Assembly (NCBI RefSeq): GCF_017742835.1
Contig: NZ_CP072392.1
Coordinates: 1,906,385-1,970,384, forward strand
Direction of reading: 5' to 3'
DNA from: Aquabacter sp. L1I39
GTDB lineage: Bacteria > Pseudomonadota > Alphaproteobacteria > Rhizobiales > Xanthobacteraceae
DNA: 64,000 bases
The notes beneath the pieces are model-generated. The model was not told where the DNA came from, made no database searches, and was given only the letters and a program-made list of their open reading frames with translations. Of the stretch, positions 1 through 64,000 are shown piece by piece (position 1 is the first letter of the stretch; every line of letters begins with the position of its first letter). The position numbers were made by a program, and so were the translations under genes.

Positions 1-642
1 CGGCATCTCCGCGCGCAGGTCCACGAAATCTCCCGCCACCCGGGGCGTGCCGGCCCACACGAAGGCGCCCTCTTTGTCCGTGCGCACGGGGGCGAAGAAG
101 GAGATGCAGGGCGGCACGTCGCGCTTTTCCAGGCCCAGCTTGAGGGCGGCGAGGGTGAAGTTGTCCCGCGTGTTGCGCAGGGTCTCTTGGCCATAGCGCT
201 TGCGGTTGGAGGCCGGCGTCGAGCCGCCCATCAGCGCGTCATGGGCGCATGTGGTGTCCTCGGTGAGGGAGAACATCACCCGCCCCATGTCCGAGAACAA
301 GACGCGCCCTTTGCCGAGCGCGGCGGTCCACTGGACCTTGATGGTGTCGGCATAGTTCAGCCGCTCGGACGTGTCGGCGGCGTTCCAGGCGATCATGGAG
401 ACGCAGCTCTCCCCTTCCAGGAGGGCAATGCGCAAGGTCTCGCCGGCTTTCAGCTCCGCCGTCCAATACCAGCCGCCGGGAATGGTCTCCCGCTTCAGAT
501 CGCCCGCCGGCAGCAGGGCGGTGCCCCGCTCCGTGGGCGGGGGCAGGACCAGCGGGGCCTTGCCCTGGCCGGCGGCTTTCAGCGCCTCGTAATTGCGCCG
601 GTTCTGTTCGATCCGGGCCAGGCTGTCTTCGCGCGCGGTCAT
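1..642 (-). CDS. DUF1989 protein, carboxyguanidine deiminase subunit type (urea carboxylase-associated protein), partial
   Basis: The 3' end is beyond position 1; 214 residues are visible from an ATG at 642 with an upstream GGAGAG. The protein resembles the DUF1989 family long called urea carboxylase-associated protein. Established work reassigned members of such operons to carboxyguanidine deiminase, which acts after guanidine carboxylase and feeds allophanate hydrolase. Visible stretches typical of the family include ESCVSMIAWNAADTSERLNY, which carries a Cys, and a region ending in CISFFAPV. It is the fourth gene of a leftward operon after ABC transporter genes and 11 bp from the ATPase gene. 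The guanidine-I riboswitch upstream supports guanidine rather than urea. Which of the two deiminase subunits it is cannot be decided from the fragment. Confidence 0.8.
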   Translation of the reverse strand, partial: MTAREDSLARIEQNRRNYEALKAAGQGKAPLVLPPPTERGTALLPAGDLKRETIPGGWYWTAELKAGETLRIALLEGESCVSMIAWNAADTSERLNYADTIKVQWTAALGKGRVLFSDMGRVMFSLTEDTTCAHDALMGGSTPASNRKRYGQETLRNTRDNFTLAALKLGLEKRDVPPCISFFAPVRTDKEGAFVWAGTPRVAGDFVDLRAEMP

Positions 643-653
643 GTCGTCTCTCC

Positions 654-1469
654 TCAGACCGTCATGAGCGCCGGGTCGTCCCGGCCGGGGGTGAGAAGGG
701 CGGCCGGGTCGTCCCGGTGCCCGTGGGGGGAGGTTTGGCCGGCAATGCGGCGGGGCCAGACCTCGATGTCATGGGCGACGGTGGCGCCATAGCGGCCCGC
801 TTCCTCGGGCCGGCGGCGCTTGCGCTCGAAGGCGATCACGCGCGTGGCCAGCGTGAAGGCCTCCTTCAGATCGTGGGTCACCATGACCACGCTCATCTCG
901 CAGGAGTGCCATAGGCGCAGCATGAGGCAGTGAATGTCGGCGCGGATGCCGGGGTCCAGGGCGCCGAAGGGCTCGTCCAGGAGCAGGATCTTCGGCTTGC
1001 GCATGATGGCCTGGGCGAGTGCCAGGCGCTGCTGCATGCCGCCCGAAAGGGCCGAGGGATATTTGTCCTCCGCGCCGGCAAGCCCCACCTCGGCGATCAG
1101 CGCCCGGGCCTCCTCCTGCGCCTGCCGCCGGGCGGCGCCGAACAGGCGGCCGGTAAAGGGGGCGGCGGGCAGTTCGGCTGCCAGCAGCACATTGCCTAGC
1201 ACGGTCAGATGGGGGAACACCGAATAGCGCTGGAACACCACGCCCCGGTCCGCGCCCGGCTCGCGGGCGATGGGCTTGCCGTCGATGAGAATGGTGCCGC
1301 GCGTGGCGGTCTCCTCCGACAGGAGGATGCGCAGAAAGGTGGTCTTGCCGCAGCCGGAGGGGCCGACCAAAGCGATGAAGGAGCGGGGCGCGAAATCGAG
1401 GCTGATATTCTCCAGCACGATCTGCTCGCCATATTCCTTCCAGAGATGCTCGACGCGGATGGCGGTCAT
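654..1469 (-). CDS. ABC transporter ATP-binding protein, guanidine/urea-carboxylase operon
   Basis: 271-residue ATPase of the nitrate/sulfonate/taurine type. Walker A is GPSGCGKTT near residue 36, the signature is LSGGMQQRLALAQ, and Walker B is ILLLDEP followed by FGALDPGIR and the switch His in VTHDL. A C-terminal tail of about 40 residues after the core is Arg/Pro-rich and poorly conserved. Its start codon overlaps the permease stop by 4 bp (ATGA), which implies translational coupling. The unit should energise uptake of the substrate of the adjacent DUF1989 and carboxylase pathway, which the riboswitch suggests is guanidine. Family assignment is firm; the substrate is inference. Confidence 0.9.
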   Translation of the reverse strand: MTAIRVEHLWKEYGEQIVLENISLDFAPRSFIALVGPSGCGKTTFLRILLSEETATRGTILIDGKPIAREPGADRGVVFQRYSVFPHLTVLGNVLLAAELPAAPFTGRLFGAARRQAQEEARALIAEVGLAGAEDKYPSALSGGMQQRLALAQAIMRKPKILLLDEPFGALDPGIRADIHCLMLRLWHSCEMSVVMVTHDLKEAFTLATRVIAFERKRRRPEEAGRYGATVAHDIEVWPRRIAGQTSPHGHRDDPAALLTPGRDDPALMTV

Positions 1470-2278
1470 TTCGCAGCTCCGAACCAGGGGAAGAGGCCGT
1501 CGCGCAGCCGCGCGAGGGCATAGTCCATGGCCACCGACAGGAGCGTGATCCAGGCGACATAGGGCAGGATCACGTCCATGGCCAGATACCGGCGCACCAG
1601 GAAGATGCGGTAGCCAAGGCCTGAATCCGCCGCGATGGCCTCGGCGGCGATGAGGAACAGGAAGGCCGGCCCCAGCGACAGGCGCAGCGCGTCGATGAGG
1701 CGGGGCAGGATCTGCGGCAGCACCATGCGCAAGGCGATCTGCCAGGTGGAGGCGCCCAGCGTCTGGGCCTTGATGAGCTGCTCGCGCGGCAGTTCCAGCA
1801 CCCGCATGGCAAGGTCGCGGATGAGGAAGGGGGTGACGCCGATGGTGATCAGCGCCACCTTGGAGGCCTCCCCCAGGCCCATGACGATGAACAGGATGGG
1901 CAGGAGCGCCAGCGGCGGCACCATGGAGACCATGCCGACGAACGGCGCGAGCAGCGCCCGCACCGCCGGCAGGAGCCCCACCGCCATGCCCACCACGAGG
2001 GCGATGGCGGTGGAGAGGGCGAGCGCCTCCCCGAGCCGGGAGAGGCTGGCCAGCGTATCGGACAGGAGCAGATAGTCCCCGGTGCGGGCATCGGCCACGA
2101 AGGCCACCCGCATCACGGCATCCCCGAGCGTGCCGAGGCTCGGCAGCAGCTTGTCGGCGGGGTTTTCCGCCAGACGCGCCGCCGAGCCCAGCACATAGGC
2201 CAGCACCACCAGCACGAAGGGCAAGGCCGCCAGGATGACGCGCGTTCCGGCATCTGGCTTGCGGTTGATGAGGCGCAT
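1466..2278 (-). CDS. ABC transporter permease, guanidine/urea-carboxylase operon
   Basis: 270-residue inner-membrane protein of the SsuC/TauC type with about six hydrophobic segments, the first at residues 14-32. The conserved cytoplasmic EAA-type loop lies around GASTWQIALRMVLPQILP, where it contacts the ATPase. The ATG at 2278 has GGAG eight bases upstream. The gene lies 27 bp after the solute-binding-protein gene and overlaps the ATPase gene, so all three are one transcript. The proposed substrate, guanidinium, comes from operon context only. Confidence 0.9.
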   Translation of the reverse strand: MRLINRKPDAGTRVILAALPFVLVVLAYVLGSAARLAENPADKLLPSLGTLGDAVMRVAFVADARTGDYLLLSDTLASLSRLGEALALSTAIALVVGMAVGLLPAVRALLAPFVGMVSMVPPLALLPILFIVMGLGEASKVALITIGVTPFLIRDLAMRVLELPREQLIKAQTLGASTWQIALRMVLPQILPRLIDALRLSLGPAFLFLIAAEAIAADSGLGYRIFLVRRYLAMDVILPYVAWITLLSVAMDYALARLRDGLFPWFGAAK

Positions 2279-2305
2279 AAGGAGGTCTCCGCTCCAGCCG
2301 GGGCG

Positions 2306-3436
2306 TCAGAGCTTGCCGTCGGCGGCGGCGGCCATGTAGGTGTCGGTGAAGCGGAACTTCACGTTCTTCGCATCGCCCAGCACCTTGCCGTCCGCCAGCT
2401 CGATGCCCACCGCGTCCGCCGACTTGGCATTGTCGCCGAGCAGCTTCTTGGCGAACAGGAACTTGCGCACCCGGTCCATGGTGGTGCCCACATCGCCCGA
2501 CTTCACGAAGGCCACCGCCTCGGGCGCCTTGGCGAACAGCTTGGTGGCGGCAAGCTGGGCATCGAAGCCGGCCAGATCCGTGCCGGAGGCCTTGCCCATG
2601 GCGGTGCGGGCGGCGATGCCCTTCTCGCCGGGGTCGGTCATGATGGCCATGGTCTCGTACCAGATGCCGGCCAGCGCCTTGCCGAAATCGGGATTGTCCT
2701 TGAGCACGGCGGTGTTGGCGACCATCAGGTCCATGATCTCGCCGGGGATCTTGGAGCTGTCGAAGACGCTGTGGGCGCTCTTTTCGGTCAGGATCTCGGA
2801 GACCAGCGGGTTCCAGGTAACCACGGAGGTGACGGCCTTGGTCTTGTAGGCGGCCACCATGTCGGCGTCGGAGGTGTTGACCACCTTCACGTCGCGCTCG
2901 GACAGGTTGATGCTCTCCAGCGCCCGGGCCAGCAGATAGTGGGAGACTGAGAACTCCACCAGATTGACCTTCTGGCCCTTGATCTCGGAGAGCTTGGTCT
3001 TGTTCTTCAGGATCACGGCGTCATTGCCGTTGGAGAAGTCGCCGACGATGACGGCGGTGGTGTCGACTCCGCCGGCGGCCGGCACGGAGAGGGCATCCAT
3101 ATTGGTCACGGTCAGCGCGTCGAAGGCGCCGGCGGTGTATTGGTTGATGCTCTCCACATAGTCGTTGAACTGGGTGACCTCGATGTTGAGGCCATACTTG
3201 TCCGCCCATTTCTTGACGATGCCCGTATCGGCGGCATAGCCCCAGGGCATCCAGCCCACATAGATGGACCAGGCCACCTTGAAGTCCTTCTTCGGGGCGG
3301 CGAGCGCCGGGGATGCGCCGGCAATGAGGGCAGCGGCGCCCGCAGCCAGTGCGAGCTTGGACAGTCCACGCCGAGATACGGCGAGGCTCGTCAGGCCGAA
3401 TTTGGAAAGGCTGAACACGGGAAGGCGTGCGCGCAT
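2306..3436 (-). CDS. ABC transporter periplasmic binding protein, probable guanidine binding
   Basis: 376 residues. An Arg-rich N-terminus is followed by a hydrophobic stretch and an AxA cleavage region (GASPALAAP near residue 47), so it is exported; the long n-region could suit Tat or Sec. The mature part, starting KKDFKVAWSIYVGWMPWGY, matches the NMT1/taurine-type binding proteins specifically linked to urea carboxylase operons. The ATG at 3436 has GAAGGGGAA upstream. It is the first gene behind the guanidine-I riboswitch and sigma-54 promoter, which argues that it captures guanidine as a nitrogen source. The urea-carboxylase-associated name in databases describes its neighbours, not a measured ligand. 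Confidence 0.88.
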   Translation of the reverse strand: MRARLPVFSLSKFGLTSLAVSRRGLSKLALAAGAAALIAGASPALAAPKKDFKVAWSIYVGWMPWGYAADTGIVKKWADKYGLNIEVTQFNDYVESINQYTAGAFDALTVTNMDALSVPAAGGVDTTAVIVGDFSNGNDAVILKNKTKLSEIKGQKVNLVEFSVSHYLLARALESINLSERDVKVVNTSDADMVAAYKTKAVTSVVTWNPLVSEILTEKSAHSVFDSSKIPGEIMDLMVANTAVLKDNPDFGKALAGIWYETMAIMTDPGEKGIAARTAMGKASGTDLAGFDAQLAATKLFAKAPEAVAFVKSGDVGTTMDRVRKFLFAKKLLGDNAKSADAVGIELADGKVLGDAKNVKFRFTDTYMAAAADGKL

Positions 3437-3457
3437 AGATATTCCCCTTCGTTGTCA

Positions 3458-3500
3458 CAAAACGATGAGGAATTGGCGAGACTCCAGTGCCGCCAATTCC
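3458..3500 (-). terminator. riboswitch attenuator hairpin
   Basis: On the minus strand the 10-bp arms GGAATTGGCG (3500-3491) and CGCCAATTCC (3478-3469) enclose a 12-base loop and are followed by TCATCGTTTTGTG. This is an intrinsic-terminator shape placed between the guanidine aptamer and the binding-protein start codon at 3436, as expected for the expression platform of an ON-type riboswitch. The arms also contain GCCAA/TTGGC sequence able to pair with the bases just after the aptamer, but I did not fold the RNA. Confidence 0.75.
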
Positions 3501-3510
3501 TTGGCCACCG

Positions 3511-3612
3511 AGGTCTCCCGGGCTTTTATCCCGCCGTGCGCCCGGCCGGATGTCTCCCGGACCGGCGGCAGCTCTCGGACCAGCGCACCAAAGGTGCCGG
3601 AACCCTAGCCAC
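3511..3612 (-). ncRNA. guanidine-I (ykkC) riboswitch aptamer
   Basis: The minus strand carries the three hallmark blocks of the ykkC/guanidine-I class in the right order: CTAGGGTTCCGG (3608-3597), CTGGTCCGAGAG (3583-3572) and GGGATAAAAGCCCGGGAGA (3532-3514). Variable stems lie between them. In this class guanidine binding stabilises the aptamer and prevents termination. It sits about 75 bp upstream of the binding-protein gene and directly before an attenuator hairpin. The motif match is strong enough to name the class and to reinterpret the transporter operon downstream as a guanidine operon. Confidence 0.93.
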
Positions 3613-3630
3613 CAACTCTGAACTGATCAA

Positions 3631-3646
3631 AGCAAGGCGCGTGCCA
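3631..3646 (-). promoter_or_regulatory. sigma-54 (RpoN) -24/-12 promoter
   Basis: The minus strand reads TGGCACGCGCCTTGCT, with GG and GC elements separated by exactly ten bases and TGGCACG-N4-TTGC matching the RpoN consensus. The predicted transcript start near 3620 falls about ten bases before the guanidine aptamer. A TGCC-N9-GGCA inverted motif at 3719-3735, about 100 bp upstream of that start, is at enhancer distance and could be an NtrC site; that part is weak. The arrangement suggests nitrogen-limitation control stacked on guanidine sensing. Confidence 0.75.
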
Positions 3647-3774
3647 GGAAAATATCCTTCTGAATCAAGGGTCGGCTTTGGGTTGGGCCACGCCGCATGG
3701 CCGCGAAATCAATCAATCTGCCGACAAAGTGGGCAGAATCGCGCATATGGAGACATCTTGCATGCAGCGCGCGG

Positions 3775-4758
3775 TCACCCCACTGCGTCGAACCCCGCCT
3801 GCAGGGCGAGGGGATCGCGCACCTCGTTCGCCAGCAGCAGCTGAAGCAGCACGCGGGCCTTGGCCGGATTGAGGAAATGGGCCGCGACGAAGCCATGGGC
3901 ATCGTCGCTGACCTCGATGTTGCGCAGCACCGGCCCGCTGCCCACCCGGCTGGAGCGCACCACCGGAATGCCCGCCTGCACGGCGCGGCTCAGGGCTGCG
4001 ATGGCCGCGCCCGACGCATTGCCGTCGCCCACCCCCGCCAGGACCAGCCCGCGGGCGCCGCCCGCCACGGCGGCCTCGATCTCCAGTCCGTCCATGCCGG
4101 CATGGGCATAGAGAATGGAGACGCGCGGAAGGGGCGGCGCCGCCGGCAAGGGCAGATGCGGTGCCGGCGGCACCGGCGGGCGGAAGAAATGGATGCCGTT
4201 GGGCGTCACATGGCCAAGGGGGCCGAAATTGGGGGAGACGAAGGTCTGCACGGCGGTGGTGCTGGTCTTGGTCACGTCGGCCGCGCCGTGGATGGTGTCG
4301 TTGAGCACCACCAGCACGCCGCGCCCCGCCGCCCGCGCATCGCTCGCCAGCTGGATGGCCGCGAACAGGTTCATGGGCCCGTCGGCGCTGATGGCGGTGG
4401 AGGGGCGCATGGCGCCCACCACCACCAGCGGCTTCACCAGCGGCAGGACCATATGGAGGAACAAAGCGGTCTCCTCCAGCGTGTCCGTGCCATGGGTCAC
4501 CACGATGCCGTCCACATCCGCATCCGCCTGCAGCGCCGCGATGCGCCGCGCCAGGGCGAACCAGACCTCGTCATTCATGTCCTGGCTGCCGATGGCCGCC
4601 ACCTGTTGGGCGCTGATCCGGGCAAGGCCCGCCACCTGCGGCACGGCGGCCAGCAGCTGCTCCGGCGTGACCTGACCCGCATTGTAGCCGCCCTCGGAGC
4701 GGGTGTCGGCGGTTCCGGCAATGGTGCCGCCGGTGGCGAGTATGACAATATGGGCCAA
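3775..4758 (-). CDS. L-asparaginase / glutaminase family protein
   Basis: 327 residues from a TTG at 4758, chosen because GGAG lies eight bases upstream and the conserved N-terminus begins at once (AHIVILATGGTIAG). It hydrolyses L-asparagine to aspartate and ammonia. The first catalytic Thr is Thr12 in ATGGTIAG; the second triad is in VVTHGTDT (Thr91-Asp92), with the Lys in DVTKTSTTA. Length suits the family. The in-frame codons upstream spell a hydrophobic run, LLLLSLVPPAGAAS, that looks like a signal-peptide core, so a longer periplasmic form from another alternative start is possible. It lies upstream of the guanidine operon on the same strand, another ammonia-releasing function. Confidence 0.88.
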   Translation of the reverse strand: MAHIVILATGGTIAGTADTRSEGGYNAGQVTPEQLLAAVPQVAGLARISAQQVAAIGSQDMNDEVWFALARRIAALQADADVDGIVVTHGTDTLEETALFLHMVLPLVKPLVVVGAMRPSTAISADGPMNLFAAIQLASDARAAGRGVLVVLNDTIHGAADVTKTSTTAVQTFVSPNFGPLGHVTPNGIHFFRPPVPPAPHLPLPAAPPLPRVSILYAHAGMDGLEIEAAVAGGARGLVLAGVGDGNASGAAIAALSRAVQAGIPVVRSSRVGSGPVLRNIEVSDDAHGFVAAHFLNPAKARVLLQLLLANEVRDPLALQAGFDAVG

Positions 4759-4962
4759 GGACGCAGCTCCGGCTGGCGGGACAAGAGACAACAATAAGAG
4801 GCTGGCCGAACATGCAATATGCGCCGCGTATCCATCAAGCGGGCGGGCATTCAGCCCTGCCCGCTCCCGCCAGCCCGTTTGACCCAGGACTTGCGTGCGA
4901 GGCCAAGGCCAAATTCCCATATGAGTCGGCAAACAATAGCGCCAGCGGGAGGAGCCCCATCC

Positions 4963-6456
4963 ATGTTTGATTCCATGAAGATCGAGCGCCACCTCTCCAG
5001 GGAGGCGTTCAAGGAGATGGAACCCAAGATCCGCGAAGGCCTGCTCGACCTGCAGTCCGAGCTGATCGCCCAGAAGAAGCGCTCCATCCTCATCCTGCTG
5101 AACGGCGCTGATGGCGCCGGCAAGGGCGCGGTGCTCAACCAGCTCTATGGCTGGCTGGACGCCCGCAAGCTGCGCACCCTCACCTATGGCGCGCCCACCG
5201 ACGAGGAGCGGGCGCGGCCCGCCATCTGGCGCTATTGGCGGGACATGCCGGCGGCCGGCGAGATCGGCATCGTGCTCGGCTCCTGGTATCACGCCGCGCT
5301 TGCCCGCCATGTGCTGGAACAGCCGGACGGCGCCCGCTTCACTGAGACGCTCCATGCCATCAACCGCTTCGAGCAGATGCTGGCCTCCGAGGGTGTCATC
5401 GTCCTCAAGCTGTGGCTCTATCTGGAGCCCAAGGAAGCGCAGGAGCGCCTCAAGGCGCTGAACGAAGGCCCCGCCGACCGCCCGGTGGTGCGCGAATGGG
5501 ACGAGGTGGCCAGCAAGAAATTGCGCCGCCAATTGGAGGAATCGGCCACCGAGGCGTTCCGCATCACCTCCACGGTCGCGGCGCCCTGGGTGGTCATCTC
5601 CGCCGAGGACAAGCACTATCGCGATGCCATGGTGGGCTCGGTTCTGATGGATACCCTCGCCCGCGCCATCGCCCCGGAGGCACCGCCCGAGCCGCCGCCC
5701 GTGCCGCTGAAGGCCACCGCTCCACAGCTCCCCGAGGTCAGCGTCCTCTCCGCCCTCGACCTGACCAAGGCACTGAGCGAGGACGAATACAAGGTCCAGA
5801 TCAAGGCCGAGCAGGCCCGCATCACCCGCCTTGCCGCCTCCGATGCCTTCCGCAAACGGGGGCTGGTCTGCGTGTTCGAGGGTTCGGACGCGGCGGGCAA
5901 GAGCTCCACCATCATGCGGCTGCGCGAGGCGCTGGACCCCCGTTGCTTCCGCGTGGTGCCCATCGGCGTACCCACCGACGAGGAACGGGTGCGGCCCTAT
6001 CTGTGGCGTTTCTGGCGCCAGGTGCCGGCGCGCGGCCACACCACCATCTTCGACCGCTCCTGGTATGGCCGGGTGCTGGTGGAGCGGGTGGAAGGATTCG
6101 CTTCGCCCGCCGCCTGGAATCGGGCCTATGGGGAAATCAACGACTTCGAGCGCCAGCTTCACGACGCCGGCTATGTGCTGGCCAAGTTCTGGCTGGCCAT
6201 CAGCCCGGAGGAGCAGGCCCGCCGCTTCGAGGCGCGCGAGACCATCGCCTATAAGCGCTTCAAGCTGACGGAGGAAGACTGGCGCAACCGCGCCAAGTGG
6301 CCGCTTTACGAGCGGGCGGTCACGGACATGGTGGACCGCACCTCCACTTATTTCGCCCCCTGGACCTTGGTGGAGGCGGAAAACAAGCATTGGGGGCGGG
6401 TGAAGGTGCTGCGCACCATTGCCGACCGGCTGGAGGAGGCGCTCGCCGAGGCGTGA
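4963..6456 (+). CDS. pap: polyphosphate:AMP phosphotransferase (two-domain PPK2, class II)
   Basis: 497 residues from ATG 4963, preceded by GGGAGGAG; an in-frame extension to 4819 lacks a comparable ribosome site. It transfers phosphate from polyphosphate to AMP, giving ADP. Two PPK2 domains are fused: the first P-loop is GADGAGKG (about residues 48-55) and the second is GSDAAGKS (307-314). The second domain keeps FDRSWYGR, the Asp/Arg lid signature. The first has GSWYHAAL at the same place, lacking the Asp and Arg. That fits the known class II layout in which the C-terminal half is catalytic. It is divergent from asparaginase, and its stop is 3 bp from the convergent LysR gene. Confidence 0.93.
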   Translation: MFDSMKIERHLSREAFKEMEPKIREGLLDLQSELIAQKKRSILILLNGADGAGKGAVLNQLYGWLDARKLRTLTYGAPTDEERARPAIWRYWRDMPAAGEIGIVLGSWYHAALARHVLEQPDGARFTETLHAINRFEQMLASEGVIVLKLWLYLEPKEAQERLKALNEGPADRPVVREWDEVASKKLRRQLEESATEAFRITSTVAAPWVVISAEDKHYRDAMVGSVLMDTLARAIAPEAPPEPPPVPLKATAPQLPEVSVLSALDLTKALSEDEYKVQIKAEQARITRLAASDAFRKRGLVCVFEGSDAAGKSSTIMRLREALDPRCFRVVPIGVPTDEERVRPYLWRFWRQVPARGHTTIFDRSWYGRVLVERVEGFASPAAWNRAYGEINDFERQLHDAGYVLAKFWLAISPEEQARRFEARETIAYKRFKLTEEDWRNRAKWPLYERAVTDMVDRTSTYFAPWTLVEAENKHWGRVKVLRTIADRLEEALAEA

Positions 6457-6459
6457 GCC

Positions 6460-7371
6460 TCACCCCGCCGAGGCGCCGGCCCGGGCCGCCGCCCAGAAGG
6501 CTTCGGCGGCTGGCGCGAGGCGCGCGCGGGGGCGCACCAGGCGCACCTCCATGGGCACGTCCCAGCCCGGCCCACCGGCCCGGGTGAGCCGGCCGCCGGG
6601 CGCGAGCTCCTCGGCGACGAGGCTGAGCGGACACCAGGCAAGGCCCCGTCCTTCCAGCGCCATGGCCTTGAGCGCCACGGCGAGGTGCGAGGCAAAGACC
6701 GGCTTGAGGAAGGCTTGCCGGCCCGCGCGCGCCCGGGCTGCCTCCAGGATGCGCCCCATGCCCGATTGGGGGCTGTAGGTGAGCGCCGGCAGCGGTGCCT
6801 CCGCCGTGCCCGGCAGGGCGAAGAGCGGCGCGCCGCCGGCGTCCCGCGCGCTCACCGGGACCAGGACGTCTGTATCAAGCGCGAGCGCGATGAAGTCCGA
6901 CTCGTCCAGAGCGGGGGCGGCGGGGTGGTGGTGGCACAGTAGGAACTGGCCGAGCCCGTCCCGCATCATGCGCTCGCAGGCCACCATGTGGTCGGCGAGA
7001 AGCTGGATGGGACCGGAAGCGTGCCGGCCTTCCAGCCGGCCGAGCCAGGTGGGGAAGAAGGTGAGCGACAAGGCATGGGTGGCGATGAAGCGCAGGCCCG
7101 CCTCGTCCTCGGCGGCGGCCTCGCGCGCCTCCTGCCGCCCCCGCTCCAGGCGGTGGAGCACCTCGCGGGCGGCCGGCAGGAAGGCCTCTCCCGCCGGCGT
7201 CAGGGCGAGGCGGTGGCTGCCGCGATCCATGAGGGCGGCGCCCACCCATCCCTCCAAGGCGCGGATGCGGCGGCTGAAGGCCGGCTGGGTGACGTTGCGC
7301 CGCTCGGCGGCACGCGAGAAATTCAGCGTCTCCACGAGGGCGATGAAATCCTCCAGCCAGGCCGCTTCCAT
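6460..7371 (-). CDS. LysR-family transcriptional regulator, probable regulator of tartrate/malate dehydrogenase
   Basis: 303 residues from ATG 7371, with GAGGGGG nine bases upstream and the winged helix-turn-helix beginning at once (MEAAWLEDFIALVETLNFSR). An ATG at 7392 would add seven residues. The N-terminal DNA-binding domain ends near residue 65, then a linker and effector domain follow. From memory the sequence, including a THALSL motif after the linker, resembles the YjiE/HypT branch of LysR proteins more than typical DmlR. It is divergently placed from the tartrate dehydrogenase gene, and an inverted repeat at 7453-7468 lies between them. Regulation of that gene is the classic LysR inference, not shown directly. 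Confidence 0.85.
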   Translation of the reverse strand: MEAAWLEDFIALVETLNFSRAAERRNVTQPAFSRRIRALEGWVGAALMDRGSHRLALTPAGEAFLPAAREVLHRLERGRQEAREAAAEDEAGLRFIATHALSLTFFPTWLGRLEGRHASGPIQLLADHMVACERMMRDGLGQFLLCHHHPAAPALDESDFIALALDTDVLVPVSARDAGGAPLFALPGTAEAPLPALTYSPQSGMGRILEAARARAGRQAFLKPVFASHLAVALKAMALEGRGLAWCPLSLVAEELAPGGRLTRAGGPGWDVPMEVRLVRPRARLAPAAEAFWAAARAGASAG

Positions 7372-7452
7372 GGGTCCCATCCCCCTCGCCATGCCGCCGT
7401 CACATGGATCGACGCCGCTTCGGCATTTGAGCCCTCCCCGTCCTCCCGTCTA

Positions 7453-7468
7453 GTGTCGCGCCCGACAC
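7453..7468. promoter_or_regulatory. inverted repeat, candidate LysR operator
   Basis: GTGTCG-CGCC-CGACAC is a perfect 6-bp inverted repeat in the roughly 140-bp divergent region between the LysR gene and the tartrate dehydrogenase gene. It lies about 45 bp before the dehydrogenase start, where a LysR activator or autoregulatory site would be expected. No consensus for this regulator is known to me. Confidence 0.35.
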
Positions 7469-7511
7469 ATGCCGCGCGCCGGCCAACAGCACGAAAGCCA
7501 AGGACGCCCCC

Positions 7512-8576
7512 ATGACGCAGTATCGCATCGCCGCCATCCCCGGAGACGGCATCGGCAAGGAAGTGGTGCCGGAGGGAATCAAGGTTCTGGATGCTGTGGG
7601 CCGGCGCTTCGGCCTCTCCTTCACCTGGGATCAGTTTGACTGGAGCTGTGAATATTATGCCCGCCACGGCCGCATGATGCCGGAGGATGGGCTCGACCAG
7701 ATCAAGGGCCATGATGCCATTTATCTCGGCGCGGTCGGCTTTCCCGGCGTGCCCGACCATGTGTCCCTGTGGGGCCTGCTCATCCCCATCCGCCGCCAGT
7801 TCCGCCAATATGTGGCGCTGCGCCCCGTGCGCCTGTTGCGCGGCATGACCAGCCCGCTGGCCGGCCGCACCGCCGCCGACATCGACTTCTTCGTGGTGCG
7901 CGAGAACAATGAGGGCGAATATTCGGAAGTGGGCGGGCGCATGTTCCGCGGCACGGCCGAGGAGATGGCGATGCAGGAATCCATCTTCACCCGCAAGGGC
8001 ACCGACGCCATCCTGCGCTATGCCTTCGAGCTGGCCCGCACGCGGCCCAAGAAGCACGTGACCTCGGCCACCAAGTCCAACGGCATCGTCCACACCATGC
8101 CGTTCTGGGACGAGCGCTTCGCGGCCATGAAGGCTGAATATCCCGACATCCGGGCGGACCAGTATCACATCGACATCCTGGCGGCCCATTTCGTGATGAA
8201 CCCGGATCGCTTCGACGTGGTGGTGGGCTCCAACCTGTTCGGCGACATCCTCTCCGACCTCGGCCCGGCGGTGGCCGGTTCCATCGGCATCGCGCCGGCG
8301 GGCAACATCAATCCGGAGCGCGACTTCCCCTCCATGTTCGAGCCGGTGCACGGCTCGGCCCCCGACATTGCCGGACAGGGCATCGCCAATCCCATCGGCC
8401 AGATCTGGTCGGGGGCCATGATGCTGGAGCATCTGGGCCACAAGGACGCGGCGGACGCGGTGGTGGAGGCCATCGAGACCGTGCTGGCCGACCCCGCCGG
8501 CCGCACCCGGGACCTGGGCGGCACCGCCACCACGGTGGAATGCGGCACCGCCATCGCTGAGGCGGTGGCCGGCTGA
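7512..8576 (+). CDS. ttuC: tartrate dehydrogenase/decarboxylase / D-malate dehydrogenase
   Basis: 354-residue NAD-dependent beta-decarboxylating dehydrogenase of the isopropylmalate/isocitrate superfamily. The N-terminus IAAIPGDGIGKEVVPEG is the superfamily signature. YLGAVGFPGVPDHVSLWGLL followed by the arginines of RRQFRQYVALRPVR is typical of the tartrate/D-malate group rather than LeuB. The metal-binding segment is SNLFGDILSDLGPAVAGSIG, and EPVHGSAPDIAGQG follows. Activities known in the family are D-malate to pyruvate and L-tartrate to oxaloglycolate. It is monocistronic, divergent from a LysR regulator and followed by a hairpin. Confidence 0.9.
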   Translation: MTQYRIAAIPGDGIGKEVVPEGIKVLDAVGRRFGLSFTWDQFDWSCEYYARHGRMMPEDGLDQIKGHDAIYLGAVGFPGVPDHVSLWGLLIPIRRQFRQYVALRPVRLLRGMTSPLAGRTAADIDFFVVRENNEGEYSEVGGRMFRGTAEEMAMQESIFTRKGTDAILRYAFELARTRPKKHVTSATKSNGIVHTMPFWDERFAAMKAEYPDIRADQYHIDILAAHFVMNPDRFDVVVGSNLFGDILSDLGPAVAGSIGIAPAGNINPERDFPSMFEPVHGSAPDIAGQGIANPIGQIWSGAMMLEHLGHKDAADAVVEAIETVLADPAGRTRDLGGTATTVECGTAIAEAVAG

Positions 8577-8583
8577 GGCGCGC

Positions 8584-8603
8584 GGCCGGGCGTCCGCCCG
8601 GCC
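8584..8603 (+). terminator. hairpin after tartrate dehydrogenase
   Basis: GGCCGGGC-GTCC-GCCCGGCC forms an 8-bp G+C stem seven bases after the stop codon and is followed by TGCCCTTTG. It is the likely transcript end for the dehydrogenase gene. The U-tract is short, so Rho may contribute. Confidence 0.5.
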
Positions 8604-8703
8604 TGCCCTTTGACGCCACGCCCGTTCAGGGCCACAAGGCGATCGCGGCGCCACCCCTCGCGGAGGGAGCGCCGCGCCGTAGGGATCGAACGGGACCGCC
8701 GCC

Positions 8704-9555
8704 ATGATCGTGACCCGCCTCATTGGCGGCCTGGGCAACCAGATGTTCCAATATGCCGCCGGCCGGGCCCTCGCCCTGCGCCTCGGCACCGAGCTGCGCA
8801 TCGACCGGGGCGCGTTCGCCACCTATGACGTACGCCCCTATGCGCTCGGCCCCATGGCCTTGCGCGCGCCGGACGCGCAGCCCGCCGACATTCCCCCGAG
8901 CCGGCCTCCCTCTTTCCTCAAGCGCCTGCTGCGGCCGCGCCCCCACACCCATCTGGTGAAGGAGGCCTCGCTGCGGTTCGATCCGGCGGTGTTCGGGGCG
9001 GCGGATGGGGCCTATCTGGACGGCTATTGGCAGTCCGAGCGCTATTTCGCCGACGCGCGGGACGTTATCCGCGCCGACTTCACCGTCGCCACCCCGCCCG
9101 ATGCGGCCAATGCCGCCATCCTCGCCCAAGCGGCGGGGGAGGGCAGCGTCTCCGTGCATGTGCGGCGGGGTGATTATGTGAGCAACCCGGACGCCCAAGC
9201 GGTGCACGGCACCTGCACGCCGGACTATTATCGGCAGGCGGCGGAGCTTCTCGCGGCGCGGGTGGGGACGGGGCTCACCGCCTTCGTCTTCTCCGACGAC
9301 CATGACTGGGCGCGGGCGAACATCCGCTTGCCCTTCCCGACCGTGCATGTGGACTTCAATGACGGCGACCATCCCCATGAGGACCTGCGCCTCATGAGCG
9401 CCTGCCGGCATCACATCATCGCCAATTCCACCTTAAGCTGGTGGGGCGCATGGCTTGATGCGCGGGACGGCCTTGTCATCGCGCCCAGCCGCTGGTTCGC
9501 CGCCGCCCATATGGACGCCACCGACATCGTGCCGGAGCGCTGGCTCAGGGTCTGA
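8704..9555 (+). CDS. alpha-1,2-fucosyltransferase family (GT11) glycosyltransferase
   Basis: 283 residues with the GT11 hallmarks. The N-terminal motif is RLIGGLGNQMFQYAAGRALA, the nucleotide-sugar motif is VSVHVRRGDYV (HxRRxDY, near residue 155), and near the C-terminus is IIANSTLSWWGAWL. It should transfer fucose, or possibly another GDP-activated deoxysugar, to a surface glycan in the cytoplasm. Its last 11 bp overlap the end of the convergent family-2 glycosyltransferase gene. The donor and acceptor cannot be read from sequence. Confidence 0.9.
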   Translation: MIVTRLIGGLGNQMFQYAAGRALALRLGTELRIDRGAFATYDVRPYALGPMALRAPDAQPADIPPSRPPSFLKRLLRPRPHTHLVKEASLRFDPAVFGAADGAYLDGYWQSERYFADARDVIRADFTVATPPDAANAAILAQAAGEGSVSVHVRRGDYVSNPDAQAVHGTCTPDYYRQAAELLAARVGTGLTAFVFSDDHDWARANIRLPFPTVHVDFNDGDHPHEDLRLMSACRHHIIANSTLSWWGAWLDARDGLVIAPSRWFAAAHMDATDIVPERWLRV

Positions 9556-10579
9556 CCCGGCGCGGGAACAGGGCTTCGCGCACCGGCCGCCACGCCTCGC
9601 GCAGGGGCGAGGGCACGTAGTCCGCCAGCGTCTTGTGCTCGCCGCGCGGGGGATGGGCGAACAGGTGCCGGAAATAGGGCTTCAGCGGCGGCGGCACTTC
9701 CGCCTGCCGCTCCAGATGCTTCAGCGTGCGCATGCGCAGCCCCCGCAAGGTGCGCCACCAGAAGACGGCCACGTCGGGATCGTCGTGCAACTGGTCGAAC
9801 GCCTTCTCGAACATGAGCAGTCCCTCGCGCATGCGCAGCAGGCCATCCTCGCGCACCTGCTCCGTCACCTGGTGGGCAACGCCCGTGGGGGTGATGATGA
9901 GCGGCTCGTCCGTGAAGGCGATGCGCGGCTTCTGGCGCAAGGCGCGCATGTAGAAGTCCACGTCCACATACCATTTCATGCGGGGATCGAAATCGAGCCC
10001 CAGCGCGCGGCGATAGATGGTGGCGCTCGGCGCGCCGATCACGTTGCCGAGGAGCAGGCGCTCGGGCCGGCGCCGCAGGTCCTCCAGCTGGGCGGGATCC
10101 GCGCGATGGACCCAGGTGCGATCATTGACCATATCCTCCACCTGGCTGGCGGAAAAACCCATCAGGCAGTCGGGATTGTCCTCCATGAGCGCCACGAAAC
10201 GGCCGAGCGCGCCCGGGTGGGCGAAGCGATCGTCGTGATGCAGGATCTTGATGAGCGGGGCGTGGGACTGGCGGATGGCCTCGTCCCAGTTCATGGGCGA
10301 GCCGAGGGGGTGGGAATTGCGGAAGTAGCGCAGCCGGCCGCCGAAATCATAGGTGTGGACCAACTCCTCCACCGCCCCATCGGGCGAATCATCGGTGATG
10401 ACCACCTCATAGTCCGTGAAGCGCTGCTCGACGACCGAATCGAGCGCCAGCTCCAGGAATTCGACCTGCCTGTAGGCCGGAATGCAGATCGAAACGGCGG
10501 GCAAGGCTAAGCCTCTGCGTCGTGAAGGGGGGCGTATTGAAACGTCCGTTCCGCGCGGGATCAAGAGCAGCGCGCGCAT
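9545..10579 (-). CDS. family 2 glycosyltransferase
   Basis: 344 residues with the GT-A opening VSICIPAYRQVEFLELALDS, then DYEVVITDDSPDG (first Asp pair) and a DVDFYMRAL motif around residue 145 that carries the metal-binding DxD. About 30 basic residues precede the core, so the true start may be a little downstream of 10579. It is convergent and overlapping by 11 bp with the GT11 gene, and divergent from a methyltransferase gene. It probably helps build an O-antigen, exopolysaccharide or glycosylated surface structure. Confidence 0.88.
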   Translation of the reverse strand: MRALLLIPRGTDVSIRPPSRRRGLALPAVSICIPAYRQVEFLELALDSVVEQRFTDYEVVITDDSPDGAVEELVHTYDFGGRLRYFRNSHPLGSPMNWDEAIRQSHAPLIKILHHDDRFAHPGALGRFVALMEDNPDCLMGFSASQVEDMVNDRTWVHRADPAQLEDLRRRPERLLLGNVIGAPSATIYRRALGLDFDPRMKWYVDVDFYMRALRQKPRIAFTDEPLIITPTGVAHQVTEQVREDGLLRMREGLLMFEKAFDQLHDDPDVAVFWWRTLRGLRMRTLKHLERQAEVPPPLKPYFRHLFAHPPRGEHKTLADYVPSPLREAWRPVREALFPRRVRP

Positions 10580-10645
10580 GGCGTCTTTCCAGCCGCCGCC
10601 CTTTTGCCTATGGCTGGGCGGAAACAGCGGGAAACAGGTCGGATC

Positions 10646-11497
10646 ATGACGGGCGCGATGGACGGCGGATCAAGGGGCGGCGGCCATCTGTTTCAGCGCC
10701 CCGAGGCGAGCTATGTGGTGCCGGACAGTGTCATCGACGCCGTCCTGGCCGATCGCGCGCAGCCGCTGGCCTGGATGGCCTCCCTCGTGCCGGACGGCGC
10801 GCAGGTGCTCGACGTGGGCGCCGGCAATGGCAATCTGGCGCGCACCTTGCTGCGCGCCGGGCGGCAGGTGACCATCGATGCCATCGAGCCCAATGCCTTC
10901 GCGGCGGACCTGGCGCGTCCCTTCTATCGCACTGTGCACACCGCCTTTGCGCAGGACCTGATCGCGCAGGGGAGCCTGCCCGCCTATGACGCGATCACCA
11001 TCGCCGACGTGATCGAGCATGTGAGCGATCCCTATGCCTTCCTCGCCACCCTCGATCCGCTGGTGCGCGGGGGCGCCACCGTCTTTCTGTCGGTGCCCAA
11101 TATCGGCTTCGGCGCCGCCCGCCTAGCGCTGCTGAACGGGGCGTTCGACTATGTGGATTCCGGCCTGCTGGAGCGCACCCATCTGCGCTTCATCACGCTG
11201 AAGACGGCTCTGGCCGTGTTCGACGCGCTGGGCTGGGCGGTGGAGCGGGTGATCCGTCTCCAGCGCAGTTTTGCCCGGGTGGAGTTCGACCGCGCGGCGC
11301 TGAAGGCCCCGCCAAGGGTGCTGCGCCGTCTCGCCTTCGACGAGGAGGCGCGCACCTACCAGCATCTCTTCGTGCTGCGGGCCGGCCCCGCGACAACGCC
11401 CATCCGCTTCGAGAGCGCCGGGGCGAGCGCGCGGGACGTGCTCAGGGATCTGCGCCTCGAAGGTCCCCGGGGCTGGCTGAAGGGCCTGATCGGCTGA
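10646..11497 (+). CDS. class I SAM-dependent methyltransferase
   Basis: 283 residues from ATG 10646; an in-frame ATG at 10604 is an alternative, and neither has a strong ribosome site. SAM-binding motif I is VLDVGAGNGNLA (about residue 53), the acidic motif is IDAIEPN, and ITIADVIEHVSDP matches the methyltransferase-11/23 class. The C-terminal half, with FDYVDSGLLERTHLRFIT, is typical of methyltransferases found in glycan gene clusters. It lies beside two glycosyltransferase genes, so a sugar or glycan O-methylation role is a reasonable inference. The substrate is unknown. Confidence 0.85.
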   Translation: MTGAMDGGSRGGGHLFQRPEASYVVPDSVIDAVLADRAQPLAWMASLVPDGAQVLDVGAGNGNLARTLLRAGRQVTIDAIEPNAFAADLARPFYRTVHTAFAQDLIAQGSLPAYDAITIADVIEHVSDPYAFLATLDPLVRGGATVFLSVPNIGFGAARLALLNGAFDYVDSGLLERTHLRFITLKTALAVFDALGWAVERVIRLQRSFARVEFDRAALKAPPRVLRRLAFDEEARTYQHLFVLRAGPATTPIRFESAGASARDVLRDLRLEGPRGWLKGLIG

Positions 11498-11506
11498 CGC
11501 GTCGCG

Positions 11507-12433
11507 TCAGGCAAGGAAATCCAGCAGGGCCGCCAGGGTCTCGTCCGGCCGTTCCTCCTGGAGGAGATGGCCGCACTCCAGAGGTCCGCCGCGCACGTCC
11601 TCCGCCTTCTCCCGCCAGGTGGCCAGCACATCATAAAGCTCGCCCACCACGCCCTTGGCGCCCCATAGGGCCAGCAGCGGAGCGGTGATCCGCCGATCCC
11701 CGTCTTCCGCGTCATGGGCGAGGTCGATGCCGGCGGCGGCGCGATAATCCTCGCAGATGGCGTGGCGGGATGCGGGGTCCAGATAGCAGCGCAGATATTC
11801 AGCGAAGGCGGCGGGCTCGGTGGCCCCGGGCGTGCGGGTCTGACCGGCCAGATGCCGGGTAAGGAAATATTCCGGGTCCGCCGCGATCAGGCGCTCGGGC
11901 AAGGGCGCGGGCTGGATCAGGAAGAACCACCAGAAATAGCGCGTCGCGAAAGCCTTGTCGGTGCGCGCATACATGGTGGCGGTGGGCGCGATGTCCATGA
12001 CGCAGATCTTGTCCACCGCCTGCGGCCAGTCGAGCGCCATGCGGTGGGCCACCCGTCCGCCCCGGTCATGCCCCACCACCGCGAACCGCTCGAAACCCAG
12101 CGCTGCCATCAGGCGCACCTGATCCCGTGCCATCTCGCGCTTGGAATAGGCCACATGGTCCGGCCCGCCCTCGGGCTTGGAACTGTCGCCATAGCCGCGC
12201 AAATCGGGCGCGATCACGGTGAAACGGCGGGACAGGCGGGGCGCGATCTTGCGCCAGGTGATGTGCGTCTGGGGATGGCCGTGGATGAGCAGCAGCGGCG
12301 GTCCTTCGCCGGCGCTCGCCACACGCAGGTCGAGGCCGGGCTCAAGCGCCACATGGCGCAGGCGGAACCCGTCCATGAGGGGCGCGGGGCCGAGATCGAC
12401 GATCCGCGCCTCGTGCATACCTGTCTGTGTCAC
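11507..12433 (-). CDS. alpha/beta hydrolase, haloacetate dehalogenase-like
   Basis: 308 residues from GTG 12433, selected for the GGGAGG five to six bases upstream; ATG 12418 is an alternative. It is an alpha/beta hydrolase with the oxyanion motif HGHPQTHITW and GHDRGGR, whose Asp123 is the nucleophile of fluoroacetate/haloacetate dehalogenases. The final His is in CGHLLQEE. The two Arg residues after the nucleophile, used for carboxylate binding, are kept. From my memory of the Rhodopseudomonas enzyme, the halide-pocket His of its YHW motif is Phe here (RYFWW) while the neighbouring Trp remains. That may shift preference away from fluoride, or make it an epoxide hydrolase-like enzyme. Confidence 0.8.
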   Translation of the reverse strand: MTQTGMHEARIVDLGPAPLMDGFRLRHVALEPGLDLRVASAGEGPPLLLIHGHPQTHITWRKIAPRLSRRFTVIAPDLRGYGDSSKPEGGPDHVAYSKREMARDQVRLMAALGFERFAVVGHDRGGRVAHRMALDWPQAVDKICVMDIAPTATMYARTDKAFATRYFWWFFLIQPAPLPERLIAADPEYFLTRHLAGQTRTPGATEPAAFAEYLRCYLDPASRHAICEDYRAAAGIDLAHDAEDGDRRITAPLLALWGAKGVVGELYDVLATWREKAEDVRGGPLECGHLLQEERPDETLAALLDFLA

Positions 12434-12546
12434 TGGGGCCTCCCGCTTCGAGCCGTTCGGGTGCCCTTTGCCGGGCGGGGGGAGACTGCCATGGCCCGGC
12501 CGCCCCGTCCCATGCCATTGCGGCATCAAATGATTGCCGGAAACGA

Positions 12547-12579
12547 AAGCGGCGCCGGTGGAGGCCACCGGCGCCGCTT
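12547..12579 (-). terminator. terminator of the first HAAT transporter operon
   Basis: A perfect 15-bp inverted repeat with a 3-base loop starts AAGCGGCGCCGG on either strand. On the minus strand it is followed by TCGTTTCC. It lies 19 bp after the livM-type stop codon and is the strongest terminator-like hairpin in the window. Confidence 0.8.
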
Positions 12580-12597
12580 GCAGGAAGGATGAACCCG

Positions 12598-13581
12598 TCA
12601 GTGGCTCTCGGGCGCCTTCTTGGACTTCAGGAGGGCGATCGCCTCGCCCACGAAGCCGCGGCGGAAGAGCGACACCACGATCACGAAGATGACACCCTGG
12701 ATCACCAGCACCCATTCGCCGAAGCCGGCGAGATAGTTCTGCATGGTGACGATGACGGCGGCGCCCACGAAAGGACCGAGAACGGTGCCCATGCCACCCA
12801 CCAGCGTCATCAGGATCACTTCGCCCGACATGTGCCAGGACACGTCGGTGAGAGAGGCGAGCTGGAACACGATGGACTTGGTGGAGCCGGCCAGCCCCGC
12901 GAGCGCGGCGGAGAGCACGAAGGCGAGCAGCTTATACTGGTTCACCCGGTAGCCCAGCGAGATGGCGCGGGGCTCGTTCTCGCGGATGGCCTTGAGCACC
13001 TGACCGAAGGGCGAGTGGATGGTGCGGTAGATGATGGCGAAGCCGATCACGAAGATCGCCAGGACCACATAATAGAGGTTCAGGTCCTTGGTGATGTCGA
13101 TGAAGCCGAACATCATCCGGCGCGGCACCGCCTGCAGGCCGTCCTCGCCACCGGTGAAGGGAGCCTGGAGGCAGAAGAAGAAGAACATCTGCGACAAAGC
13201 CAGCGTCACCATGGCGAAGTAGATGCCCTGGCGGCGGATGGCGAGCAGGCCGGTGATGAGGCCGAGCAGGGCAGCGGACGCGACGCCCGCCAGGATGCCC
13301 AGCTCGGGCGAGAAGCCCATGATCTTCACCGCATGGGCGCAGATATAGGCTGACCCGCCAAAGAACATGGCGTGGCCGAACGAGAGCAGGCCCACATATC
13401 CCAGCAGCAGGTTGAAGGCGCACGCGAACAGCGCGAAGCACAGCACCTTCATCAGGAAGACGGGATAGACCAGGAACGGCGCCACCAGCAGCGCGGCAAG
13501 CGCGACGCCCACCAGGATGGTGCGGGTGGCGTGCGAGGTGGTGCCTTCGGCCGAGGCGAGGTTGGAGGAGGCGGAGGTCAT
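12598..13581 (-). CDS. LivM-type branched-chain amino-acid-family ABC transporter permease
   Basis: 327-residue inner-membrane protein with many hydrophobic segments. The LivM signature region is FNLLLGYVGLLSFGHAMFFG near residue 60, and the ATPase-contact loop is around AIRENEPRAISLGYRV. GAGGAAAG precedes the ATG at 13581. It is the last gene of the leftward operon livG-livF-binding protein-livH-livM and lies 7 bp after livH. It forms the translocation channel with the LivH-type protein. The ligand of this hydrophobic amino-acid transporter-type system is not evident. Confidence 0.92.
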   Translation of the reverse strand: MTSASSNLASAEGTTSHATRTILVGVALAALLVAPFLVYPVFLMKVLCFALFACAFNLLLGYVGLLSFGHAMFFGGSAYICAHAVKIMGFSPELGILAGVASAALLGLITGLLAIRRQGIYFAMVTLALSQMFFFFCLQAPFTGGEDGLQAVPRRMMFGFIDITKDLNLYYVVLAIFVIGFAIIYRTIHSPFGQVLKAIRENEPRAISLGYRVNQYKLLAFVLSAALAGLAGSTKSIVFQLASLTDVSWHMSGEVILMTLVGGMGTVLGPFVGAAVIVTMQNYLAGFGEWVLVIQGVIFVIVVSLFRRGFVGEAIALLKSKKAPESH

Positions 13582-13588
13582 TCTTTCC

Positions 13589-14470
13589 TCACTTCGCGGT
13601 GCCGAACAGCCCTGCGGGCTTGATCATGAGAACAATGGCCATGATGACGAAGATCACGGTGGAGGAGGCTTCCGGGTAGAAGACCTTGGTGAGGCCCTCG
13701 ATCACGCCGAGGCCGAAGCCGGTGATGATGGCGCCCGCAATGGAGCCCATGCCGCCGATCACCACCACCGCGAACACCACGATGATGAGGTTGGAGCCCA
13801 TGGTGGGGCTCACCTGATAGGCCGGGGCAGCGAGCACGCCTGCGAGCGCGGCCAGGCCGACGCCGAAGCCGTAGGTGAGCGTGATCATGCGCGGCACGTC
13901 GATGCCGAAGGCCTGCACCAGTTCCGGCCGCTCGGTGGCGGCACGCAGATAGGAGCCGAGCTTGGTGCGCTCGATCATGAACCAGGTGGCGAAGCACACC
14001 ACCAGGGAGGCCACCACCACGAAGCCGCGATAATTGGGCAGGAACATGAAGCCGAGATTGGTGCCGCCCGGCAGGGGATTGTCATAAGGCAGGCCCGACG
14101 AGCCGTACTGCCGGCGGAACAGGCCCTCGATGATGAGGGCGAGGCCGAAGGTCAGCAGCAGGCCGTAGAGATGGTCGAGATGATAGAGCCGCCGCAGCAG
14201 GGTGCGCTCGATGATCATGCCGACGATGGCGACCACGATGGGCGAGAGCACCAGCGCGCCCCAGAAGGGAATGCCGGCATAGTTCAGCAGCATCCAGGCG
14301 CCGAAGGCACCCATCATGTACTGCGCGCCATGCGTGAAGTTGATGACGTTCAGCAGGCCGAAGATCACCGCGAGCCCGAGGCTCAGCATGGCATAGAACG
14401 CGCCGTTGATCAGGCCGAGCAGAAGCTGGCCGAAAAGCGCCTGTGGGGCGACGCCGAGAAGCTCGAACAT
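13589..14470 (-). CDS. LivH-type branched-chain amino-acid-family ABC transporter permease
   Basis: 293 residues, mostly membrane segments. It starts with the LivH-type segment LLGLINGAFYAMLSLGLAVI and the hallmark LNVINFTHGAQYMMGAF, and near the end has VVIGGMGSIAGAIITGFGLGV. It pairs with the LivM-type permease 7 bp downstream. An 11-bp hairpin lies between the preceding binding-protein gene and this gene, probably lowering permease expression relative to the binding protein. The substrate class is inferred only from family. Confidence 0.92.
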   Translation of the reverse strand: MFELLGVAPQALFGQLLLGLINGAFYAMLSLGLAVIFGLLNVINFTHGAQYMMGAFGAWMLLNYAGIPFWGALVLSPIVVAIVGMIIERTLLRRLYHLDHLYGLLLTFGLALIIEGLFRRQYGSSGLPYDNPLPGGTNLGFMFLPNYRGFVVVASLVVCFATWFMIERTKLGSYLRAATERPELVQAFGIDVPRMITLTYGFGVGLAALAGVLAAPAYQVSPTMGSNLIIVVFAVVVIGGMGSIAGAIITGFGLGVIEGLTKVFYPEASSTVIFVIMAIVLMIKPAGLFGTAK

Positions 14471-14494
14471 GGAGATGTCTCTGTCAAATGGCAG

Positions 14495-14519
14495 GCGGGC
14501 CGGCGTGACGCCGGCCCGC
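14495..14519 (-). terminator. intra-operon hairpin after binding-protein gene
   Basis: GCGGGCCGGCG-TGA-CGCCGGCCCGC is a perfect 11-bp stem 11 bp after the binding-protein stop and 24 bp before the LivH-type start. There is no strong U-tract, so it is better read as a partial terminator or mRNA-stabilising 3' end than as a full stop. Confidence 0.6.
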
Positions 14520-14530
14520 GGTTCGGCTGA

Positions 14531-15742
14531 TCAGGTCTTCTTGACCAGCGGGCAATCGCCCTGGTCGAGCGGACGGAAGGCCTCGTTGGCGGGGATGGTC
14601 GCCTTGAGGCTGTAATAGTCGTACGGGCCCTTGGACTCGGACGGCTTCTTGACCTCGAAGAGGTACATGGGGTGGATCTGGCGGCCGTCGGCGCGGATTT
14701 CGCCCTTGCCGAACAGCTTGTCGTCGGTGGGCATCTTCTTCATCTCAGCCACGACCGCGGTGCCGTCCTTGGCCGACTTCAGAGCCGCGACGGCCTTCAG
14801 ATAATGCAGCACGCCCGAATAGACGCCGGCCTGCACCATGGTCGGGTACTTGCCACCGTTGGCGGCCGCGAAGTCCTTGGTGAAGGCGCGGTTCGCGTCG
14901 GTCATGTCCCAATACCAGGCGGAGGTCAGGTTCAGGCCCTGCGCCGTCTTGAGGCCGATGGAGTGCACGTCGGTGAGGAAGATCAGCAGGCCGGCGAGCT
15001 TCTGGCCGCCGGAGACGATGCCGTATTCCGCCGACTGCTTGATGGAGTTGATGGTGTCGCCGCCGGCATTGGCGAGGCCGATGATCTTGGCCTTGGAGCC
15101 CTGCGCCTGCAGCAGGAAGGACGAGAAGTCGGAGGTGTTCAGCGGCACGCGCACCGAGCCGACCACCTTGCCGCCATTGGCCTTCACAACTTCGGACGTG
15201 TCACGCTCAAGGGCGTGGCCGAAGGCATAGTCCGCGGTGAGGAAGAACCAGCTGTCGCCGCCATTCTTGGTCACGGCCTTGCCGGTGCCGTTGGCGAGCG
15301 CCCAGGTGTCATAGGTCCAGTGCACGGTGTTGGGCGTGCAGGCCTTGCCGGTGAGGTCCGAGGTGGCCGCGCCGGAATTGATGAAGACCTTGTTCTTTTC
15401 CTTGGTCACGGTGTTGACCGCGAGGGCGACGCCAGAATTCGGCACGTCGACGATCGCGTCCACGCCTTCCACGTCGAACCACTGGCGGGCGATGGAGGTG
15501 CCCACGTCGGCCTTGTTCTGGTGGTCGGCTCCGACCACTTCGACCTGGAGGTCCTTATTGGTGGCGGCGAAGTCCTCGACCGCCTTCTTGGCGGCCCAGA
15601 CCGAACCCGTACCGCCGAGGTCGGCATAGAGGCCCGACTGGTCGTTGAGGACGCCGATCTTGACCTTGACCGGGGTCTGGGCGCTGGCGGCGCTGACAGC
15701 GAACACGCTGGCGGCCGCCATGAAAATGGCTGCGAGACGCAT
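14531..15742 (-). CDS. HAAT-family ABC transporter periplasmic binding protein (first system)
   Basis: 403 residues from ATG 15742, preceded by GGAGGAAAC; longer in-frame readings lack such a site. The signal peptide is MRLAAIFMAAASVFAVSAAS with cleavage after ASA, and the mature protein begins QTPVKVKIGVLNDQSGLYAD, typical of the periplasmic-binding-protein type I fold of LivJ-like receptors. Family members bind amino acids, amides, urea, aromatic acids or short fatty acids. Nothing visible here decides among these. Confidence 0.9.
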   Translation of the reverse strand: MRLAAIFMAAASVFAVSAASAQTPVKVKIGVLNDQSGLYADLGGTGSVWAAKKAVEDFAATNKDLQVEVVGADHQNKADVGTSIARQWFDVEGVDAIVDVPNSGVALAVNTVTKEKNKVFINSGAATSDLTGKACTPNTVHWTYDTWALANGTGKAVTKNGGDSWFFLTADYAFGHALERDTSEVVKANGGKVVGSVRVPLNTSDFSSFLLQAQGSKAKIIGLANAGGDTINSIKQSAEYGIVSGGQKLAGLLIFLTDVHSIGLKTAQGLNLTSAWYWDMTDANRAFTKDFAAANGGKYPTMVQAGVYSGVLHYLKAVAALKSAKDGTAVVAEMKKMPTDDKLFGKGEIRADGRQIHPMYLFEVKKPSESKGPYDYYSLKATIPANEAFRPLDQGDCPLVKKT

Positions 15743-15792
15743 TGTTTCCTCCTGCCGGCAAATGCCGGCCGCGATGTCGAGATACTCTCGGT

Positions 15793-16506
<714 letters not shown>

Positions 16507-16507
16507 C

Positions 16508-17281
16508 TCAGTGCACTCCGTGCCCGGTGCCCATATAGGCCTCGACGACCTGCGGGTTCTTCGACACCTCGGAATAGGGACCCTCGGTGAGGATCTCGCC
16601 GCGGGCGAGCACCGTGATCTGGTCCGACAGGTTGGCGACCACCGAAAGGTTGTGCTCCACCATCAGGATGGTGCGGTTTTCCGACACGCGCTTGATGAGG
16701 TCGGCCGTGCGGGCGATGTCCTCGCGGCCCATGCCCGAGGTGGGCTCGTCCAGCAGCAGCATCTCCGGGTCGAGCGCCAGCGTGGTGGCGATCTCCAGGG
16801 CGCGCTTGCGGCCATAGGGCAGTTCCACCGCCAGATGCCGGGCATAGGTGGTCAGGTCCACTTCCTTCAGAAGCTCCATCGCCCGGTCATTGAGCGCGTC
16901 GAGGGAGGTTTCCGACTTCCAGAAATGGAACGACGTGCCGAGCGCGCGCTGCAGGGCCACCCGCACATTTTCCAGCACCGTCAGATGGCCGAATGTGGCC
17001 GAAATCTGGAACGAGCGCACCATGCCGAGCCGCGCCACGTCCGCGGGCCGCGTGCTGGTGATGTCGCGCCCATTGAGGCGGATCGAGCCGCGCGTCGGCT
17101 CCAAGAATTTGGTGATCAGGTTGAAACAGGTGGTCTTGCCCGCCCCGTTCGGCCCGATGAGGGCATGAATCGTGTGGCGCCGGATCCGCAGGTCAACATT
17201 CTTGACCGCAGCGAATCCCTTGAATTCCTTGGTGAGACCCTTTGCCTCAACGATGTAGGGCACGTCTGAGACGCTGACCAT
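16508..17281 (-). CDS. LivG-type ABC transporter ATP-binding protein (first system)
   Basis: 257 residues from ATG 17281, with GGAAG just upstream; an in-frame start at 17350 would add 23 residues of atypical sequence. Walker A is GPNGAGKTT. The family-typical segment LGMVRSFQISATFGHLTVLENV is present, and Walker B is MLLLDEPTSGMG. The signature region is altered: where LSxG is expected the protein reads VELPYGRKRALEIA, as in many LivG subfamily members. It is the first gene of the five-gene operon. Confidence 0.9.
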   Translation of the reverse strand: MVSVSDVPYIVEAKGLTKEFKGFAAVKNVDLRIRRHTIHALIGPNGAGKTTCFNLITKFLEPTRGSIRLNGRDITSTRPADVARLGMVRSFQISATFGHLTVLENVRVALQRALGTSFHFWKSETSLDALNDRAMELLKEVDLTTYARHLAVELPYGRKRALEIATTLALDPEMLLLDEPTSGMGREDIARTADLIKRVSENRTILMVEHNLSVVANLSDQITVLARGEILTEGPYSEVSKNPQVVEAYMGTGHGVH

Positions 17282-17628
17282 ATCGCTTCCAATGCCCTCG
17301 CTAATCCATGGCCGGGCGCAGGGCGCACCCGACACTCCCATTCCGCGCACCTTGGCCAGTGCTTATGATTTTAACGCATAACTAGCATGCACAGATCGGT
17401 GGTCAATATGGGGAAATGAAGAATTTGAACGAGCGTCCGATTCCTGTGGAATAACGCTGCCGATCCCGCCTGGACCGCCGGGTGCGGCTTTCCGGCCGCT
17501 GACCCAGCGTCGCCGCCTAGCATGGGCGCGGACGGGAGGCTAGTCCCCGCCCGCCCCGCGTGCGGGCGCTTCCGCAGCGGCATTCCCGAACGCGCGGCCT
17601 GCGCGCTCAATGGCGCCCCGGCATGGGG
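17282..17628. other. intergenic region upstream of the first HAAT operon
   Basis: 347 bp with no convincing gene. The left part (17360-17450) is relatively A+T-rich and must hold the leftward promoter of the transporter operon. A minus-strand TTGACC (17406-17401) lies 17 bases before AGTTAT (17383-17378), a weak sigma-70 candidate. The right part is G+C-rich and lies downstream of the AhpD-like gene stop; I see no strong terminator there. Confidence 0.4.
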
Positions 17629-18519
17629 TCACTTCCCCGTGACGGGCGGTCTTCCGGTCGCCTTCGGGCGCGGCTTGCGGGGCGCAGGGGTGGTGGTGGC
17701 CTTGCGCGACTGCACCGCCTTCATGTCGTCCGCCTTGGACTTCGCCACGGCGGGCTTGGCTTTGACCATGGACTGCTGCGCGGGGGAGTCATTGCCTGCA
17801 GGCGCCGGCGCGACCGCGACGGGGACCGTCTCGCGGGGCGTGCGGGCCTGGGCGTGATAGGCCTCGTTGGGCCGCATGTCGGTGGCTGCTGCGATGCGGT
17901 TGGACATGTTGAAGAAGGCGGTCACCGCCGAAATATCCCAGATGTCCCGCTCGCTGAAGCCCGCCGCGCGCAAGGCGGCGCGGTCGGCCTCCTCCACCTC
18001 CCACGGGCGTTCGGTGAGCTTCACCGCGAAGTCCAGCATCGCGCGCTGGCGGGCATCGAGCCGGGCGGCGCGATAATTCATCACCATCTGTTCGCCCAGG
18101 ATCGGGTCGCCGGACAATTGACGAACAGCCGCGCCGTGGGCGGTGAGGCAGTAATAGCAGCGGTTCACGCTGGAGACCGCCACGGCGATCATCTCGCGTT
18201 CGAGCTTGCTGAGGCCGGAGGGGGCCAGCATCAGGTCGTTATACATGCCCGAGAAGGCACCGAGCTTGGCGAGGTCGAAGGCATAGGCCTCCAGCACGTT
18301 CGGAACGAAGCCGATCTTCTCCATGCACTTGTCGAAATAGGCCTGCGTGGGGGCGTCCAGTTCGGTGCGCGAAAGGCCGAGGGCGATGGCTGGCTGGTCG
18401 TCGCGGACCCGAGCGGGAGGGGCGGCTTGGGGGATTGCCTTCGCCGTGGGCGCGCCTTTGCTTTCGGCAGGTTTTCCCTGCGTCTTCTTCGGCTTGCCTG
18501 ACTTAACCTGGGAGGTCAT
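17629..18519 (-). CDS. carboxymuconolactone decarboxylase/AhpD-like peroxidase-related protein with basic tails
   Basis: 296 residues. The core (about 40-225) matches the peroxidase-related AhpD-like family, with the CxxC-x3-H motif CYYCLTAH (Cys121, Cys124, His128) that gives thiol-dependent peroxidase or reductase chemistry. The core is flanked by low-complexity tails: about 38 Lys/Pro/Ala-rich residues at the N-terminus and about 70 at the C-terminus, ending in repeated Lys-Pro segments. Family members usually lack such tails. It is divergent from NAD-glutamate dehydrogenase across 130 bp. The substrate is unknown. Confidence 0.82.
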   Translation of the reverse strand: MTSQVKSGKPKKTQGKPAESKGAPTAKAIPQAAPPARVRDDQPAIALGLSRTELDAPTQAYFDKCMEKIGFVPNVLEAYAFDLAKLGAFSGMYNDLMLAPSGLSKLEREMIAVAVSSVNRCYYCLTAHGAAVRQLSGDPILGEQMVMNYRAARLDARQRAMLDFAVKLTERPWEVEEADRAALRAAGFSERDIWDISAVTAFFNMSNRIAAATDMRPNEAYHAQARTPRETVPVAVAPAPAGNDSPAQQSMVKAKPAVAKSKADDMKAVQSRKATTTPAPRKPRPKATGRPPVTGK

Positions 18520-18649
18520 GGTGAGGCCCTTCTTGATGTTGCGTCATCGTCCCATCGCGGTGGTGTGCCACATCGGGAGACGCAATGACGATAGGGGGGG
18601 CGGAGTGCCTTTGTCCCCCGATCGCGCCGGGGACAACGGGGAGTGCGTC

Positions 18650-21600
18650 ATGAACGTCCAGGCCAATCAATCCGCCAACAAGGCGACCGGGACAAACGAG
18701 CGTATTGCCGCAGCGGTGGCTCTTCTGGAAGACGGCGTGCCGGAGGCGTTCGCCCGCGCGCTTCTTAGCGGCGCGGCGCCGGAGGACGTGGCGGCGCTCC
18801 AGCCAGAGGCCCTCGTCTGCCTCGTGCGCGAGGCCTATGCCCATCTGCGCCAGCGCCCACCGGGCCGGCAGGACGTGAAGGTCTTCAACCCCGACTGGCC
18901 CGGCGCGCCTGCCATCACCGTCATCGAGGCGGTGAATGACGACATGGCGTTCCTGTTCGATTCCGTGGCCGGCGAATTGTCGGACCGCGGCCTCGAGCTC
19001 AAGCTCGTCTCCCATCCCATCCTGGCGGTGGAGCGCGACTCGAACGGCGCCCTCACGGCGCTCGATGCCAACCTGCACGAGGCCGAGGGGCGACACATGC
19101 CCCATGAGAGCTTCATTCACCTGCATGTGCAGCGCATCGACAGCGAAGCGGACTGCGCGGATCTGAAAGCCGCCCTCGACCAGACCCTCGACGACGTCCG
19201 CGCCGCCAATCGCGACTTCGTCGCCATGCGCAATGCGGTGTACGAGGTCTCGAAGGGCTATCGCCGCGAGGCGCGGCCCTATGGCGACGAGGAGCGCGAG
19301 GAAGCGGCCGATTTCGTCGAATGGCTGGTGCTGGACAATTTCACCTTCATCGGCGTGCGCACCTATCGCTTCACGGCCGATGGGGGCTTAGAGGCGGATG
19401 CGCAGAGCGGCCTCGGCATCCTCAAGGACCCGCAGGTGCGCGAATTGCGGCTCGGCGACGAGGCGGTGGGCGATTCGCCCGAGAGCCGGCAGTTCCTGAG
19501 CGACGAGGTCCCCCTCGTCATCACCAAGTCGAGCCTGCGCTCCCGCGTCCATCGCCGCGCCTATCTCGACTATGTGGGCGTGAAGCTGCACGACGGGCAG
19601 GGCAAGCTGGTGGGCGAGATGCGCATCATCGGCCTCTTCACCTCCAACGCCTACACCCATTCCGTGCGGCAGATCCCCTATCTGCGGCGCAAGGCGGAGA
19701 GCGTGTTCTCCAGGGCGGACCTGGAGCGGGAGAGCCATTCCGGCAAGGCGCTTGCCACCGTCCTTGAGACCTATCCCCGCGACGACCTGTTCCAGATCGA
19801 GACCGACCAGCTCCTGCGCTACGCGTTGGAGATCCTGTCGCTCTATGATCGTCCCCGCGTGCGTGTCCTGCCGCGGATCGACCCCTTCGACCGCTTCGTC
19901 TCGGTGCTGGTCTTCGTGCCCCGCGACCGCTTCGATAGCGCCCTGCGCGAGCGCATCGGCGACCGTCTTGCCGGTGCCTTCGGCGGCCATGTGGCGGCCT
20001 TCACCCCCACCTTCCTCACCGATGTGCCGCTGACCCGCGTCCAGTACATCATCGGCCGGCGAGAGGGCCGCACGCCGGTGGTGGACCGCGCCGAGCTTGA
20101 ATCCCAGGTGGCGCACGATGTCCTGTCCTGGCCCGAACGCCTGCGCGACGCGCTGCGCGACGCCCATGGCGATGCCGCCCCCGCCTTGATGGCGCGCTAT
20201 TGCGCAGCGTTCGGCGCCGGCTATGTGGCCTCCACCTCCATCCCCACCGCCATGGCCGACATTGAGCTCCTGGAGCGCCTGTCGCCCGAACGGCCCATCG
20301 CGCTGGACTTCTTCCGGCGGGAGGAGGACCCGGCCACCCGCATCTCCCTGCGCCTGCTCTCCCTCGGCCAGCCGCTGCCGCTCTCGGTGCGGGTGCCCAT
20401 GCTGGAGAATATGGGCCTGAAGTCCATCAACGAGCGCACCTACCGCATCGTGCCCACCCTCAACGGGGAGGAGACGACGCCGTCATGGCTGCACGAAATG
20501 TCGCTGGAGCGCACCGATGGCGGCACCATCGACGTGACCGGCGCCGCCGAGCGGATGGAAGACCTGCTCACCGCCGTCCTGCGGGACGAGGCGGAGAATG
20601 ACGGCTTCAACGCGCTCGTGCTCGATACCGGCCTCGACTGGCGGGAAGTGGCGCTGGTGCGGGCGCTTGGGCGCTATCTGCGCCAGGCCGGCATCGCCTA
20701 CAGCCAGGACTATCTGTGGACCACCCTGGTCGGCCACAAGGACGTGGCGGCGCAGATCGTCGCCCTGTTCCACGCCCGCTTCGACCCGGCCCTCGCCCAG
20801 GACGAGGAGGCCCGCACAGCCCGCGAGACGCCGATCCGCGAGGCCATCGAGGCGCGGCTCGCCGATGTGTCGTCCCTGGATGAGGACCGCATCCTGCGGC
20901 GTTTCGTGAACCTGGTGGACGCGGCGCTGCGCACCACCTTCTACCAGCGGGACGGGGAGGGCCGGGTGAAGCCGGTCATCGCCATCAAGTATTCCAGCCG
21001 CAAGGTGGAAGGGCTGCCCTTGCCGCGCCCGCTCTACGAGGTGTTCGTCTATGCGCCGCGCGTGGAGGGCGTCCATCTGCGCTTCGGCAAGGTGGCGCGC
21101 GGCGGCCTGCGCTGGTCCGACCGGCCGCAGGATTTCCGCACCGAGGTGCTGGGTCTCGTGAAGGCGCAGCAGGTGAAGAATGCGGTGATCGTGCCGGTGG
21201 GTGCCAAGGGCGGCTTCGTGCCCAAGCGCCTGCCCGCCGGTGGCTCGCGCGATGCCATCCAGGCGGAGGGCATCGCTGCCTACGAGCTGTTCGTCTCCAG
21301 CCTCCTGGACATCACCGACAATCTGGCCGGCGGCGCGGTGGTGCATCCCAGCCAGGTGACCATGCTCGACGGCGACGATCCCTATCTGGTTGTGGCGGCG
21401 GACAAGGGCACGGCCACTTTCTCCGACATCGCCAACGGCATCTCCCAGAAGCACGGCTTCTGGCTGGACGATGCCTTCGCCTCCGGCGGCTCTGTGGGCT
21501 ATGACCACAAGGCCATGGGCATCACCGCCCGCGGCGCGTGGGAGGCGGTGAAGCGCCATTTCCGCGAGATCAACGTGGATATCCAGACCACCCCCATCGC

Positions 21601-23482
21601 GGTGGTGGGCGTGGGCGACATGTCGGGCGACGTGTTCGGCAACGGCATGCTGCTGTCCAAGGCGCTGAAGCTGGTGGCGGCGTTCGACCACCGCCACATC
21701 TTCATCGATCCCCATCCCGATCCCTCGCGCTCGTTCGTGGAGCGCCAGCGCCTGTTCAACCTCCCCCGCTCCAGCTGGGCGGACTATGATGCGAGCCTCC
21801 TCTCCGAGGGTGGCGGCATCTATCCGCGTTCGGCCAAGAGCATTCCCCTCTCGCCCCAGGCCCGCACCGTCATCGGCCTCGACAAGGCGGAGGCAACCCC
21901 GGCTGAGGTGATGAGCGCGATCCTGCGCGCCCAGGTGGACCTTCTGTGGTTCGGCGGCATCGGCACCTATGTGCGCGCCGGCTCCGAGACCGACGCGCAA
22001 GTGGGCGACAAGGCCAATGACGCCATCCGCATCGCGGCCTCCGAGCTGCGGGTTAAGGTGGTGGGCGAGGGCGCGAACCTCGGCATGACCCAGCGCGGGC
22101 GCATTGAGGCCGCGCGTCGCGGCGTGCGGCTCAACACCGACGCCATCGACAATTCAGCCGGCGTCAACACCTCCGACGTGGAGGTGAACATCAAGATCGC
22201 CCTGTCCCTCCCGGTGGCGGAAGGGGTGCTCTCTGCCCCGGACCGCGCGGCCTTGCTCGGCCAGATGACGAACGAGGTGGGCAACCTGGTCCTGCGCAAC
22301 AATTACGCGCAGACGCTCGCCCTCTCCCTCGCCGAGCGGGCCGGGACCTCGGACCTCGCCTTCCAGCAGCGCCTCATGCAGATGCTGGAACTGCGGGGCG
22401 AACTGGATCGGGCGGTGGAATATCTGCCGACCGACGCCGAAATCCAGGAGCGCCGCTCGCGCGGGGAGGCCCTCACCCGGCCGGAACTGGCGGTGTTGCT
22501 CGCCTATGCCAAGCTCTCGCTCTATGACGAGCTGCTCACCTCCGACGTGCCCGACGATGCCTTCTTCGAGGGCGACCTGGTGCGCTACTTCCCGCAGGCT
22601 CTGCACCAGCGCTTCCCCACTGCCATCGATCACCACCGGCTGCGCCGCGAGATCATCGCCACGGGCCTCGCCAATGCGGTGATCAATCTGGGGGGGCCTG
22701 CGGCCATCGCCCGGGTGGCGGACCAGACGGGCGCGGATTCCGCCTCCATCGTGCGGGCCTTCGCCATCGTCAATCACAGCTTCGGATTGCCCTGGCTCTA
22801 TACGGCCATCGACGCCCTCGACAACAAGATCGACGGCAAGGTGCAGCTCGGCCTTTACGGTGCGCTTCAGGAACTGCTGCTCAGCCGCACCATATGGATG
22901 CTCCGCAATGTCAGCGCCAGCGCGAGCATTGCGGACGTGGTGAAGGAGTATGAGGCCGGCATCTCGGCGCTGTCGGGGGTGCTCGATGCGAGCCTGCCCA
23001 TGGCTTGGCGCGCCTGGCGTGACCGGGAGGTGGCGGCTCTCATCGAGAAGCAGGTGCCGGACGCGCTGGCGCGGCAGGTGGTGCTGTTGCGGGCGCTCGG
23101 GGCAGGGACGGACATCGCCCTTCTTTCCCAGACCACCGGGCGCACCATTGCCGATGCGGCGCCCACCTTCTTCGCGGCAGGCCGCTACTTCGCCGTGGAC
23201 GAGATCGGCCAGGCGGCGCGGGGCATTGTTGCTCCCGATTATTACGACCGCCTCGCGCTCGACCGCGCCATGGGGCAGGTGGAGACCTTCGTACGGCAGG
23301 TGACGGTGGAGATCCTCGCCACCGGTCTGTCGGGAGACGAGGCCCTGGAAGCCTGGGTGACCCGCCGCCGCAAGGAGGTGGAGCGCACCCGCGCCACTGT
23401 CCAGGATATCGTCGCCTCCGGCCTGACGCTGTCCAAGCTGACGCTGGCGGCCAACCTGCTTGCGGACCTCACCCGCGCCTGA
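18650..23482 (+). CDS. NAD-specific glutamate dehydrogenase, large (GDH180-type)
   Basis: 1,610 residues from ATG 18650, with GGGGAG seven bases upstream; the frame is open to 18347 without a comparable start. It converts glutamate to 2-oxoglutarate and ammonia with NAD. The N-terminal half is the regulatory ACT-like region of bacterial large GDHs. The catalytic centre is marked by GGLRWSDRPQDFRTEV and then PVGAKGGFVPK with the substrate Lys. The NAD fold has VVGVGDMSGDVFGNGML, then VGEGANLGMTQRGRIE. Length fits the family and I see no interruption. It is monocistronic and ends in a strong bidirectional terminator. It links glutamate catabolism to the TCA cycle. Confidence 0.95.
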   Translation: MNVQANQSANKATGTNERIAAAVALLEDGVPEAFARALLSGAAPEDVAALQPEALVCLVREAYAHLRQRPPGRQDVKVFNPDWPGAPAITVIEAVNDDMAFLFDSVAGELSDRGLELKLVSHPILAVERDSNGALTALDANLHEAEGRHMPHESFIHLHVQRIDSEADCADLKAALDQTLDDVRAANRDFVAMRNAVYEVSKGYRREARPYGDEEREEAADFVEWLVLDNFTFIGVRTYRFTADGGLEADAQSGLGILKDPQVRELRLGDEAVGDSPESRQFLSDEVPLVITKSSLRSRVHRRAYLDYVGVKLHDGQGKLVGEMRIIGLFTSNAYTHSVRQIPYLRRKAESVFSRADLERESHSGKALATVLETYPRDDLFQIETDQLLRYALEILSLYDRPRVRVLPRIDPFDRFVSVLVFVPRDRFDSALRERIGDRLAGAFGGHVAAFTPTFLTDVPLTRVQYIIGRREGRTPVVDRAELESQVAHDVLSWPERLRDALRDAHGDAAPALMARYCAAFGAGYVASTSIPTAMADIELLERLSPERPIALDFFRREEDPATRISLRLLSLGQPLPLSVRVPMLENMGLKSINERTYRIVPTLNGEETTPSWLHEMSLERTDGGTIDVTGAAERMEDLLTAVLRDEAENDGFNALVLDTGLDWREVALVRALGRYLRQAGIAYSQDYLWTTLVGHKDVAAQIVALFHARFDPALAQDEEARTARETPIREAIEARLADVSSLDEDRILRRFVNLVDAALRTTFYQRDGEGRVKPVIAIKYSSRKVEGLPLPRPLYEVFVYAPRVEGVHLRFGKVARGGLRWSDRPQDFRTEVLGLVKAQQVKNAVIVPVGAKGGFVPKRLPAGGSRDAIQAEGIAAYELFVSSLLDITDNLAGGAVVHPSQVTMLDGDDPYLVVAADKGTATFSDIANGISQKHGFWLDDAFASGGSVGYDHKAMGITARGAWEAVKRHFREINVDIQTTPIAVVGVGDMSGDVFGNGMLLSKALKLVAAFDHRHIFIDPHPDPSRSFVERQRLFNLPRSSWADYDASLLSEGGGIYPRSAKSIPLSPQARTVIGLDKAEATPAEVMSAILRAQVDLLWFGGIGTYVRAGSETDAQVGDKANDAIRIAASELRVKVVGEGANLGMTQRGRIEAARRGVRLNTDAIDNSAGVNTSDVEVNIKIALSLPVAEGVLSAPDRAALLGQMTNEVGNLVLRNNYAQTLALSLAERAGTSDLAFQQRLMQMLELRGELDRAVEYLPTDAEIQERRSRGEALTRPELAVLLAYAKLSLYDELLTSDVPDDAFFEGDLVRYFPQALHQRFPTAIDHHRLRREIIATGLANAVINLGGPAAIARVADQTGADSASIVRAFAIVNHSFGLPWLYTAIDALDNKIDGKVQLGLYGALQELLLSRTIWMLRNVSASASIADVVKEYEAGISALSGVLDASLPMAWRAWRDREVAALIEKQVPDALARQVVLLRALGAGTDIALLSQTTGRTIADAAPTFFAAGRYFAVDEIGQAARGIVAPDYYDRLALDRAMGQVETFVRQVTVEILATGLSGDEALEAWVTRRRKEVERTRATVQDIVASGLTLSKLTLAANLLADLTRA

Positions 23483-23489
23483 GGAAACC

Positions 23490-23536
23490 AAGCCGGCGGG
23501 TGATGCCCGCCGGCTTCCTCCGCCCCGCTGCGGGGC
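23490..23536. terminator. bidirectional terminator pair
   Basis: The arms AAGCCGGCGGG and CCCGCCGGCTT with a TGATG loop (23490-23516) lie 7 bp after the glutamate dehydrogenase stop. A second small hairpin, GCCCCG-CTG-CGGGGC, is at 23522-23536. Both sit between convergent genes, so they can serve the dehydrogenase on the right-going strand and the sulfotransferase on the left-going strand. Confidence 0.75.
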
Positions 23537-23555
23537 ATATCTCAGATGCCGGACC

Positions 23556-24491
23556 TCAGATGTCCATCTGCGCGGCATAGGCAGGCGTGGGGCGGATCAT
23601 CGAGACCGCTGCCGGCTGATATCTCCGGTGCTGTGGCACGGGCAGCGGGGGGATCTGGCCTTCGGTCTCCAGGCCGTAGCCCAGGCGGGGCAGGTCGAAG
23701 CCCGCGGCGGCCGCCTGGAGAAGGGCCTCTTCGGCCGGTCCCCAGTCTGCCGCGCAAAGCTGGGACTGCCGCTCCGACGTGTTGCGCCCGATGGCGGTTG
23801 AGGGCAGCCAGCGCCGGTGCAGCACCGGCAGGCCGATAAAGGCGGAGATGCGCCCGAGCTGTCCCGGCATGTCCAGGCACATTTCCTCGTAGCGCAAATG
23901 GAGCACGTCCGAGCGCCGGCCCCAGGCGGAGACGTGGGCGCACCAATAGGCCGGCGGCGTCAGCCGTCCTTCCGGATCGCGGCTGCTGGGGCTGGCGAGA
24001 TAGTCGGTGAAGCTGAGGGTGGGCGCGATCTGGTGGCGCGGCTCGTGACCCTTCCGGTCAAAGTAGTATTGCGATCGCAGGACGTCCCTGGGATTGCGCA
24101 CGATGTGCAGATGAAAGGCGCTGGAATAGCAGGCGGTCGCGGCCACCCAGTGCAGGTAGGAATGCCAGGGATCACGGCTGTGGGTCTTCTCGCCGAAATG
24201 GCGCTCATGGCTTTTCAGGACCACCGGCATGCGCCCGAGGCGGGAGAAGAAGTCCTCCTCAAGCTGGAACCAGTCCCGCGCCACCTGGAAGTTCTGTAGC
24301 AGCGTGTCGATAAGGAAATGGGTGCCGGAGCGGCGGTGGGACTGAACGATGATGGCGGGCTGCAGGATGCCCTCCTCGCAGTCGCCGATGCCGCCCAGAA
24401 AAGCGCCCTGGTTTCCGGCCTCGTGGCGGCGGCTCTGTCCCCACTTCACCGCGGACCACGCACGATGAACCTTCCGCGTGAATGACACCAT
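23556..24491 (-). CDS. sulfotransferase-family protein
   Basis: 311 residues. The PAPS 5'-phosphosulfate loop is IIVQSHRRSGTHFLIDTLL (about residues 47-65) and the 3'-phosphate motif is LHIVRNPRDVLRSQYYF (about 128-144), both in order for the sulfotransferase-1 family. A conserved segment, LHLRYEEMC, follows. It should transfer sulfate from PAPS to a hydroxyl or amine on a glycan, lipid or small molecule. It stands alone, convergent with NAD-GDH, and none of its neighbours make PAPS. The upstream region holds one copy of a dispersed palindromic repeat. Confidence 0.82.
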   Translation of the reverse strand: MVSFTRKVHRAWSAVKWGQSRRHEAGNQGAFLGGIGDCEEGILQPAIIVQSHRRSGTHFLIDTLLQNFQVARDWFQLEEDFFSRLGRMPVVLKSHERHFGEKTHSRDPWHSYLHWVAATACYSSAFHLHIVRNPRDVLRSQYYFDRKGHEPRHQIAPTLSFTDYLASPSSRDPEGRLTPPAYWCAHVSAWGRRSDVLHLRYEEMCLDMPGQLGRISAFIGLPVLHRRWLPSTAIGRNTSERQSQLCAADWGPAEEALLQAAAAGFDLPRLGYGLETEGQIPPLPVPQHRRYQPAAVSMIRPTPAYAAQMDI

Positions 24492-24791
24492 GGCTTCAGT
24501 CCAAGAAGAGGCTTCAACTACAGCCGTACGCCCCCCGGCGCCGTAACATTCCCGACGCTAGCGGAAAGGCTCTCCCTGGTTAAGAACTTGCCGGGTAATG
24601 AAAAGAATCGTTTCATTTCCCGTTTACATTGCAGCAATGCGCAGCCTTCCCTAGAGCGCGCTCCGATCAGATTGAATCAATCTGATCGGTGAATCGCCCT
24701 CTCACTCATTGAGAGAGAATGCGTGATCCGATCAGTCTGCGGTGCAGGCTGATCGTCGCATGCTCTAAGGAAGGCGCTGTCCCTGGCAAGA
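24492..24791. other. intergenic region with dispersed repeat
   Basis: 300 bp with no gene. The first 150 bp are A+T-richer than the surroundings and should carry the leftward promoter of the sulfotransferase gene. The rest is the 116-bp palindromic repeat listed separately, followed by the end of the DUF2125 gene. The repeat hairpins may terminate DUF2125 transcripts. Confidence 0.5.
24652..24767 (+). repeat. 116-bp dispersed palindromic repeat, copy A
   Basis: It starts TAGAGCGCG and ends CATGCTCTA. It contains two hairpins: arms CCGATCAGATTGA and TCAATCTGATCGG separated by one base, and arms around CGATCAG...CTGATCG with a GCGGTGC centre. The inverted copy B at 31146-31261 has the same length and differs at about six positions. 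The TAGAGC/GCTCTA ends are themselves inverted. It is intergenic here, between sulfotransferase and DUF2125 genes. Confidence 0.9.
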
Positions 24792-25856
24792 CTAAAAGAG
24801 CGGCGGCACGATGCCCACCGGAAACTTGCCCAGCTGGAGCACGCCCTGGCGGAAGGTGATGGCGAAGGTGGAGCCCTTGCGCCCGGCCACGTCGCCCGAC
24901 TTTCCCGCCAGCGCCAGAGCGCCCACGATCGGTGCGATCTCGGGCGCGATGACGCCGCTGCGGGATAGGTTTTTGAGGATCTCCTCCACGCCGGCAAAGC
25001 CCAGATTGACCGCGCCGTTGAGCCGGCCCTGCGGATCCACAGACAGGGTGCCGCTGGCCGAGAGGGCAGCTTTCGGGGTCGTCACCTCGAAGGTGTCCAG
25101 GCGGAAGGTGCCGCCAGCCTCCGCCCAGGCGCGCAGCCGGTCGCGGACGGGCATGGGGCGCATGTCGTCGGCGGCACTCACATTCCCCTGCACCTTCATG
25201 TCGAGCGGACCAGGCGCGCCGGCGGCGGCCAGGGTGGTGCTCTCCGCCCCACGCACCCCGGCGGCGAAGTCGACCCCGTCGCGCCCCGTGCCGGTGGCTG
25301 GCGTGCGGCGGGCATGGACCTCCAGGTGGCTGGCCGAAAAGCCGGGAGTGGGGGCCGCGCCAGCCGCCAGGATGAGGTCGAGCTTGGGCTGCTCGATAAC
25401 GATGGACATGCGCTGCGGGCGACCGCTGGCGTCACCCACTCCGCTCATCTGGAGCAGCGACCAGCTGGCATCATAGACGCGGCCGGAGGCGAGGTCTTCC
25501 ACCCGGGCCGGGGAGGCGAATTCGGCCACGATATGGTTGGGCGCCCATACCTGGGCGACCGCATGAGCGCGGGCGGCGGTGATTTTCAGCGGATCGCCGC
25601 CCTGTGTCTCCAGCGAGGGCGCGCGGCAGACGAGCTCGAAGCGGAAGGGGAAGCCGGCGAGGCTGCGTTCCGCGCATCCCCATGTCCGACCCACCCGCGC
25701 CTCGCGCTTCAGCCAGGCCTCGATCTCCGCTTCCGCCCGATGGGCGGCGTAGAACCACAATCCGCACCAGGCGGCCGCGAACAGAAGAAGCAGGCCGAGG
25801 GGCACCGCGACGATCCAGGGCTTGCGGCGGCGGGGCGCGGCTTGCGTCGAGGTCAT
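24792..25856 (-). CDS. DUF2125 domain-containing protein
   Basis: 354 residues from ATG 25856, with GAGGAAGG upstream. A basic N-terminus is followed by one membrane segment (IVAVPLGLLLLFAAAWCGLWF, about residues 14-34), so most of the chain should be periplasmic. The conserved start of the domain, CAERSLAGFPFRFELVC, and LKITAARAHAVAQVWAPNHI are hallmarks of DUF2125, a proteobacterial family of unknown function that looks like a lipid- or polymer-contacting beta-rich protein. In related genomes it accompanies ChaC and the ftsE-ftsX-plsC block, as here. No enzyme motif is visible. Confidence 0.85.
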   Translation of the reverse strand: MTSTQAAPRRRKPWIVAVPLGLLLLFAAAWCGLWFYAAHRAEAEIEAWLKREARVGRTWGCAERSLAGFPFRFELVCRAPSLETQGGDPLKITAARAHAVAQVWAPNHIVAEFASPARVEDLASGRVYDASWSLLQMSGVGDASGRPQRMSIVIEQPKLDLILAAGAAPTPGFSASHLEVHARRTPATGTGRDGVDFAAGVRGAESTTLAAAGAPGPLDMKVQGNVSAADDMRPMPVRDRLRAWAEAGGTFRLDTFEVTTPKAALSASGTLSVDPQGRLNGAVNLGFAGVEEILKNLSRSGVIAPEIAPIVGALALAGKSGDVAGRKGSTFAITFRQGVLQLGKFPVGIVPPLF

Positions 25857-25943
25857 TCGCCTTCCTCTGTGCATGGCACATTTGTGCTTGGGACTTGCGG
25901 GCGGGGGAAGGCGCTGTTAGGCGACGGTGCGGCCCCTTTGTCA

Positions 25944-26519
25944 ATGCACGCGATGGCGACTTCCCTCCAAACCGACCCCTCCAGCGATGATCGCTGGGTG
26001 TTTGCCTATGGTTCCCTCATGTGGAACCCGGGCTTTTCGTTCGTGGAGCGGGCCGAGGCGCGCCTCCTCGGGGCGCACCGTTCGCTGTGCATCTATTCCA
26101 CCCACCATCGCGGCACGGCCGAGCAGCCGGGCTTGGTATTGGGGCTGGACCTCGGTGGCTCCTGCCGGGGTATCGCCTATCGGGTGGCGCCGGAAAACTG
26201 GGAAGAGACCCATGCCTATCTCACGGCGCGGGAGCAGATTTCCGGCGTCTATCGGGAGGCGACGCGGCGCGTGATGCTGCTGGACGGCAGCGAGCGGCGG
26301 GCGCCGGCGGTGGTCTATCTGGTCAATCGGGGCCATCCCCAATATGCAGCGGGGCTCGATCGGGAAGCCCAGCTCCACCTGGTGCGTCGCGCCCATGGCA
26401 AGTCGGGTCCGAACCGCGACTATGTGCTCGCCACCTGCGCGGCGCTGGAAGGCATGGGTCTCAGGGATGCGGGGCTGGAATGGATCGCCCAGCATCTGCG
26501 CCATCAGGTGCCCGGCTGA
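25944..26519 (+). CDS. ChaC-like gamma-glutamylcyclotransferase
   Basis: 191 residues from ATG 25944; ATG 25953 is an alternative. WVFAYGSLMWNPGF (about residues 18-31) is the glutathione-specific gamma-glutamylcyclotransferase signature. The catalytic Glu should be in LTAREQISGVYRE, and LVRRAHGKSGPNRDYV is the usual C-terminal segment. It cleaves gamma-glutamyl groups, in ChaC enzymes from glutathione, to 5-oxoproline plus the remaining peptide. It is divergent from the DUF2125 gene, an arrangement common in this order. Confidence 0.9.
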   Translation: MHAMATSLQTDPSSDDRWVFAYGSLMWNPGFSFVERAEARLLGAHRSLCIYSTHHRGTAEQPGLVLGLDLGGSCRGIAYRVAPENWEETHAYLTAREQISGVYREATRRVMLLDGSERRAPAVVYLVNRGHPQYAAGLDREAQLHLVRRAHGKSGPNRDYVLATCAALEGMGLRDAGLEWIAQHLRHQVPG

Positions 26520-26766
26520 CGCTGCTGGCGGGAAGGGGGCGCCACAGGCAGCCCCGGCATTTCCTGCCGGCGCGAGGCCCTTCGTTGCGGCCCATCCGTC
26601 AGGCCATTGTTCCCGGACGGACCCCGCGCAGCCCATCGGCGGGCGCATCCCTATGGCCGGCCTGACCTGGCTTTGGCGGCCGGCCTGAAGGGGCAGCCGC
26701 TGCAGGGTGCGCCGAAGGTGCCGGCCTCAGCCAGCTTCCCTCTCCGGGTCCGGCAATCCAGCCGCG

Positions 26767-27210
26767 TCAGGCCGCGTGGCGACGGCTGAGTTCGCGGGGA
26801 CGGGGGGCGGCAGCAGGCCGGAAATCGGGAAAGGCCGGCTGGGGAGACAGAAAGGGCTGGAGCCCCGCGGGCGGCGCCTCGCCAAAGACGTGAATGTGGA
26901 TTTCTTCAGCGAGGAACCGACGCGCAGCCTCTCGCGCGGCCTCGCCCGCCGGACCCGCCCACAGGGCGATGGGACCGGCCGGGGTGCGGCGCGCGACCAC
27001 CGCAATGGCGTCGGGATAGTCCGGCGCCTCATGGGTCGCATAGACCGAAAACACGTGGCGCTGGCCGTCTGCGTCCCGCCAGAAACGGAAACGCGGACCA
27101 AGCGGTCCCTCCTTCAGTCCGGAGAGCCGACCGGCGTCAACAAGAGGCACGAGGAGCGAATCAGTCGCGTTCATGAGAACGAAACTAGAACGGGCCGATT
27201 CGCCGATCAA
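26767..27210 (-). CDS. hypothetical protein
   Basis: 147 residues from 27210; an ATG at 27174 with a cleaner N-terminus is possible. I do not recognise the family. The chain reads as a soluble alpha/beta protein, with GLKEGPLGPRFRFWRDADGQ, then HVFSVYATHEAPDYPDAIAVV and an amphipathic helix EAAREAARRFLAEEI, ending in a Pro/Arg-rich tail. No signal peptide or membrane segment is seen. About 250 bp with no gene precede its stop on the ChaC side, and the PlsC gene follows 40 bp upstream. Coding bias looks genuine. Confidence 0.55.
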   Translation of the reverse strand: MIGESARSSFVLMNATDSLLVPLVDAGRLSGLKEGPLGPRFRFWRDADGQRHVFSVYATHEAPDYPDAIAVVARRTPAGPIALWAGPAGEAAREAARRFLAEEIHIHVFGEAPPAGLQPFLSPQPAFPDFRPAAAPRPRELSRRHAA

Positions 27211-27249
27211 GACTTTTCCACAGGCCGGGAAAACGGGGATAATTTTAAC

Positions 27250-28035
27250 TTAAGCGGCCGGGCTTCCCCGCTCCAGCGGAGGCTCTGCCGCACCCCCCGT
27301 CGGATCCTCGCCCAGCTCCGCCCGGCCCTGCGCCACCAAGCGGGCCGTGGCAGCCTCAATGTCGCGCTCGACCCGCGCCATGAACACGCCGCGCGGCAGA
27401 TTGGCGGGGATAGGGGGCAGGATCTCCACCCGCACCGTGCCCGGGCGCAGCGGCCCCTTGCGCGGCCAGTAGAGGCCGGAATTCAGGGCCACCGGCAGGC
27501 AGGGGGCGCCGAGGCTGCCATAGAGATGGGCGACGCCGAACTTGTAGGAGGGCGGCGCCCCCACGGGACGGCGGGTGCCCTCCGGGAAGATCAGGATCTG
27601 CCGCCCCTTGGCGATCTCCAGCTGGGCACGCTCGGTCATTGTCTTCAGCGCAGCGGAGCGGGCGCCCCGGTCGATGGGAATGAAGCGCGCCTTGGCCACG
27701 TACCAGCCGAACAGCGGGATCCACATCAGCTCCCGCTTCAGGATGAAGGCGGGATCCTCGAACAGCGGCAGGAGGGCAATGGTCTCCCAGGCTGACTGGT
27801 GCTTGGCGGCGATGAGCAGCGGGCCGGGGAGGATGTTCTCGCGGCCCTTCACCTCCATGCGCACGCCGGCCACCGTGCGCAGCAGGAAGATGGTCGTGTG
27901 CGCCCAGACGAGCACAATCAGCTTCCACATGAAGCGGCGCGGCATCAGCGGCAGGAACGGCACCATCACCAGCATGTAGAGGAAGGTGCTGGTGAAAAAC
28001 GACAGGTGAAACAGGAACGACCGCAGACGGTTCAA
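27250..28035 (-). CDS. plsC: lysophospholipid acyltransferase (1-acylglycerol-3-phosphate acyltransferase family)
   Basis: 261 residues from a TTG at 28035, chosen because the conserved sequence begins there (NRLRSFLFHLSFFTSTF); the frame continues far upstream without family sequence. Two N-terminal membrane segments are followed by the acyltransferase core. The catalytic box is AAKHQSAWETI (His79), which has Glu84 where most PlsC proteins have Asp. The glycerophosphate-binding motif FPEGTRRP is intact, and VALNSG follows. It adds the second acyl chain to make phosphatidic acid at the inner membrane. It lies in the order ftsE-ftsX-ydcF-plsC. Confidence 0.9.
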   Translation of the reverse strand: MNRLRSFLFHLSFFTSTFLYMLVMVPFLPLMPRRFMWKLIVLVWAHTTIFLLRTVAGVRMEVKGRENILPGPLLIAAKHQSAWETIALLPLFEDPAFILKRELMWIPLFGWYVAKARFIPIDRGARSAALKTMTERAQLEIAKGRQILIFPEGTRRPVGAPPSYKFGVAHLYGSLGAPCLPVALNSGLYWPRKGPLRPGTVRVEILPPIPANLPRGVFMARVERDIEAATARLVAQGRAELGEDPTGGAAEPPLERGSPAA

Positions 28036-28064
28036 GGCAGGGCCCCCGTGCCCGATGGAGGAAC

Positions 28065-28790
28065 TCAGCGGGTGGCCGAGGCCTGCGGTCCTTCCGGACG
28101 CGGCGCTTCGGCCGGCGCGACCGCCTGGGCGGGACGGATCTTCGCCTGCGCCATCATGTACTTCAAATATTCCTTGAGGAGGAGCTTCGCGGTCTGCGGC
28201 TCCGTCCACCATTGAGCATCCAGCATACGGTCGGTGACCACCGGGTAGGGGATGAGCTCCACCTCGGGCAGCATGCGGCCCATCTCGAACAAGGCGCGCG
28301 GCATGTGCCAGGTGGAAGTGACCACCAGCAGCGAGCGGAAGCTGCGTGCCCGCGCCCATTCCGCCGCCTCGATGGCATTGCCCCAGGTATTCAGCGCCTT
28401 GTGGCCGATATCGACGCAGCATTCCATCAGCGCCGGGCTGGCCGGCAAGGTGCGCCGCAGTTCGTCGGCGGTGGTGGTGCGGTTCACGCCCGTGATGAGC
28501 AGGCGCTTGCCATAGCCGTCCGCCAGCAATTGCACCCCGTCATTGAGCCGGGAGGCGCCGCCCGTGAGCACCACGATGGCATCGGCGGACCGCAGCGCCA
28601 CCGGCTCGCGCGCGGAAATGCGGGTCACGAACACCATGAAGCCGGCGACGAAGGCCAGGGTCGCCAGGCCCAGCACGGAGCCGAGCGCCAGCGCCGCCAC
28701 ACGCAGGCGGCGGTGGCGCCCCCGCTGGCGCGGGGCGAGGCCGAGGCCTTCGCGGCCGGGCGCGGCAGGAGCTCCCTTGCTTGGTCTCAT
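28065..28790 (-). CDS. YdcF/SanA-like DUF218 membrane protein
   Basis: 241 residues. A basic cytoplasmic N-terminus precedes one membrane segment (about 33-55), and the DUF218 domain follows in the periplasm. Visible motifs are SADAIVVLTGGASRLNDGVQL, KRLLITGVN, NTWGNAIEAAEWA and SLLVVTSTWHMPRA, the last with the conserved TSxxHMPR. The C-terminal tail is Pro/Ala-rich. Members are implicated in envelope integrity and may bind nucleotide or SAM, but no reaction is settled. It sits between ftsX and plsC. Confidence 0.87.
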   Translation of the reverse strand: MRPSKGAPAAPGREGLGLAPRQRGRHRRLRVAALALGSVLGLATLAFVAGFMVFVTRISAREPVALRSADAIVVLTGGASRLNDGVQLLADGYGKRLLITGVNRTTTADELRRTLPASPALMECCVDIGHKALNTWGNAIEAAEWARARSFRSLLVVTSTWHMPRALFEMGRMLPEVELIPYPVVTDRMLDAQWWTEPQTAKLLLKEYLKYMMAQAKIRPAQAVAPAEAPRPEGPQASATR

Positions 28791-28845
28791 CGGTGGAAAA
28801 TGGATGCCGAATGCGGCAATGCCGAGGAAAGACAGGCGCTTGCGT

Positions 28846-29805
28846 TCATTGGATGGCCCGCAGCGTCCGGTAGACGGTCACCCGGGAGGTGAGCGCGGTC
28901 ACGGCGGTCACCAGCAGCACGGACAAGGCGATGCCGCCGAAGCCCCACAGGCCCGGCGCCAGCCAGGTGAGAATGGATGGATTTTCCGGCTCCCCGCCCA
29001 GCCCCAGGCTTGGCAGGCTGGCGATGGCGAGAAACAGGAAGGTGGCCGCGAGTCCACCGATCAGACCGCCCAGTGCCCCGATCTTCAGGAAGTGGCGCTG
29101 GAACTGGGCGGCGATGAAGCGGTCGCGGGCGCCCACGAAATGCAGCACCTCCACCACCGCCCGGTTGGTGGCCACCGCCGCGCGCGTCGCGAACACCACG
29201 GACAGCACCGTGGCGGTGCCCACCAGGATGAGAAGGCCGAGGCCGGTGATCATCACCCCCTCGGCCATGGCCGACAGGCGCCGCGACCAGCCCCGGTGGT
29301 CATCCAAGGTGGCGGTGGGGATGCGGTCGGTGAGGGTGCGTCGCAGGCGGGTCAGGTCTGGCGGGCTCGATCCATCGATGCGCAGCACCAGGATCCGGGG
29401 TACCGGCAGGTCCGAATAATTGAGGCCGGTTCCGAGCCAGGGCTCCAGCAAGCGGCTGGTCTCGTCGCCGGTCAGCACATGCACGCTGGCAATGCCCGGG
29501 GTGCGGCTCGCCAGGTCCTGGGCGGCCTTCACCTGGGCATCCACGGTCGCCGGATCGCCGGCGCGGATCTGGATGGTGACTTCCCGGCTCACATCGCCGC
29601 GCCAGGTCTGGGCGGTGGTGCGCACCGCCATGACGGTGCCGACCGTCAGGCTGGCGAGGAAAGTCATGATGGCCACCACCGCCACCAGCGCCCGTCCCGC
29701 CACGGTGGCCCGGGGCACGATGGAGGCCTGCGGCCGCGCCCGGCTGCCCCGGGCGCGCTCGGCGCCGTCCTCGGTCTCGGTGCGGGCTGTGTCAGTCATA
29801 GACAT
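28846..29805 (-). CDS. ftsX: cell division protein FtsX
   Basis: 319 residues from ATG 29805. Four membrane segments are visible: one after a basic N-terminus (about 37-60), then three in the last 150 residues. The periplasmic loop between segments one and two is the part that activates peptidoglycan hydrolases in known systems. VVEVLHFVGARDRFIAAQFQRHFLKIG is the cytoplasmic FtsX signature that contacts FtsE. The start overlaps the ftsE stop by 14 bp, so the two are translationally coupled. Confidence 0.93.
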   Translation of the reverse strand: MSMTDTARTETEDGAERARGSRARPQASIVPRATVAGRALVAVVAIMTFLASLTVGTVMAVRTTAQTWRGDVSREVTIQIRAGDPATVDAQVKAAQDLASRTPGIASVHVLTGDETSRLLEPWLGTGLNYSDLPVPRILVLRIDGSSPPDLTRLRRTLTDRIPTATLDDHRGWSRRLSAMAEGVMITGLGLLILVGTATVLSVVFATRAAVATNRAVVEVLHFVGARDRFIAAQFQRHFLKIGALGGLIGGLAATFLFLAIASLPSLGLGGEPENPSILTWLAPGLWGFGGIALSVLLVTAVTALTSRVTVYRTLRAIQ

Positions 29806-30460
29806 AGAGCCGTCCGTCGGCGATCACGAGGCGGCGGGCGTCGAACTGGTCCATGAGCGCGATGTCGTGGGTGGCCAGCAGCACCGAGGTGCCGGATTTG
29901 TTCAGCTCCACGAACAGGCGGAGCAGCCGCCGCGCCAAAGTGGGGTCCACATTGCCCGTGGGCTCGTCCGCCAGCAGGAATTCGGGCCGTCCGATGAGGG
30001 CGCGGGCGATGGCGGCACGCTGCTTCTCACCGCCGGAGAGCACGGGGGGCAGCACATGCATGCGGTCGCCGAGGCCCACCCAGTGGAGCAATTCGGTGAC
30101 TTCCCCCCGATAGGAGGATTCATCCTTGCCGAGCACGCGCAGGGGCAGGGCCACATTCTCATAGGTGGTCAGATGGTCCAGCAGGCGGAAATCCTGGAAC
30201 ACCACCCCGATGCGCCGGCGCAGCACCGCCACCTCGTCGGGATCCAGAGAGGACACATCGCGCCCGAACAGCGTGATGAGGCCGCGCGTGGGCTTCAACT
30301 GGAGGAAGAGCAGCCGCATGAGCGTGGTCTTTCCGGCGCCGGAAGGGCCGGTCAGGAACTGGAACGAATTGGGCTCGATGCCGAAGGTCACGTCCTTCAG
30401 CACTTCCGGACCCATGCCGTATCTCAGGCCGACATTCTCGAAACGGACCAACGTCTCCAC
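29792..30460 (-). CDS. ftsE: cell division ATP-binding protein FtsE
   Basis: 222 residues from GTG 30460; TTG 30451 (VRFENVGLRYG follows) is equally possible, and the frame runs to 30616 without family sequence. Walker A is GPSGAGKTT, VVFQDFRLLDHLTTYENVALPL is the typical FtsE Q-loop region, the signature is LSGGEKQRAAIARALI and Walker B is FLLADEPTGNVDP. It forms the ABC complex with FtsX that links the Z-ring to cell-wall hydrolysis. It is divergent from the hpt gene. Confidence 0.93.
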   Translation of the reverse strand: METLVRFENVGLRYGMGPEVLKDVTFGIEPNSFQFLTGPSGAGKTTLMRLLFLQLKPTRGLITLFGRDVSSLDPDEVAVLRRRIGVVFQDFRLLDHLTTYENVALPLRVLGKDESSYRGEVTELLHWVGLGDRMHVLPPVLSGGEKQRAAIARALIGRPEFLLADEPTGNVDPTLARRLLRLFVELNKSGTSVLLATHDIALMDQFDARRLVIADGRLYVYD

Positions 30461-30603
30461 CTTCAGCGAATCGCGCGACGCTGCAAGCCTCAAGCATAGC
30501 CCGAGTGCGCGCGCTTGAGGACATGGCTGCGCATGCCTTCGCCCGCAATGCTTTACGCCAGCGGCGGCCCGGTCCATTCTCGCCCCCCTATTCGAGGGAA
30601 GCC

Positions 30604-31140
30604 ATGTCCTTGCCACCGGTCAAAGTTCTGTATGACGAGCACCGCATCGCCGCGCGCAACACGGAGTTGGCGCGTGAGATTGCGGGCCTGAACCTGGAGA
30701 AGATGCTGGCGGTCGCGATCCTGAAGGGGTCGTTCATGTTCGCCGCCGACCTGATCCGGGCGATCCATAATGCCGGACTCGCGCCGGAAATGGAGTTCAT
30801 GCACCTGTCGTCCTACCGCAAGGCCACGGTCTCCTCCGGCCAGGTGGAGATCCTGCGCGACGTGGAAAGCGACGTGCGCGGCCGCGACGTGCTGCTGATC
30901 GACGACATCCTGGAATCCGGCCGCACGCTCGCCTTCGCCAAGGACCTGCTGATGGCGCGCGGCGCCAACCGGGTCTTTGTGTGCGTGCTGCTGGAGAAGC
31001 CGGGCAAGCGCGCGGTGCAGATCGACGCGGACCTTGTTGGCTTCGAATGCCCGGACGTGTTCGTGGTGGGCTACGGGATGGATGTGGCGCACGCCTTCCG
31101 TCAATTGCCCTTCATCGGTCACATCGAGGGGCTGGAATAA
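30604..31140 (+). CDS. hpt: hypoxanthine phosphoribosyltransferase
   Basis: 178 residues from ATG 30604, with GAGGGAAG upstream. It converts hypoxanthine or guanine plus PRPP to IMP or GMP. The PRPP loop is DVLLIDDILESGRTLAFAKD (about 94-113), the flexible-loop segment is FMHLSSYRKATVSSG and the purine pocket lies in FECPDVFVVGYGMD. It is divergent from ftsE and ends 5 bp before the palindromic repeat copy B, which may end its transcript. Confidence 0.92.
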   Translation: MSLPPVKVLYDEHRIAARNTELAREIAGLNLEKMLAVAILKGSFMFAADLIRAIHNAGLAPEMEFMHLSSYRKATVSSGQVEILRDVESDVRGRDVLLIDDILESGRTLAFAKDLLMARGANRVFVCVLLEKPGKRAVQIDADLVGFECPDVFVVGYGMDVAHAFRQLPFIGHIEGLE

Positions 31141-31145
31141 GCCTC

Positions 31146-31261
31146 TAGAGCATGCGCCGATCAGCCTGCACCGCAGGCTGATCGGATCACGCATTCTCTA
31201 TCAATAAGTTAGAGGGCGATTCACCGATCAGATTGATTCAATCTGATCGGATCGCGCTCTA
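31146..31261 (-). repeat. 116-bp dispersed palindromic repeat, copy B (inverted)
   Basis: The reverse complement of this segment aligns end to end with copy A at 24652-24767 with about six mismatches, including the paired hairpins and the TAGAGC/GCTCTA ends. Bases 31221-31261 are also coding: they give the last 12 residues (ERDPIRLNQSDR) and the stop codon of the flippase gene. The hairpins stand between convergent hpt and flippase genes and could terminate both. Confidence 0.9.
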
Positions 31262-32693
31262 CCGGCGGCCGGTAGGGCCGCAGCAGGCCCAGCCCATAGG
31301 CAAGGAGCGTGGTGGCGGGCACCGTCACCACGCCGCCCAGCACCACGAAGGCCGGTGGCAGCAGCCAGAAGGACAAGGCGGTGCCGCCCGCCGCCATCAG
31401 CGCCACCAGCGCCAGCCGCCCCATCTGGTAGGGCAGGCGGATATAATATTGCGAGATCAGGTGGATGACGAGCGTGCGCACGCTCTGCGCCACCAGCGTC
31501 GAGGCAATGGCGCCCGCCACCCCGTAGCGGGGGATCAGCACCAGATAGAGCCCCACCACGATGGCTGCGCCCAGCAGGTTCGTGAAAAGCGGAATGAAGC
31601 CGTCCTTGCGCAGGTAGGAGCCGAGCTCCAGCAGGCTCCCCATCTCCTGCACCACATAGACCATGGCGAGCCACGGCACGAAGAGCGCCGCCGCATGATA
31701 GGCCGGCGGCGTCATCACATGGATGACCAGCGGCCCGCCAAGGCCCACGATGACCCCGCCCAGGATGGTGATAGCGATGCCGATGCCCACCACATGGGCG
31801 CTGCGCTCCACCCCATAAGGCTCCCGCAGCACGATGAAGCGCTTGGGGAACCACCACATGTGGAAGGGCTGCAGCAGCACGGCCGTGATCGCCCCGAGCC
31901 GGACGGCAACGCCGTAAAGGGCAAGCTCCGCCGTGCCCACGTCATCGGCCAGGAACCAGCGGTCGAGGCTGCCGAGCGCGAACATGGCCAGTGCCGAAAC
32001 CAGGAGCGGGCCGGAATAGATGGTCAGCGGCCACCAATCGATGCCGCGGATGCGCACCCCCGTTTCCCGCAGCACCACGATGGCGGTCGCGACCCCCTGG
32101 AAAACCGCTGCCAGCGCCATGGCGCTCAGCACGCCCATGAGGCCGTATCCCGCCATGAGCAGCGCCACCGACAGGGTGGCGAAGATGACCGAGCGGCCAA
32201 CGGACAGGACGAGGAAGGTGCCCGCCGCGCCCCGGATGCGCAGCCAGGTCAGGGCCACGCCCAGAAGGCCCTCCATGGAGAGGGACACCACCAGGAGCCG
32301 CACCTCGTTCGCGCTGGGATTGCCCGGCATGAGCCGCGCGATCTCCCCCGCCATGACAAGGCCGAGCGCCCCCAGCACGGCGGAGGTGAGGATGGCCACG
32401 GCGAAGATGTGGGCGCAGACCTCCCGCCGCTTCTCCCAGTCGTCATGCAGGCCGACAAAGCGCGACAGCGTGGTGGGCAGAGCCAGGGAGAACACCACGC
32501 CTCCCACGTCCGCCAGCGCCATCAGCACTTCCAGCCGTCCATATTCGCTGAGCGGGAGGAAATGGGTGTTCACCGGCAGGAGCGCGAGGCCGATGGCGCG
32601 CATGGCGATGAGACCAAGCGCGTAATAGAGGCTCTCGCGCAACGGCCCGGGTTTCCAGAACAGGCTGGCGCGGGCGATCAGGCGGGAGAGCAT
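31221..32693 (-). CDS. polysaccharide flippase (Wzx/MOP-type)
   Basis: 490 residues with about 14 hydrophobic segments across the whole chain, typical of the oligosaccharide flippase branch of the MOP superfamily. The N-terminal FLPLSEYGRLEVLMALADVGGVV is characteristic (compare GxYG near the first helices). It should move lipid-linked oligosaccharide across the inner membrane. The last 12 residues and the stop codon come from repeat copy B, so the original C-terminus was probably replaced. The glycosyltransferase gene lies 28 bp upstream on the same strand. Confidence 0.85.
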   Translation of the reverse strand: MLSRLIARASLFWKPGPLRESLYYALGLIAMRAIGLALLPVNTHFLPLSEYGRLEVLMALADVGGVVFSLALPTTLSRFVGLHDDWEKRREVCAHIFAVAILTSAVLGALGLVMAGEIARLMPGNPSANEVRLLVVSLSMEGLLGVALTWLRIRGAAGTFLVLSVGRSVIFATLSVALLMAGYGLMGVLSAMALAAVFQGVATAIVVLRETGVRIRGIDWWPLTIYSGPLLVSALAMFALGSLDRWFLADDVGTAELALYGVAVRLGAITAVLLQPFHMWWFPKRFIVLREPYGVERSAHVVGIGIAITILGGVIVGLGGPLVIHVMTPPAYHAAALFVPWLAMVYVVQEMGSLLELGSYLRKDGFIPLFTNLLGAAIVVGLYLVLIPRYGVAGAIASTLVAQSVRTLVIHLISQYYIRLPYQMGRLALVALMAAGGTALSFWLLPPAFVVLGGVVTVPATTLLAYGLGLLRPYRPPVERDPIRLNQSDR

Positions 32694-32721
32694 CGGGCAA
32701 GGTCTCGCGGGGCAGGGAGCA

Positions 32722-33897
32722 TCAGGGCGGGCCGATCATGCGGCGGGCGAAATCGGCGGCCTGGCGGGCAAAGCGCTCCGGGCCGAAGCGCGTGAGAGCC
32801 TCGCCCCTTGCCGCCTCGCACATGCGCCAGCGCAGCGCTTCGTCATCCGCAAGGCGCGCGATGGCGGAGGCGAAGGCACCGGCGTCGCCATCGGGCGCGA
32901 GGAAGCCGGTCCGCCCGTTCTCCACCGCCTCGGCGACGCCCCCGACAGCGCTGGCAATGACCGGCAGGCCGGCGCCCATGGCTTCCAGGATGCCGAGCGG
33001 AAAGCCTTCCGTGTGGCTCGCCAGCAGGGCCACGTCGAGCGCGCCATAGAAGCGGGCCATGTTCCCCTCGAAGCCGGGGAAGACGAACATGTGGCGCGTC
33101 CCGGTTTCCGCCATCAGAGCTTCCAGCTGCGCGAACTGGGCGCGATGGGAGGCCTCTTCGCTGAAATCGCCCACCATGAGGAAGCGCAGGCCCGGATGGG
33201 TGGCGCGCAGCAGGCCGGCGGCGCGGATGAGGCTGGCATGGTCCTTCTGGGGATGAATGCGGGCCGCCATGCCCAGCACCAAGGCATCCTCGGGAAGTCC
33301 GTAATGCGCCCGCGCTTCCCCGCGCGGAACAAGGGCGGCGGGCGGCACGGCGGCATCATAGAGCACTTCCGCCCGCTCCGGCGCGCAAGGAAAGTCCTGG
33401 TCGCCTTTCGTCGCATGGGAGACGAAAAGGAAACGCTCGACGGGTTTCAGCAGCCATCGGTCGATGTCGGTCATGGCCGGGTGGGCGCAGCGCACGTGGC
33501 TGGTGGCTCGGGCGCCCGCCGTCCGGGCGGCAAGAGCCGTGAAGCAGGCGCCGGCAATGTCGGCCCCATGCACGAGGCCCACGCCCCGGCGGCGGAAGCT
33601 GACGGCGAGCCGCGCCACATTGGCAAGGAAGGGCAAGGGGGAGGCGCGTCGCGGCGCCACCTGGGCATAGCGGGCGAGGGCGAAGCCGTGGTCGCGAACG
33701 AGGTCCGCCACCTCGCCCGCGCCGGTCAGATCGGGAGCGTAAAGGATGTTGGCATAGCCGTGGTTGTGCAGCGCGGCGGCAAGCCGCAAGGTGGCCACCT
33801 CCGTGCCCCCCACATTGGCCCAGGGCAGGACATGGGCAATGACGCGTCTCGCCATACTGGCATCTGCCCCCGGAGTGGCCGCCGCATGGGCGGTCAT
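32722..33897 (-). CDS. family 4 glycosyltransferase
   Basis: 391 residues from ATG 33897; ATG 33855, directly before RRVIAHVLPWANVGGTEVAT, is an alternative and neither has a good ribosome site. It has the GT-B fold: the N-terminal domain opens with WANVGGTE, and the C-terminal domain begins with LVLGMAARIHPQKDHASLIRA. The nucleotide-sugar motif is ASHTEGFPLGILEAMGAGLPVIAS with the E-x7-E pair, followed by GRTGFLAPDGD. It is probably co-transcribed with the flippase 28 bp downstream, so a role in an exported polysaccharide is likely. Donor and product are unknown. Confidence 0.88.
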   Translation of the reverse strand: MTAHAAATPGADASMARRVIAHVLPWANVGGTEVATLRLAAALHNHGYANILYAPDLTGAGEVADLVRDHGFALARYAQVAPRRASPLPFLANVARLAVSFRRRGVGLVHGADIAGACFTALAARTAGARATSHVRCAHPAMTDIDRWLLKPVERFLFVSHATKGDQDFPCAPERAEVLYDAAVPPAALVPRGEARAHYGLPEDALVLGMAARIHPQKDHASLIRAAGLLRATHPGLRFLMVGDFSEEASHRAQFAQLEALMAETGTRHMFVFPGFEGNMARFYGALDVALLASHTEGFPLGILEAMGAGLPVIASAVGGVAEAVENGRTGFLAPDGDAGAFASAIARLADDEALRWRMCEAARGEALTRFGPERFARQAADFARRMIGPP

Positions 33898-34094
33898 GGC
33901 ATGCGAGAGGCGAAACCGCCGGCGGATCGTTCCGCCGGGCGGAGACCCCCGTCCCAGGCATTCAGGCGAATGCCGCCCTCCCGCAATATCCCGGCCTTGC
34001 CCGATTGCCAATGCGGTGGCCTGGCTGCAACGGCACCACGTCCGAACAAATGGCCGGGCGCCATCGCCAAAAGGGCGTTGGGACCTTCAGGGGA

Positions 34095-36749
34095 TCAGAA
34101 ATTTTCCAGCAGGCGCTCGATATAATCCAGCTCCAGCTGGGGCCGGTTGGTCTGTTCTAGCCGGCGGCGCAGCTCTTCCAGCACCTGGCGGGCGCGCTGT
34201 ACGTCCACTTCGTTCGGGACCTTCACGGTGAAGTCGTCGCCATAGTCCTGATTGCGGAGCGGGCGGCCGAGCGGGTCGGTGCGCGTGGCCTGCTCGCCCG
34301 AGGGGCCGCCGGGGCCCTGGCCGTCGGAATTGCCTTGCTGGGCCTCCGCCAGCGCCTGGGCGCCCTGGCGCAGAGCCTGGAGCGCGCGACCCTGGGAATC
34401 CAGCGCACCCTGGCCGTCACCTTGGCCAAGGGCGCCTTCCGCATCGCGCATGGCCTGCTCCGCGCGGCCGAAGGCGTCGCCGGCCCGGCCCATGGCGCCT
34501 TCCCCGTCCTCGCCTTCTCCCTGCCCTTGCTGCCCTTGCCCTTGCTGACCCTGGCCCTGGCCTTCCTGCATGCGGCGCAGATCGTCCAGCATCTTGCCGA
34601 GGCGCCGGCGCAGCTCCTGCTGGCCTTGCTGCAGGTCGCCATACTCGCCCGGCTCCCCTTGCTCGCCCTGTTGGCCTTGCTGTCCCCTCTGGCCGCGCTG
34701 CCCTTGCTGGCCCTGTTGACCCTGCTGGCCCTGGCGGAAGGTGCGATCCCGCAGCCGCTGCTGCTCCTGGATCATGTTGCCCAGCTCGCTCTGCTGGCCC
34801 TGCTGACGGCCCGCCTGGCGATTGCCGGGGCGCAGATTGTCCATCATGGCCTGCAATTCATCGAGCATCTGGCGCGCCGCATCGCGCGAGCCGGAGCGGG
34901 CGAGATTCTCGATCCGGTCCATCATGCGCTGCAGGTCCTGCGGGCGCAGGATGCGGGAATTCTGGTCGAGGGGGCGGGCGTCGGTGCCGCCGTCGCGCTT
35001 GGCCTCCTCCGCCAGCTGCCGCATCATCTTGTCCATGGCGGCGCGCAGATCCTGCATCAGCCGCTGGATTTCCTCGTCGCTGGCGCCGCGCTCCAGCGCC
35101 TCGCGCAGCGCCTGCTGGGCGGCGCGCAGCTCGCGCTGGGCGTCGGAGAGATTGCCGTCCTCGATGGCGATGGCCATTTCCCACAGATAGTCCACGACCC
35201 CGCGCAAATCGTCCTCGGTGCGCGCATTCTGCAGGCGCCAATAGGCCGAGCGCAGGCCGAGGAAGGTGCCCGCCTCCATGCCGAACTTGTCGGGCGCCAG
35301 GGTGAGGGCGGACAGCACCGTCTCCACGCGGCCGCGGGCTCCCACGTCGAGTGCGAGGGTGCGCCGCTCCTCGATGAGGGCGCGGGCGAGCGGATTGGAG
35401 AAGGAGCGGGCGGGCAGCCGGAAGGTCTTGGTCTCGCTGGAAGCCTCGTTGCCGGCCTCGTCCTTGACCTTCAGCGTGATCAGCACATTGGCCCCGGCCC
35501 AGGGATGGGCCACCAAATCCTTGGTGGTCTGGGCGCCGCTCTTGCCGCCCACAGGCAAGGCGAGGGCGAAGTCGGGCGCCGGCACCAGGGGCGTTCCGGC
35601 AGCCGGGGCCGGCCGGTCGGGACGGGCGAAGAAGGGGCGCTCGGGCGGCGCGGGGGCGAATTGGGCGCTCGCTTCCTTGGCTCCGTAATCGTCATCGATG
35701 CGATAGGCCAGCACGAGGGCATTGCGCGCACCGGCGTGCGGGTCCTTCACGAAGCTGATGGTGGGCAAGCTGTCCGGCTGCGCCTGGAAGCGCCAGACCA
35801 CCGCGCGCTGATCCGGTCCGGTGAAGGTCACCCCGCCGGACTGGGCGATGGTGAAGCGACGCTCCGTGGCGGCGCCGGGACGCGCCGGCTCGGGCGCCTT
35901 GGCGGGCTGGTCCTTGGCGGCTTGACCCTCGGCGGGGAGCGCCTCGCTGGGCTTCAGCTCGACGATGCCGAGATCGGTGCGAAGAGCGCTGGCGTCGAGC
36001 CCCACCGTGCGCACCACGAGGACGCTGCCGGCGGGCACGGAGATGGCGGTGCCCTGGGTCTGCGTCACCTCGTCGGAGCGCAAGCCTGGCAGCACCACGG
36101 GGGCGCGGCCCGTATAGCCGGGCGGATCAACCCAGGCATCGAGGCGATAGGGCGCCTGCACCACCGCGCCTTTCCAGTTGAAGGCGGACAGGATGCGCGA
36201 GACATGGTCGGAGCCGGCAAAAAAGAAGCTCGGCACGAGCAAGAGCAGCGCCAACGCCCGGAAGGCGCGGGGATCGCGGGCAGCCATGCCGGGGGTGGGG
36301 ATGCCCGCCTTCAGCCGGCGTACGCTCGCCAGGGTGCGGGCCATGTGCGCGCGCCACAAGGCGGCGCTCACCGGATCGTCCGGACGGGTGGCGATGTCGT
36401 CCGCCATGGTGGTGGCGGGGCGGTGGGCGAGGGCGCTGGATCGGTCGAGGCGCGCGAGCGCCTCGGCGCGGCTGGCGGGGCGCACCAGAGCCAGGGGCCA
36501 GAGTTGCCAGGCCATCAGCAGGGCGAACAGGCCGACGCCCACGATACGGCCTAATGGCGGAAGGGACAGCCATAGGCCAGCCCAGGACGCGGCCAGAAAG
36601 AGCGCGGCAACGATGCCAGCGCCCACCAGCACCGGCCAGATCCGTTCCCACAGGATGACGCGCCGCGCACGCGCCACTGCCCGCGCCAGATGCGCGCTTG
36701 CTTCCTGCTCCGCGGTGCGGATCTGATTTGATTCCGGTGTGGCGGCCAC
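34095..36749 (-). CDS. TIGR02302/DUF4175 family membrane protein with Gln/Gly-rich region
   Basis: 884 residues from GTG 36749, where GGAGGG lies four to five bases upstream; GTG 36800 would add 17 residues. Two or three membrane segments lie in the first 170 residues, then a large periplasmic part with an Ig-like region (VDPPGYTGRAPVVLPGLRSDE). From about residue 590 the chain becomes helical, then strongly low-complexity, with many GQQ/GQG triplets mixed with Arg- and Glu-rich helices. The family is conserved in alphaproteobacteria and its function is unknown. The gene is transcribed in the same direction as the neighbouring xre-smr-mltA-tim44 group. Confidence 0.85.
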   Translation of the reverse strand: MAATPESNQIRTAEQEASAHLARAVARARRVILWERIWPVLVGAGIVAALFLAASWAGLWLSLPPLGRIVGVGLFALLMAWQLWPLALVRPASRAEALARLDRSSALAHRPATTMADDIATRPDDPVSAALWRAHMARTLASVRRLKAGIPTPGMAARDPRAFRALALLLLVPSFFFAGSDHVSRILSAFNWKGAVVQAPYRLDAWVDPPGYTGRAPVVLPGLRSDEVTQTQGTAISVPAGSVLVVRTVGLDASALRTDLGIVELKPSEALPAEGQAAKDQPAKAPEPARPGAATERRFTIAQSGGVTFTGPDQRAVVWRFQAQPDSLPTISFVKDPHAGARNALVLAYRIDDDYGAKEASAQFAPAPPERPFFARPDRPAPAAGTPLVPAPDFALALPVGGKSGAQTTKDLVAHPWAGANVLITLKVKDEAGNEASSETKTFRLPARSFSNPLARALIEERRTLALDVGARGRVETVLSALTLAPDKFGMEAGTFLGLRSAYWRLQNARTEDDLRGVVDYLWEMAIAIEDGNLSDAQRELRAAQQALREALERGASDEEIQRLMQDLRAAMDKMMRQLAEEAKRDGGTDARPLDQNSRILRPQDLQRMMDRIENLARSGSRDAARQMLDELQAMMDNLRPGNRQAGRQQGQQSELGNMIQEQQRLRDRTFRQGQQGQQGQQGQRGQRGQQGQQGEQGEPGEYGDLQQGQQELRRRLGKMLDDLRRMQEGQGQGQQGQGQQGQGEGEDGEGAMGRAGDAFGRAEQAMRDAEGALGQGDGQGALDSQGRALQALRQGAQALAEAQQGNSDGQGPGGPSGEQATRTDPLGRPLRNQDYGDDFTVKVPNEVDVQRARQVLEELRRRLEQTNRPQLELDYIERLLENF

Positions 36750-36868
36750 GAACCCTCCGAACACCAGCCCGTCCAAGCCACGAAGTCTAGCATGACGCAC
36801 GGGCGACGCCAGCGGTGGCGCGGCCGTGGCCGGTCACGACTGGTTCAGCGGGCCAGAATGCGCGCGCC

Positions 36869-37234
36869 TCAACCGCGCCGGCGCAGGATCTTCAGCCGGC
36901 CCAGCAACTCCGCCACCGCTTCCGGCGGCAGCAATGCAATTTCCTTGGCCAGGAGATTGGCAAGCTCGGTGGCCTCCGGCGTCAGGCCGGCCGTGTCCAC
37001 CACCACGCGAGGATGGGACAATTCGGCCAGGCGCTGGAGATCCTCTGCCTCGTCCCAGATGACGTTGAAATAGGCGATGATGCGCTGGACCATCGCCCAT
37101 GTGGGCTGGCCGCGCTTGCCGTTCTCAAGGGCGGAGAGATAGGTCGGCGTCACGCCGATGGCCTCGGCCATGGCGGTCAGCGTCACGCCGCGCTCGGCAC
37201 GCAGGTCGCGGATGCGACGGCCGAACGGGGTCAC
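36869..37234 (-). CDS. XRE-family helix-turn-helix regulator
   Basis: 121 residues. The helix-turn-helix is in the first 65 residues (RIRDLRAERGVTLTAMAEAIGV, then TPTYLSALENGKRG). A C-terminal helical part, LTPEATELANLLAKEIALLPPEAVAELL, probably dimerises. The start overlaps the smr stop by 4 bp. This small regulator is a constant member of the tim44-mltA-smr-xre order in Rhizobiales; its targets are not known to me. Confidence 0.88.
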   Translation of the reverse strand: MTPFGRRIRDLRAERGVTLTAMAEAIGVTPTYLSALENGKRGQPTWAMVQRIIAYFNVIWDEAEDLQRLAELSHPRVVVDTAGLTPEATELANLLAKEIALLPPEAVAELLGRLKILRRRG

Positions 37235-37857
37235 GGCACGTCTCCCCAGTCCCTGTCCCCCCAGCCCCGATCCGTCCCCTCCCGGCGGCGGCGCACCCGC
37301 ACATAGAGCGCCCCTTCCCCGCCATGGCGACGGCTGGCGGTCTCAAAGCCCACCACATAGGGGCGCAGGCCCGGCTCCGACAGCCAGAGCGGCACCGCCC
37401 GGCGCAGCACGCCGCGCCGCTCCTCGCCCGGCAAGGGGGCGCCTTCCGCATCGCCCTTGCCAGTGATGACCAGGACCAAAGCGAAGCCGGCGGCATGGGC
37501 CTCCAGCAGGAAGAGCGTGAGCCGCCGATGGGCGGCGGCCTGTGTCATGCCATGCAGATCGAGCCGGGCATCCACATCCGCGCCCCGATTGAGGCGCCGC
37601 CGCAGCCGCGGCTCCATGGGGGCGAGGGGCGTCACCGGCGGGGCCGGCGTCGGGCGGGCAGGTCCGCCCTTCGCTTCCGCCTTGCGTGCCGGGCTCGGCT
37701 GGCCCTCGGCCGCCTCCGGCACGGGGACGGGCGCGGGGGGCGGCGGGGCGATCTCCAGGGCGGTGCGTCCCTTCAGGGGCGTGACCTGGCGCATGACATG
37801 ATGCCACAGCGCCTTTTCTTCCGGATTGAGCAGCCGAATGCGGCGCCGGCGGCTCAT
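37231..37857 (-). CDS. Smr/MutS2 C-terminal domain protein
   Basis: 208 residues. A basic, Pro-rich N-terminal half ends near residue 100, then the Smr domain begins with DARLDLHGMTQAAAHRRLTLFL, the LDLHG motif, and continues with ALVLVITGKGDAEGA. The GKG-type motif is the nuclease/DNA-binding loop of Smr domains. It may act as a nicking endonuclease or RNA-binding factor, but this single-domain group is poorly characterised. It overlaps both mltA and xre by 4 bp, indicating a tightly coupled operon. Confidence 0.88.
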   Translation of the reverse strand: MSRRRRIRLLNPEEKALWHHVMRQVTPLKGRTALEIAPPPPAPVPVPEAAEGQPSPARKAEAKGGPARPTPAPPVTPLAPMEPRLRRRLNRGADVDARLDLHGMTQAAAHRRLTLFLLEAHAAGFALVLVITGKGDAEGAPLPGEERRGVLRRAVPLWLSEPGLRPYVVGFETASRRHGGEGALYVRVRRRREGTDRGWGDRDWGDVP

Positions 37858-39125
37858 CGGGGTGCTCCGGCGGCGGCCGGCGCCTGGCGCGGCGCCAGCA
37901 GGAAAAAGGCGCCGGGATGCCGGATACCGCCCGCAATGCGCCCCGCCTCCACCCCCGCTCCGAAGAAGAGGTCGGCCCGCGCCGGGCCGACAATGGCCGA
38001 GCCGGTGTCCTGCGCGATCATGAGGTGGCGGAACGTGGTGGGGACAGGGCCGCCCAGCGGCAGGTCGGCGGCGATGAAGAAAGGCGTGCCATAGCCGTGC
38101 CGCGCCCGGTCCACCGCGATGGAGCGCAGCGGCGTCAGCGGCACCCCTTCCGCCCCGAGGGCGCCGGCCTCGGCGGGCAGGTCCACGGCCTTGAAGAAGA
38201 CGAAGGAACGGTTCTCCCGCATCAGCGCCCGTCCGGCCGCGGGATCGGCCTCGATATAGGCGCGGATGCGCTCCATGCTCATCTCGTTGCGTGGCACCAG
38301 GCCGCGCTGGATCAGGAGGCGGCCGACGGGGAGATAGGGGTAGCCATTATGGCCGTCATAATTGAGCCGGAGCACCCCGCCATCGGTGAGGCGGATGCGC
38401 CCTGACCCCTGGATCTGCATGAAGAACAGATCCACGGGATGCCGCAGATAGCAGATTTCCAGGCCCTGGTCCCGCAATGCCCCGTCCTCGATGGCGGCGC
38501 GGTCGTAATAGGGCACCAGCCGGGCGCCCTCCTTGCGCAGGGCGCCGCCGCGATTGCTCTCGGCGGGTGGAGCCGTGGGGATGAAGTCCTTCGGGCGGGC
38601 ATAGACGGGCACGGTGAAATCGGCGGTGGGCACGCGCGAGCCCTCCACTTCCACCTCGTAATAGCCGGTCAGGAAGCCTGGCGGATTGGCGTCGGGCACG
38701 ATGCGATAGGGGCGGAAATTGGCCTCGAAGAACAAGCGCGCCACCGGGTCGGAGGGGGTGCGGGTGCCGAGTGCCGCGACCGCGTCGCAAGCGTGCCTCA
38801 AGCCCGAAAGCAAGGCAGGATTGGAGGTGGGGCCGCGTTCCGGCGGCGGCGCCTTGAGCGCGGCGCAGCTTGTCAGGAAGGTGCGGAAGGCCGCGCCCGC
38901 CTTGTCCTCTTGCCAGCCCGGGAGAGCGGCATAGGCGACCGGCTCCAGGCGCGCGGCCTCCAGCCGGGGCGGCGGGGCGAGGGAAACGGGCGGAGCCGGC
39001 TTTGCCAGTGCCGCAGTCGATTGGGCAATGAGAAAGAGGACCGGCACTAGGCCCGCGCGCAGGCTGGCGCGCGGCGCGCAGCCGCCCTCGGGCGTCCTGC
39101 CTCGCCGCCGCCCGTCCCGCGCCAT
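37854..39125 (-). CDS. mltA: membrane-bound lytic murein transglycosylase A
   Basis: 423 residues from ATG 39125, with GAGGA upstream. A long Arg-rich N-terminus precedes a signal-like hydrophobic stretch (AGLVPVLFLIAQSTAALAK). It lacks an obvious lipobox, so it may be periplasmic rather than lipid-anchored. The MltA domain has FLTGYYEVEVEGSR, then FFMQIQGSGRIRLTDG. The 3D domain has LMIAQDTGSAIVGPARADLFFG, with the catalytic Asp. It cleaves peptidoglycan glycan strands to 1,6-anhydro products. It is 8 bp after tim44 and overlaps smr by 4 bp. Confidence 0.92.
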   Translation of the reverse strand: MARDGRRRGRTPEGGCAPRASLRAGLVPVLFLIAQSTAALAKPAPPVSLAPPPRLEAARLEPVAYAALPGWQEDKAGAAFRTFLTSCAALKAPPPERGPTSNPALLSGLRHACDAVAALGTRTPSDPVARLFFEANFRPYRIVPDANPPGFLTGYYEVEVEGSRVPTADFTVPVYARPKDFIPTAPPAESNRGGALRKEGARLVPYYDRAAIEDGALRDQGLEICYLRHPVDLFFMQIQGSGRIRLTDGGVLRLNYDGHNGYPYLPVGRLLIQRGLVPRNEMSMERIRAYIEADPAAGRALMRENRSFVFFKAVDLPAEAGALGAEGVPLTPLRSIAVDRARHGYGTPFFIAADLPLGGPVPTTFRHLMIAQDTGSAIVGPARADLFFGAGVEAGRIAGGIRHPGAFFLLAPRQAPAAAGAPR

Positions 39126-39133
39126 GGCCGTCC

Positions 39134-39847
39134 TCACTGCGCGGCTTCGGTCGCCACCAGCTTCCAATTGGGGTCGCGGGCGCCGAGCTCGCGGGCGAAG
39201 GTCCACACATCCGTCACGTCGGCCACGGTGTCGGGGCTGCCGTCCACCACCGTGCCGTCCTTGGCGCGGGTGCAGGAGATGAGCTTAGAGACGAAGCGCA
39301 CGGTCACCTGCGCGGTGGCGCCCTTCAGGCTGGCGTCCAGCAGGTCCGCTTTCTCGATGGACACGAAGCGCGATTCCATCACCTCGCCCCGGCCTTCGCG
39401 GTCGGAGATGGCGGAGACGAAGCCGTCATAGACATCCTTGGCGAGCAGGTCCTTGAGCATGCGGCGGTCGCCATTGGCGAAGGCCAGCACGATCATCTCA
39501 TAGGCGGATTTGGCGCCGGTGAGGAAGTGCTTGGCGTCGAAGTCCGGCTCGCGGGCGGCGATCTCGTCCAGCGTGTTGGCGAGGGGGGTGCCCTCCTGCG
39601 CCACGCCGTCCCAGCGATAGGCGGCTGGTTCGGCTTCCTCAACCGGTTCCACGCGGCCGGGGCCGTCCGCATTGCGTTCCGGCAGCTTCACCACCTTGTC
39701 GGAGGCGGGCGTCGGGCGGGCGGCGTCGCGCGAATAGGGATCGTAAGGCGGGCGTTCCCGTCCGGTCCGCTGTCCCAGCACGCTGCGCAGCCGGATGAAG
39801 ATGAACACCGCCAGGGCCAGGAAGATGATTGTGTAGATGTCGAGCAC
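39134..39847 (-). CDS. Tim44/TimA family adaptor protein
   Basis: 237 residues from GTG 39847, where the conserved N-terminal anchor begins (LDIYTIIFLALAVFIFIRL). After a charged linker the Tim44-like domain starts near 85 with FDAKHFLTGAKSAYEMIVLAFANGD, followed by LLAKDVYDGF and ADVTDVWTFARE. The alphaproteobacterial homologue of the mitochondrial import-motor subunit is membrane-bound; its cargo role in bacteria is unproven. It is first in the order tim44-mltA-smr-xre. In many relatives fxsA and secB lie next to it; here a tricarboxylate transporter operon does. Confidence 0.88.
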   Translation of the reverse strand: MLDIYTIIFLALAVFIFIRLRSVLGQRTGRERPPYDPYSRDAARPTPASDKVVKLPERNADGPGRVEPVEEAEPAAYRWDGVAQEGTPLANTLDEIAAREPDFDAKHFLTGAKSAYEMIVLAFANGDRRMLKDLLAKDVYDGFVSAISDREGRGEVMESRFVSIEKADLLDASLKGATAQVTVRFVSKLISCTRAKDGTVVDGSPDTVADVTDVWTFARELGARDPNWKLVATEAAQ

Positions 39848-40319
39848 TGCGCTTCGCCATGCCTCCGGCGACACGACAAGGCCGTGTGCGCCTCGATTGC
39901 GTTGATGCGGAACAGGTCCCCGCCCGGCGCGGTGCGCCTCTTGGATCCCTCTTCCCGTTTTCGTCCCCCGCGGTCCGGCGCGCCAGCCCCCAGCCTGCGC
40001 CTGTCCCGCACTTTGAACTGCTGGCGCATCACACCACAAGATCGTGGCACAATACCGCCCGGCCATGCGACGGTGCCCGGCTTTTTCCGGCTTCCCTCGC
40101 AGCGCCTGTCCCTAATGTACGGTGCGATTTCCAGGATTCCAGACCGCGATACGTCGCGTATGTCTTTCAAGGCGACCTTACGTCATCGCGCGCCTTTGCG
40201 CCACAAGGACCGACAGAGGACGCCGATCCCTCGTTGACCCGCCGCGCGGGGTCGCCTAACGTCGAGTCTAAACGATTAAATCGAACTGCCTCGAAGCAGT
40301 CATACGGGAGGACGACACC
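39848..40319. other. divergent intergenic region between tim44 and tctC
   Basis: 472 bp with no convincing gene. It carries promoters for both directions. The best rightward candidate is at 40234-40262. At 40148-40162 GATACGTCGCGTATG contains the inverted repeat ATACG-TCG-CGTAT, a possible operator for the transporter operon, although no regulator gene is adjacent. Confidence 0.4.
40234..40262 (+). promoter_or_regulatory. candidate sigma-70 promoter of tctCBA
   Basis: TTGACC and TAACGT are separated by exactly 17 bases, ending 57 bp before the tctC start codon. The -35 element is a five-of-six match and the -10 element is weaker. Confidence 0.4.
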
Positions 40320-41303
40320 ATGAAACGCCTGCTTCGCGTGGCGCTGGGCGCCGCCGCTTGCGCCCTTACGGCCCTGTCTCCAGCGGCTGTCACTTCGGCC
40401 CTTGCCGCCTATCCCGACCGTCCCATCAGCCTCATTGTCCCATGGGGCGCAGGTGGCGGCACCGATGCGGTGGCGCGGATCGTGGCCTCGCTCCTGGAGC
40501 GGGACCTCGGCCAGCCCGTGGCGGTGGTGAACCGCACCGGCGGCCAGGGCGTGGTGGGCCATCAGGCCATCGCGGACGCGACGCCGGACGGCTACACCAT
40601 CGGCATCCTCACCGTCGAAATCGCCATGATGCACTGGCAGGGGCTGACCAAGCTCGACCCCGCCTCCTACACCCCGCTCGCCCTGATGAACGAGGATCCG
40701 GCCGGCATCCAGGTGAAGGCAGATGCGCCCTACAAGACGCTGGACGACCTCTTGGCGGATGTGAAGAAGGCGCCCGGCAAGTTCAAGGCCTCGGGCACCG
40801 GGCAGGGCGGCATCTGGCATTTGGCGCTCGCCGGCATGCTGTCGTCGCTCAAGATGGAACCGGGCAGCATGCCCTGGGTGCCGAGCCAGGGCGCGGCCTC
40901 GGGGCTGCAGGACCTGATGGCGGGCGGCGTCCAGGTGGTCGCCTGCTCGCAGCCGGAGGCGCGCTCCCTCATCGATGCGGGGCGGGTGAAGAGCCTCGTC
41001 ATCATGGCGCCCGAGCGGTCCAAGCTGTTTCCGAACGTGCCGACCTTGAAGGAGGCCACCGGTTCCCCCTGGACCATCGGTGCCTGGCGCGGCATTGCCG
41101 GCCCCAAGGGGCTGCCCAAGGAGGTGTCGGACAAGCTCCAGGCGGCGCTCAAGAAAATCTATGAGAGCAAGGAATATCAGGACTTCCTGACCAATCGCGG
41201 CTTTGGCGGGCGCTTCGCGGAAGGAGAGGCTTTTGCCACCTTCATGAGCAAGAGCGATGCCGATCTCGGTGCCGTCATGAAGGAAGTGGGACTCGCCAAG
41301 TAG
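40320..41303 (+). CDS. tctC: tripartite tricarboxylate transporter substrate-binding protein (TctC/Bug family)
   Basis: 327 residues with a signal peptide (LLRVALGAAACALTALSP...ALAAYPDRP, cleaved near residue 31). YPDRPISLIVPWGAGGGTDAVARIVAS is the Bug-family N-terminal motif, and VVNRTGGQGVVGHQAIADATPDGYTIG is the ligand-loop segment. GGGAGG lies upstream of the ATG. It captures an organic acid in the periplasm for the TctA/TctB membrane complex encoded next. Ligands of such receptors are diverse carboxylates, so citrate should not be assumed. Confidence 0.92.
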   Translation: MKRLLRVALGAAACALTALSPAAVTSALAAYPDRPISLIVPWGAGGGTDAVARIVASLLERDLGQPVAVVNRTGGQGVVGHQAIADATPDGYTIGILTVEIAMMHWQGLTKLDPASYTPLALMNEDPAGIQVKADAPYKTLDDLLADVKKAPGKFKASGTGQGGIWHLALAGMLSSLKMEPGSMPWVPSQGAASGLQDLMAGGVQVVACSQPEARSLIDAGRVKSLVIMAPERSKLFPNVPTLKEATGSPWTIGAWRGIAGPKGLPKEVSDKLQAALKKIYESKEYQDFLTNRGFGGRFAEGEAFATFMSKSDADLGAVMKEVGLAK

Positions 41304-41318
41304 GCGCGGCGCCTTGAT

Positions 41319-41341
41319 GCGTCCCGCCCCTGGCGGGACGC
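41319..41341 (+). terminator. intra-operon hairpin after tctC
   Basis: GCGTCCCGCC-CCT-GGCGGGACGC is a perfect 10-bp stem 15 bp after the tctC stop and 60 bp before tctB. It has no U-tract, so a role in protecting the binding-protein mRNA or partial termination is more likely than full termination. Confidence 0.55.
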
Positions 41342-41401
41342 GGTCGGCCGATCGTCGCGGAGCCAAAGCGGGGCCGCAGGCCTTGCAGGCGGGGAGCCCC
41401 C

Positions 41402-41866
41402 ATGCGTGTCAATGACCTGATCCTGTCTTTGCTTGTACTGATTGCCGCGGCAGCCCTCGCCGCCGTCTCCTTCACCTTGCCCCCCATACCTGGCCAACGG
41501 TTTGGCGCCGCGGTATTCCCGCTTACCGTCGCCTGCGGCGCCGCCTTGTGCGGCGTCATCCTGGCGGTGCGCGCGTTGCGGTCCGGCGCGGGCCCGGCCG
41601 TCTCGCTGTCCTGGGTGCAGGAGAAGGGCGCGCTGCCGCGCGTGGCCATGACCCTCGCCCTCATCGTCTTCTACATCTTCGCTGCGCCGGCCCTCGGCTT
41701 CGTCGCCACCGCCATTCTCACCTTGCTGGGCCTGTTCCTGGTGCTGCGGGTGCCCTTGCCGGTGGGGATTCCCGTGGCGGCGGTGACGGCCGTGGCCGTC
41801 TATTTCGCCTTCGCCAACCTGCTGCGCGTGCCGCTGCCCCGCGGCTTCATCGAAGGATGGCTGTGA
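41402..41866 (+). CDS. tctB: tripartite tricarboxylate transporter small membrane subunit TctB
   Basis: 154 residues with four hydrophobic segments (about 4-24, 38-56, 79-97 and 103-140), the usual TctB layout. The N-terminal MRVNDLILSLLVLIAAAALA and a Phe/Gly-rich loop (PPIPGQRFGAAVFPL) fit the family. It is the small partner of TctA in this cation-coupled secondary transporter. Its stop overlaps the TctA start by one base. Confidence 0.9.
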   Translation: MRVNDLILSLLVLIAAAALAAVSFTLPPIPGQRFGAAVFPLTVACGAALCGVILAVRALRSGAGPAVSLSWVQEKGALPRVAMTLALIVFYIFAAPALGFVATAILTLLGLFLVLRVPLPVGIPVAAVTAVAVYFAFANLLRVPLPRGFIEGWL

Positions 41867-43356
41867 TGGGCGCGATCGAGACCGGCATCGGCATGGTGCT
41901 GCACTGGAACGTCATCCTCACCATCGTGGCGGCGTCCGCCTTCGGCCTGGTGGTGGGGGCCATACCGGGCCTTACCGCCACCATGGCCATCGCCCTCCTG
42001 GTGCCCATCACCTTCTTCATGGACCCGATCCCGGCGGTGGGCGCGATGATCGCTTGCTCCGCCATGGCCATCTTCGCCGGCGACATTCCGAGCACGCTCA
42101 TGCGCATGCCCGGCACCCCCGCCTCCGCCGCCTATACGGACGAGTGCTACGCCATGACCCGCAAGGGGCAGGCGCAGGTGGCACTGGGCGCCAACGTGCT
42201 GTTCTCGGCGCTGGGCGGACTGTTCGGCACGGCGGTGCTCATCGTCTCCGCGCCGCTGCTGGCCGAGGTGGCGCTGGGCTTTTCCTCGTTCGAATATTTC
42301 TGGCTGGCCCTGCTCGGCCTGCTCTGCGCCATCTTCATCGGCACCGGCTCGCCGTTGAAGGGGCTTCTGTCTTTGTTCCTCGGACTGTTTATCGCCTCCA
42401 TCGGCATCGACAATCCGGCCGGTGTGCCGCGCTTCACCTTCGGCAACGCGGAATTGCTGGGCGGCGTGGATTTCATCCCCGCGATGATCGGCCTCTTCGC
42501 CGTCTCCGAGGTGCTGCGCGCCATGGCCTCCGGGGCGCCGGATTGGGAGGTGAAGCAGACCGCCATCGGCAATCCCCTCAAGGGCTGGGGCCGCATGATG
42601 GTCCAGTATTGGCCCCAGCAGGTGCGCGGCAATGTGACCGGCACCGCCATCGGCATCCTGCCTGGGGCGGGCGCCGATATCGCCGCCTGGGTGTCCTATG
42701 CCATGAGCCGGAAATTCTCCAAGCAGCCGGAGAAGTTCGGCACCGGGCATGTGGAAGGCATCATCGAGAGCACGTCCTCCAACAATGCAGCGCTGGCTGG
42801 CGCCTGGGTGCCGGCTTTGGTGTTCGGCATTCCCGGTGACAGCATCACGGCGGTGGTCATCGGCGTGCTCTATCTGAAGGGACTCAATCCGGGGCCGACC
42901 CTGTTCCTCAACAACCCGGAATCCATCTATGCCGTGTTCACCATCTTCATCCTCGCCAACATCGCCATGATCCCCTTGGGTCTTTTGGCGCTGAAGGCGG
43001 GCACCGCCTTGCTGCGGGTGCCCCGGCGGCTGATGATGCCCATCATCCTCCTGTTCTGCATGGTGGGCTCCTATGCGGTGAACAACTCGGTCTATGGCAT
43101 CGTGCTGATGCTGGTGTTCGGCGTGCTGGGCTTCCTGATGGAGGAGCACGAGGTGCCGATCGCGCCCTGTGTGTTGGGCATCGTGCTCGGCAAGCTGCTG
43201 GAAGAATCTTTCGTCACCTCCATGATCAAAGCGGACGGAGATTTGCTGGCCTTTTTCGAGCGTCCGGTGGCGGCGGGGCTGGGCATCGTGACCTTGCTGG
43301 TGATGGCGCTACCGCTGGTGCAGGCGGTGCGGCGACGCAAGGCGGTGGCGGGTTGA
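41866..43356 (+). CDS. tctA: tripartite tricarboxylate transporter large permease TctA
   Basis: 496 residues from ATG 41866; an in-frame ATG at 41857 would add three. There are about 12 membrane segments. The two conserved family loops are visible: GLVVGAIPGLTATMAIALLVP near residue 25, and GILPGAGADIAAWVSYAMSR in the second half with a GxGxD-like turn. EGIIESTSSNNAALAGAWVPALVFGIPGD is also typical. It translocates the carboxylate delivered by TctC. Confidence 0.93.
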   Translation: MGAIETGIGMVLHWNVILTIVAASAFGLVVGAIPGLTATMAIALLVPITFFMDPIPAVGAMIACSAMAIFAGDIPSTLMRMPGTPASAAYTDECYAMTRKGQAQVALGANVLFSALGGLFGTAVLIVSAPLLAEVALGFSSFEYFWLALLGLLCAIFIGTGSPLKGLLSLFLGLFIASIGIDNPAGVPRFTFGNAELLGGVDFIPAMIGLFAVSEVLRAMASGAPDWEVKQTAIGNPLKGWGRMMVQYWPQQVRGNVTGTAIGILPGAGADIAAWVSYAMSRKFSKQPEKFGTGHVEGIIESTSSNNAALAGAWVPALVFGIPGDSITAVVIGVLYLKGLNPGPTLFLNNPESIYAVFTIFILANIAMIPLGLLALKAGTALLRVPRRLMMPIILLFCMVGSYAVNNSVYGIVLMLVFGVLGFLMEEHEVPIAPCVLGIVLGKLLEESFVTSMIKADGDLLAFFERPVAAGLGIVTLLVMALPLVQAVRRRKAVAG

Positions 43357-43539
43357 CGCCTCCGCCTTGATTCTTCCTGAAATCTCCGCGATCTGTGCAG
43401 GGGGTGCGGATTCCTGCGCGCGTCGTCATGGGCGTGTGGAACGAATGGCGTACTCCAAGGTCTTAGTCAGGACCTTCCACGCCGCCGCGCCTTCATGCGC
43501 GGCATCGCCCCTCTCAGGACGAAAGCTCGGCGGACCCTC

Positions 43540-44484
43540 ATGGCATCGACCATCCTGCTTGCGGACATTGGCGGAACCACCACGCGCGTGGCCCGCGCCG
43601 GACCGGACGGGCGCCCGTTCGACATCCGGGTGGAGGCCAATGACGGTTATGGCAGCCTGGAAGAGCTCCTGGGCACCTATCTGGCGACGTTCGGCGCCCA
43701 TAAGCCCCGGGCGGGCGTGTTGGCCATTGCCGGTCCCGTGTCGGGCGACGACATCCAGATGACCAACCGCTCCTGGAGCTTCTCTCGCCCCGCCTTGGCG
43801 CGGGCACTGGGGCTCGAGGCGCTCACCGTGCTCAACGACTTCGCTGCGCTCGCGCAAGGCGTGCCCACGCTGGGGCGGGCCGATCTCATCCAGGTGGGCA
43901 CGGGACATGGGGTCAAGGGGTCGCCCATCCTGGTCTGCGGACCCGGCACCGGGCTTGGCACGGCCGTGCTCGTGCCCCGATCGGATGACGGGTTCGACGT
44001 GCTGCCGGGTGAGGGCGGCCATGTGCGCCTCGGGGCGGTCACTTCCGACGAGGCGCGCGTGGTGGCGCACCTGGTGCGCGATCTGGGTCCCGTGAGCGTG
44101 GAGCATGTGCTCTCCGGCCCCGGGCTGGTGCGCCTCCATCGGATCCTGTCGGGGGAGACGCTCACCTCCCACGCCATCATCCAGTCGGCGCTTTCGGGCC
44201 AGCGCGAGGAGCGCGACACCTGCCACGTCTTCCTGCGCCTGCTGGGCCGCATCGTGGGCGATTTCTGCCTGCTGGTTCAGGCGCGGGGCGGTGTCTATAT
44301 CGCCGGCGGGGTGGGCGCCGCGCTGGCGCCCCTCTTCCCTGGCTCGCCCTTCCGCACCGCCTTCGAGGAGCATCCGCCCTATCACGACATCCTGGCCCAG
44401 GTGCCGGTGCATGTGGTGGTGCATCCCACCCCCGGCCTGTCGGGGGCGGGCGAAGTGGGCCGCCGGCTGCTGGCGACGCTCTGA
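43540..44484 (+). CDS. glk: glucokinase
   Basis: 314 residues from ATG 43540; ATG 43495 is an in-frame alternative. It phosphorylates glucose to glucose-6-phosphate with ATP. The phosphate-1 motif is LLADIGGTTTRVA and the catalytic Asp is in LNDFAALAQG. CGPGTGLGTA and LPGEGGHVRLGA are the phosphate-2 and sugar-binding motifs of the E. coli Glk type rather than the ROK type. VYIAGGVGAAL is the adenosine motif. It is not obviously linked to either neighbour; the LysR gene downstream is convergent. Confidence 0.92.
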   Translation: MASTILLADIGGTTTRVARAGPDGRPFDIRVEANDGYGSLEELLGTYLATFGAHKPRAGVLAIAGPVSGDDIQMTNRSWSFSRPALARALGLEALTVLNDFAALAQGVPTLGRADLIQVGTGHGVKGSPILVCGPGTGLGTAVLVPRSDDGFDVLPGEGGHVRLGAVTSDEARVVAHLVRDLGPVSVEHVLSGPGLVRLHRILSGETLTSHAIIQSALSGQREERDTCHVFLRLLGRIVGDFCLLVQARGGVYIAGGVGAALAPLFPGSPFRTAFEEHPPYHDILAQVPVHVVVHPTPGLSGAGEVGRRLLATL

Positions 44485-44502
44485 CGTCTTGAACAGGCCC
44501 GG

Positions 44503-45426
44503 TCAGGCTGTCCCCGCGGTGTCGCGGGCCATCAGGTCCGAGCAGAATTTCGCCAGCGCGTCGGCAAGGTCGCGCGCCGCGCCGCCGGCCCCGTCCGCCA
44601 GCGCCAACACCAATTCGGTCGGGGGCACGGGCGGCAGGCCCTGGCGGGTATCGAGCACCCGGTGCTCGGGCGTCACCGCCCGCTGCTCCAGGAGGGCGAT
44701 GCCAAGGCCGCAGGACAAGGCCGCCTGGAGGCCGAGAATGTTCGGGCTTTCATAGGCGATGCGCCACGCCATCCCCGCCTGTTCCAGGCTGTGCACGGCG
44801 CGGTTGCGATAGATGCAGCCTTGCGGAAAGGCCACCAGCGGCACCGGGTCGCCCTCCGGCACCGGCTGGTTGGCGCCGGCGATCCAGACCGGCCGTTCCG
44901 GCCAGGCGGCATGCACCCCGCCAAGCCCCGGCTCGCGCTTGAACAGCGCCACATCCAGCTCGCCCCGAGCCAGGTCCGCCGACAGATCACAGGACAGGCC
45001 GCAGCGCACATGAAGCCGCACCCCCGGCCGGGTGGCGGCGAAGGCGGCCACCGCCTGGGTGAGCGGGATCAGGGCGAAGTCGTCGGGGATGCCCAGGCGC
45101 ACCATGGCGGGGGTGGTATCGCCCGCCAGCGCGGCCTTGGCCTCGGCGCTCAAGGCGAGGATGCGCCGGGCATAGCCGAGCAGCCGCTCCCCTTCCTCGG
45201 TGAGCGCGACCTTGCGGCCGTCGCGGTTGAGCAGTGTGCAGCCGGCGGAGGCCTCCAGCCGGCGGATCTGCTGGCTGACCGTGGATTGAGAGCGATGCAC
45301 GCGCTCACCGGCGCGGGTGAAGCCCCCGGCATCCACCACGCTCACAAAGGCGCGCAACAGGTCGAGATCCAGCATCTGCGCGGCGTCCAAGCTATTGGGG
45401 TGCGGGTGCGACCCCGATCCATTCAT
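44503..45426 (-). CDS. LysR-family transcriptional regulator, divergent from an EamA exporter
   Basis: 307 residues from ATG 45426; starts at 45444 or 45375 (MLDLDLLRAF, the usual LysR opening) are possible. The helix-turn-helix spans about LLRAFVSVVDAGGFTRAGERV to STVSQQIRRLEA. The effector domain includes RLGIPDDFALIPLTQAVAAFAATRPG and SCDLSADLARGELDVALFKRE, typical of the LrhA-like branch. It is divergently transcribed from an EamA-type transporter gene with about 80 bp between them, so it probably controls that exporter in response to its substrate. Confidence 0.88.
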   Translation of the reverse strand: MNGSGSHPHPNSLDAAQMLDLDLLRAFVSVVDAGGFTRAGERVHRSQSTVSQQIRRLEASAGCTLLNRDGRKVALTEEGERLLGYARRILALSAEAKAALAGDTTPAMVRLGIPDDFALIPLTQAVAAFAATRPGVRLHVRCGLSCDLSADLARGELDVALFKREPGLGGVHAAWPERPVWIAGANQPVPEGDPVPLVAFPQGCIYRNRAVHSLEQAGMAWRIAYESPNILGLQAALSCGLGIALLEQRAVTPEHRVLDTRQGLPPVPPTELVLALADGAGGAARDLADALAKFCSDLMARDTAGTA

Positions 45427-45452
45427 TTTCCCACTATATCGCATCGAAACAT

Positions 45453-45468
45453 CTCATTTTCAAATGGA
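45453..45468. promoter_or_regulatory. inverted repeat, candidate LysR operator
   Basis: CATTT-TC-AAATG (45455-45466) lies between the LysR and exporter genes, 27 bp after the LysR start on the other strand. Position and palindromy suit a LysR site; no consensus is known to me. Confidence 0.3.
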
Positions 45469-45505
45469 AGGCAAATGTGGTTCTGAAAGGGAAAGGAAAC
45501 GCTCC

Positions 45506-46447
45506 ATGACGTCGTCGCCCGCCAGCGCCTCTTCGCCCACCGACCCCTCAGCCGCCCCCGCCGGTCTGGCCGTTGCCGCCCCGGAACGCCGCTTCGACTG
45601 GACGCTGGCGCTGCTGGTGGTGTTCTGCCTGCTCTGGAGCTCGGCCTTCGCCGTGTCCAAGGTCGCGGTGGCCGAGGCGCCCCCGCTCCTGCTCCTGGCG
45701 ACGCGCTTCCTGGCGGCGGGGGTGGCGATGCTGGTGCCGTGCGCTCTGTTCGGCGGGCTGGTGCGGCTGCCGCTGCGCGACTTCCTGGCCCTGTGCCTCG
45801 CCGGGGTGCTCAACAATGCCCTTTATCTCGGGCTCGCTTATTGCGCGGTGGTGACCATCTCGTCGGGCTTCGTGGCGGTCATCATCAGCGCCAATCCGCT
45901 CATCACGGCGCTGCTTGCCGGTCCGGTGTTGGGCGAGCGGCTCAAACCCATGAAGGTGGTGGGCCTGCTGCTGGGCCTTGCCGGCGTGGTCATCGTCCTG
46001 CGCTCCCGCCTTGCGGGCGGGCATGAGGATCTGTTCGGCACGCTGCTGGCGCTGGGCGGTCTCCTCGCCTTGTCCTGCGGCACGGTGCTGTTCAAGCGCC
46101 TGCGCACACCCGCCAGCCTGTTCATGGCGAGCGGCGTGCAATCCCTGGCCGCGGGCCTCAGCCTGATGCCGGTGGCCCTGATGATGGAGCCTGTGCACGC
46201 GATCGAGATCACCCCCACGCTTGCGGCCTGCTTTGCCTATCTGACGCTCGGCGTTTCGGTGGGCGGCTATAGCCTGTGGTACGCCATCCTCTCCCGCAGC
46301 ACCGCCACCAAGGCCAGCGCGCTGCACTTCCTGATGCCGCCCTTGGGCCTTGCCTTCGGCTGGCTGCTCCTGGGCGAGGCGGTGCCGCCGCTGGATTTCC
46401 TCGGCATCATCCCCATCGCCCTGGGCATCCGCCTCGTTACCCGCTGA
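45506..46447 (+). CDS. DMT-superfamily EamA transporter
   Basis: 313 residues from ATG 45506, with GAAAGGA upstream. After about 30 Ala/Ser/Pro-rich residues there are ten hydrophobic segments arranged as two EamA repeats. The first begins ALLVVFCLLWSSAFAVSKVA and the second follows near residue 178 (LFGTLLALGGLLALSCGTVL). The end of the second repeat, HFLMPPLGLAFGWLLLGEAV, is typical. Such proteins export amino acids or related metabolites; the substrate is not evident. The last 11 bp overlap the convergent pseudouridine synthase gene. Confidence 0.88.
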   Translation: MTSSPASASSPTDPSAAPAGLAVAAPERRFDWTLALLVVFCLLWSSAFAVSKVAVAEAPPLLLLATRFLAAGVAMLVPCALFGGLVRLPLRDFLALCLAGVLNNALYLGLAYCAVVTISSGFVAVIISANPLITALLAGPVLGERLKPMKVVGLLLGLAGVVIVLRSRLAGGHEDLFGTLLALGGLLALSCGTVLFKRLRTPASLFMASGVQSLAAGLSLMPVALMMEPVHAIEITPTLAACFAYLTLGVSVGGYSLWYAILSRSTATKASALHFLMPPLGLAFGWLLLGEAVPPLDFLGIIPIALGIRLVTR

Positions 46448-47231
46448 CGGGCGGGCCTTCCGAAAAGGCAGCGTCGGCGGCGGCTTCCAGGGCAGCCACG
46501 TCGCCGCCAAGGGCCGCCACCGTCGCCCGCATATGGCCGGGGAAGGGGGCCGAGACTGAGACGGGCGGCCCGCTCTTGGCCAGCGGGATCACCACCCGCC
46601 GGGAATGCAGATGGAGCATGGGGCCGCCCGGCAGGCGGGAGGCGCCGCCATAGATGGCGTCCCCCAATATGGGATAGCCCAGATGCGCCAGATGGGCGCG
46701 CAATTGGTGGGTGCGCCCCGTGATCGGCGAGAGCGCCATCACGCCCATCCCCTCGCTCCGATAAAGAACCTGCCAGTCGGTGATCGCCTCCAGCGCGCCC
46801 GGCGTGCCCTTGGGCACCGCCTGCATCCACCAGCCCCGATGGGGCGAACGCTTGGCGAGCGGCTGGTCGATCCGCCCGCGCGCCTCCGCTGGCGCGCCAC
46901 GGGTCACGGCCACATAGGTCTTGTCCACCTTGCCTTCGGCAAACAGCCGGTTGAGCAAGGCCAGCGCCTTGGGGTGGCGGCCCAGCACCAGGCAGCCGGA
47001 CGTGTCCTTGTCCAGGCGATGGGCCAGCTCTGGCCGCTTGGGCAGGCCGAAGCGCAGGTCGTCCAGATGGTCGTGCAGGGTCTCCCCGCCCTTGGGTCCG
47101 GGGTGGACCGGCAGGCCGGCGGGCTTGTCGAGGACCAGCATCATCCCGTCGCGATGGATAAGCCGGTCGGCGAGCGCCTCAGAGGAGGCCGAGGGTGCGG
47201 AAGGCGTCATGGTGGTGGCGGGCGGAGGCAT
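46437..47231 (-). CDS. RluA-family RNA pseudouridine synthase
   Basis: 264 residues. [15 protein letters not shown] opens the domain and the catalytic motif is HRLDKDTSG with Asp74. Then come KTYVAVTRG, the [19 protein letters not shown] motif and LHLHSRRV. The first 52 bp overlap the end of the macrodomain gene; ATG 47210 would shorten the overlap. It isomerises uridine in rRNA or tRNA. Without the N-terminal S4 domain it belongs to the short TruC/RluA-like group, so the exact target site cannot be named. Confidence 0.9.
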
Positions 47232-47727
47232 CCGAAAAACAGCAGAAGATCACATGCGCCACGCTGGCGGCGCCGTCCAGCGCCGCGCGCACGGCATCGA
47301 CCGCGATGGGCGCCGCCCGCTCCGCCGGGAAGCCATAGACGCCCGTGGAGATGGCGGGAAAGGCCAGCGCGTTGAGGCCAGCGCACGCCGCCAGCGCCAC
47401 CGACCTTTCATAGCAGGAGGCGAGGAGCCGATCCTCCCCCCAGCCGCCACCGCGCCAGACCGGGCCTACCGTATGAATCACATGGCGGGCGGGCAGGTCA
47501 TAGCCGGCGGTCATTTTTGCGTCGCCCGTCTCGCAGCCGCCCAGCGTCCGGCACTCCGCCAGCAGGCCGGGGCCCGCCGCGCGGTGAATGGCCCCGTCCA
47601 CGCCGCCACCGCCCAGCAGTGAGCCATTGGCGGCATTGACGATGGCATCCACGGACAAGGTGGTGATGTCACCGACGACGATGTCCAGGCGAGCCGTGCC
47701 GATGGTGGCGCGATGCAATGAAGCCAA
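47179..47727 (-). CDS. macrodomain protein (ADP-ribose-binding / O-acetyl-ADP-ribose deacetylase type)
   Basis: 182 residues from TTG 47727, selected because GGAAGGA lies eight bases upstream and the domain starts within 20 residues. [38 protein letters not shown] (about 15-52) is the YmdB-type macrodomain signature: the Asp and Asn residues and the glycine loop that hold ADP-ribose are all present. A later segment, [12 protein letters not shown], is the second ligand loop. Expected activity is removal of acetyl or ADP-ribosyl groups. It overlaps the pseudouridine synthase gene downstream by 53 bp. Confidence 0.9.
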
Positions 47728-47799
47728 GGCGTTTTCCTTCCGGTGCGCTCGCCGAACCGTGATCCCGGCGGGAGCGACGAGCGGCGCCATGCCACCTAT

Positions 47800-48591
47800 A
47801 TGAAGCGCGATGCGCTGTGTCATTGTTCCTGCCACCCCTTGTCCCGCGTGCTGAAGCTCCTCCTTCTCGGCTTTGGCGGGCTGTACCTGCTGCCTCTCGC
47901 CATCGGCGCCGGCCTTTGGCTGGCGGGCGATGCGCCGCGCGATTTCCGGTCGGCGGATCGCTCCAGCGCCGGCCTCCTGCCCCCTGCCGAGGCCCATGAG
48001 CCGGCTGTGGTCCGCGTGTTTGCCGCCCGGACCGTGCGCTGGCGCGGCATCTTCGCCGTCCATTCCTGGATCGTGCTGAAAGAACAGGGCGCCGCCCGCT
48101 ACGAGCGCTATGACTACACCGCATGGGGCGAGCCCATTCGCGTCAACGGCTTCGTCGCCGACGGGCGCTGGTTCGGGCAGGAGCCGGACCTTATCTTCGC
48201 CGCCGATGGCGCGGAGGCCGCGCGCCTCATCCCCGCGCTGCGTCGCGCCATCGCTGAATACGGCCCCCGGCGCCTGGGCGATTATTCCGCCTGGCCGGGA
48301 CCCAATTCCAACACCTTCGTGGCGGCCGTCCTGGCTGCGGTGCCCGGCACCGACGCGGTGCTGCCGCCCACCGCCATCGGCAAGGACTTTCCGGTGGATG
48401 GACGCTGGCTTGCGCGCACCCCCTCCGGCACGGGCGTCCGCGTCAGCCTCGGCGGCTATGGTGGGATCACGCTGGGGTGGGTGGAAGGCGTGGAATTGAA
48501 TATTCTCGGCGCGGTGGCGGGCCTCGACCTGCGCCGCCCCGCCATCAAGCTCCCGGCCTTGGGACGTCTGGGCATGGCCTCGGCGGACTGA
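47800..48591 (+). CDS. DUF3750 domain-containing membrane-anchored protein
   Basis: 263 residues from ATG 47800. The N-terminus has several Cys/His residues and then one membrane segment (about 17-42), so the rest is probably periplasmic. The domain is recognised by [22 protein letters not shown], then [32 protein letters not shown] with the conserved GPNSNT, and [10 protein letters not shown]. Function is unknown. The His in AVHSW and the Asn/Ser in GPNSNT could form an active site, but that is speculation. It is divergent from the macrodomain gene. Confidence 0.82.
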
Positions 48592-48675
48592 TGGCCGGTC
48601 CTTTGCCGTCGTCACAGCCCTGTCGCCTTGGGCGTGGCAGGGAGCAGGCGTGACGCCACGCCCGGAGAGCCGCTT

Positions 48676-49200
48676 ATGGCCCATACGCGAAAGACCGAAC
48701 GCCGCCTGCTGACCGACACGGAGATGGAATTCGTGGAGCAGGCCCGCCATCCCGCTCTGGCGGGCATGACCCATGCGGATCTCGTGGCGCTCGTCCACCA
48801 TCTGCGCGAGCGGCGGGACCGGGCCCAGACCATTGCCAACAACCAGCGGCGCAGCCTGCGCGGCAAGGGCGGTCGGGGCGAGGTGACCTATGACAAGGCG
48901 GAGTCTGGCAATCGCCAGAAGGCCGCCGTGCTCACCGACGCGCTCACCCGAGCGCGCCGGGAGCTGAAGCGCCGCGAGGACTTCGCCGCCCATCTGGAAC
49001 TGGTGGCCAATGCCCGCCGCGCGCTGGAGATGAAGCGCTCTGCCGACGCGCCCCATCATCCCGATGCCGGCGAACACGCCAATCTCGGCATGCGGCCCAA
49101 GCAGAAAAGCCGGCTGGAGCGCATCGGCAGCCGTTCGGGGGAAGCCGGCCGCGTCACCAAGTTCGTGGCGGTGGCGCAGGCCAGGAAAGACTCGCGCTGA
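48676..49200 (+). CDS. conserved hypothetical basic protein
   Basis: 174 residues from ATG 48676, with GGAGAG upstream. I do not recognise a named family. The protein is highly charged and mostly helical with no signal or membrane segment. Notable stretches are [40 protein letters not shown] and [20 protein letters not shown], which read as amphipathic helices that could pair or bind nucleic acid. It lies 84 bp after the DUF3750 gene and converges on the patatin gene. Similar small basic proteins occur in other alphaproteobacteria as far as I recall. Confidence 0.65.
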
Positions 49201-49224
49201 CCATTGCTTGCGGCTGGGAGAGGC

Positions 49225-50277
49225 CTAATCCGCCAGCTCCAGCCGCAGGTCCAAAGTGGAGCGCTTGCCGATATCGTCATAATGGGCGGCGAGGAAATCC
49301 TCCGCCGCCTGCCGGCCCACATCCCGCAAATGCTGGAGGAAGGCCCATTCGGCATTCATCTTCGAGGTCACGTCCAGATTGACCAATTGGTCCGCGCCGC
49401 CGATGCGATGCAGGCGCACCCGCCGGAAACCCGATCCGCCCAGCGTCCAGCGGGTCAGCAGGCCCTGCTCGATGAGTTGCGTCACCTGGTCGATGGCGCG
49501 CAGCTGGGACAGCAGCGAGGCGTTGAAGGTGATCTCGTTGATGCGGTTCTGGATTTCCGCCGAGGTGCGCGGCGTCTCCTCGCGCAGGATCGGATTGATC
49601 TGCACCAGCAGGATGTCGTCCGCCTCCACCTTCTCATAGAGCGGGAAGAGGGGCGGATTGCCCATATAGCCGCCGTCCCAGTAGGGCACGCCGTCAATCT
49701 CCACCGCCTGGAAGATGAAGGGCAGGCAGGCGGAGGCCATCACCGCATCGGCGGTCATGTCCTCGTGGCCAAAGATGCGGGCGCGGCCCGTATGCACATT
49801 GGTGGCGGAGATGAAGACCTTCACGCTGGAGGCGCGAATGGCCTCGAAATCCACGTGAACGTTGAGGATCTCGCGCAGCGGATTGATGTTGAGCGGGTTG
49901 AAGTCGTAGGGCGACAGAAACCGGCTCGCCACCTCGAAGGCGAGATAAGCGGGGTTGCGGGCGAGCGACCAATTGCCCAGCAGCCGGTCGAACGCGGTGC
50001 GCTGCAGCGGCGAGAGCCGCCCGTCGCGTGACACGTCCCGCCAGAACAGGGTGAGCGCCGCCCGCGCCTCGTCCGGTCCGCCCTTGGCGAGGCCTGAGGC
50101 CATGACAACGGCATTCATGGCCCCGGCGCTGGTGCCGGAAATGCCGGAGATGGAGATGCCCTCCTCCTGGAGGAGGCGATCCACCACCCCCCAGGTGAAG
50201 GCGCCATGGGCGCCCCCGCCCTGGAGGGCGAGGGAAATCGCCTTCCGGGGGGAGCGCTTCGTGCCGGAGGCACTCAC
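49225..50277 (-). CDS. patatin-like phospholipase
   Basis: 350 residues from GTG 50277; the frame stays open to 50364, which would overlap the upstream gene's end. The patatin domain has SLALQGGGAHGAFTWGV (oxyanion Gly-rich loop), GISGTSAGAMNA with the nucleophile Ser in GxSxG, and the catalytic Asp in YWDGGYMGNPP. It hydrolyses acyl esters of lipids. It follows the 3-hydroxybutyrate dehydrogenase gene directly on the same strand, a pairing seen in other alphaproteobacteria. That suggests a link to polyhydroxybutyrate granules or storage-lipid turnover, though it lacks depolymerase-specific features I could point to. Confidence 0.88.
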   Translation of the reverse strand: MSASGTKRSPRKAISLALQGGGAHGAFTWGVVDRLLQEEGISISGISGTSAGAMNAVVMASGLAKGGPDEARAALTLFWRDVSRDGRLSPLQRTAFDRLLGNWSLARNPAYLAFEVASRFLSPYDFNPLNINPLREILNVHVDFEAIRASSVKVFISATNVHTGRARIFGHEDMTADAVMASACLPFIFQAVEIDGVPYWDGGYMGNPPLFPLYEKVEADDILLVQINPILREETPRTSAEIQNRINEITFNASLLSQLRAIDQVTQLIEQGLLTRWTLGGSGFRRVRLHRIGGADQLVNLDVTSKMNAEWAFLQHLRDVGRQAAEDFLAAHYDDIGKRSTLDLRLELAD

Positions 50278-50305
50278 GGCTTCGGCCTTTCCGGCCGTCG
50301 GATCC

Positions 50306-51091
50306 TCACTCAGCGACCCAGCCGCCGTCGATCTGCTGCATGGAACCGGTGATGGAACGGGCATTATCCGAGGCCAGGAACACCGCCAGCGCCGCCACTT
50401 CTTCCACCGTGATGAATTCCTTGGTGGGCTGGGCGGCCAGGATCACGTCCCGCTTCACCTGCTCCTCGGAAATGCCGCGGGCCTTGGCGGTATCGGGGAT
50501 CTGCTTCTCCACCAGGGGCGTCCAGACATAGCCGGGGCAGATGGCGTTGCAGGTGATGCCGAAGGTGGCGGTCTCAAGGGCGATGGTCTTGGTCAGGCCG
50601 GCAATGCCGTGCTTGGCCGAGACATAGGCGGACTTGAAGGGCGAGGCCACCAGCGCATGGGCGGAGGCGGTGTTGATGATACGGCCCCACTTCTTGGCCT
50701 TCATGCCGGGAATGGCGGCGCGGCTGGCGAAGAAGGCGGCGGACAGGTTGATGGCGATGATCTTGTTCCAGGTGTCGATCGGGAATTCCTCGACCGGAGC
50801 CACATGCTGGATGCCGGCATTGTTCACCAGGATGTCGCAGGCGCCGAGCTCGGTCTCGGCGAGCTTCACCATGCCGGCGATTTCCTCGGGGTCGAGCATG
50901 TTGGCGTCGGAATACAGCGCCTTGACACCGAAATCGGCCTCGATCTTGGAGCGCTCCGTCTCGATGGCGGCGGCATCGCCCAGGCCGTTGATGACGACGT
51001 TGGCACCCTCGGCGGCGAAGGCGCGGGCGTAAGCCAGCCCGATTCCGCTGGTGGAACCCGTGACGACGGCGACCTTACCCTTCAAGGACAT
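50306..51091 (-). CDS. bdhA: 3-hydroxybutyrate dehydrogenase
   Basis: 261-residue short-chain dehydrogenase. The NAD-binding motif is VTGSTSGIGLAYARAFA, NNAG is in ILVNNAGIQHVAPVEEF, and the active-site Ser/Tyr/Lys lie in INTASAHALVASPFKSAYVSAKHG. Residues typical of the D-3-hydroxybutyrate enzymes, such as IQHVAPVEEFP and CPGYVWTPLVEKQIPD, make the assignment specific. It oxidises (R)-3-hydroxybutyrate to acetoacetate with NAD, the step after depolymerisation of polyhydroxybutyrate. It is the first gene of a pair with the patatin gene. Confidence 0.94.
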   Translation of the reverse strand: MSLKGKVAVVTGSTSGIGLAYARAFAAEGANVVINGLGDAAAIETERSKIEADFGVKALYSDANMLDPEEIAGMVKLAETELGACDILVNNAGIQHVAPVEEFPIDTWNKIIAINLSAAFFASRAAIPGMKAKKWGRIINTASAHALVASPFKSAYVSAKHGIAGLTKTIALETATFGITCNAICPGYVWTPLVEKQIPDTAKARGISEEQVKRDVILAAQPTKEFITVEEVAALAVFLASDNARSITGSMQQIDGGWVAE

Positions 51092-51229
51092 GTCTGATCC
51101 CCATTCAATACAGGACGGGCGGCGTGGGCGCCGCTCGCCCGAGGTTTAGTGCGAAGCTGTGACGCTGGCGTCACGCCTCCGGACGAGCCGACCTTGCGCC
51201 GCAAAATCGGCCCGCGCAACCGGGCCGGA

Positions 51230-51679
51230 TCAAGGTTGCTTGAGGCAGGCCGCCACCACCTCCTTCACCGGGTGGGCGCATTCCACCACTGTGTTACCGC
51301 CATCGTCGGAAAAGACAGCCACGTGCTGGAAGCCGCGCTGCGGGTTCACGCAATAGCCGCCGATGAGCGCCTCTCCGGTTTGGCATCTGGATGTGCAGCC
51401 CGCCGCCGGGCACGGCGCGGCGCGCAGGGTGATGAGGCTCGCAGCCGCGATTCCGGCCGGACCTGCGGGGCCGACCGGGCCTTGCGGACCGGTGGGGCCA
51501 GCCGGGCCTGCGGGTCCCATGGGGCCTGCCGGCCCCGCCACACCGGCCGGGCCTGCGGGGCCCGTGGGGCCGGCCGCGCCGGCCGCGCCCGCATCCCCCT
51601 TCGGCCCGGCGGGCCCCTCGAAACATCCGGCCAGCGGCAAAGCGATGGCTGCAACCAGCAACAACTTGAACATCCGCAT
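51230..51679 (-). CDS. collagen-like repeat lipoprotein
   Basis: 149 residues from ATG 51679. The signal peptide [19 protein letters not shown] ends in a lipobox with Cys19. Eighteen Gly-X-Y triplets follow from residue 22 ([13 protein letters not shown] onward), enough for a short collagen-like triple helix. The C-terminal domain of about 70 residues has six Cys residues, including PCPAAGC and [10 protein letters not shown], and probably folds with disulfides as the exposed head. It is most likely a trimeric stalk anchored in the outer membrane. It is divergent from zur. Binding partner and role are unknown. Confidence 0.82.
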
Positions 51680-51803
51680 GAAAGCCCCCTCTCGACCAGT
51701 CCTGCCGGCCCCTATCATCCTGCCTCGCGTGCCCTTGGGGAACAAGCGCGTTCCTGCCGTGCGGAGCATGGCGTGCGGACACGGGAGCGACTACATTACG
51801 GCC

Positions 51804-52298
51804 ATGGCCTCCTCCCAGTCTCATCCGCACGACCATGACCACGATCACGCGGCCTGCGTGTCCGGCGCCGTGGCGCGCTTCGAGGCGCGGTGCGCGGAGA
51901 AGGGGCTGCGGCTCACCCCCCTGCGCCGCCGGGTGATGGAGGCGCTCGCCCAGAGCCATGTCCCGCTCGGCGCCTATGAATTGGTGGAACGGCTCGGCCG
52001 CGAGGGCGAGCGCCCGGCGCCCATGTCGGTCTATCGGGTGCTGGACTTCCTGGTGGCCGAAGGCCTCGCCCACCGCATCGAGAGCCGCAACGCTTTCCTC
52101 GCCTGTGGCCACACCCACGGGGAGACCGACGTGGCGGTGTTCCTCATCTGCGAGCAGTGCGGGGCCGCGCAGGAGGTGGCCTCCCACGCGCTCGGCCGCG
52201 ACCTGTCCTGGGCCGCCCGCGCCGCCGGCTTCGAGCCGCGCCAGCGGGTGCTGGAGGTGGCCGGCCGCTGCGCCGGGTGCCGTGAGAAGGGCGAATGA
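51804..52298 (+). CDS. zur: zinc uptake regulator Zur (Fur family)
   Basis: 164 residues from ATG 51804; ATG 51768 would add 12. A His/Asp-rich N-terminus (SHPHDHDHDHAAC) precedes the winged helix (GLRLTPLRRRVMEALAQSHVPLGAYELVERL, then PMSVYRVLDFLVAEGLAHRIESRNAF). The structural zinc site is formed by CEQC and CAGC pairs, and ACGHTHGETD supplies further ligands. The order of motifs fits Zur better than Fur or Irr. It represses zinc import genes when zinc is ample. No znuABC genes lie in the window, and I did not find a clear palindromic Zur box near it. Confidence 0.85.
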   Translation: MASSQSHPHDHDHDHAACVSGAVARFEARCAEKGLRLTPLRRRVMEALAQSHVPLGAYELVERLGREGERPAPMSVYRVLDFLVAEGLAHRIESRNAFLACGHTHGETDVAVFLICEQCGAAQEVASHALGRDLSWAARAAGFEPRQRVLEVAGRCAGCREKGE

Positions 52299-52400
52299 GG
52301 CGGGCGCGGGCCGCGTGTCACGGAACCTTGAGCCGCATTGCCTATGATTGACGCGGTCGCGCCGCGGGCCTAACCGATGCGGCGAATGAAGAGGCCCATC

Positions 52401-53696
52401 ATGACCCAGTCCCCCGTCGTCCCCGACGAACTCCTGGAAGCCGGCCCGGCCCGGCGCAAGGCCACCGTGGGCGTGCCGGTGGGGCGCGTGATGGTGGGCG
52501 GCGGGGCGCCGGTGGTGGTTCAGTCCATGACCAATACGGACACCGCCGATATTCCCGGGACGGTGCGCCAGGTGGCGGCGCTGGCGCGGGCGGGGTCGGA
52601 GATCGTGCGCATCACGGTGGACCGCGACGAGGCCGCCGCCGCCGTTCCGCACATCAAGGACAAGCTGCTGGCCATGGGCATCGACGCCCCGCTGGTGGGC
52701 GACTTCCATTATATCGGCCACAAGCTGCTCGCCGACCATCCCGCCTGTGCCGAGGCGCTGGACAAATACCGCATCAATCCCGGCAATGTGGGCTTCGGCG
52801 ACAAGAAGGACCGGCAGTTTGCCGCCATCGTCGAGACCGCCATCCGCCACGACAAGCCGGTGCGCATCGGCGCCAATTGGGGCTCGCTGGACGGCGAGCT
52901 TCTGACCCGCCTCATGGACGAGAACGCCGCGCTCCCCCGCCCCGCCGAGGCGCGGGCGGTGACGCGCGAGGCGCTCGTGCGCTCGGCGCTTCTGTCGGCG
53001 GCGCTGGCCGAGGAGATCGGCCTGCCGCGCAACCGCATCATCCTCTCCGCCAAGGTCTCGGCGGTGCAGGACCTCATCGCGGTCTATTCCGAACTCTCCC
53101 GCCGCTCGGACTACGCCCTGCATCTGGGGCTGACCGAGGCGGGCATGGGCTCGAAGGGCATCGTCGCCTCCACCGCCGCCATGGGCGTGGTGCTCCAGGC
53201 CGGCATCGGCGACACCATCCGCGTGTCCCTGACCCCCGAGCCCAATGGCGACCGCACCCGCGAGGTGCAGGTGGCGCAGGAAATCCTCCAGACCATGGGC
53301 CTGCGCACCTTCGTGCCGCTCGTCGCCGCCTGCCCCGGCTGCGGACGCACCACCTCCACCGTGTTCCAGGAACTGGCGCAGAGCGTGCAGGACATGATCC
53401 GCGAGCGCATGCCGGAATGGAAGAAGTCCTATCCCGGCGTCGAGGCGCTCAACGTGGCGGTGATGGGCTGCATCGTGAACGGGCCGGGCGAAAGCAAGCA
53501 TGCCGACATCGGCATCTCCCTGCCCGGCACCGGCGAAACCCCCTCCGCCCCCGTCTTCATCGACGGCAAGAAGGCTGTGACCCTGCGCGGCGCCAACATC
53601 CAGGACGAGTTCCGGGCGCTGGTGGAGGATTATGTGGCCAAGCGCTTCGGGGTGGCGGCGAAGGCGGATGACGCGAAGGTGGATGCGGCGGAGTGA
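52401..53696 (+). CDS. ispG: 4-hydroxy-3-methylbut-2-en-1-yl diphosphate synthase (IspG/GcpE)
   Basis: 431 residues from ATG 52401, with GAAGAGG seven bases upstream; ATG 52377 is a weaker alternative. It is the sixth step of the MEP isoprenoid pathway, converting MEcPP to HMBPP with a [4Fe-4S] cluster. The TIM-barrel part starts [20 protein letters not shown]. The cluster ligands are in [10 protein letters not shown] and [11 protein letters not shown]. Length is normal and I see no damage. It is monocistronic, and an A+T-rich foreign gene lies directly behind it on the other strand. Confidence 0.96.
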
Positions 53697-53719
53697 CTAT
53701 TCGATCATGATGTTCAATG

Positions 53720-54364
53720 TTACCAGACGGAGTCAACGGATGCATTGTTGGAAACAAAATAGATATTAAATCCCATCTGGGTAAATATTGACGGCATTAA
53801 ATTCTTCATTTCTTTTGCAGCGTCGCGAACCATTTGAATTTCGCTTTTCTTGGAATTTGGTCCTTTTTTAGATCGATGTTTCTTTCTTTCTTCCAAATAC
53901 TTCGACCAAAAAATCATGTCGATCGCAGATGAATCGATCCAGTCAACGGACTGTTCGTATCCCGCTATCCATGATAATCTTGTTCCTCCTTCCAGAAGGA
54001 GGAATTCAGCGTTCTTTTTGTTTGCGATCAAGCAGCTTCCAAAATATAGACCTTTTATGTGTCCTTTTGAATTATAATTTCTTATTGAATTGCGTAGCTC
54101 TGTTCTAGAGATTTTCGTTTCATTTAAGCCCGACAGTTCGGTTTCGTTGCCGTGAGTAGCTATATAAATAGAGTGAACTAATTTGTCATTTCCTATTTCC
54201 CCAAGTATACAATTAAGAGAAGACCGATCTGCGAACATATAATATCGAATATCGTGTGGATTTCCTTCTACGATTCCCGCAAGCGTCTCAAATAAAGGGC
54301 GAACTGAGTCGTTCCCAACACTCCACCAGCGGCACTCAACTATTGCCAGTCCTGTTTCTGCCAT
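53720..54364 (-). CDS. A+T-rich orphan, putative caspase/CHAT-like (clan CD) cysteine peptidase fold
   Basis: 214 residues. Base composition is strikingly unlike the surroundings: the 60 bases 53761-53820 contain only 19 G or C, and AAA, AAT and ATA codons are frequent, so recent transfer is likely. The sequence has a hydrophobic strand ending in ATHGNE (His71), then GLYFGSCLIAN (Cys111), then IAGYEQSVDWIDSSAIDMIFW. A strand followed by His-Gly and a later strand followed by Cys is the clan CD caspase/CHAT layout. The VDW-x-SSA-x-D stretch resembles a family of small uncharacterised bacterial proteins I recall only vaguely. No signal or membrane segment is visible. The function is inference. 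Confidence 0.6.
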   Translation of the reverse strand: MAETGLAIVECRWWSVGNDSVRPLFETLAGIVEGNPHDIRYYMFADRSSLNCILGEIGNDKLVHSIYIATHGNETELSGLNETKISRTELRNSIRNYNSKGHIKGLYFGSCLIANKKNAEFLLLEGGTRLSWIAGYEQSVDWIDSSAIDMIFWSKYLEERKKHRSKKGPNSKKSEIQMVRDAAKEMKNLMPSIFTQMGFNIYFVSNNASVDSVW

Positions 54365-54492
54365 GACTTTTCTCTCGAGCTTAATCCGGTCAAGTTCGTG
54401 GATTGAACTGAATCTATTTAGGGGTTAATATAAAGCTGAAGATATTCTGCTAAAGCTGAAGAAGCGAGCGGCTGGTCATCTGTGTTCTCTCC

Positions 54493-54876
54493 TCAATACG
54501 GAAAGAACGGCCCGCCCCACAGCCCATAGTCGAAGTCGTACGAGTCCTCAGGGATGGGCGCCATGGCGGCTTCGTTGCTCATGCGCTGCTGGTAGCGCAC
54601 CTGCTGGTAGAGGCCGTAATTGTCCTCGGTGCCGTAATAGATGCAGTTGCAGCCGGCCGGGTCGGCATAGAGATAGACGGTGCGCCCCTTCTGGACCTGG
54701 GTGACGAAGGTGTTGGGCGGCAGCGCCTTCAGGGAGGCGACGCGGGCCGGCGTGTCCGCCGGGCGCTGATGGAAGCCGGCGGCCACCAAGGCGTTTTCCT
54801 TCTGCTCCGCCGGGGTGGAGCAGCCTGCGGCGGCAAGGCCGAGTGCGGCCAGAAGCAGGGCGGACCGGATTTTCAT
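54493..54876 (-). CDS. small lipoprotein, unknown function
   Basis: 127 residues from ATG 54876, with GAGGCG upstream. The signal peptide ends in the lipobox LAAAGC (Cys19). The mature part has TFVTQVQKGRTVYLYADPAGCNCIYYGTEDNYGLY, whose CNC motif and aromatic residues are typical of a small envelope lipoprotein group seen in Rhizobiales. The C-terminus is rich in Tyr, Asp and Gly (DSYDFDYGLWGGPFFPY). Role unknown. Composition is normal, so the A+T-rich segment ends before this gene. Confidence 0.72.
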   Translation of the reverse strand: MKIRSALLLAALGLAAAGCSTPAEQKENALVAAGFHQRPADTPARVASLKALPPNTFVTQVQKGRTVYLYADPAGCNCIYYGTEDNYGLYQQVRYQQRMSNEAAMAPIPEDSYDFDYGLWGGPFFPY

Positions 54877-54998
54877 GAGCAAACGCCTCGGTTTCCACCT
54901 CGCACCCTAACCGGATCGCCGCGCCTGTCCAGACGCGGGCGGACAGGGGGCGATGCGGAGCGGGCGCCAGGGGTGGCGCGTTCGCAGAAGCGGAGCCC

Positions 54999-56246
54999 TC
55001 ACCCCACCTTGCGGCGGTCCTCGATGGTCTTGGCATCGTCCGGCAGCGTGCCCCGCGCCAGAAATGCGAGGCGGCAGCGCAGCTTGGTGGAGGCGCGCAG
55101 ATCGTCCAGCAGCGCGTCTTCCGCGAGGGCGGCGCCGTCAGCCAGCTCCACCTCCAGCAGCATGTCGTCGCTGGTGCCGTTATGGTCCACCACCAGGCGT
55201 GCCTTGGTGATGGCCGGGTGCTTCTTAACGGCCGAGGTCACCTGGATGGGATGCACGAACATGCCGCGGATCTTGGTCACCTGGTCGGCCCGGCCCAGCC
55301 AGCCGCGCAGCCGCCCATTGGTGCGCCCGCAGGCGCTCATGCCCGGCATGAGGGCCGAGAGGTCGCCGGTCGCGAAGCGGATGAGGGGGTAATCTGGCTC
55401 CAGCAAGGTGACCAGCACCTCGCCCACCTCGCCCTCGGCCTCCACCGGGTCACCGGTGCCCGGGCGCACGATCTCCACGATCACATGCTCTTCCAGGATC
55501 ATGCCGTCCTCCGCCTCGCTCTCATAGGCGACGAGGCCGAGATCGGCGGAGCCATAGCTCTGGCGGGCGGTGATGCCGGCCTCGCGCAGGGCGGCGCGCA
55601 TGGGGGGCAGGAAGGCTTCGCCCGTCACCAGCGCCTTGGTGAGGGAGGAGATGTCGGTGCCTTCCTGGCGGGCCTTGTCCACCAGGATCTTCAGGAAGGA
55701 CGGGGTGCCCGCATAACCATGGGGCCGGATATCGGCGATGGCGCGCAATTGCAGGTCGGTCTGGCCGACGCCGGCGGGCACCACCGCGCAGCCCAGCGCG
55801 TGGGCGCCGCTCTCCATCATCGAGCCGGCGGGGGTCAGGTGATAGGAGAAGGTGTTGTGCAGGATCTCGCCCTTGCGGAAGCCGCAGGCATGGAGCGCGC
55901 GGGCGAAGCGCCAGTAATTGGGGCGACGGCCTTCGGGATCATAAATGGGGCCGGGCGACATGAAGATGCGGGCGAGATCCCCCGGCGGCGTGCCGTTCAG
56001 CCCGCCGAAGGGCAGGCTTTTGGGCTGGAGATAGGGCAAATCGGATTTGCGGGTGACGGGCAATTGCGCCAGCGCAGCACGGCTGGTGACGACGTCCGCA
56101 TCCACGTCCTTCAACAGCTCCGCAAAATAGGCGGAGCGCGCCTTGGCGGTGGCGACCTGCGCGGAGAGCGCGGTCATCAGCGCGGCCTCGCGCTGCTGCG
56201 GATCGCGGGTCTCAAGGGCGTCAAAGAAGCGGGTGGTGTCGGTCAT
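54999..56246 (-). CDS. phenylacetate-CoA ligase-like adenylate-forming enzyme with divergent P-loop
   Basis: 415 residues from ATG 56246, with GAGGG upstream; the frame extends to 56312. The fold is PaaK-like: RKSDLPYLQ near the start, the adenine segment RQSYGSADLGLVAYE, the TGDLSALMPG region, and GMFVHPIQVTSAV as the hinge to the C-terminal domain. The usual Ser/Thr/Gly phosphate loop (SSGTTG-type) is replaced by FMSPGPIYDPEG, so ATP chemistry may differ from PaaK. It is the last gene of the second HAAT cluster, separated from livF by 200 bp with two small hairpins. A role in activating an imported carboxylate is inferred. Confidence 0.75.
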   Translation of the reverse strand: MTDTTRFFDALETRDPQQREAALMTALSAQVATAKARSAYFAELLKDVDADVVTSRAALAQLPVTRKSDLPYLQPKSLPFGGLNGTPPGDLARIFMSPGPIYDPEGRRPNYWRFARALHACGFRKGEILHNTFSYHLTPAGSMMESGAHALGCAVVPAGVGQTDLQLRAIADIRPHGYAGTPSFLKILVDKARQEGTDISSLTKALVTGEAFLPPMRAALREAGITARQSYGSADLGLVAYESEAEDGMILEEHVIVEIVRPGTGDPVEAEGEVGEVLVTLLEPDYPLIRFATGDLSALMPGMSACGRTNGRLRGWLGRADQVTKIRGMFVHPIQVTSAVKKHPAITKARLVVDHNGTSDDMLLEVELADGAALAEDALLDDLRASTKLRCRLAFLARGTLPDDAKTIEDRRKVG

Positions 56247-56446
56247 ATCGCCCTCGCTCATTGGCTGAGCCATCCTGAATCTTGCCGGTCGTCGGCCGTA
56301 GGCACGGGTCAAACCGAGCCTTCGCCGGCAGGCCGTCCGGCGCGCATATACGTCCTGCCGGCCTGTGCCGGCAGGTGCCAGGAACCGCCGGGGGACAGGC
56401 CCCGATGACTGTGCCTTCCTGACTTGCCCGCCAGCGCGGGCGCAGT

Positions 56447-57289
56447 TCAGAGCCAGCGCTTGCGGCGCTTGAAGGATTTCAGGTTCTTGAACGACTTGCG
56501 CTCCTCGCCGCCGCCCTGGCCCAGATAGAATTCCTTCACGTCCTCATTGGTGGAGAGCTGCTCGGCCGTGCCGTCCAGCACGATCTTGCCCTGCTCCATG
56601 ATGTAGCCGTAGTCCGCCACCGAGAGCGCCACGCGGGCATTCTGCTCCACCAGGAGGATGGTGACGCCCAGATCCCGGTTGAGCTGCTTGATGATGGCGA
56701 ACACCTCCTTCACCAGTAGGGGAGAGAGACCCATGGACGGCTCGTCCATGAGGATCAGCTTGGGGCGGGCCATCATGGCGCGGCCGATGGCCAGCATCTG
56801 CTGCTCTCCGCCGGAGAGGTAGCCGGCAAGCCCGGTGCGCTCCCGAAGGCGCGGGAAATATTGGTAGACGCGCTCGATGTCGCTCTTCACCTCGTTGTCG
56901 CGGCGGGTGAAGGCGCCAAGGCGCAGGTTCTCCAGAATGGTCATGTCGGCGACGATGCGGCGCCCCTCCATCACCTGGAAGATGCCGCGCCGGACGATCT
57001 GGTCCGGCTCGATGCCGTTGATGCGCTCGCCCAGAAAGGAGACGTCGCCCCGCGTGATCTCGCCATCCTCGGACTTCAGGAGCCCCGATATGGCTTTCAG
57101 CGTGGTGGACTTGCCGGCGCCGTTGGAGCCCAGCAGCGCGACGATCTTGCCCTGCGGGACCTTGAGCGAGAGGCCGCGCAGCACCAGGATGACGTCGTTA
57201 TAGACCACCTCGATATTGTTGACGTTCAGCATCGGCGGCGCCGTGTCGGCGGCCGGCTGCGGATCCATCTTCAGTGCGGCCTCTGCCAT
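56447..57289 (-). CDS. LivF-type ABC transporter ATP-binding protein (second system)
   Basis: 280 residues from ATG 57289, with GAAGG upstream. Walker A is GSNGAGKST, RRGIFQVMEGRRIVADMTILENL is the Q-loop region, the signature is LSGGEQQMLAIGRAMM and Walker B is LILMDEPSMGLSP. It is longer than standard LivF, with an N-terminal leader of about 30 residues and a C-terminal tail ending KSFKNLKSFKRRKRWL that is very basic. It partners the LivG-type ATPase at 62840-63712. Confidence 0.9.
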   Translation of the reverse strand: MAEAALKMDPQPAADTAPPMLNVNNIEVVYNDVILVLRGLSLKVPQGKIVALLGSNGAGKSTTLKAISGLLKSEDGEITRGDVSFLGERINGIEPDQIVRRGIFQVMEGRRIVADMTILENLRLGAFTRRDNEVKSDIERVYQYFPRLRERTGLAGYLSGGEQQMLAIGRAMMARPKLILMDEPSMGLSPLLVKEVFAIIKQLNRDLGVTILLVEQNARVALSVADYGYIMEQGKIVLDGTAEQLSTNEDVKEFYLGQGGGEERKSFKNLKSFKRRKRWL

Positions 57290-57367
57290 GGCGGGACCTT
57301 CGGGCTTGCGCCGTTCTCGCCGGTTGCGTCCCGGCGTCGACGGCGATGCTTCATGCAAAAGGGAGGG

Positions 57368-57403
57368 TCCGAAAGGGGCCGGCCAAATGCCCGGCCCCTC
57401 GGA
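57368..57403 (-). terminator. intra-operon hairpin after second binding-protein gene
   Basis: TCCGA and TCGGA flank an inner stem GGGGCCGG-CCAAATGC-CCGGCCCC, with an AA bulge. It is 51 bp after the binding-protein stop and 78 bp before the LivF-type start. As in the other two transporter operons, it probably stabilises the upstream message or terminates part of transcription. Confidence 0.5.
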
Positions 57404-57454
57404 TGCCGGCCGCTCCTGCCCCGCGCGAGGGAGCTGGAGCGGCCGGATGGGCGA

Positions 57455-58735
57455 TCACCAGCCCTGCAGCTCGGTCTTGCGCGGCAGGTTGATGGTGGCG
57501 ACCTTGTCGAGCTTGATCACGCCCTTGTCGACGAGCTCGGTCACGGTGCCCTCGGTCGAGCCGTTCACCACAGCGCGATAGAGATCGACGGTGGTGGTGG
57601 GGCGATGGTCCGTGGCAGTCCAGGTCGAGGGATTGCAGACGCCGTCCGTGCCCTTCGGCACCCAGTCCTTCTTCTGGTACATGCCGTCGCGGATCTTCAC
57701 GCCGGTGACGCCGCCATTCTTGTCGGCCCACTCCATGGCTTCCTTCATGTACATGACGGTGCACACGGCAGCGAGGTAATGGACAGGGCGATATTCCTTG
57801 CCGTCCGGATCGGACATCTTGGAAATAGCCTTGAAGGTGGAAAGGCCCGGCGCCGAGCCGGTCCAGGTGACAGCGGTGCGCACCGGGAAGATGACGCCAT
57901 TGGCGGCCGAGCCGGCGGCCTTGGCGGCATTCTCATCCATGCCCCACACATTGCCGAAGAACTGCGCCTTCACGCCAGCGGCCTCGCAGGCCTTCAACAC
58001 CGAGATGTTGGAGCCGGCGGTGTTGCCGAGATAGGCGTAATTGGCGCCCGACTGCTTCAGCGTCAGGCACTGGGCGGTGTAGTCGCCGGGGGTGAGGGCG
58101 AAGGTGATGGGGTCCAGCACCTCGAAGCCCAGCTCCTTGGCGTAGGCCTCGGCCGCCGCCTTGGGCGAGTTGGGGAAGGGGTGGTTGGCGCCCATATGCA
58201 CCCATTTGGGCTTGCCCTGGCCGCCCTTGGCCTTCCAGTCGTCGGCGGCCCACTGCACCATGGCGCGGGCGGCGTCGGAATAAGACGGGCCATAGAAGAA
58301 GTTGAACGGCGCGGCGCGCTCGCTCTTCTCGTTCACCTTGCCCTTGGGATCGGTGAGGGTGGCGGCGTAGGAGCCCGAATAATAGGGGATCTCCTCCTTG
58401 GTCACCATGGCCACCAGCGCTTCGGTGTCGGCGGTGCCCCAGCCCTGGATCGCCACCACTTTGTCGGTGCCCACCCACTTCTTGAAGGCGGCCAGGGCGC
58501 GCGGCACCTGATAGCCGTATTCGTTGAAGTCGGAATTAATCTGCTTGCCGTTCACCCCGCCATTCTTGTTGATCCAGGCGATGGTGTCCTGCACGCCCTG
58601 GCCATAGGGCTTGCCCACGTCCGAGGTGCCGCCGGAATAGTCGGCGAGGTGGCCGATATTGATGGACTGCGCCAGCGTCGGGCTTGCGGCCGCAAGCGCG
58701 AGGGCGGAAACGAGAGGCAGTGCAAACTTTTTCAT
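57455..58735 (-). CDS. HAAT-family ABC transporter periplasmic binding protein (second system)
   Basis: 426 residues from ATG 58735, with GAAGGAGAAG upstream. The signal peptide MKKFALPLVSALALAAASPT is cleaved near ALAQ; the mature chain begins SINIGHLADYSGGTSDVG. Binding-fold type I features continue with IQGWGTADTEALVAMVTKEEIPYYSGSY and AYLGNTAGSNISVLKACEAAGV. This subgroup travels with acyl-CoA ligases in proteobacteria. An aromatic or hydrophobic carboxylate is a better guess than an amino acid, but this is inference. Confidence 0.88.
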   Translation of the reverse strand: MKKFALPLVSALALAAASPTLAQSINIGHLADYSGGTSDVGKPYGQGVQDTIAWINKNGGVNGKQINSDFNEYGYQVPRALAAFKKWVGTDKVVAIQGWGTADTEALVAMVTKEEIPYYSGSYAATLTDPKGKVNEKSERAAPFNFFYGPSYSDAARAMVQWAADDWKAKGGQGKPKWVHMGANHPFPNSPKAAAEAYAKELGFEVLDPITFALTPGDYTAQCLTLKQSGANYAYLGNTAGSNISVLKACEAAGVKAQFFGNVWGMDENAAKAAGSAANGVIFPVRTAVTWTGSAPGLSTFKAISKMSDPDGKEYRPVHYLAAVCTVMYMKEAMEWADKNGGVTGVKIRDGMYQKKDWVPKGTDGVCNPSTWTATDHRPTTTVDLYRAVVNGSTEGTVTELVDKGVIKLDKVATINLPRKTELQGW

Positions 58736-58806
58736 CTGGCTTCTCCTTCGGGTCTTTCCTCTGCGGGGCATCCGGGCGGTCTTGCGCCACCCTTCTCCCC
58801 GCGCCG

Positions 58807-59877
58807 TCAGTACGAGAACGGGTAGAGCTTCCAATAGGCTTTGATCTGGCGCCAGCGGTGGGCGAGCCCATCCGGCTCGAAGATCAGGAACAGGATGATG
58901 GTGGCGCCGATCAGCATCTCGCGCATGTAGGTGATGCCGTCCTTCAGATGCAGCGCCTTGTCGATGGCGCTGCCCTGGAGCGCGGAGGCGAGCGCGCCCG
59001 TCAGTTCCGGCAGCAGCACCATGAAGATGGTGCCCAGCAGCGAGCCCATCACCGAGCCCAGCCCGCCAATGATGATCATGGCCAGGAACTGGATCGAGAA
59101 CAGGATGTCGAGGCCTTCCACCGACATGAAGCCGATATAGTGGGCATAAAGCGCCCCGCCGATGCCGGCATAGAAGGACGAGATGCCGAACGCCATGGTG
59201 CGGTACTTGGTGAGGTTCACGCCCATCATCTCGGCGGAGAGATAATGGTCGCGCACCGCGATCAGCGCCCGACCGTCACGGGTGCGCATGAGGTTGGTGG
59301 CGAAGAGATACATCACCACCACGAACACCAGCACCACATAGAAGTAGCGCGAATCTCCGGACAGGTCGTAGCCGAACAGCTCGAACGGGGGCGCCATCGC
59401 GCCGTGGGTGCCGCCGGTGAACCATTCCGCCCGCACGAAGAAGTCCTGCAGGATGAACTGCGCGGCGAGTGTCGCGATGGCAAGGTAAAGCCCCTTCACC
59501 CGCGCCGCCGGCAGGCCGAAGAGCAGACCCACGAAGGTGGTCCACACGCCCGCGAGCACGATGGCGATGGGCACCGGCACGCCTTTGTTGGCCAGGAAGG
59601 CGGAGGCAAAGCCGCCGAAGCCGAAGAACACCGCGTGGCCGATGGAGATCTGCCCCGAAAAGCCCACCAGGATGTTCAGCCCCAGCGCCGCGATGCCCAG
59701 ATAGCCGATCTGGATCATCAAGGAGAGCATGTAGCGGGACAGGAAGAAGGGCGCGAAGCACAGCACCACCACCGCCGCGACGCAGAACAGCATGGTGAGC
59801 CGGGTGGCGAAGATGGTCTGGTCGGCCCGGTAGGAGGTGCGGAAGTCGCCGCACGGGCGCATGGTAGAGATGGCCAT
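58807..59877 (-). CDS. LivM-type ABC transporter permease (second system)
   Basis: 356 residues with about nine hydrophobic segments. GLNILVGFSGQISIGHAVFFGFG (near residue 60) is the LivM signature, and LIAVRDHYLSAEMMGVNLTKYR is the ATPase-contact loop. LAMIIIGGLGSVMGSLLGTIF is the second conserved region. Its start lies 4 bp after the LivH-type stop. It forms the inner-membrane channel with that protein. Confidence 0.92.
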   Translation of the reverse strand: MAISTMRPCGDFRTSYRADQTIFATRLTMLFCVAAVVVLCFAPFFLSRYMLSLMIQIGYLGIAALGLNILVGFSGQISIGHAVFFGFGGFASAFLANKGVPVPIAIVLAGVWTTFVGLLFGLPAARVKGLYLAIATLAAQFILQDFFVRAEWFTGGTHGAMAPPFELFGYDLSGDSRYFYVVLVFVVVMYLFATNLMRTRDGRALIAVRDHYLSAEMMGVNLTKYRTMAFGISSFYAGIGGALYAHYIGFMSVEGLDILFSIQFLAMIIIGGLGSVMGSLLGTIFMVLLPELTGALASALQGSAIDKALHLKDGITYMREMLIGATIILFLIFEPDGLAHRWRQIKAYWKLYPFSY

Positions 59878-59881
59878 GGCG

Positions 59882-60775
59882 TCACACTCTCTCGATGTCG
59901 CGGGTGCCGAACAGACCGTACGGCTTGATCATCAGGATGATGATGAGGACGTAGAAGGGCACGATCTCATAGAGGTTGCCCCAGTTGAGGAACTGGCTGT
60001 CGAAGAAGTGCGCCACGTTCTCCAGGACGCCGATGATGAGCCCGCCCACCACCGCACCGAGGATCGAGTCGAGGCCGCCCAGGATCACCGCCGGGAACAC
60101 CTTGATGCCGAAGAAGGACAGCGAGGAGGACACGCCGTTCACGATGCCCACCACCACGCCGGCCACCGCGGAGACCGCCGCCGAGATGCCCCAGGACAAG
60201 GCGAAGACCTGGCGGACGGAGATGCCGAGCGACTGGGCCACCTGCTGGTTGAAGGCGGTGGCGCGCATGGCGAGGCCCATGCGGGAATATTTGAAGAACC
60301 AGGCAAAGCCCGCCATGATCGCCAGCGAGACGCCGGTCGACATGAGATAGGCCGTCTGCACCTGCAGACCCAATATGTTGACCTTCGCCACCGAGAAGAT
60401 GGGCGGGAAGGGCTGGGCGAAGGTGCCGAACATCCACTTCATCAGGGCCTGGAAGAAGATGGACAGGCCGATGGTCACCATGATGACCGAGATGATGGGC
60501 TCGCCGATGAGGGGGCGCAGCACGATGACTTGCAGGGCGAAGCCGAACAGCATCATGAAGGCGAGCGCGATCAGGAAGCCCCAGATGAAGGGGATCTGCC
60601 AATAGGTGAGCAGCCACCAGCAGGTCCAGGCGCCGATGAGCAGGAATTCGCCCTGGGCGAAGTTCACCACCTGGCTCGCCTTGTAGATCAGCACGAAGCA
60701 CATGCCGACCACGCCATAGAGCGTGCCGATGATGAGCCCGTTGATGACGAGTTGGAGAAGGAGTTGCGAGGTCAT
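59882..60775 (-). CDS. LivH-type ABC transporter permease (second system)
   Basis: 297 residues from ATG 60775; the frame reaches 61051 without family sequence. LVINGLIIGTLYGVVGMCFVLIYKASQVVNFAQGEFLLIGAW is the LivH N-terminal signature (about residues 8-50). AFNQQVAQSLGISVRQVFALSWGISA and FPAVILGGLDSILGAVVGGLIIGV follow. GAGAAGGAG-like sequence is not obvious upstream of this start. It is preceded at 107 bp by the acyl-CoA synthetase gene. Confidence 0.92.
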   Translation of the reverse strand: MTSQLLLQLVINGLIIGTLYGVVGMCFVLIYKASQVVNFAQGEFLLIGAWTCWWLLTYWQIPFIWGFLIALAFMMLFGFALQVIVLRPLIGEPIISVIMVTIGLSIFFQALMKWMFGTFAQPFPPIFSVAKVNILGLQVQTAYLMSTGVSLAIMAGFAWFFKYSRMGLAMRATAFNQQVAQSLGISVRQVFALSWGISAAVSAVAGVVVGIVNGVSSSLSFFGIKVFPAVILGGLDSILGAVVGGLIIGVLENVAHFFDSQFLNWGNLYEIVPFYVLIIILMIKPYGLFGTRDIERV

Positions 60776-60881
60776 TGGGTCGCCCGCGGATGCCCGCTCC
60801 CGCGCAGCGGGAGGGGGTGGAAAGGGGAAAGACGCAGGGTGTGCGAAGCGCCGGGCGCACGCGCCGGCCGGGGAGGGAGGA

Positions 60882-62831
60882 TCATGCCGCCCTCCTCTTG
60901 GCGCCGGGGGCGGCGGAGCCGGCTCCCGTTGCCATGTCCACCACTTCGAGCACGGTCTTGATGCGCTGCTTGGTGCCGTCCTGGAAGGTGATGGTGGTGT
61001 CCACCGCGATCTTGGGATCGCCCCGATACATGGCGTCGATGATCTCGCCATAGCGCTCGTTGATGACGCCGCGGCGCACCTTGCGGGTGCGGGTCAGTTC
61101 GCCATCGTCCGCGTCCAGCTCCTTATAGAGCAACAGAAAGCGGGAGATGCGCTGCTTCTCGGCCAGCGTCTTGTTCACCTGCTCCACTTCCCGGCGCAGC
61201 AGGTCGATCACTTCGCGGCGGGAGGCCAAGTCCGTATAGGTGGTGAAGGCGATCCGGTTCTTCTCCGCCCATTTGGAGACGATGGAGAAGCGGATGCAGA
61301 TCATGGCCGCCAGATGGTCGCGCCCATCGCCCAGGATCACCGCCTCGGCCACATAGGGCGAGAACTTCAGCTTGTTCTCGATATATTGCGGCGAGAAGCG
61401 GTCGCCGTGCGCGGTGGAGGCCATGTCGCGCACCCGGTCGATGACCACCAGATGCCCGCGCGCATTGATGAAGCCGGCGTCCCCCGTCTGCATCCAGCCG
61501 CCCTCGGCGAAGGATTTGCGCGTCTCTTCCTCGTTACGGAAATAGCCGGCAAACGCGTTGCCGTGGCGGGTGACGATCTCGCCGAGCCCGTTGGGATCGG
61601 GATTGTCGATGCGCAGTTCGACGCCGGCCATGGGCACGCCCACCGTGTCGAAATCCACGTCGTCGGCGGTGTGAATGGTATAGGCGCCTAGAAGCTCCGT
61701 CTGGCCGTAGAGCTGGCGCATGGGCACGCCGAGCGCGAGGAAGAAGCGGAACGTGTCCGGCCCCAGCGCCGCGCCGCCGGTGGCGGCGGATTTCAGGTTG
61801 GAGAAGCCCAGCCGGTCACGCAGGGCGCGGAACAGGATGAGGTCCGCCACCGGCGAGCGCTTCCCGGTCTCCAGCGCCTTCAGGCCGAGCTTCATGCCAT
61901 AGTCAAACATGGCCCGCTTGAAGGGCGAGGCATCCATGATGCGGGCGCGCACGTCCGCCGCGATCTGTTCCCACACGCGGGGCGCGAACAGCACGAAGGT
62001 GGGGCCGATCTCCCGCATGTCGGCCATGGTGGTCTCGGTCTCCTCCACGAAGTTGACCTTCATGCGGGAGATGAGCGCCTGACCGAAGGCGTAGATCTGC
62101 TCCATGATCCAGGGCATCTGGAGCACGCTGACATATTCATCCTCCGGCCCGCGCGGATCGGCGGCCAGATAGGCCGCGCAATGCTTCAGCAGTGCGCCGG
62201 AGGTCAGCATGGCGAGCTTGGGATGGGAGGTGGTGCCCGACGTGGTGCACAGGATGGCCACGTCCGAGCCCTTCCCCTCCCCGACCATGCGGTCATAGAG
62301 GCCGGGGTCCGCAGCGGCCCGGGCGGCGCCGGCGGCTTCCACGGCGGACAGCGCGACGAGCCGGGGATCGTCATATTTGCGCAGGCCGCGCGGGTCCGCA
62401 TAGACGATGTGCTGGACGGTGGGGATGCGGTCTTCCAGCTGGAGCAGCTTGTCCACTTGCTCCTCATCCTCGGCGAAGATCACCTTCACATCCGCATAGG
62501 TGATGAGATAGGCGACTTCTTCGGCGAGCGCGTCGCGATAGATGCCAAGGCTCATGCCGCCCACCGCATGGGCGGCGATCTCGCCCATCAGCCATTCCGG
62601 CCGGTTGTCGCCGATGAGGGCGATGACATCGCCCCTCTTGGTGCCGAGGTCGGCGAGGCCGAGCGCCATGTGCTGCACGCGCTCGGACACCTGGCGCCAC
62701 GTATAGGCGTTCCAGATGCCGAGATCCTTCTCGCGCAGCCAGATGTCGTTGCCGTGGTTGCGGGCATTCAGCGCCAGCAGCTTGGGAAAGGTGTCGTGGA
62801 CGGAAAGGTCCGGGGGCGGAGTCATGCTCAT
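60882..62831 (-). CDS. long-chain acyl-CoA synthetase-type AMP-dependent ligase
   Basis: 649 residues from ATG 62831; ATG 62825 is an alternative. It activates a carboxylic acid to its CoA thioester through an acyl-adenylate. The phosphate loop is CTTSGTTSHPKLAMLT, with Ser where most have Gly. RQLYGQTELLG is the adenine motif, GWMQTGDAGFINARGHLVVIDRVRD holds the hinge Asp, and the C-terminal Lys is in ELTRTRKVRRGVINERY. Its place between LivG and LivH genes shows that import and CoA activation are coupled. Substrate chain type is open (aromatic, branched or long-chain). Confidence 0.9.
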   Translation of the reverse strand: MSMTPPPDLSVHDTFPKLLALNARNHGNDIWLREKDLGIWNAYTWRQVSERVQHMALGLADLGTKRGDVIALIGDNRPEWLMGEIAAHAVGGMSLGIYRDALAEEVAYLITYADVKVIFAEDEEQVDKLLQLEDRIPTVQHIVYADPRGLRKYDDPRLVALSAVEAAGAARAAADPGLYDRMVGEGKGSDVAILCTTSGTTSHPKLAMLTSGALLKHCAAYLAADPRGPEDEYVSVLQMPWIMEQIYAFGQALISRMKVNFVEETETTMADMREIGPTFVLFAPRVWEQIAADVRARIMDASPFKRAMFDYGMKLGLKALETGKRSPVADLILFRALRDRLGFSNLKSAATGGAALGPDTFRFFLALGVPMRQLYGQTELLGAYTIHTADDVDFDTVGVPMAGVELRIDNPDPNGLGEIVTRHGNAFAGYFRNEEETRKSFAEGGWMQTGDAGFINARGHLVVIDRVRDMASTAHGDRFSPQYIENKLKFSPYVAEAVILGDGRDHLAAMICIRFSIVSKWAEKNRIAFTTYTDLASRREVIDLLRREVEQVNKTLAEKQRISRFLLLYKELDADDGELTRTRKVRRGVINERYGEIIDAMYRGDPKIAVDTTITFQDGTKQRIKTVLEVVDMATGAGSAAPGAKRRAA

Positions 62832-62839
62832 GGCCTCTC

Positions 62840-63712
<873 letters not shown>

Positions 63713-63762
63713 ATTTCCCTCCCGAAGCCCGCTCATTTGGCGGGGTGGCTTCTCTGGCCGTG

Positions 63763-63777
63763 TCTCACATTGTGAGA
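63763..63777. promoter_or_regulatory. IclR-type operator candidate O1 (transporter side)
   Basis: TCTCACA-T-TGTGAGA is a perfect 7-bp inverted repeat around a central T, 51 bp upstream of the LivG-type start. The same sequence with one change recurs 105 bp away. Position suggests repression of the transporter operon or autoregulation by the divergent IclR-family protein. Confidence 0.65.
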
Positions 63778-63867
63778 TGATGTTGAGGTGATTATCTAGC
63801 GGGCGTTCGGTTCTTTCAAGGCCGATGCCACCCACCGTGCGGAATTATTGCGAATGGGCCGATTCTG

Positions 63868-63882
63868 TCTCACATTGTAAGA
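63868..63882. promoter_or_regulatory. IclR-type operator candidate O2 (regulator side)
   Basis: TCTCACA-T-TGTAAGA differs from O1 by one base. With flanks TGT and ACA, the arms extend to 19 bp. It touches the start codon of the regulator gene at 63884, so binding should block its transcription or translation start region. Confidence 0.6.
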
Positions 63883-63883
63883 C

Positions 63884-64000
63884 ATGGACGATATTGAACA
63901 TGAAAACGGAGTGCCGAAGGGCGCCCAGAGTCTTGGTCGGGCCATTGCCCTGTTGCGGGTGGTGACCCATGCCGCGCCCCGCGCGGTGCGCCTGGCTGAT
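63884..64000 (+). CDS. IclR-family transcriptional regulator, partial
   Basis: Only the first 39 residues are inside the window. GAQSLGRAIALLRVV is the typical opening of the IclR winged helix-turn-helix domain, and the frame continues past position 64000. It is divergent from the second HAAT operon, and two near-identical palindromes lie in the 171 bp between. IclR proteins commonly control aromatic or other carboxylate catabolism, which agrees with the ligase genes in the operon. Confidence 0.72.
   Translation, partial: MDDIEHENGVPKGAQSLGRAIALLRVVTHAAPRAVRLAD

Follow-up and report, generated by a model that had tools for sequence, protein, structure and literature searches.

The operon analysed here, which lies on the minus strand of a 64,000-nucleotide stretch of the Aquabacter sp. 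L1I39 genome (hereafter the window), is in our judgement fairly probably a guanidine-assimilation operon with serial gates, namely a promoter dependent on NtrC and sigma-54, a guanidine-I riboswitch acting on translation and a guanidine-II riboswitch. Taken one at a time, the motifs of the window were close to chance expectation, and the case is built on comparison between genomes.

Guanidine-I aptamer and genes of the operon

A covariance-model search of the genome (5,388,224 bases) with Rfam RF00442 gave a single guanidine-I match, at 3619-3513 (-), with 83 bits and an E value of 2.7e-13. The original prediction had located the conserved aptamer blocks at 3608-3514 and had named such a search with the Rfam guanidine-I model as its check; the coordinates were correct and the score is above the gathering score (83 versus 63). 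Genes for guanidine metabolism and transport adjoin the element (TIGR03427, TIGR03424/5 and TIGR02712 were all matched), which, from its covariance score and gene context, is a predicted guanidine sensor. The genes of the operon are as follows:

2306-3436, minus strand: ABC substrate-binding protein, TIGR03427 (urea-carboxylase-associated), 546 bits for a cut-off of 334
1466-2278, minus strand: ABC permease, PF00528
654-1469, minus strand: ABC ATPase, whose 3′ end encodes RDDPA...RDDPA across guanidine-II
1-642, minus strand, running out of the window: UAAP1, DUF1989 protein (L003:11718-12527)
L003:11045-11707: UAAP2 (DUF1989)
L003:7496-11041: urea/guanidine carboxylase TIGR02712, full-length, 1800 bits for a cut-off of 1304
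L003:7074-7499: allophanate hydrolase, C-terminal domain only, matching 430-562 of 563

The original prediction of a transporter operon was thus right as to the transporter and incomplete, a carboxylase, two UAAP proteins and a guanidine-II element being also present. As this gene content is similar to that of the guanidine carboxylase pathway in the accessible part of PMC12186494, the most likely function of the operon is to import guanidine and degrade it. An asparaginase-like gene (identity by eye) lies directly upstream on the same strand, at about 4757-3775 (-). In two other loci (L158 and L163) the box described below and guanidine-I precede a gene whose product has a TonB-dependent receptor plug domain, possibly an outer-membrane route for guanidine.

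Predicted sigma-54 promoter ahead of the aptamer

The features of the control region are the following:

3718-3736, minus strand: CTGCCCACTTTGTCGGCAG, palindrome, predicted upstream activator (NtrC) site, beginning 90 bases before TGGCAC
3632-3646, minus strand: TGGCACGCGCCTTGC, predicted sigma-54 (-24/-12) promoter, from motif and conservation
3619-3621, minus strand: predicted transcription start, from sigma-54 geometry
3513-3619, minus strand: guanidine-I riboswitch aptamer, Rfam 83 bits

Read along the minus strand, the order is palindrome (3736-3718), sigma-54 box, aptamer, hairpin (3500-3469), Shine-Dalgarno (SD) sequence (3449-3441) and ATG (3436). The box has the form TGGCAC-N5-TTGC and agrees with the consensus at 10 of 10 positions, with GG and GC at -24 and -12 and a 10-base spacing. 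This exact pattern was present at one place in the window, 3646-3632 (-), and at 17 places in the genome, whereas the reversed pattern, used as a control, occurred 3 times. When one mismatch was tolerated, 5 matches were counted in the window where 6 were expected, and the box by itself was dropped as evidence because this is near chance. What raises it above chance is that it is conserved and that it keeps an almost constant distance to the aptamer.

Guanidine-I loci for this comparison were picked by the covariance model, ignoring promoters, and comprised 50 family loci (of 52 matches) and 28 class loci. A box was scored if it had the invariant GG/GC and at least 8 of the 10 consensus positions within 80 nt before CTAGGG. 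It was found just upstream of guanidine-I in 29/50 family loci and 21/28 class loci, as against 14/650 (2.2%) and 5/364 (1.4%), respectively, of background windows farther upstream, and 2/50 and 0/28 on the opposite strand. The family set includes four loci below the Rfam cut-off (L197-L200), all without the box; the class set includes L178 (62.1 bits), with the box, and L180, without it. The second anchor in L155 and the anchorless L179 of the class set were left out of the counts, and the weak matches G135:C6 and G102:C5, G279 and the second matches of G443 and G523 lay outside the fetched loci.

A pattern scan of public genomes, selective for the box, returned at least 119 stretches with the box, a gap of 6-34 nt and CTAGGGTTCC. 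Among the matches listed were Mesorhizobium, Rhizobium, Bradyrhizobium, Azospirillum, Devosia and Thalassospira (Alphaproteobacteria), and also Acinetobacter, Solimonas and Zoogloea. The distance from the -12 GC to CTAGGG, allowed to range from 6 to 34 nt, was 20-26 nt in 108 of 120 among the matches listed. In a draw across the phylum, 58 matches were listed and 28 of them read as new loci, under a slightly looser rule that did not require the last C of the box. The box was present at 21-24 nt in 4/4 loci from the same order; outside the class it was present in 9/24 loci, at a longer distance (51-63 nt). These out-of-class boxes, counted from the aptamer core (L308, L311, L314, L315, L318, L320, L321, L330 and L333), form a second spacing class.

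Counting 12 nt from the -12 C put the predicted start at 3620, one base ahead of the Rfam match, and the RNA would therefore begin at the 5′ edge of the aptamer (3619). A sigma-54 promoter and a start just before the aptamer had both been foreseen in the original prediction, and both agree with these results: the box is exact at 3646-3632 (-) and accompanies the aptamer in the family and class sets. By this comparative evidence, the sigma-54 promoter and the aptamer are real and conserved together.

Upstream palindrome and the likely activator

We counted inverted half-sites, with no prior model, in the 250 bases before the box of 142 non-redundant loci. The dyad TGCC-N9-GGCA was found in 23 of the 142 (0.5 in shuffles) and was refined to the motif TGC-N-Y-AAWWWTT-R-N-GCA; the geometry TGC-N11-GCA is that of NtrC sites. 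With one half of the data used for training and the other for testing, a mean of 101/142 held-out loci reached at least 10 bits; the corresponding values were 1.8 for shuffled sequences and 5.0 for the region 160-250 bases upstream. The positions of the motif were spaced by roughly one turn of the helix (near -58, -69, -80, -90, -101 and -112), with a phasing nR2 of 33 at 10.5 bp in the held-out data. The palindrome of the window starts at -90 and scores 14.7 bits. Taken singly, CTGCC-N9-GGCAG with up to one mismatch had one match in the window, versus 9.8 in shuffles, and the exact form had nine places in the genome, the same number as the control pattern.

The motif was also present within 400 bases upstream of 22/28 class P-II genes, versus 4% in mononucleotide shuffles (30 loci, of which two had no recognised start and one had only 150 upstream bases). 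In the window's own genome, glnK-amtB is preceded by the motif twice, some 104 and 92 bases ahead of a sigma-54-like TGGCACGTTCCTTGA (box by eye). According to the accessible part of PMC5343134, the core targets of NtrC include P-II and amtB genes, and the presence of the motif ahead of P-II genes makes NtrC the likely activator. The motif reaches 10 bits at only 2 of the 17 exact sigma-54 sites in the genome, that of the window and L227; it is therefore not a general feature of sigma-54 sites. L227 (position 820447 of the same genome) combines an exact box with a palindrome of 15.3 bits before a gene that by eye encodes a periplasmic binding protein, and is likely to be a further NtrC target.

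IHF-type sites were counted with the 13-base IHF consensus in the 70 bases directly preceding the box: 26/142 loci had one with no more than one mismatch (7.1 in shuffles, 3 in a far region), and 10/142 had an exact one (0.2 in shuffles). An NtrC whose loop reads GAFTGA or GSFTGA was identified in the genome of the window and, of 30 examined, in 27 others. Half-sites of the E. coli NtrC type (GCAC-N7-GTGC) were tried and dropped, exact copies being present only in four loci of g28, a genus without the box.

The sigma-54 promoter could be used with another enhancer-binding protein, for example NtrX or a dedicated one. The NtrC assignment is made from the motif, the palindrome departs in some details from the NtrC site of E. 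coli, and the same genomes encode many other NtrC-like proteins. Against this, the motif is shared with the P-II genes and with glnK-amtB of the same genome, and a search for GAFTGA-type signatures in 119 fetched loci, mostly of 8 kb, revealed no adjacent activator gene. We consider such an activator improbable and retain NtrC as the likely one. As the motif reached 10 bits in only 1/9 of the boxed loci outside the class, this assignment is confined to Alphaproteobacteria.

Guanidine-I loci lacking the box

The scored box was absent from 21/50 family loci and 7/28 class loci. These included ten arginase-family-led loci of g22 (Pfam on L009 and L028, the others by eye), five g28 loci with the same substrate-binding protein, and L015, L174 and L193. 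L162 and L165, which were scored as box-less, have TGGCAC-N5-TTGA, the same form as is found before glnK in the genome of the window. The idea that the box occurs only in transport-led operons was partly true, since it was missing from the arginase-led g22 loci and from weak matches led by EamA genes, and was contradicted by the substrate-binding-protein-led g28 loci and by L015, L174 and L193, all without it. The weak RF00442 matches concerned (L180 and L197-L200) stand ahead of EamA-type transporters (Pfam on L180 and L197); we take them to be possibly other ykkC subtypes. Loss of the GAFTGA loop of NtrC in box-less lineages was ruled out, the box-less genomes that were read keeping GAFTGA or GSFTGA, G321 excepted. 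No NtrC match over the NCBIfam cut-off was found in G321, which is box-less, or in G427, which has the box. The palindrome scored at least 10 bits in 12/28 box-less loci, and g28 retains it, closer in.

The sizeable minority of relatives without the box would suit a scheme in which expression came mainly from a sigma-70-type promoter, or by read-through from the asparaginase-like gene, whose end lies about 130 bases upstream of the box, nitrogen control being minor. Yet the box and its spacing are conserved where present. No sigma-70-like site was found at 3300-4000, a result of little weight as shuffles gave just 0.1. We hold this scheme to be very improbable and keep the predicted sigma-54 promoter as the probable main source of the transcript.

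Alternative helices in the leader

Three helices of the leader (minus strand) were considered:

3479-3516, minus strand: helix H1, AGACCUCGGUGGCCAA-GGAA-UUGGC..CACUGGAGUCU, in the MFE fold; it overlaps the last bases of the aptamer and excludes H2
3469-3500, minus strand: helix H2, the 10-bp hairpin; 341/371 cells paired, covariation 22:52, z -3.8
3441-3473, minus strand: helix H3, AUUCCUC of the H2 3′ arm with the SD sequence AAGGGGAAU (3449-3441); 233/272 cells paired, in the MFE fold

The leader had originally been predicted to contain an attenuator, consisting of a 10-bp hairpin and a T-tract. The hairpin was found (arms GGAATTGGCG / CGCCAATTCC at 3500-3491 / 3478-3469 (-), 12-base loop) and is stable, with a fold z of -3.8. 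The T-tract needs qualification: TCATCGTTTTG is interrupted and its four-T run begins 6 bases past the stem, the tail after the stem, TCATCGTTTT, having 6 Ts in 10 bases with interruptions. A terminator scan listed nothing; it admits loops of 3-8 bases and carries no weight here because this limit excludes the 12-base loop.

We aligned 34 platform sequences, hand-picked from loci in which a hairpin and a start codon could be recognised (the start of L021 was shifted by hand). Six or more Ts among the 9 bases that follow the stem were found in 8/34 loci, all of the GGGATTGG arm form; the window itself has 5. The GGGATTGG-form hairpins (rhizobia, Bradyrhizobium and others) have H2 followed by 3-6 Ts, mostly at least 5, and could act in termination there.

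For H1, 167/167 inner and 148/170 outer pairs were kept in the 34 loci. Column 52 pairs with column 22 in H2 and with column 106 in H3, and columns 22/52/106 read A-T-A in 20, G-C-G in 10, G-C-A in 3 and C-T-A in 1 of the 34; few covariation events are seen, as the sequences belong to a small number of clades. The complementarity between arm and SD within a locus (18.54) exceeded that in all 5000 between-locus permutations (maximum 18.47), a narrow difference that is inflated by relatedness. By local folding, H1 with H3 had -29.5 kcal/mol and the best structure with H2 -26.5 kcal/mol, i.e. a difference of 3 kcal/mol. The alternative pairing of the SD sequence in H3 is thus conserved in the 34 hand-picked loci, as for a translational riboswitch that sequesters the SD.

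With the same promoter and aptamer, the hairpin might instead be an intrinsic terminator prevented by guanidine, H1 being the antiterminator. Guanidine-I is usually a transcriptional ON switch in the accessible parts of PMC12186494 and PMC11410670, the hairpin is stable and followed by the T-containing tail, and some relatives have UUUUU after it. This reading is rendered doubtful by a U-tract that is not conserved and by a 3′ arm whose complementarity to the SD sequence is conserved with covariation, a pairing superfluous to a terminator. It appears rather unlikely to us as a general account, H2 possibly serving as a terminator in the UUUUU lineages or in the window. The original attenuator therefore keeps its stable hairpin, its role being doubtful. 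We favour a translational ON switch, a reading in which we infer the helix promoted by the ligand.

Guanidine-II element in the ATPase gene

A second predicted sensor is found farther downstream:

671-720, minus strand: guanidine-II (mini-ykkC) aptamer, located within the coding sequence of the ATPase and ahead of the following gene, 38.9 bits for a gathering score of 32

The covariance-model search gave no other guanidine-II in the genome. Both elements scoring over their cut-off, guanidine-II was present downstream of guanidine-I, within 4 kb and on the same strand, for 30/46 family guanidine-I matches; the distance was 2.7-3.1 kb in 29 of the 30 and 207 bases in one. This prevalence was preferred over a count in the 20 regions read (18 with guanidine-II), which had been chosen after seeing the matches. 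The single short distance is that of L219 (G138), where guanidine-I (1574-1683) and guanidine-II (1890-1938) stand in tandem before DUF1989 genes.

In 8/18 relatives read, the ATPase frame spans the whole of guanidine-II and shares its stop position with that of the window; it encodes two copies of RDDPA or of a close variant, and the ATPase stop overlaps or touches the next SD sequence (TGAGGAG or similar). In the remaining relatives the frame stops in the linker (4/18), a different open frame passes through the element (4/18) or no frame does (2/18). Translating ribosomes would disturb a guanidine-II element embedded in the ATPase gene. By eye, CUUCUC in its linker might pair with GAGGAG of the next SD sequence, inconsistently across relatives. 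The guanidine-II linker of L207, L212 and L216 holds GGAGCATGA, which by eye might offer the downstream gene an additional start.

Discussion

The proposed mechanism can be followed along the transcript. When nitrogen is short, phosphorylated NtrC would bind at 3718-3736 and activate sigma-54 RNA polymerase at 3646-3632. This step joins what was observed (the motifs, their conservation and phasing, and the motif at P-II genes) to a presumed binding protein and a presumed dependence on nitrogen. Transcription from about 3620 would give an RNA headed by the guanidine-I aptamer. In the absence of guanidine, H1 would form with the 3′ end of the aptamer and the downstream AUUCCUC would hide the SD sequence in H3; with guanidine bound, the aptamer would hold its own 3′ end, H1 would be lost, H2 would take AUUCC and the SD sequence would be free. 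The helices are conserved and mutually exclusive, and the one that the ligand promotes is assigned presumptively. The guanidine-II element at the end of the ATPase gene would, judging from its position, gate UAAP1, UAAP2 and the carboxylase once more. Expression would then require both low nitrogen and guanidine, the latter being sensed twice. An AND gate of nitrogen shortage and guanidine had been suggested in the original prediction, from the response of RpoN promoters to nitrogen status and the activation of guanidine export or degradation genes by guanidine-I riboswitches; comparison supports it through the joint conservation of box and aptamer and through the NtrC-type upstream site.

The aptamer resembles the guanidine-I (ykkC) riboswitch RF00442 in sequence and structure and in its urea/guanidine-carboxylase gene context. 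It differs in that its expression platform looks translational, with SD sequestration rather than a terminator, and in that it begins at the predicted sigma-54 start. The promoter shares its box, helically phased palindrome and IHF-type sites in the 70 bases before the box with NtrC-sigma-54 promoters such as those of glnK-amtB and glnB, but its transcript opens with a ligand-sensing aptamer, i.e. an added check on the substrate.

Parts of this arrangement are in print. The accessible part of PMC5343134 predicts control of allophanate hydrolase by NtrC in Rhizobiales, and that of PMC12316311 predicts control by sigma-54 of COG3665 genes, called urea carboxylase there. Riboswitches are undiscussed in the accessible text of PMC5343134, in which neither guanidine nor ykkC occurs; that of PMC12316311 has the word riboswitch once, in a reference, and no occurrence of guanidin. 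Joint guanidine-I/guanidine-II operons are known, those of Raoultella, Erwinia and Klebsiella in the accessible part of PMC12186494 having, as here, importer genes under guanidine-I and enzymes downstream under guanidine-II. The present operon differs by a guanidine-II element within the ATPase frame and by a sigma-54/NtrC-type promoter, NtrC going unmentioned in that part of the text. No description of sigma-54 or NtrC coupled to a guanidine riboswitch was found in the literature searched, which was that open without subscription. The link to sigma-54 and NtrC had thus been predicted in part, and what appears to be new, within that literature, is its coupling to the riboswitch.

We put forward, tentatively and as a possibility, that this is a general alphaproteobacterial design, in which NtrC-sigma-54 control, a transcript-leading translational guanidine-I and a protein-coding guanidine-II are united in one operon and translation of the ATPase gene remodels the second aptamer. 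If true, such remodelling would tie synthesis of the enzymes to that of the transporter.

Guanidine was until recently a riboswitch ligand without clear physiology. The findings would tie it to nitrogen-starvation control across many Alphaproteobacteria, and they describe a testable two-input switch for which the start site, the activator site and the RNA helices are all predicted. They further predict that many guanidine-I switches of the class act on translation rather than termination.
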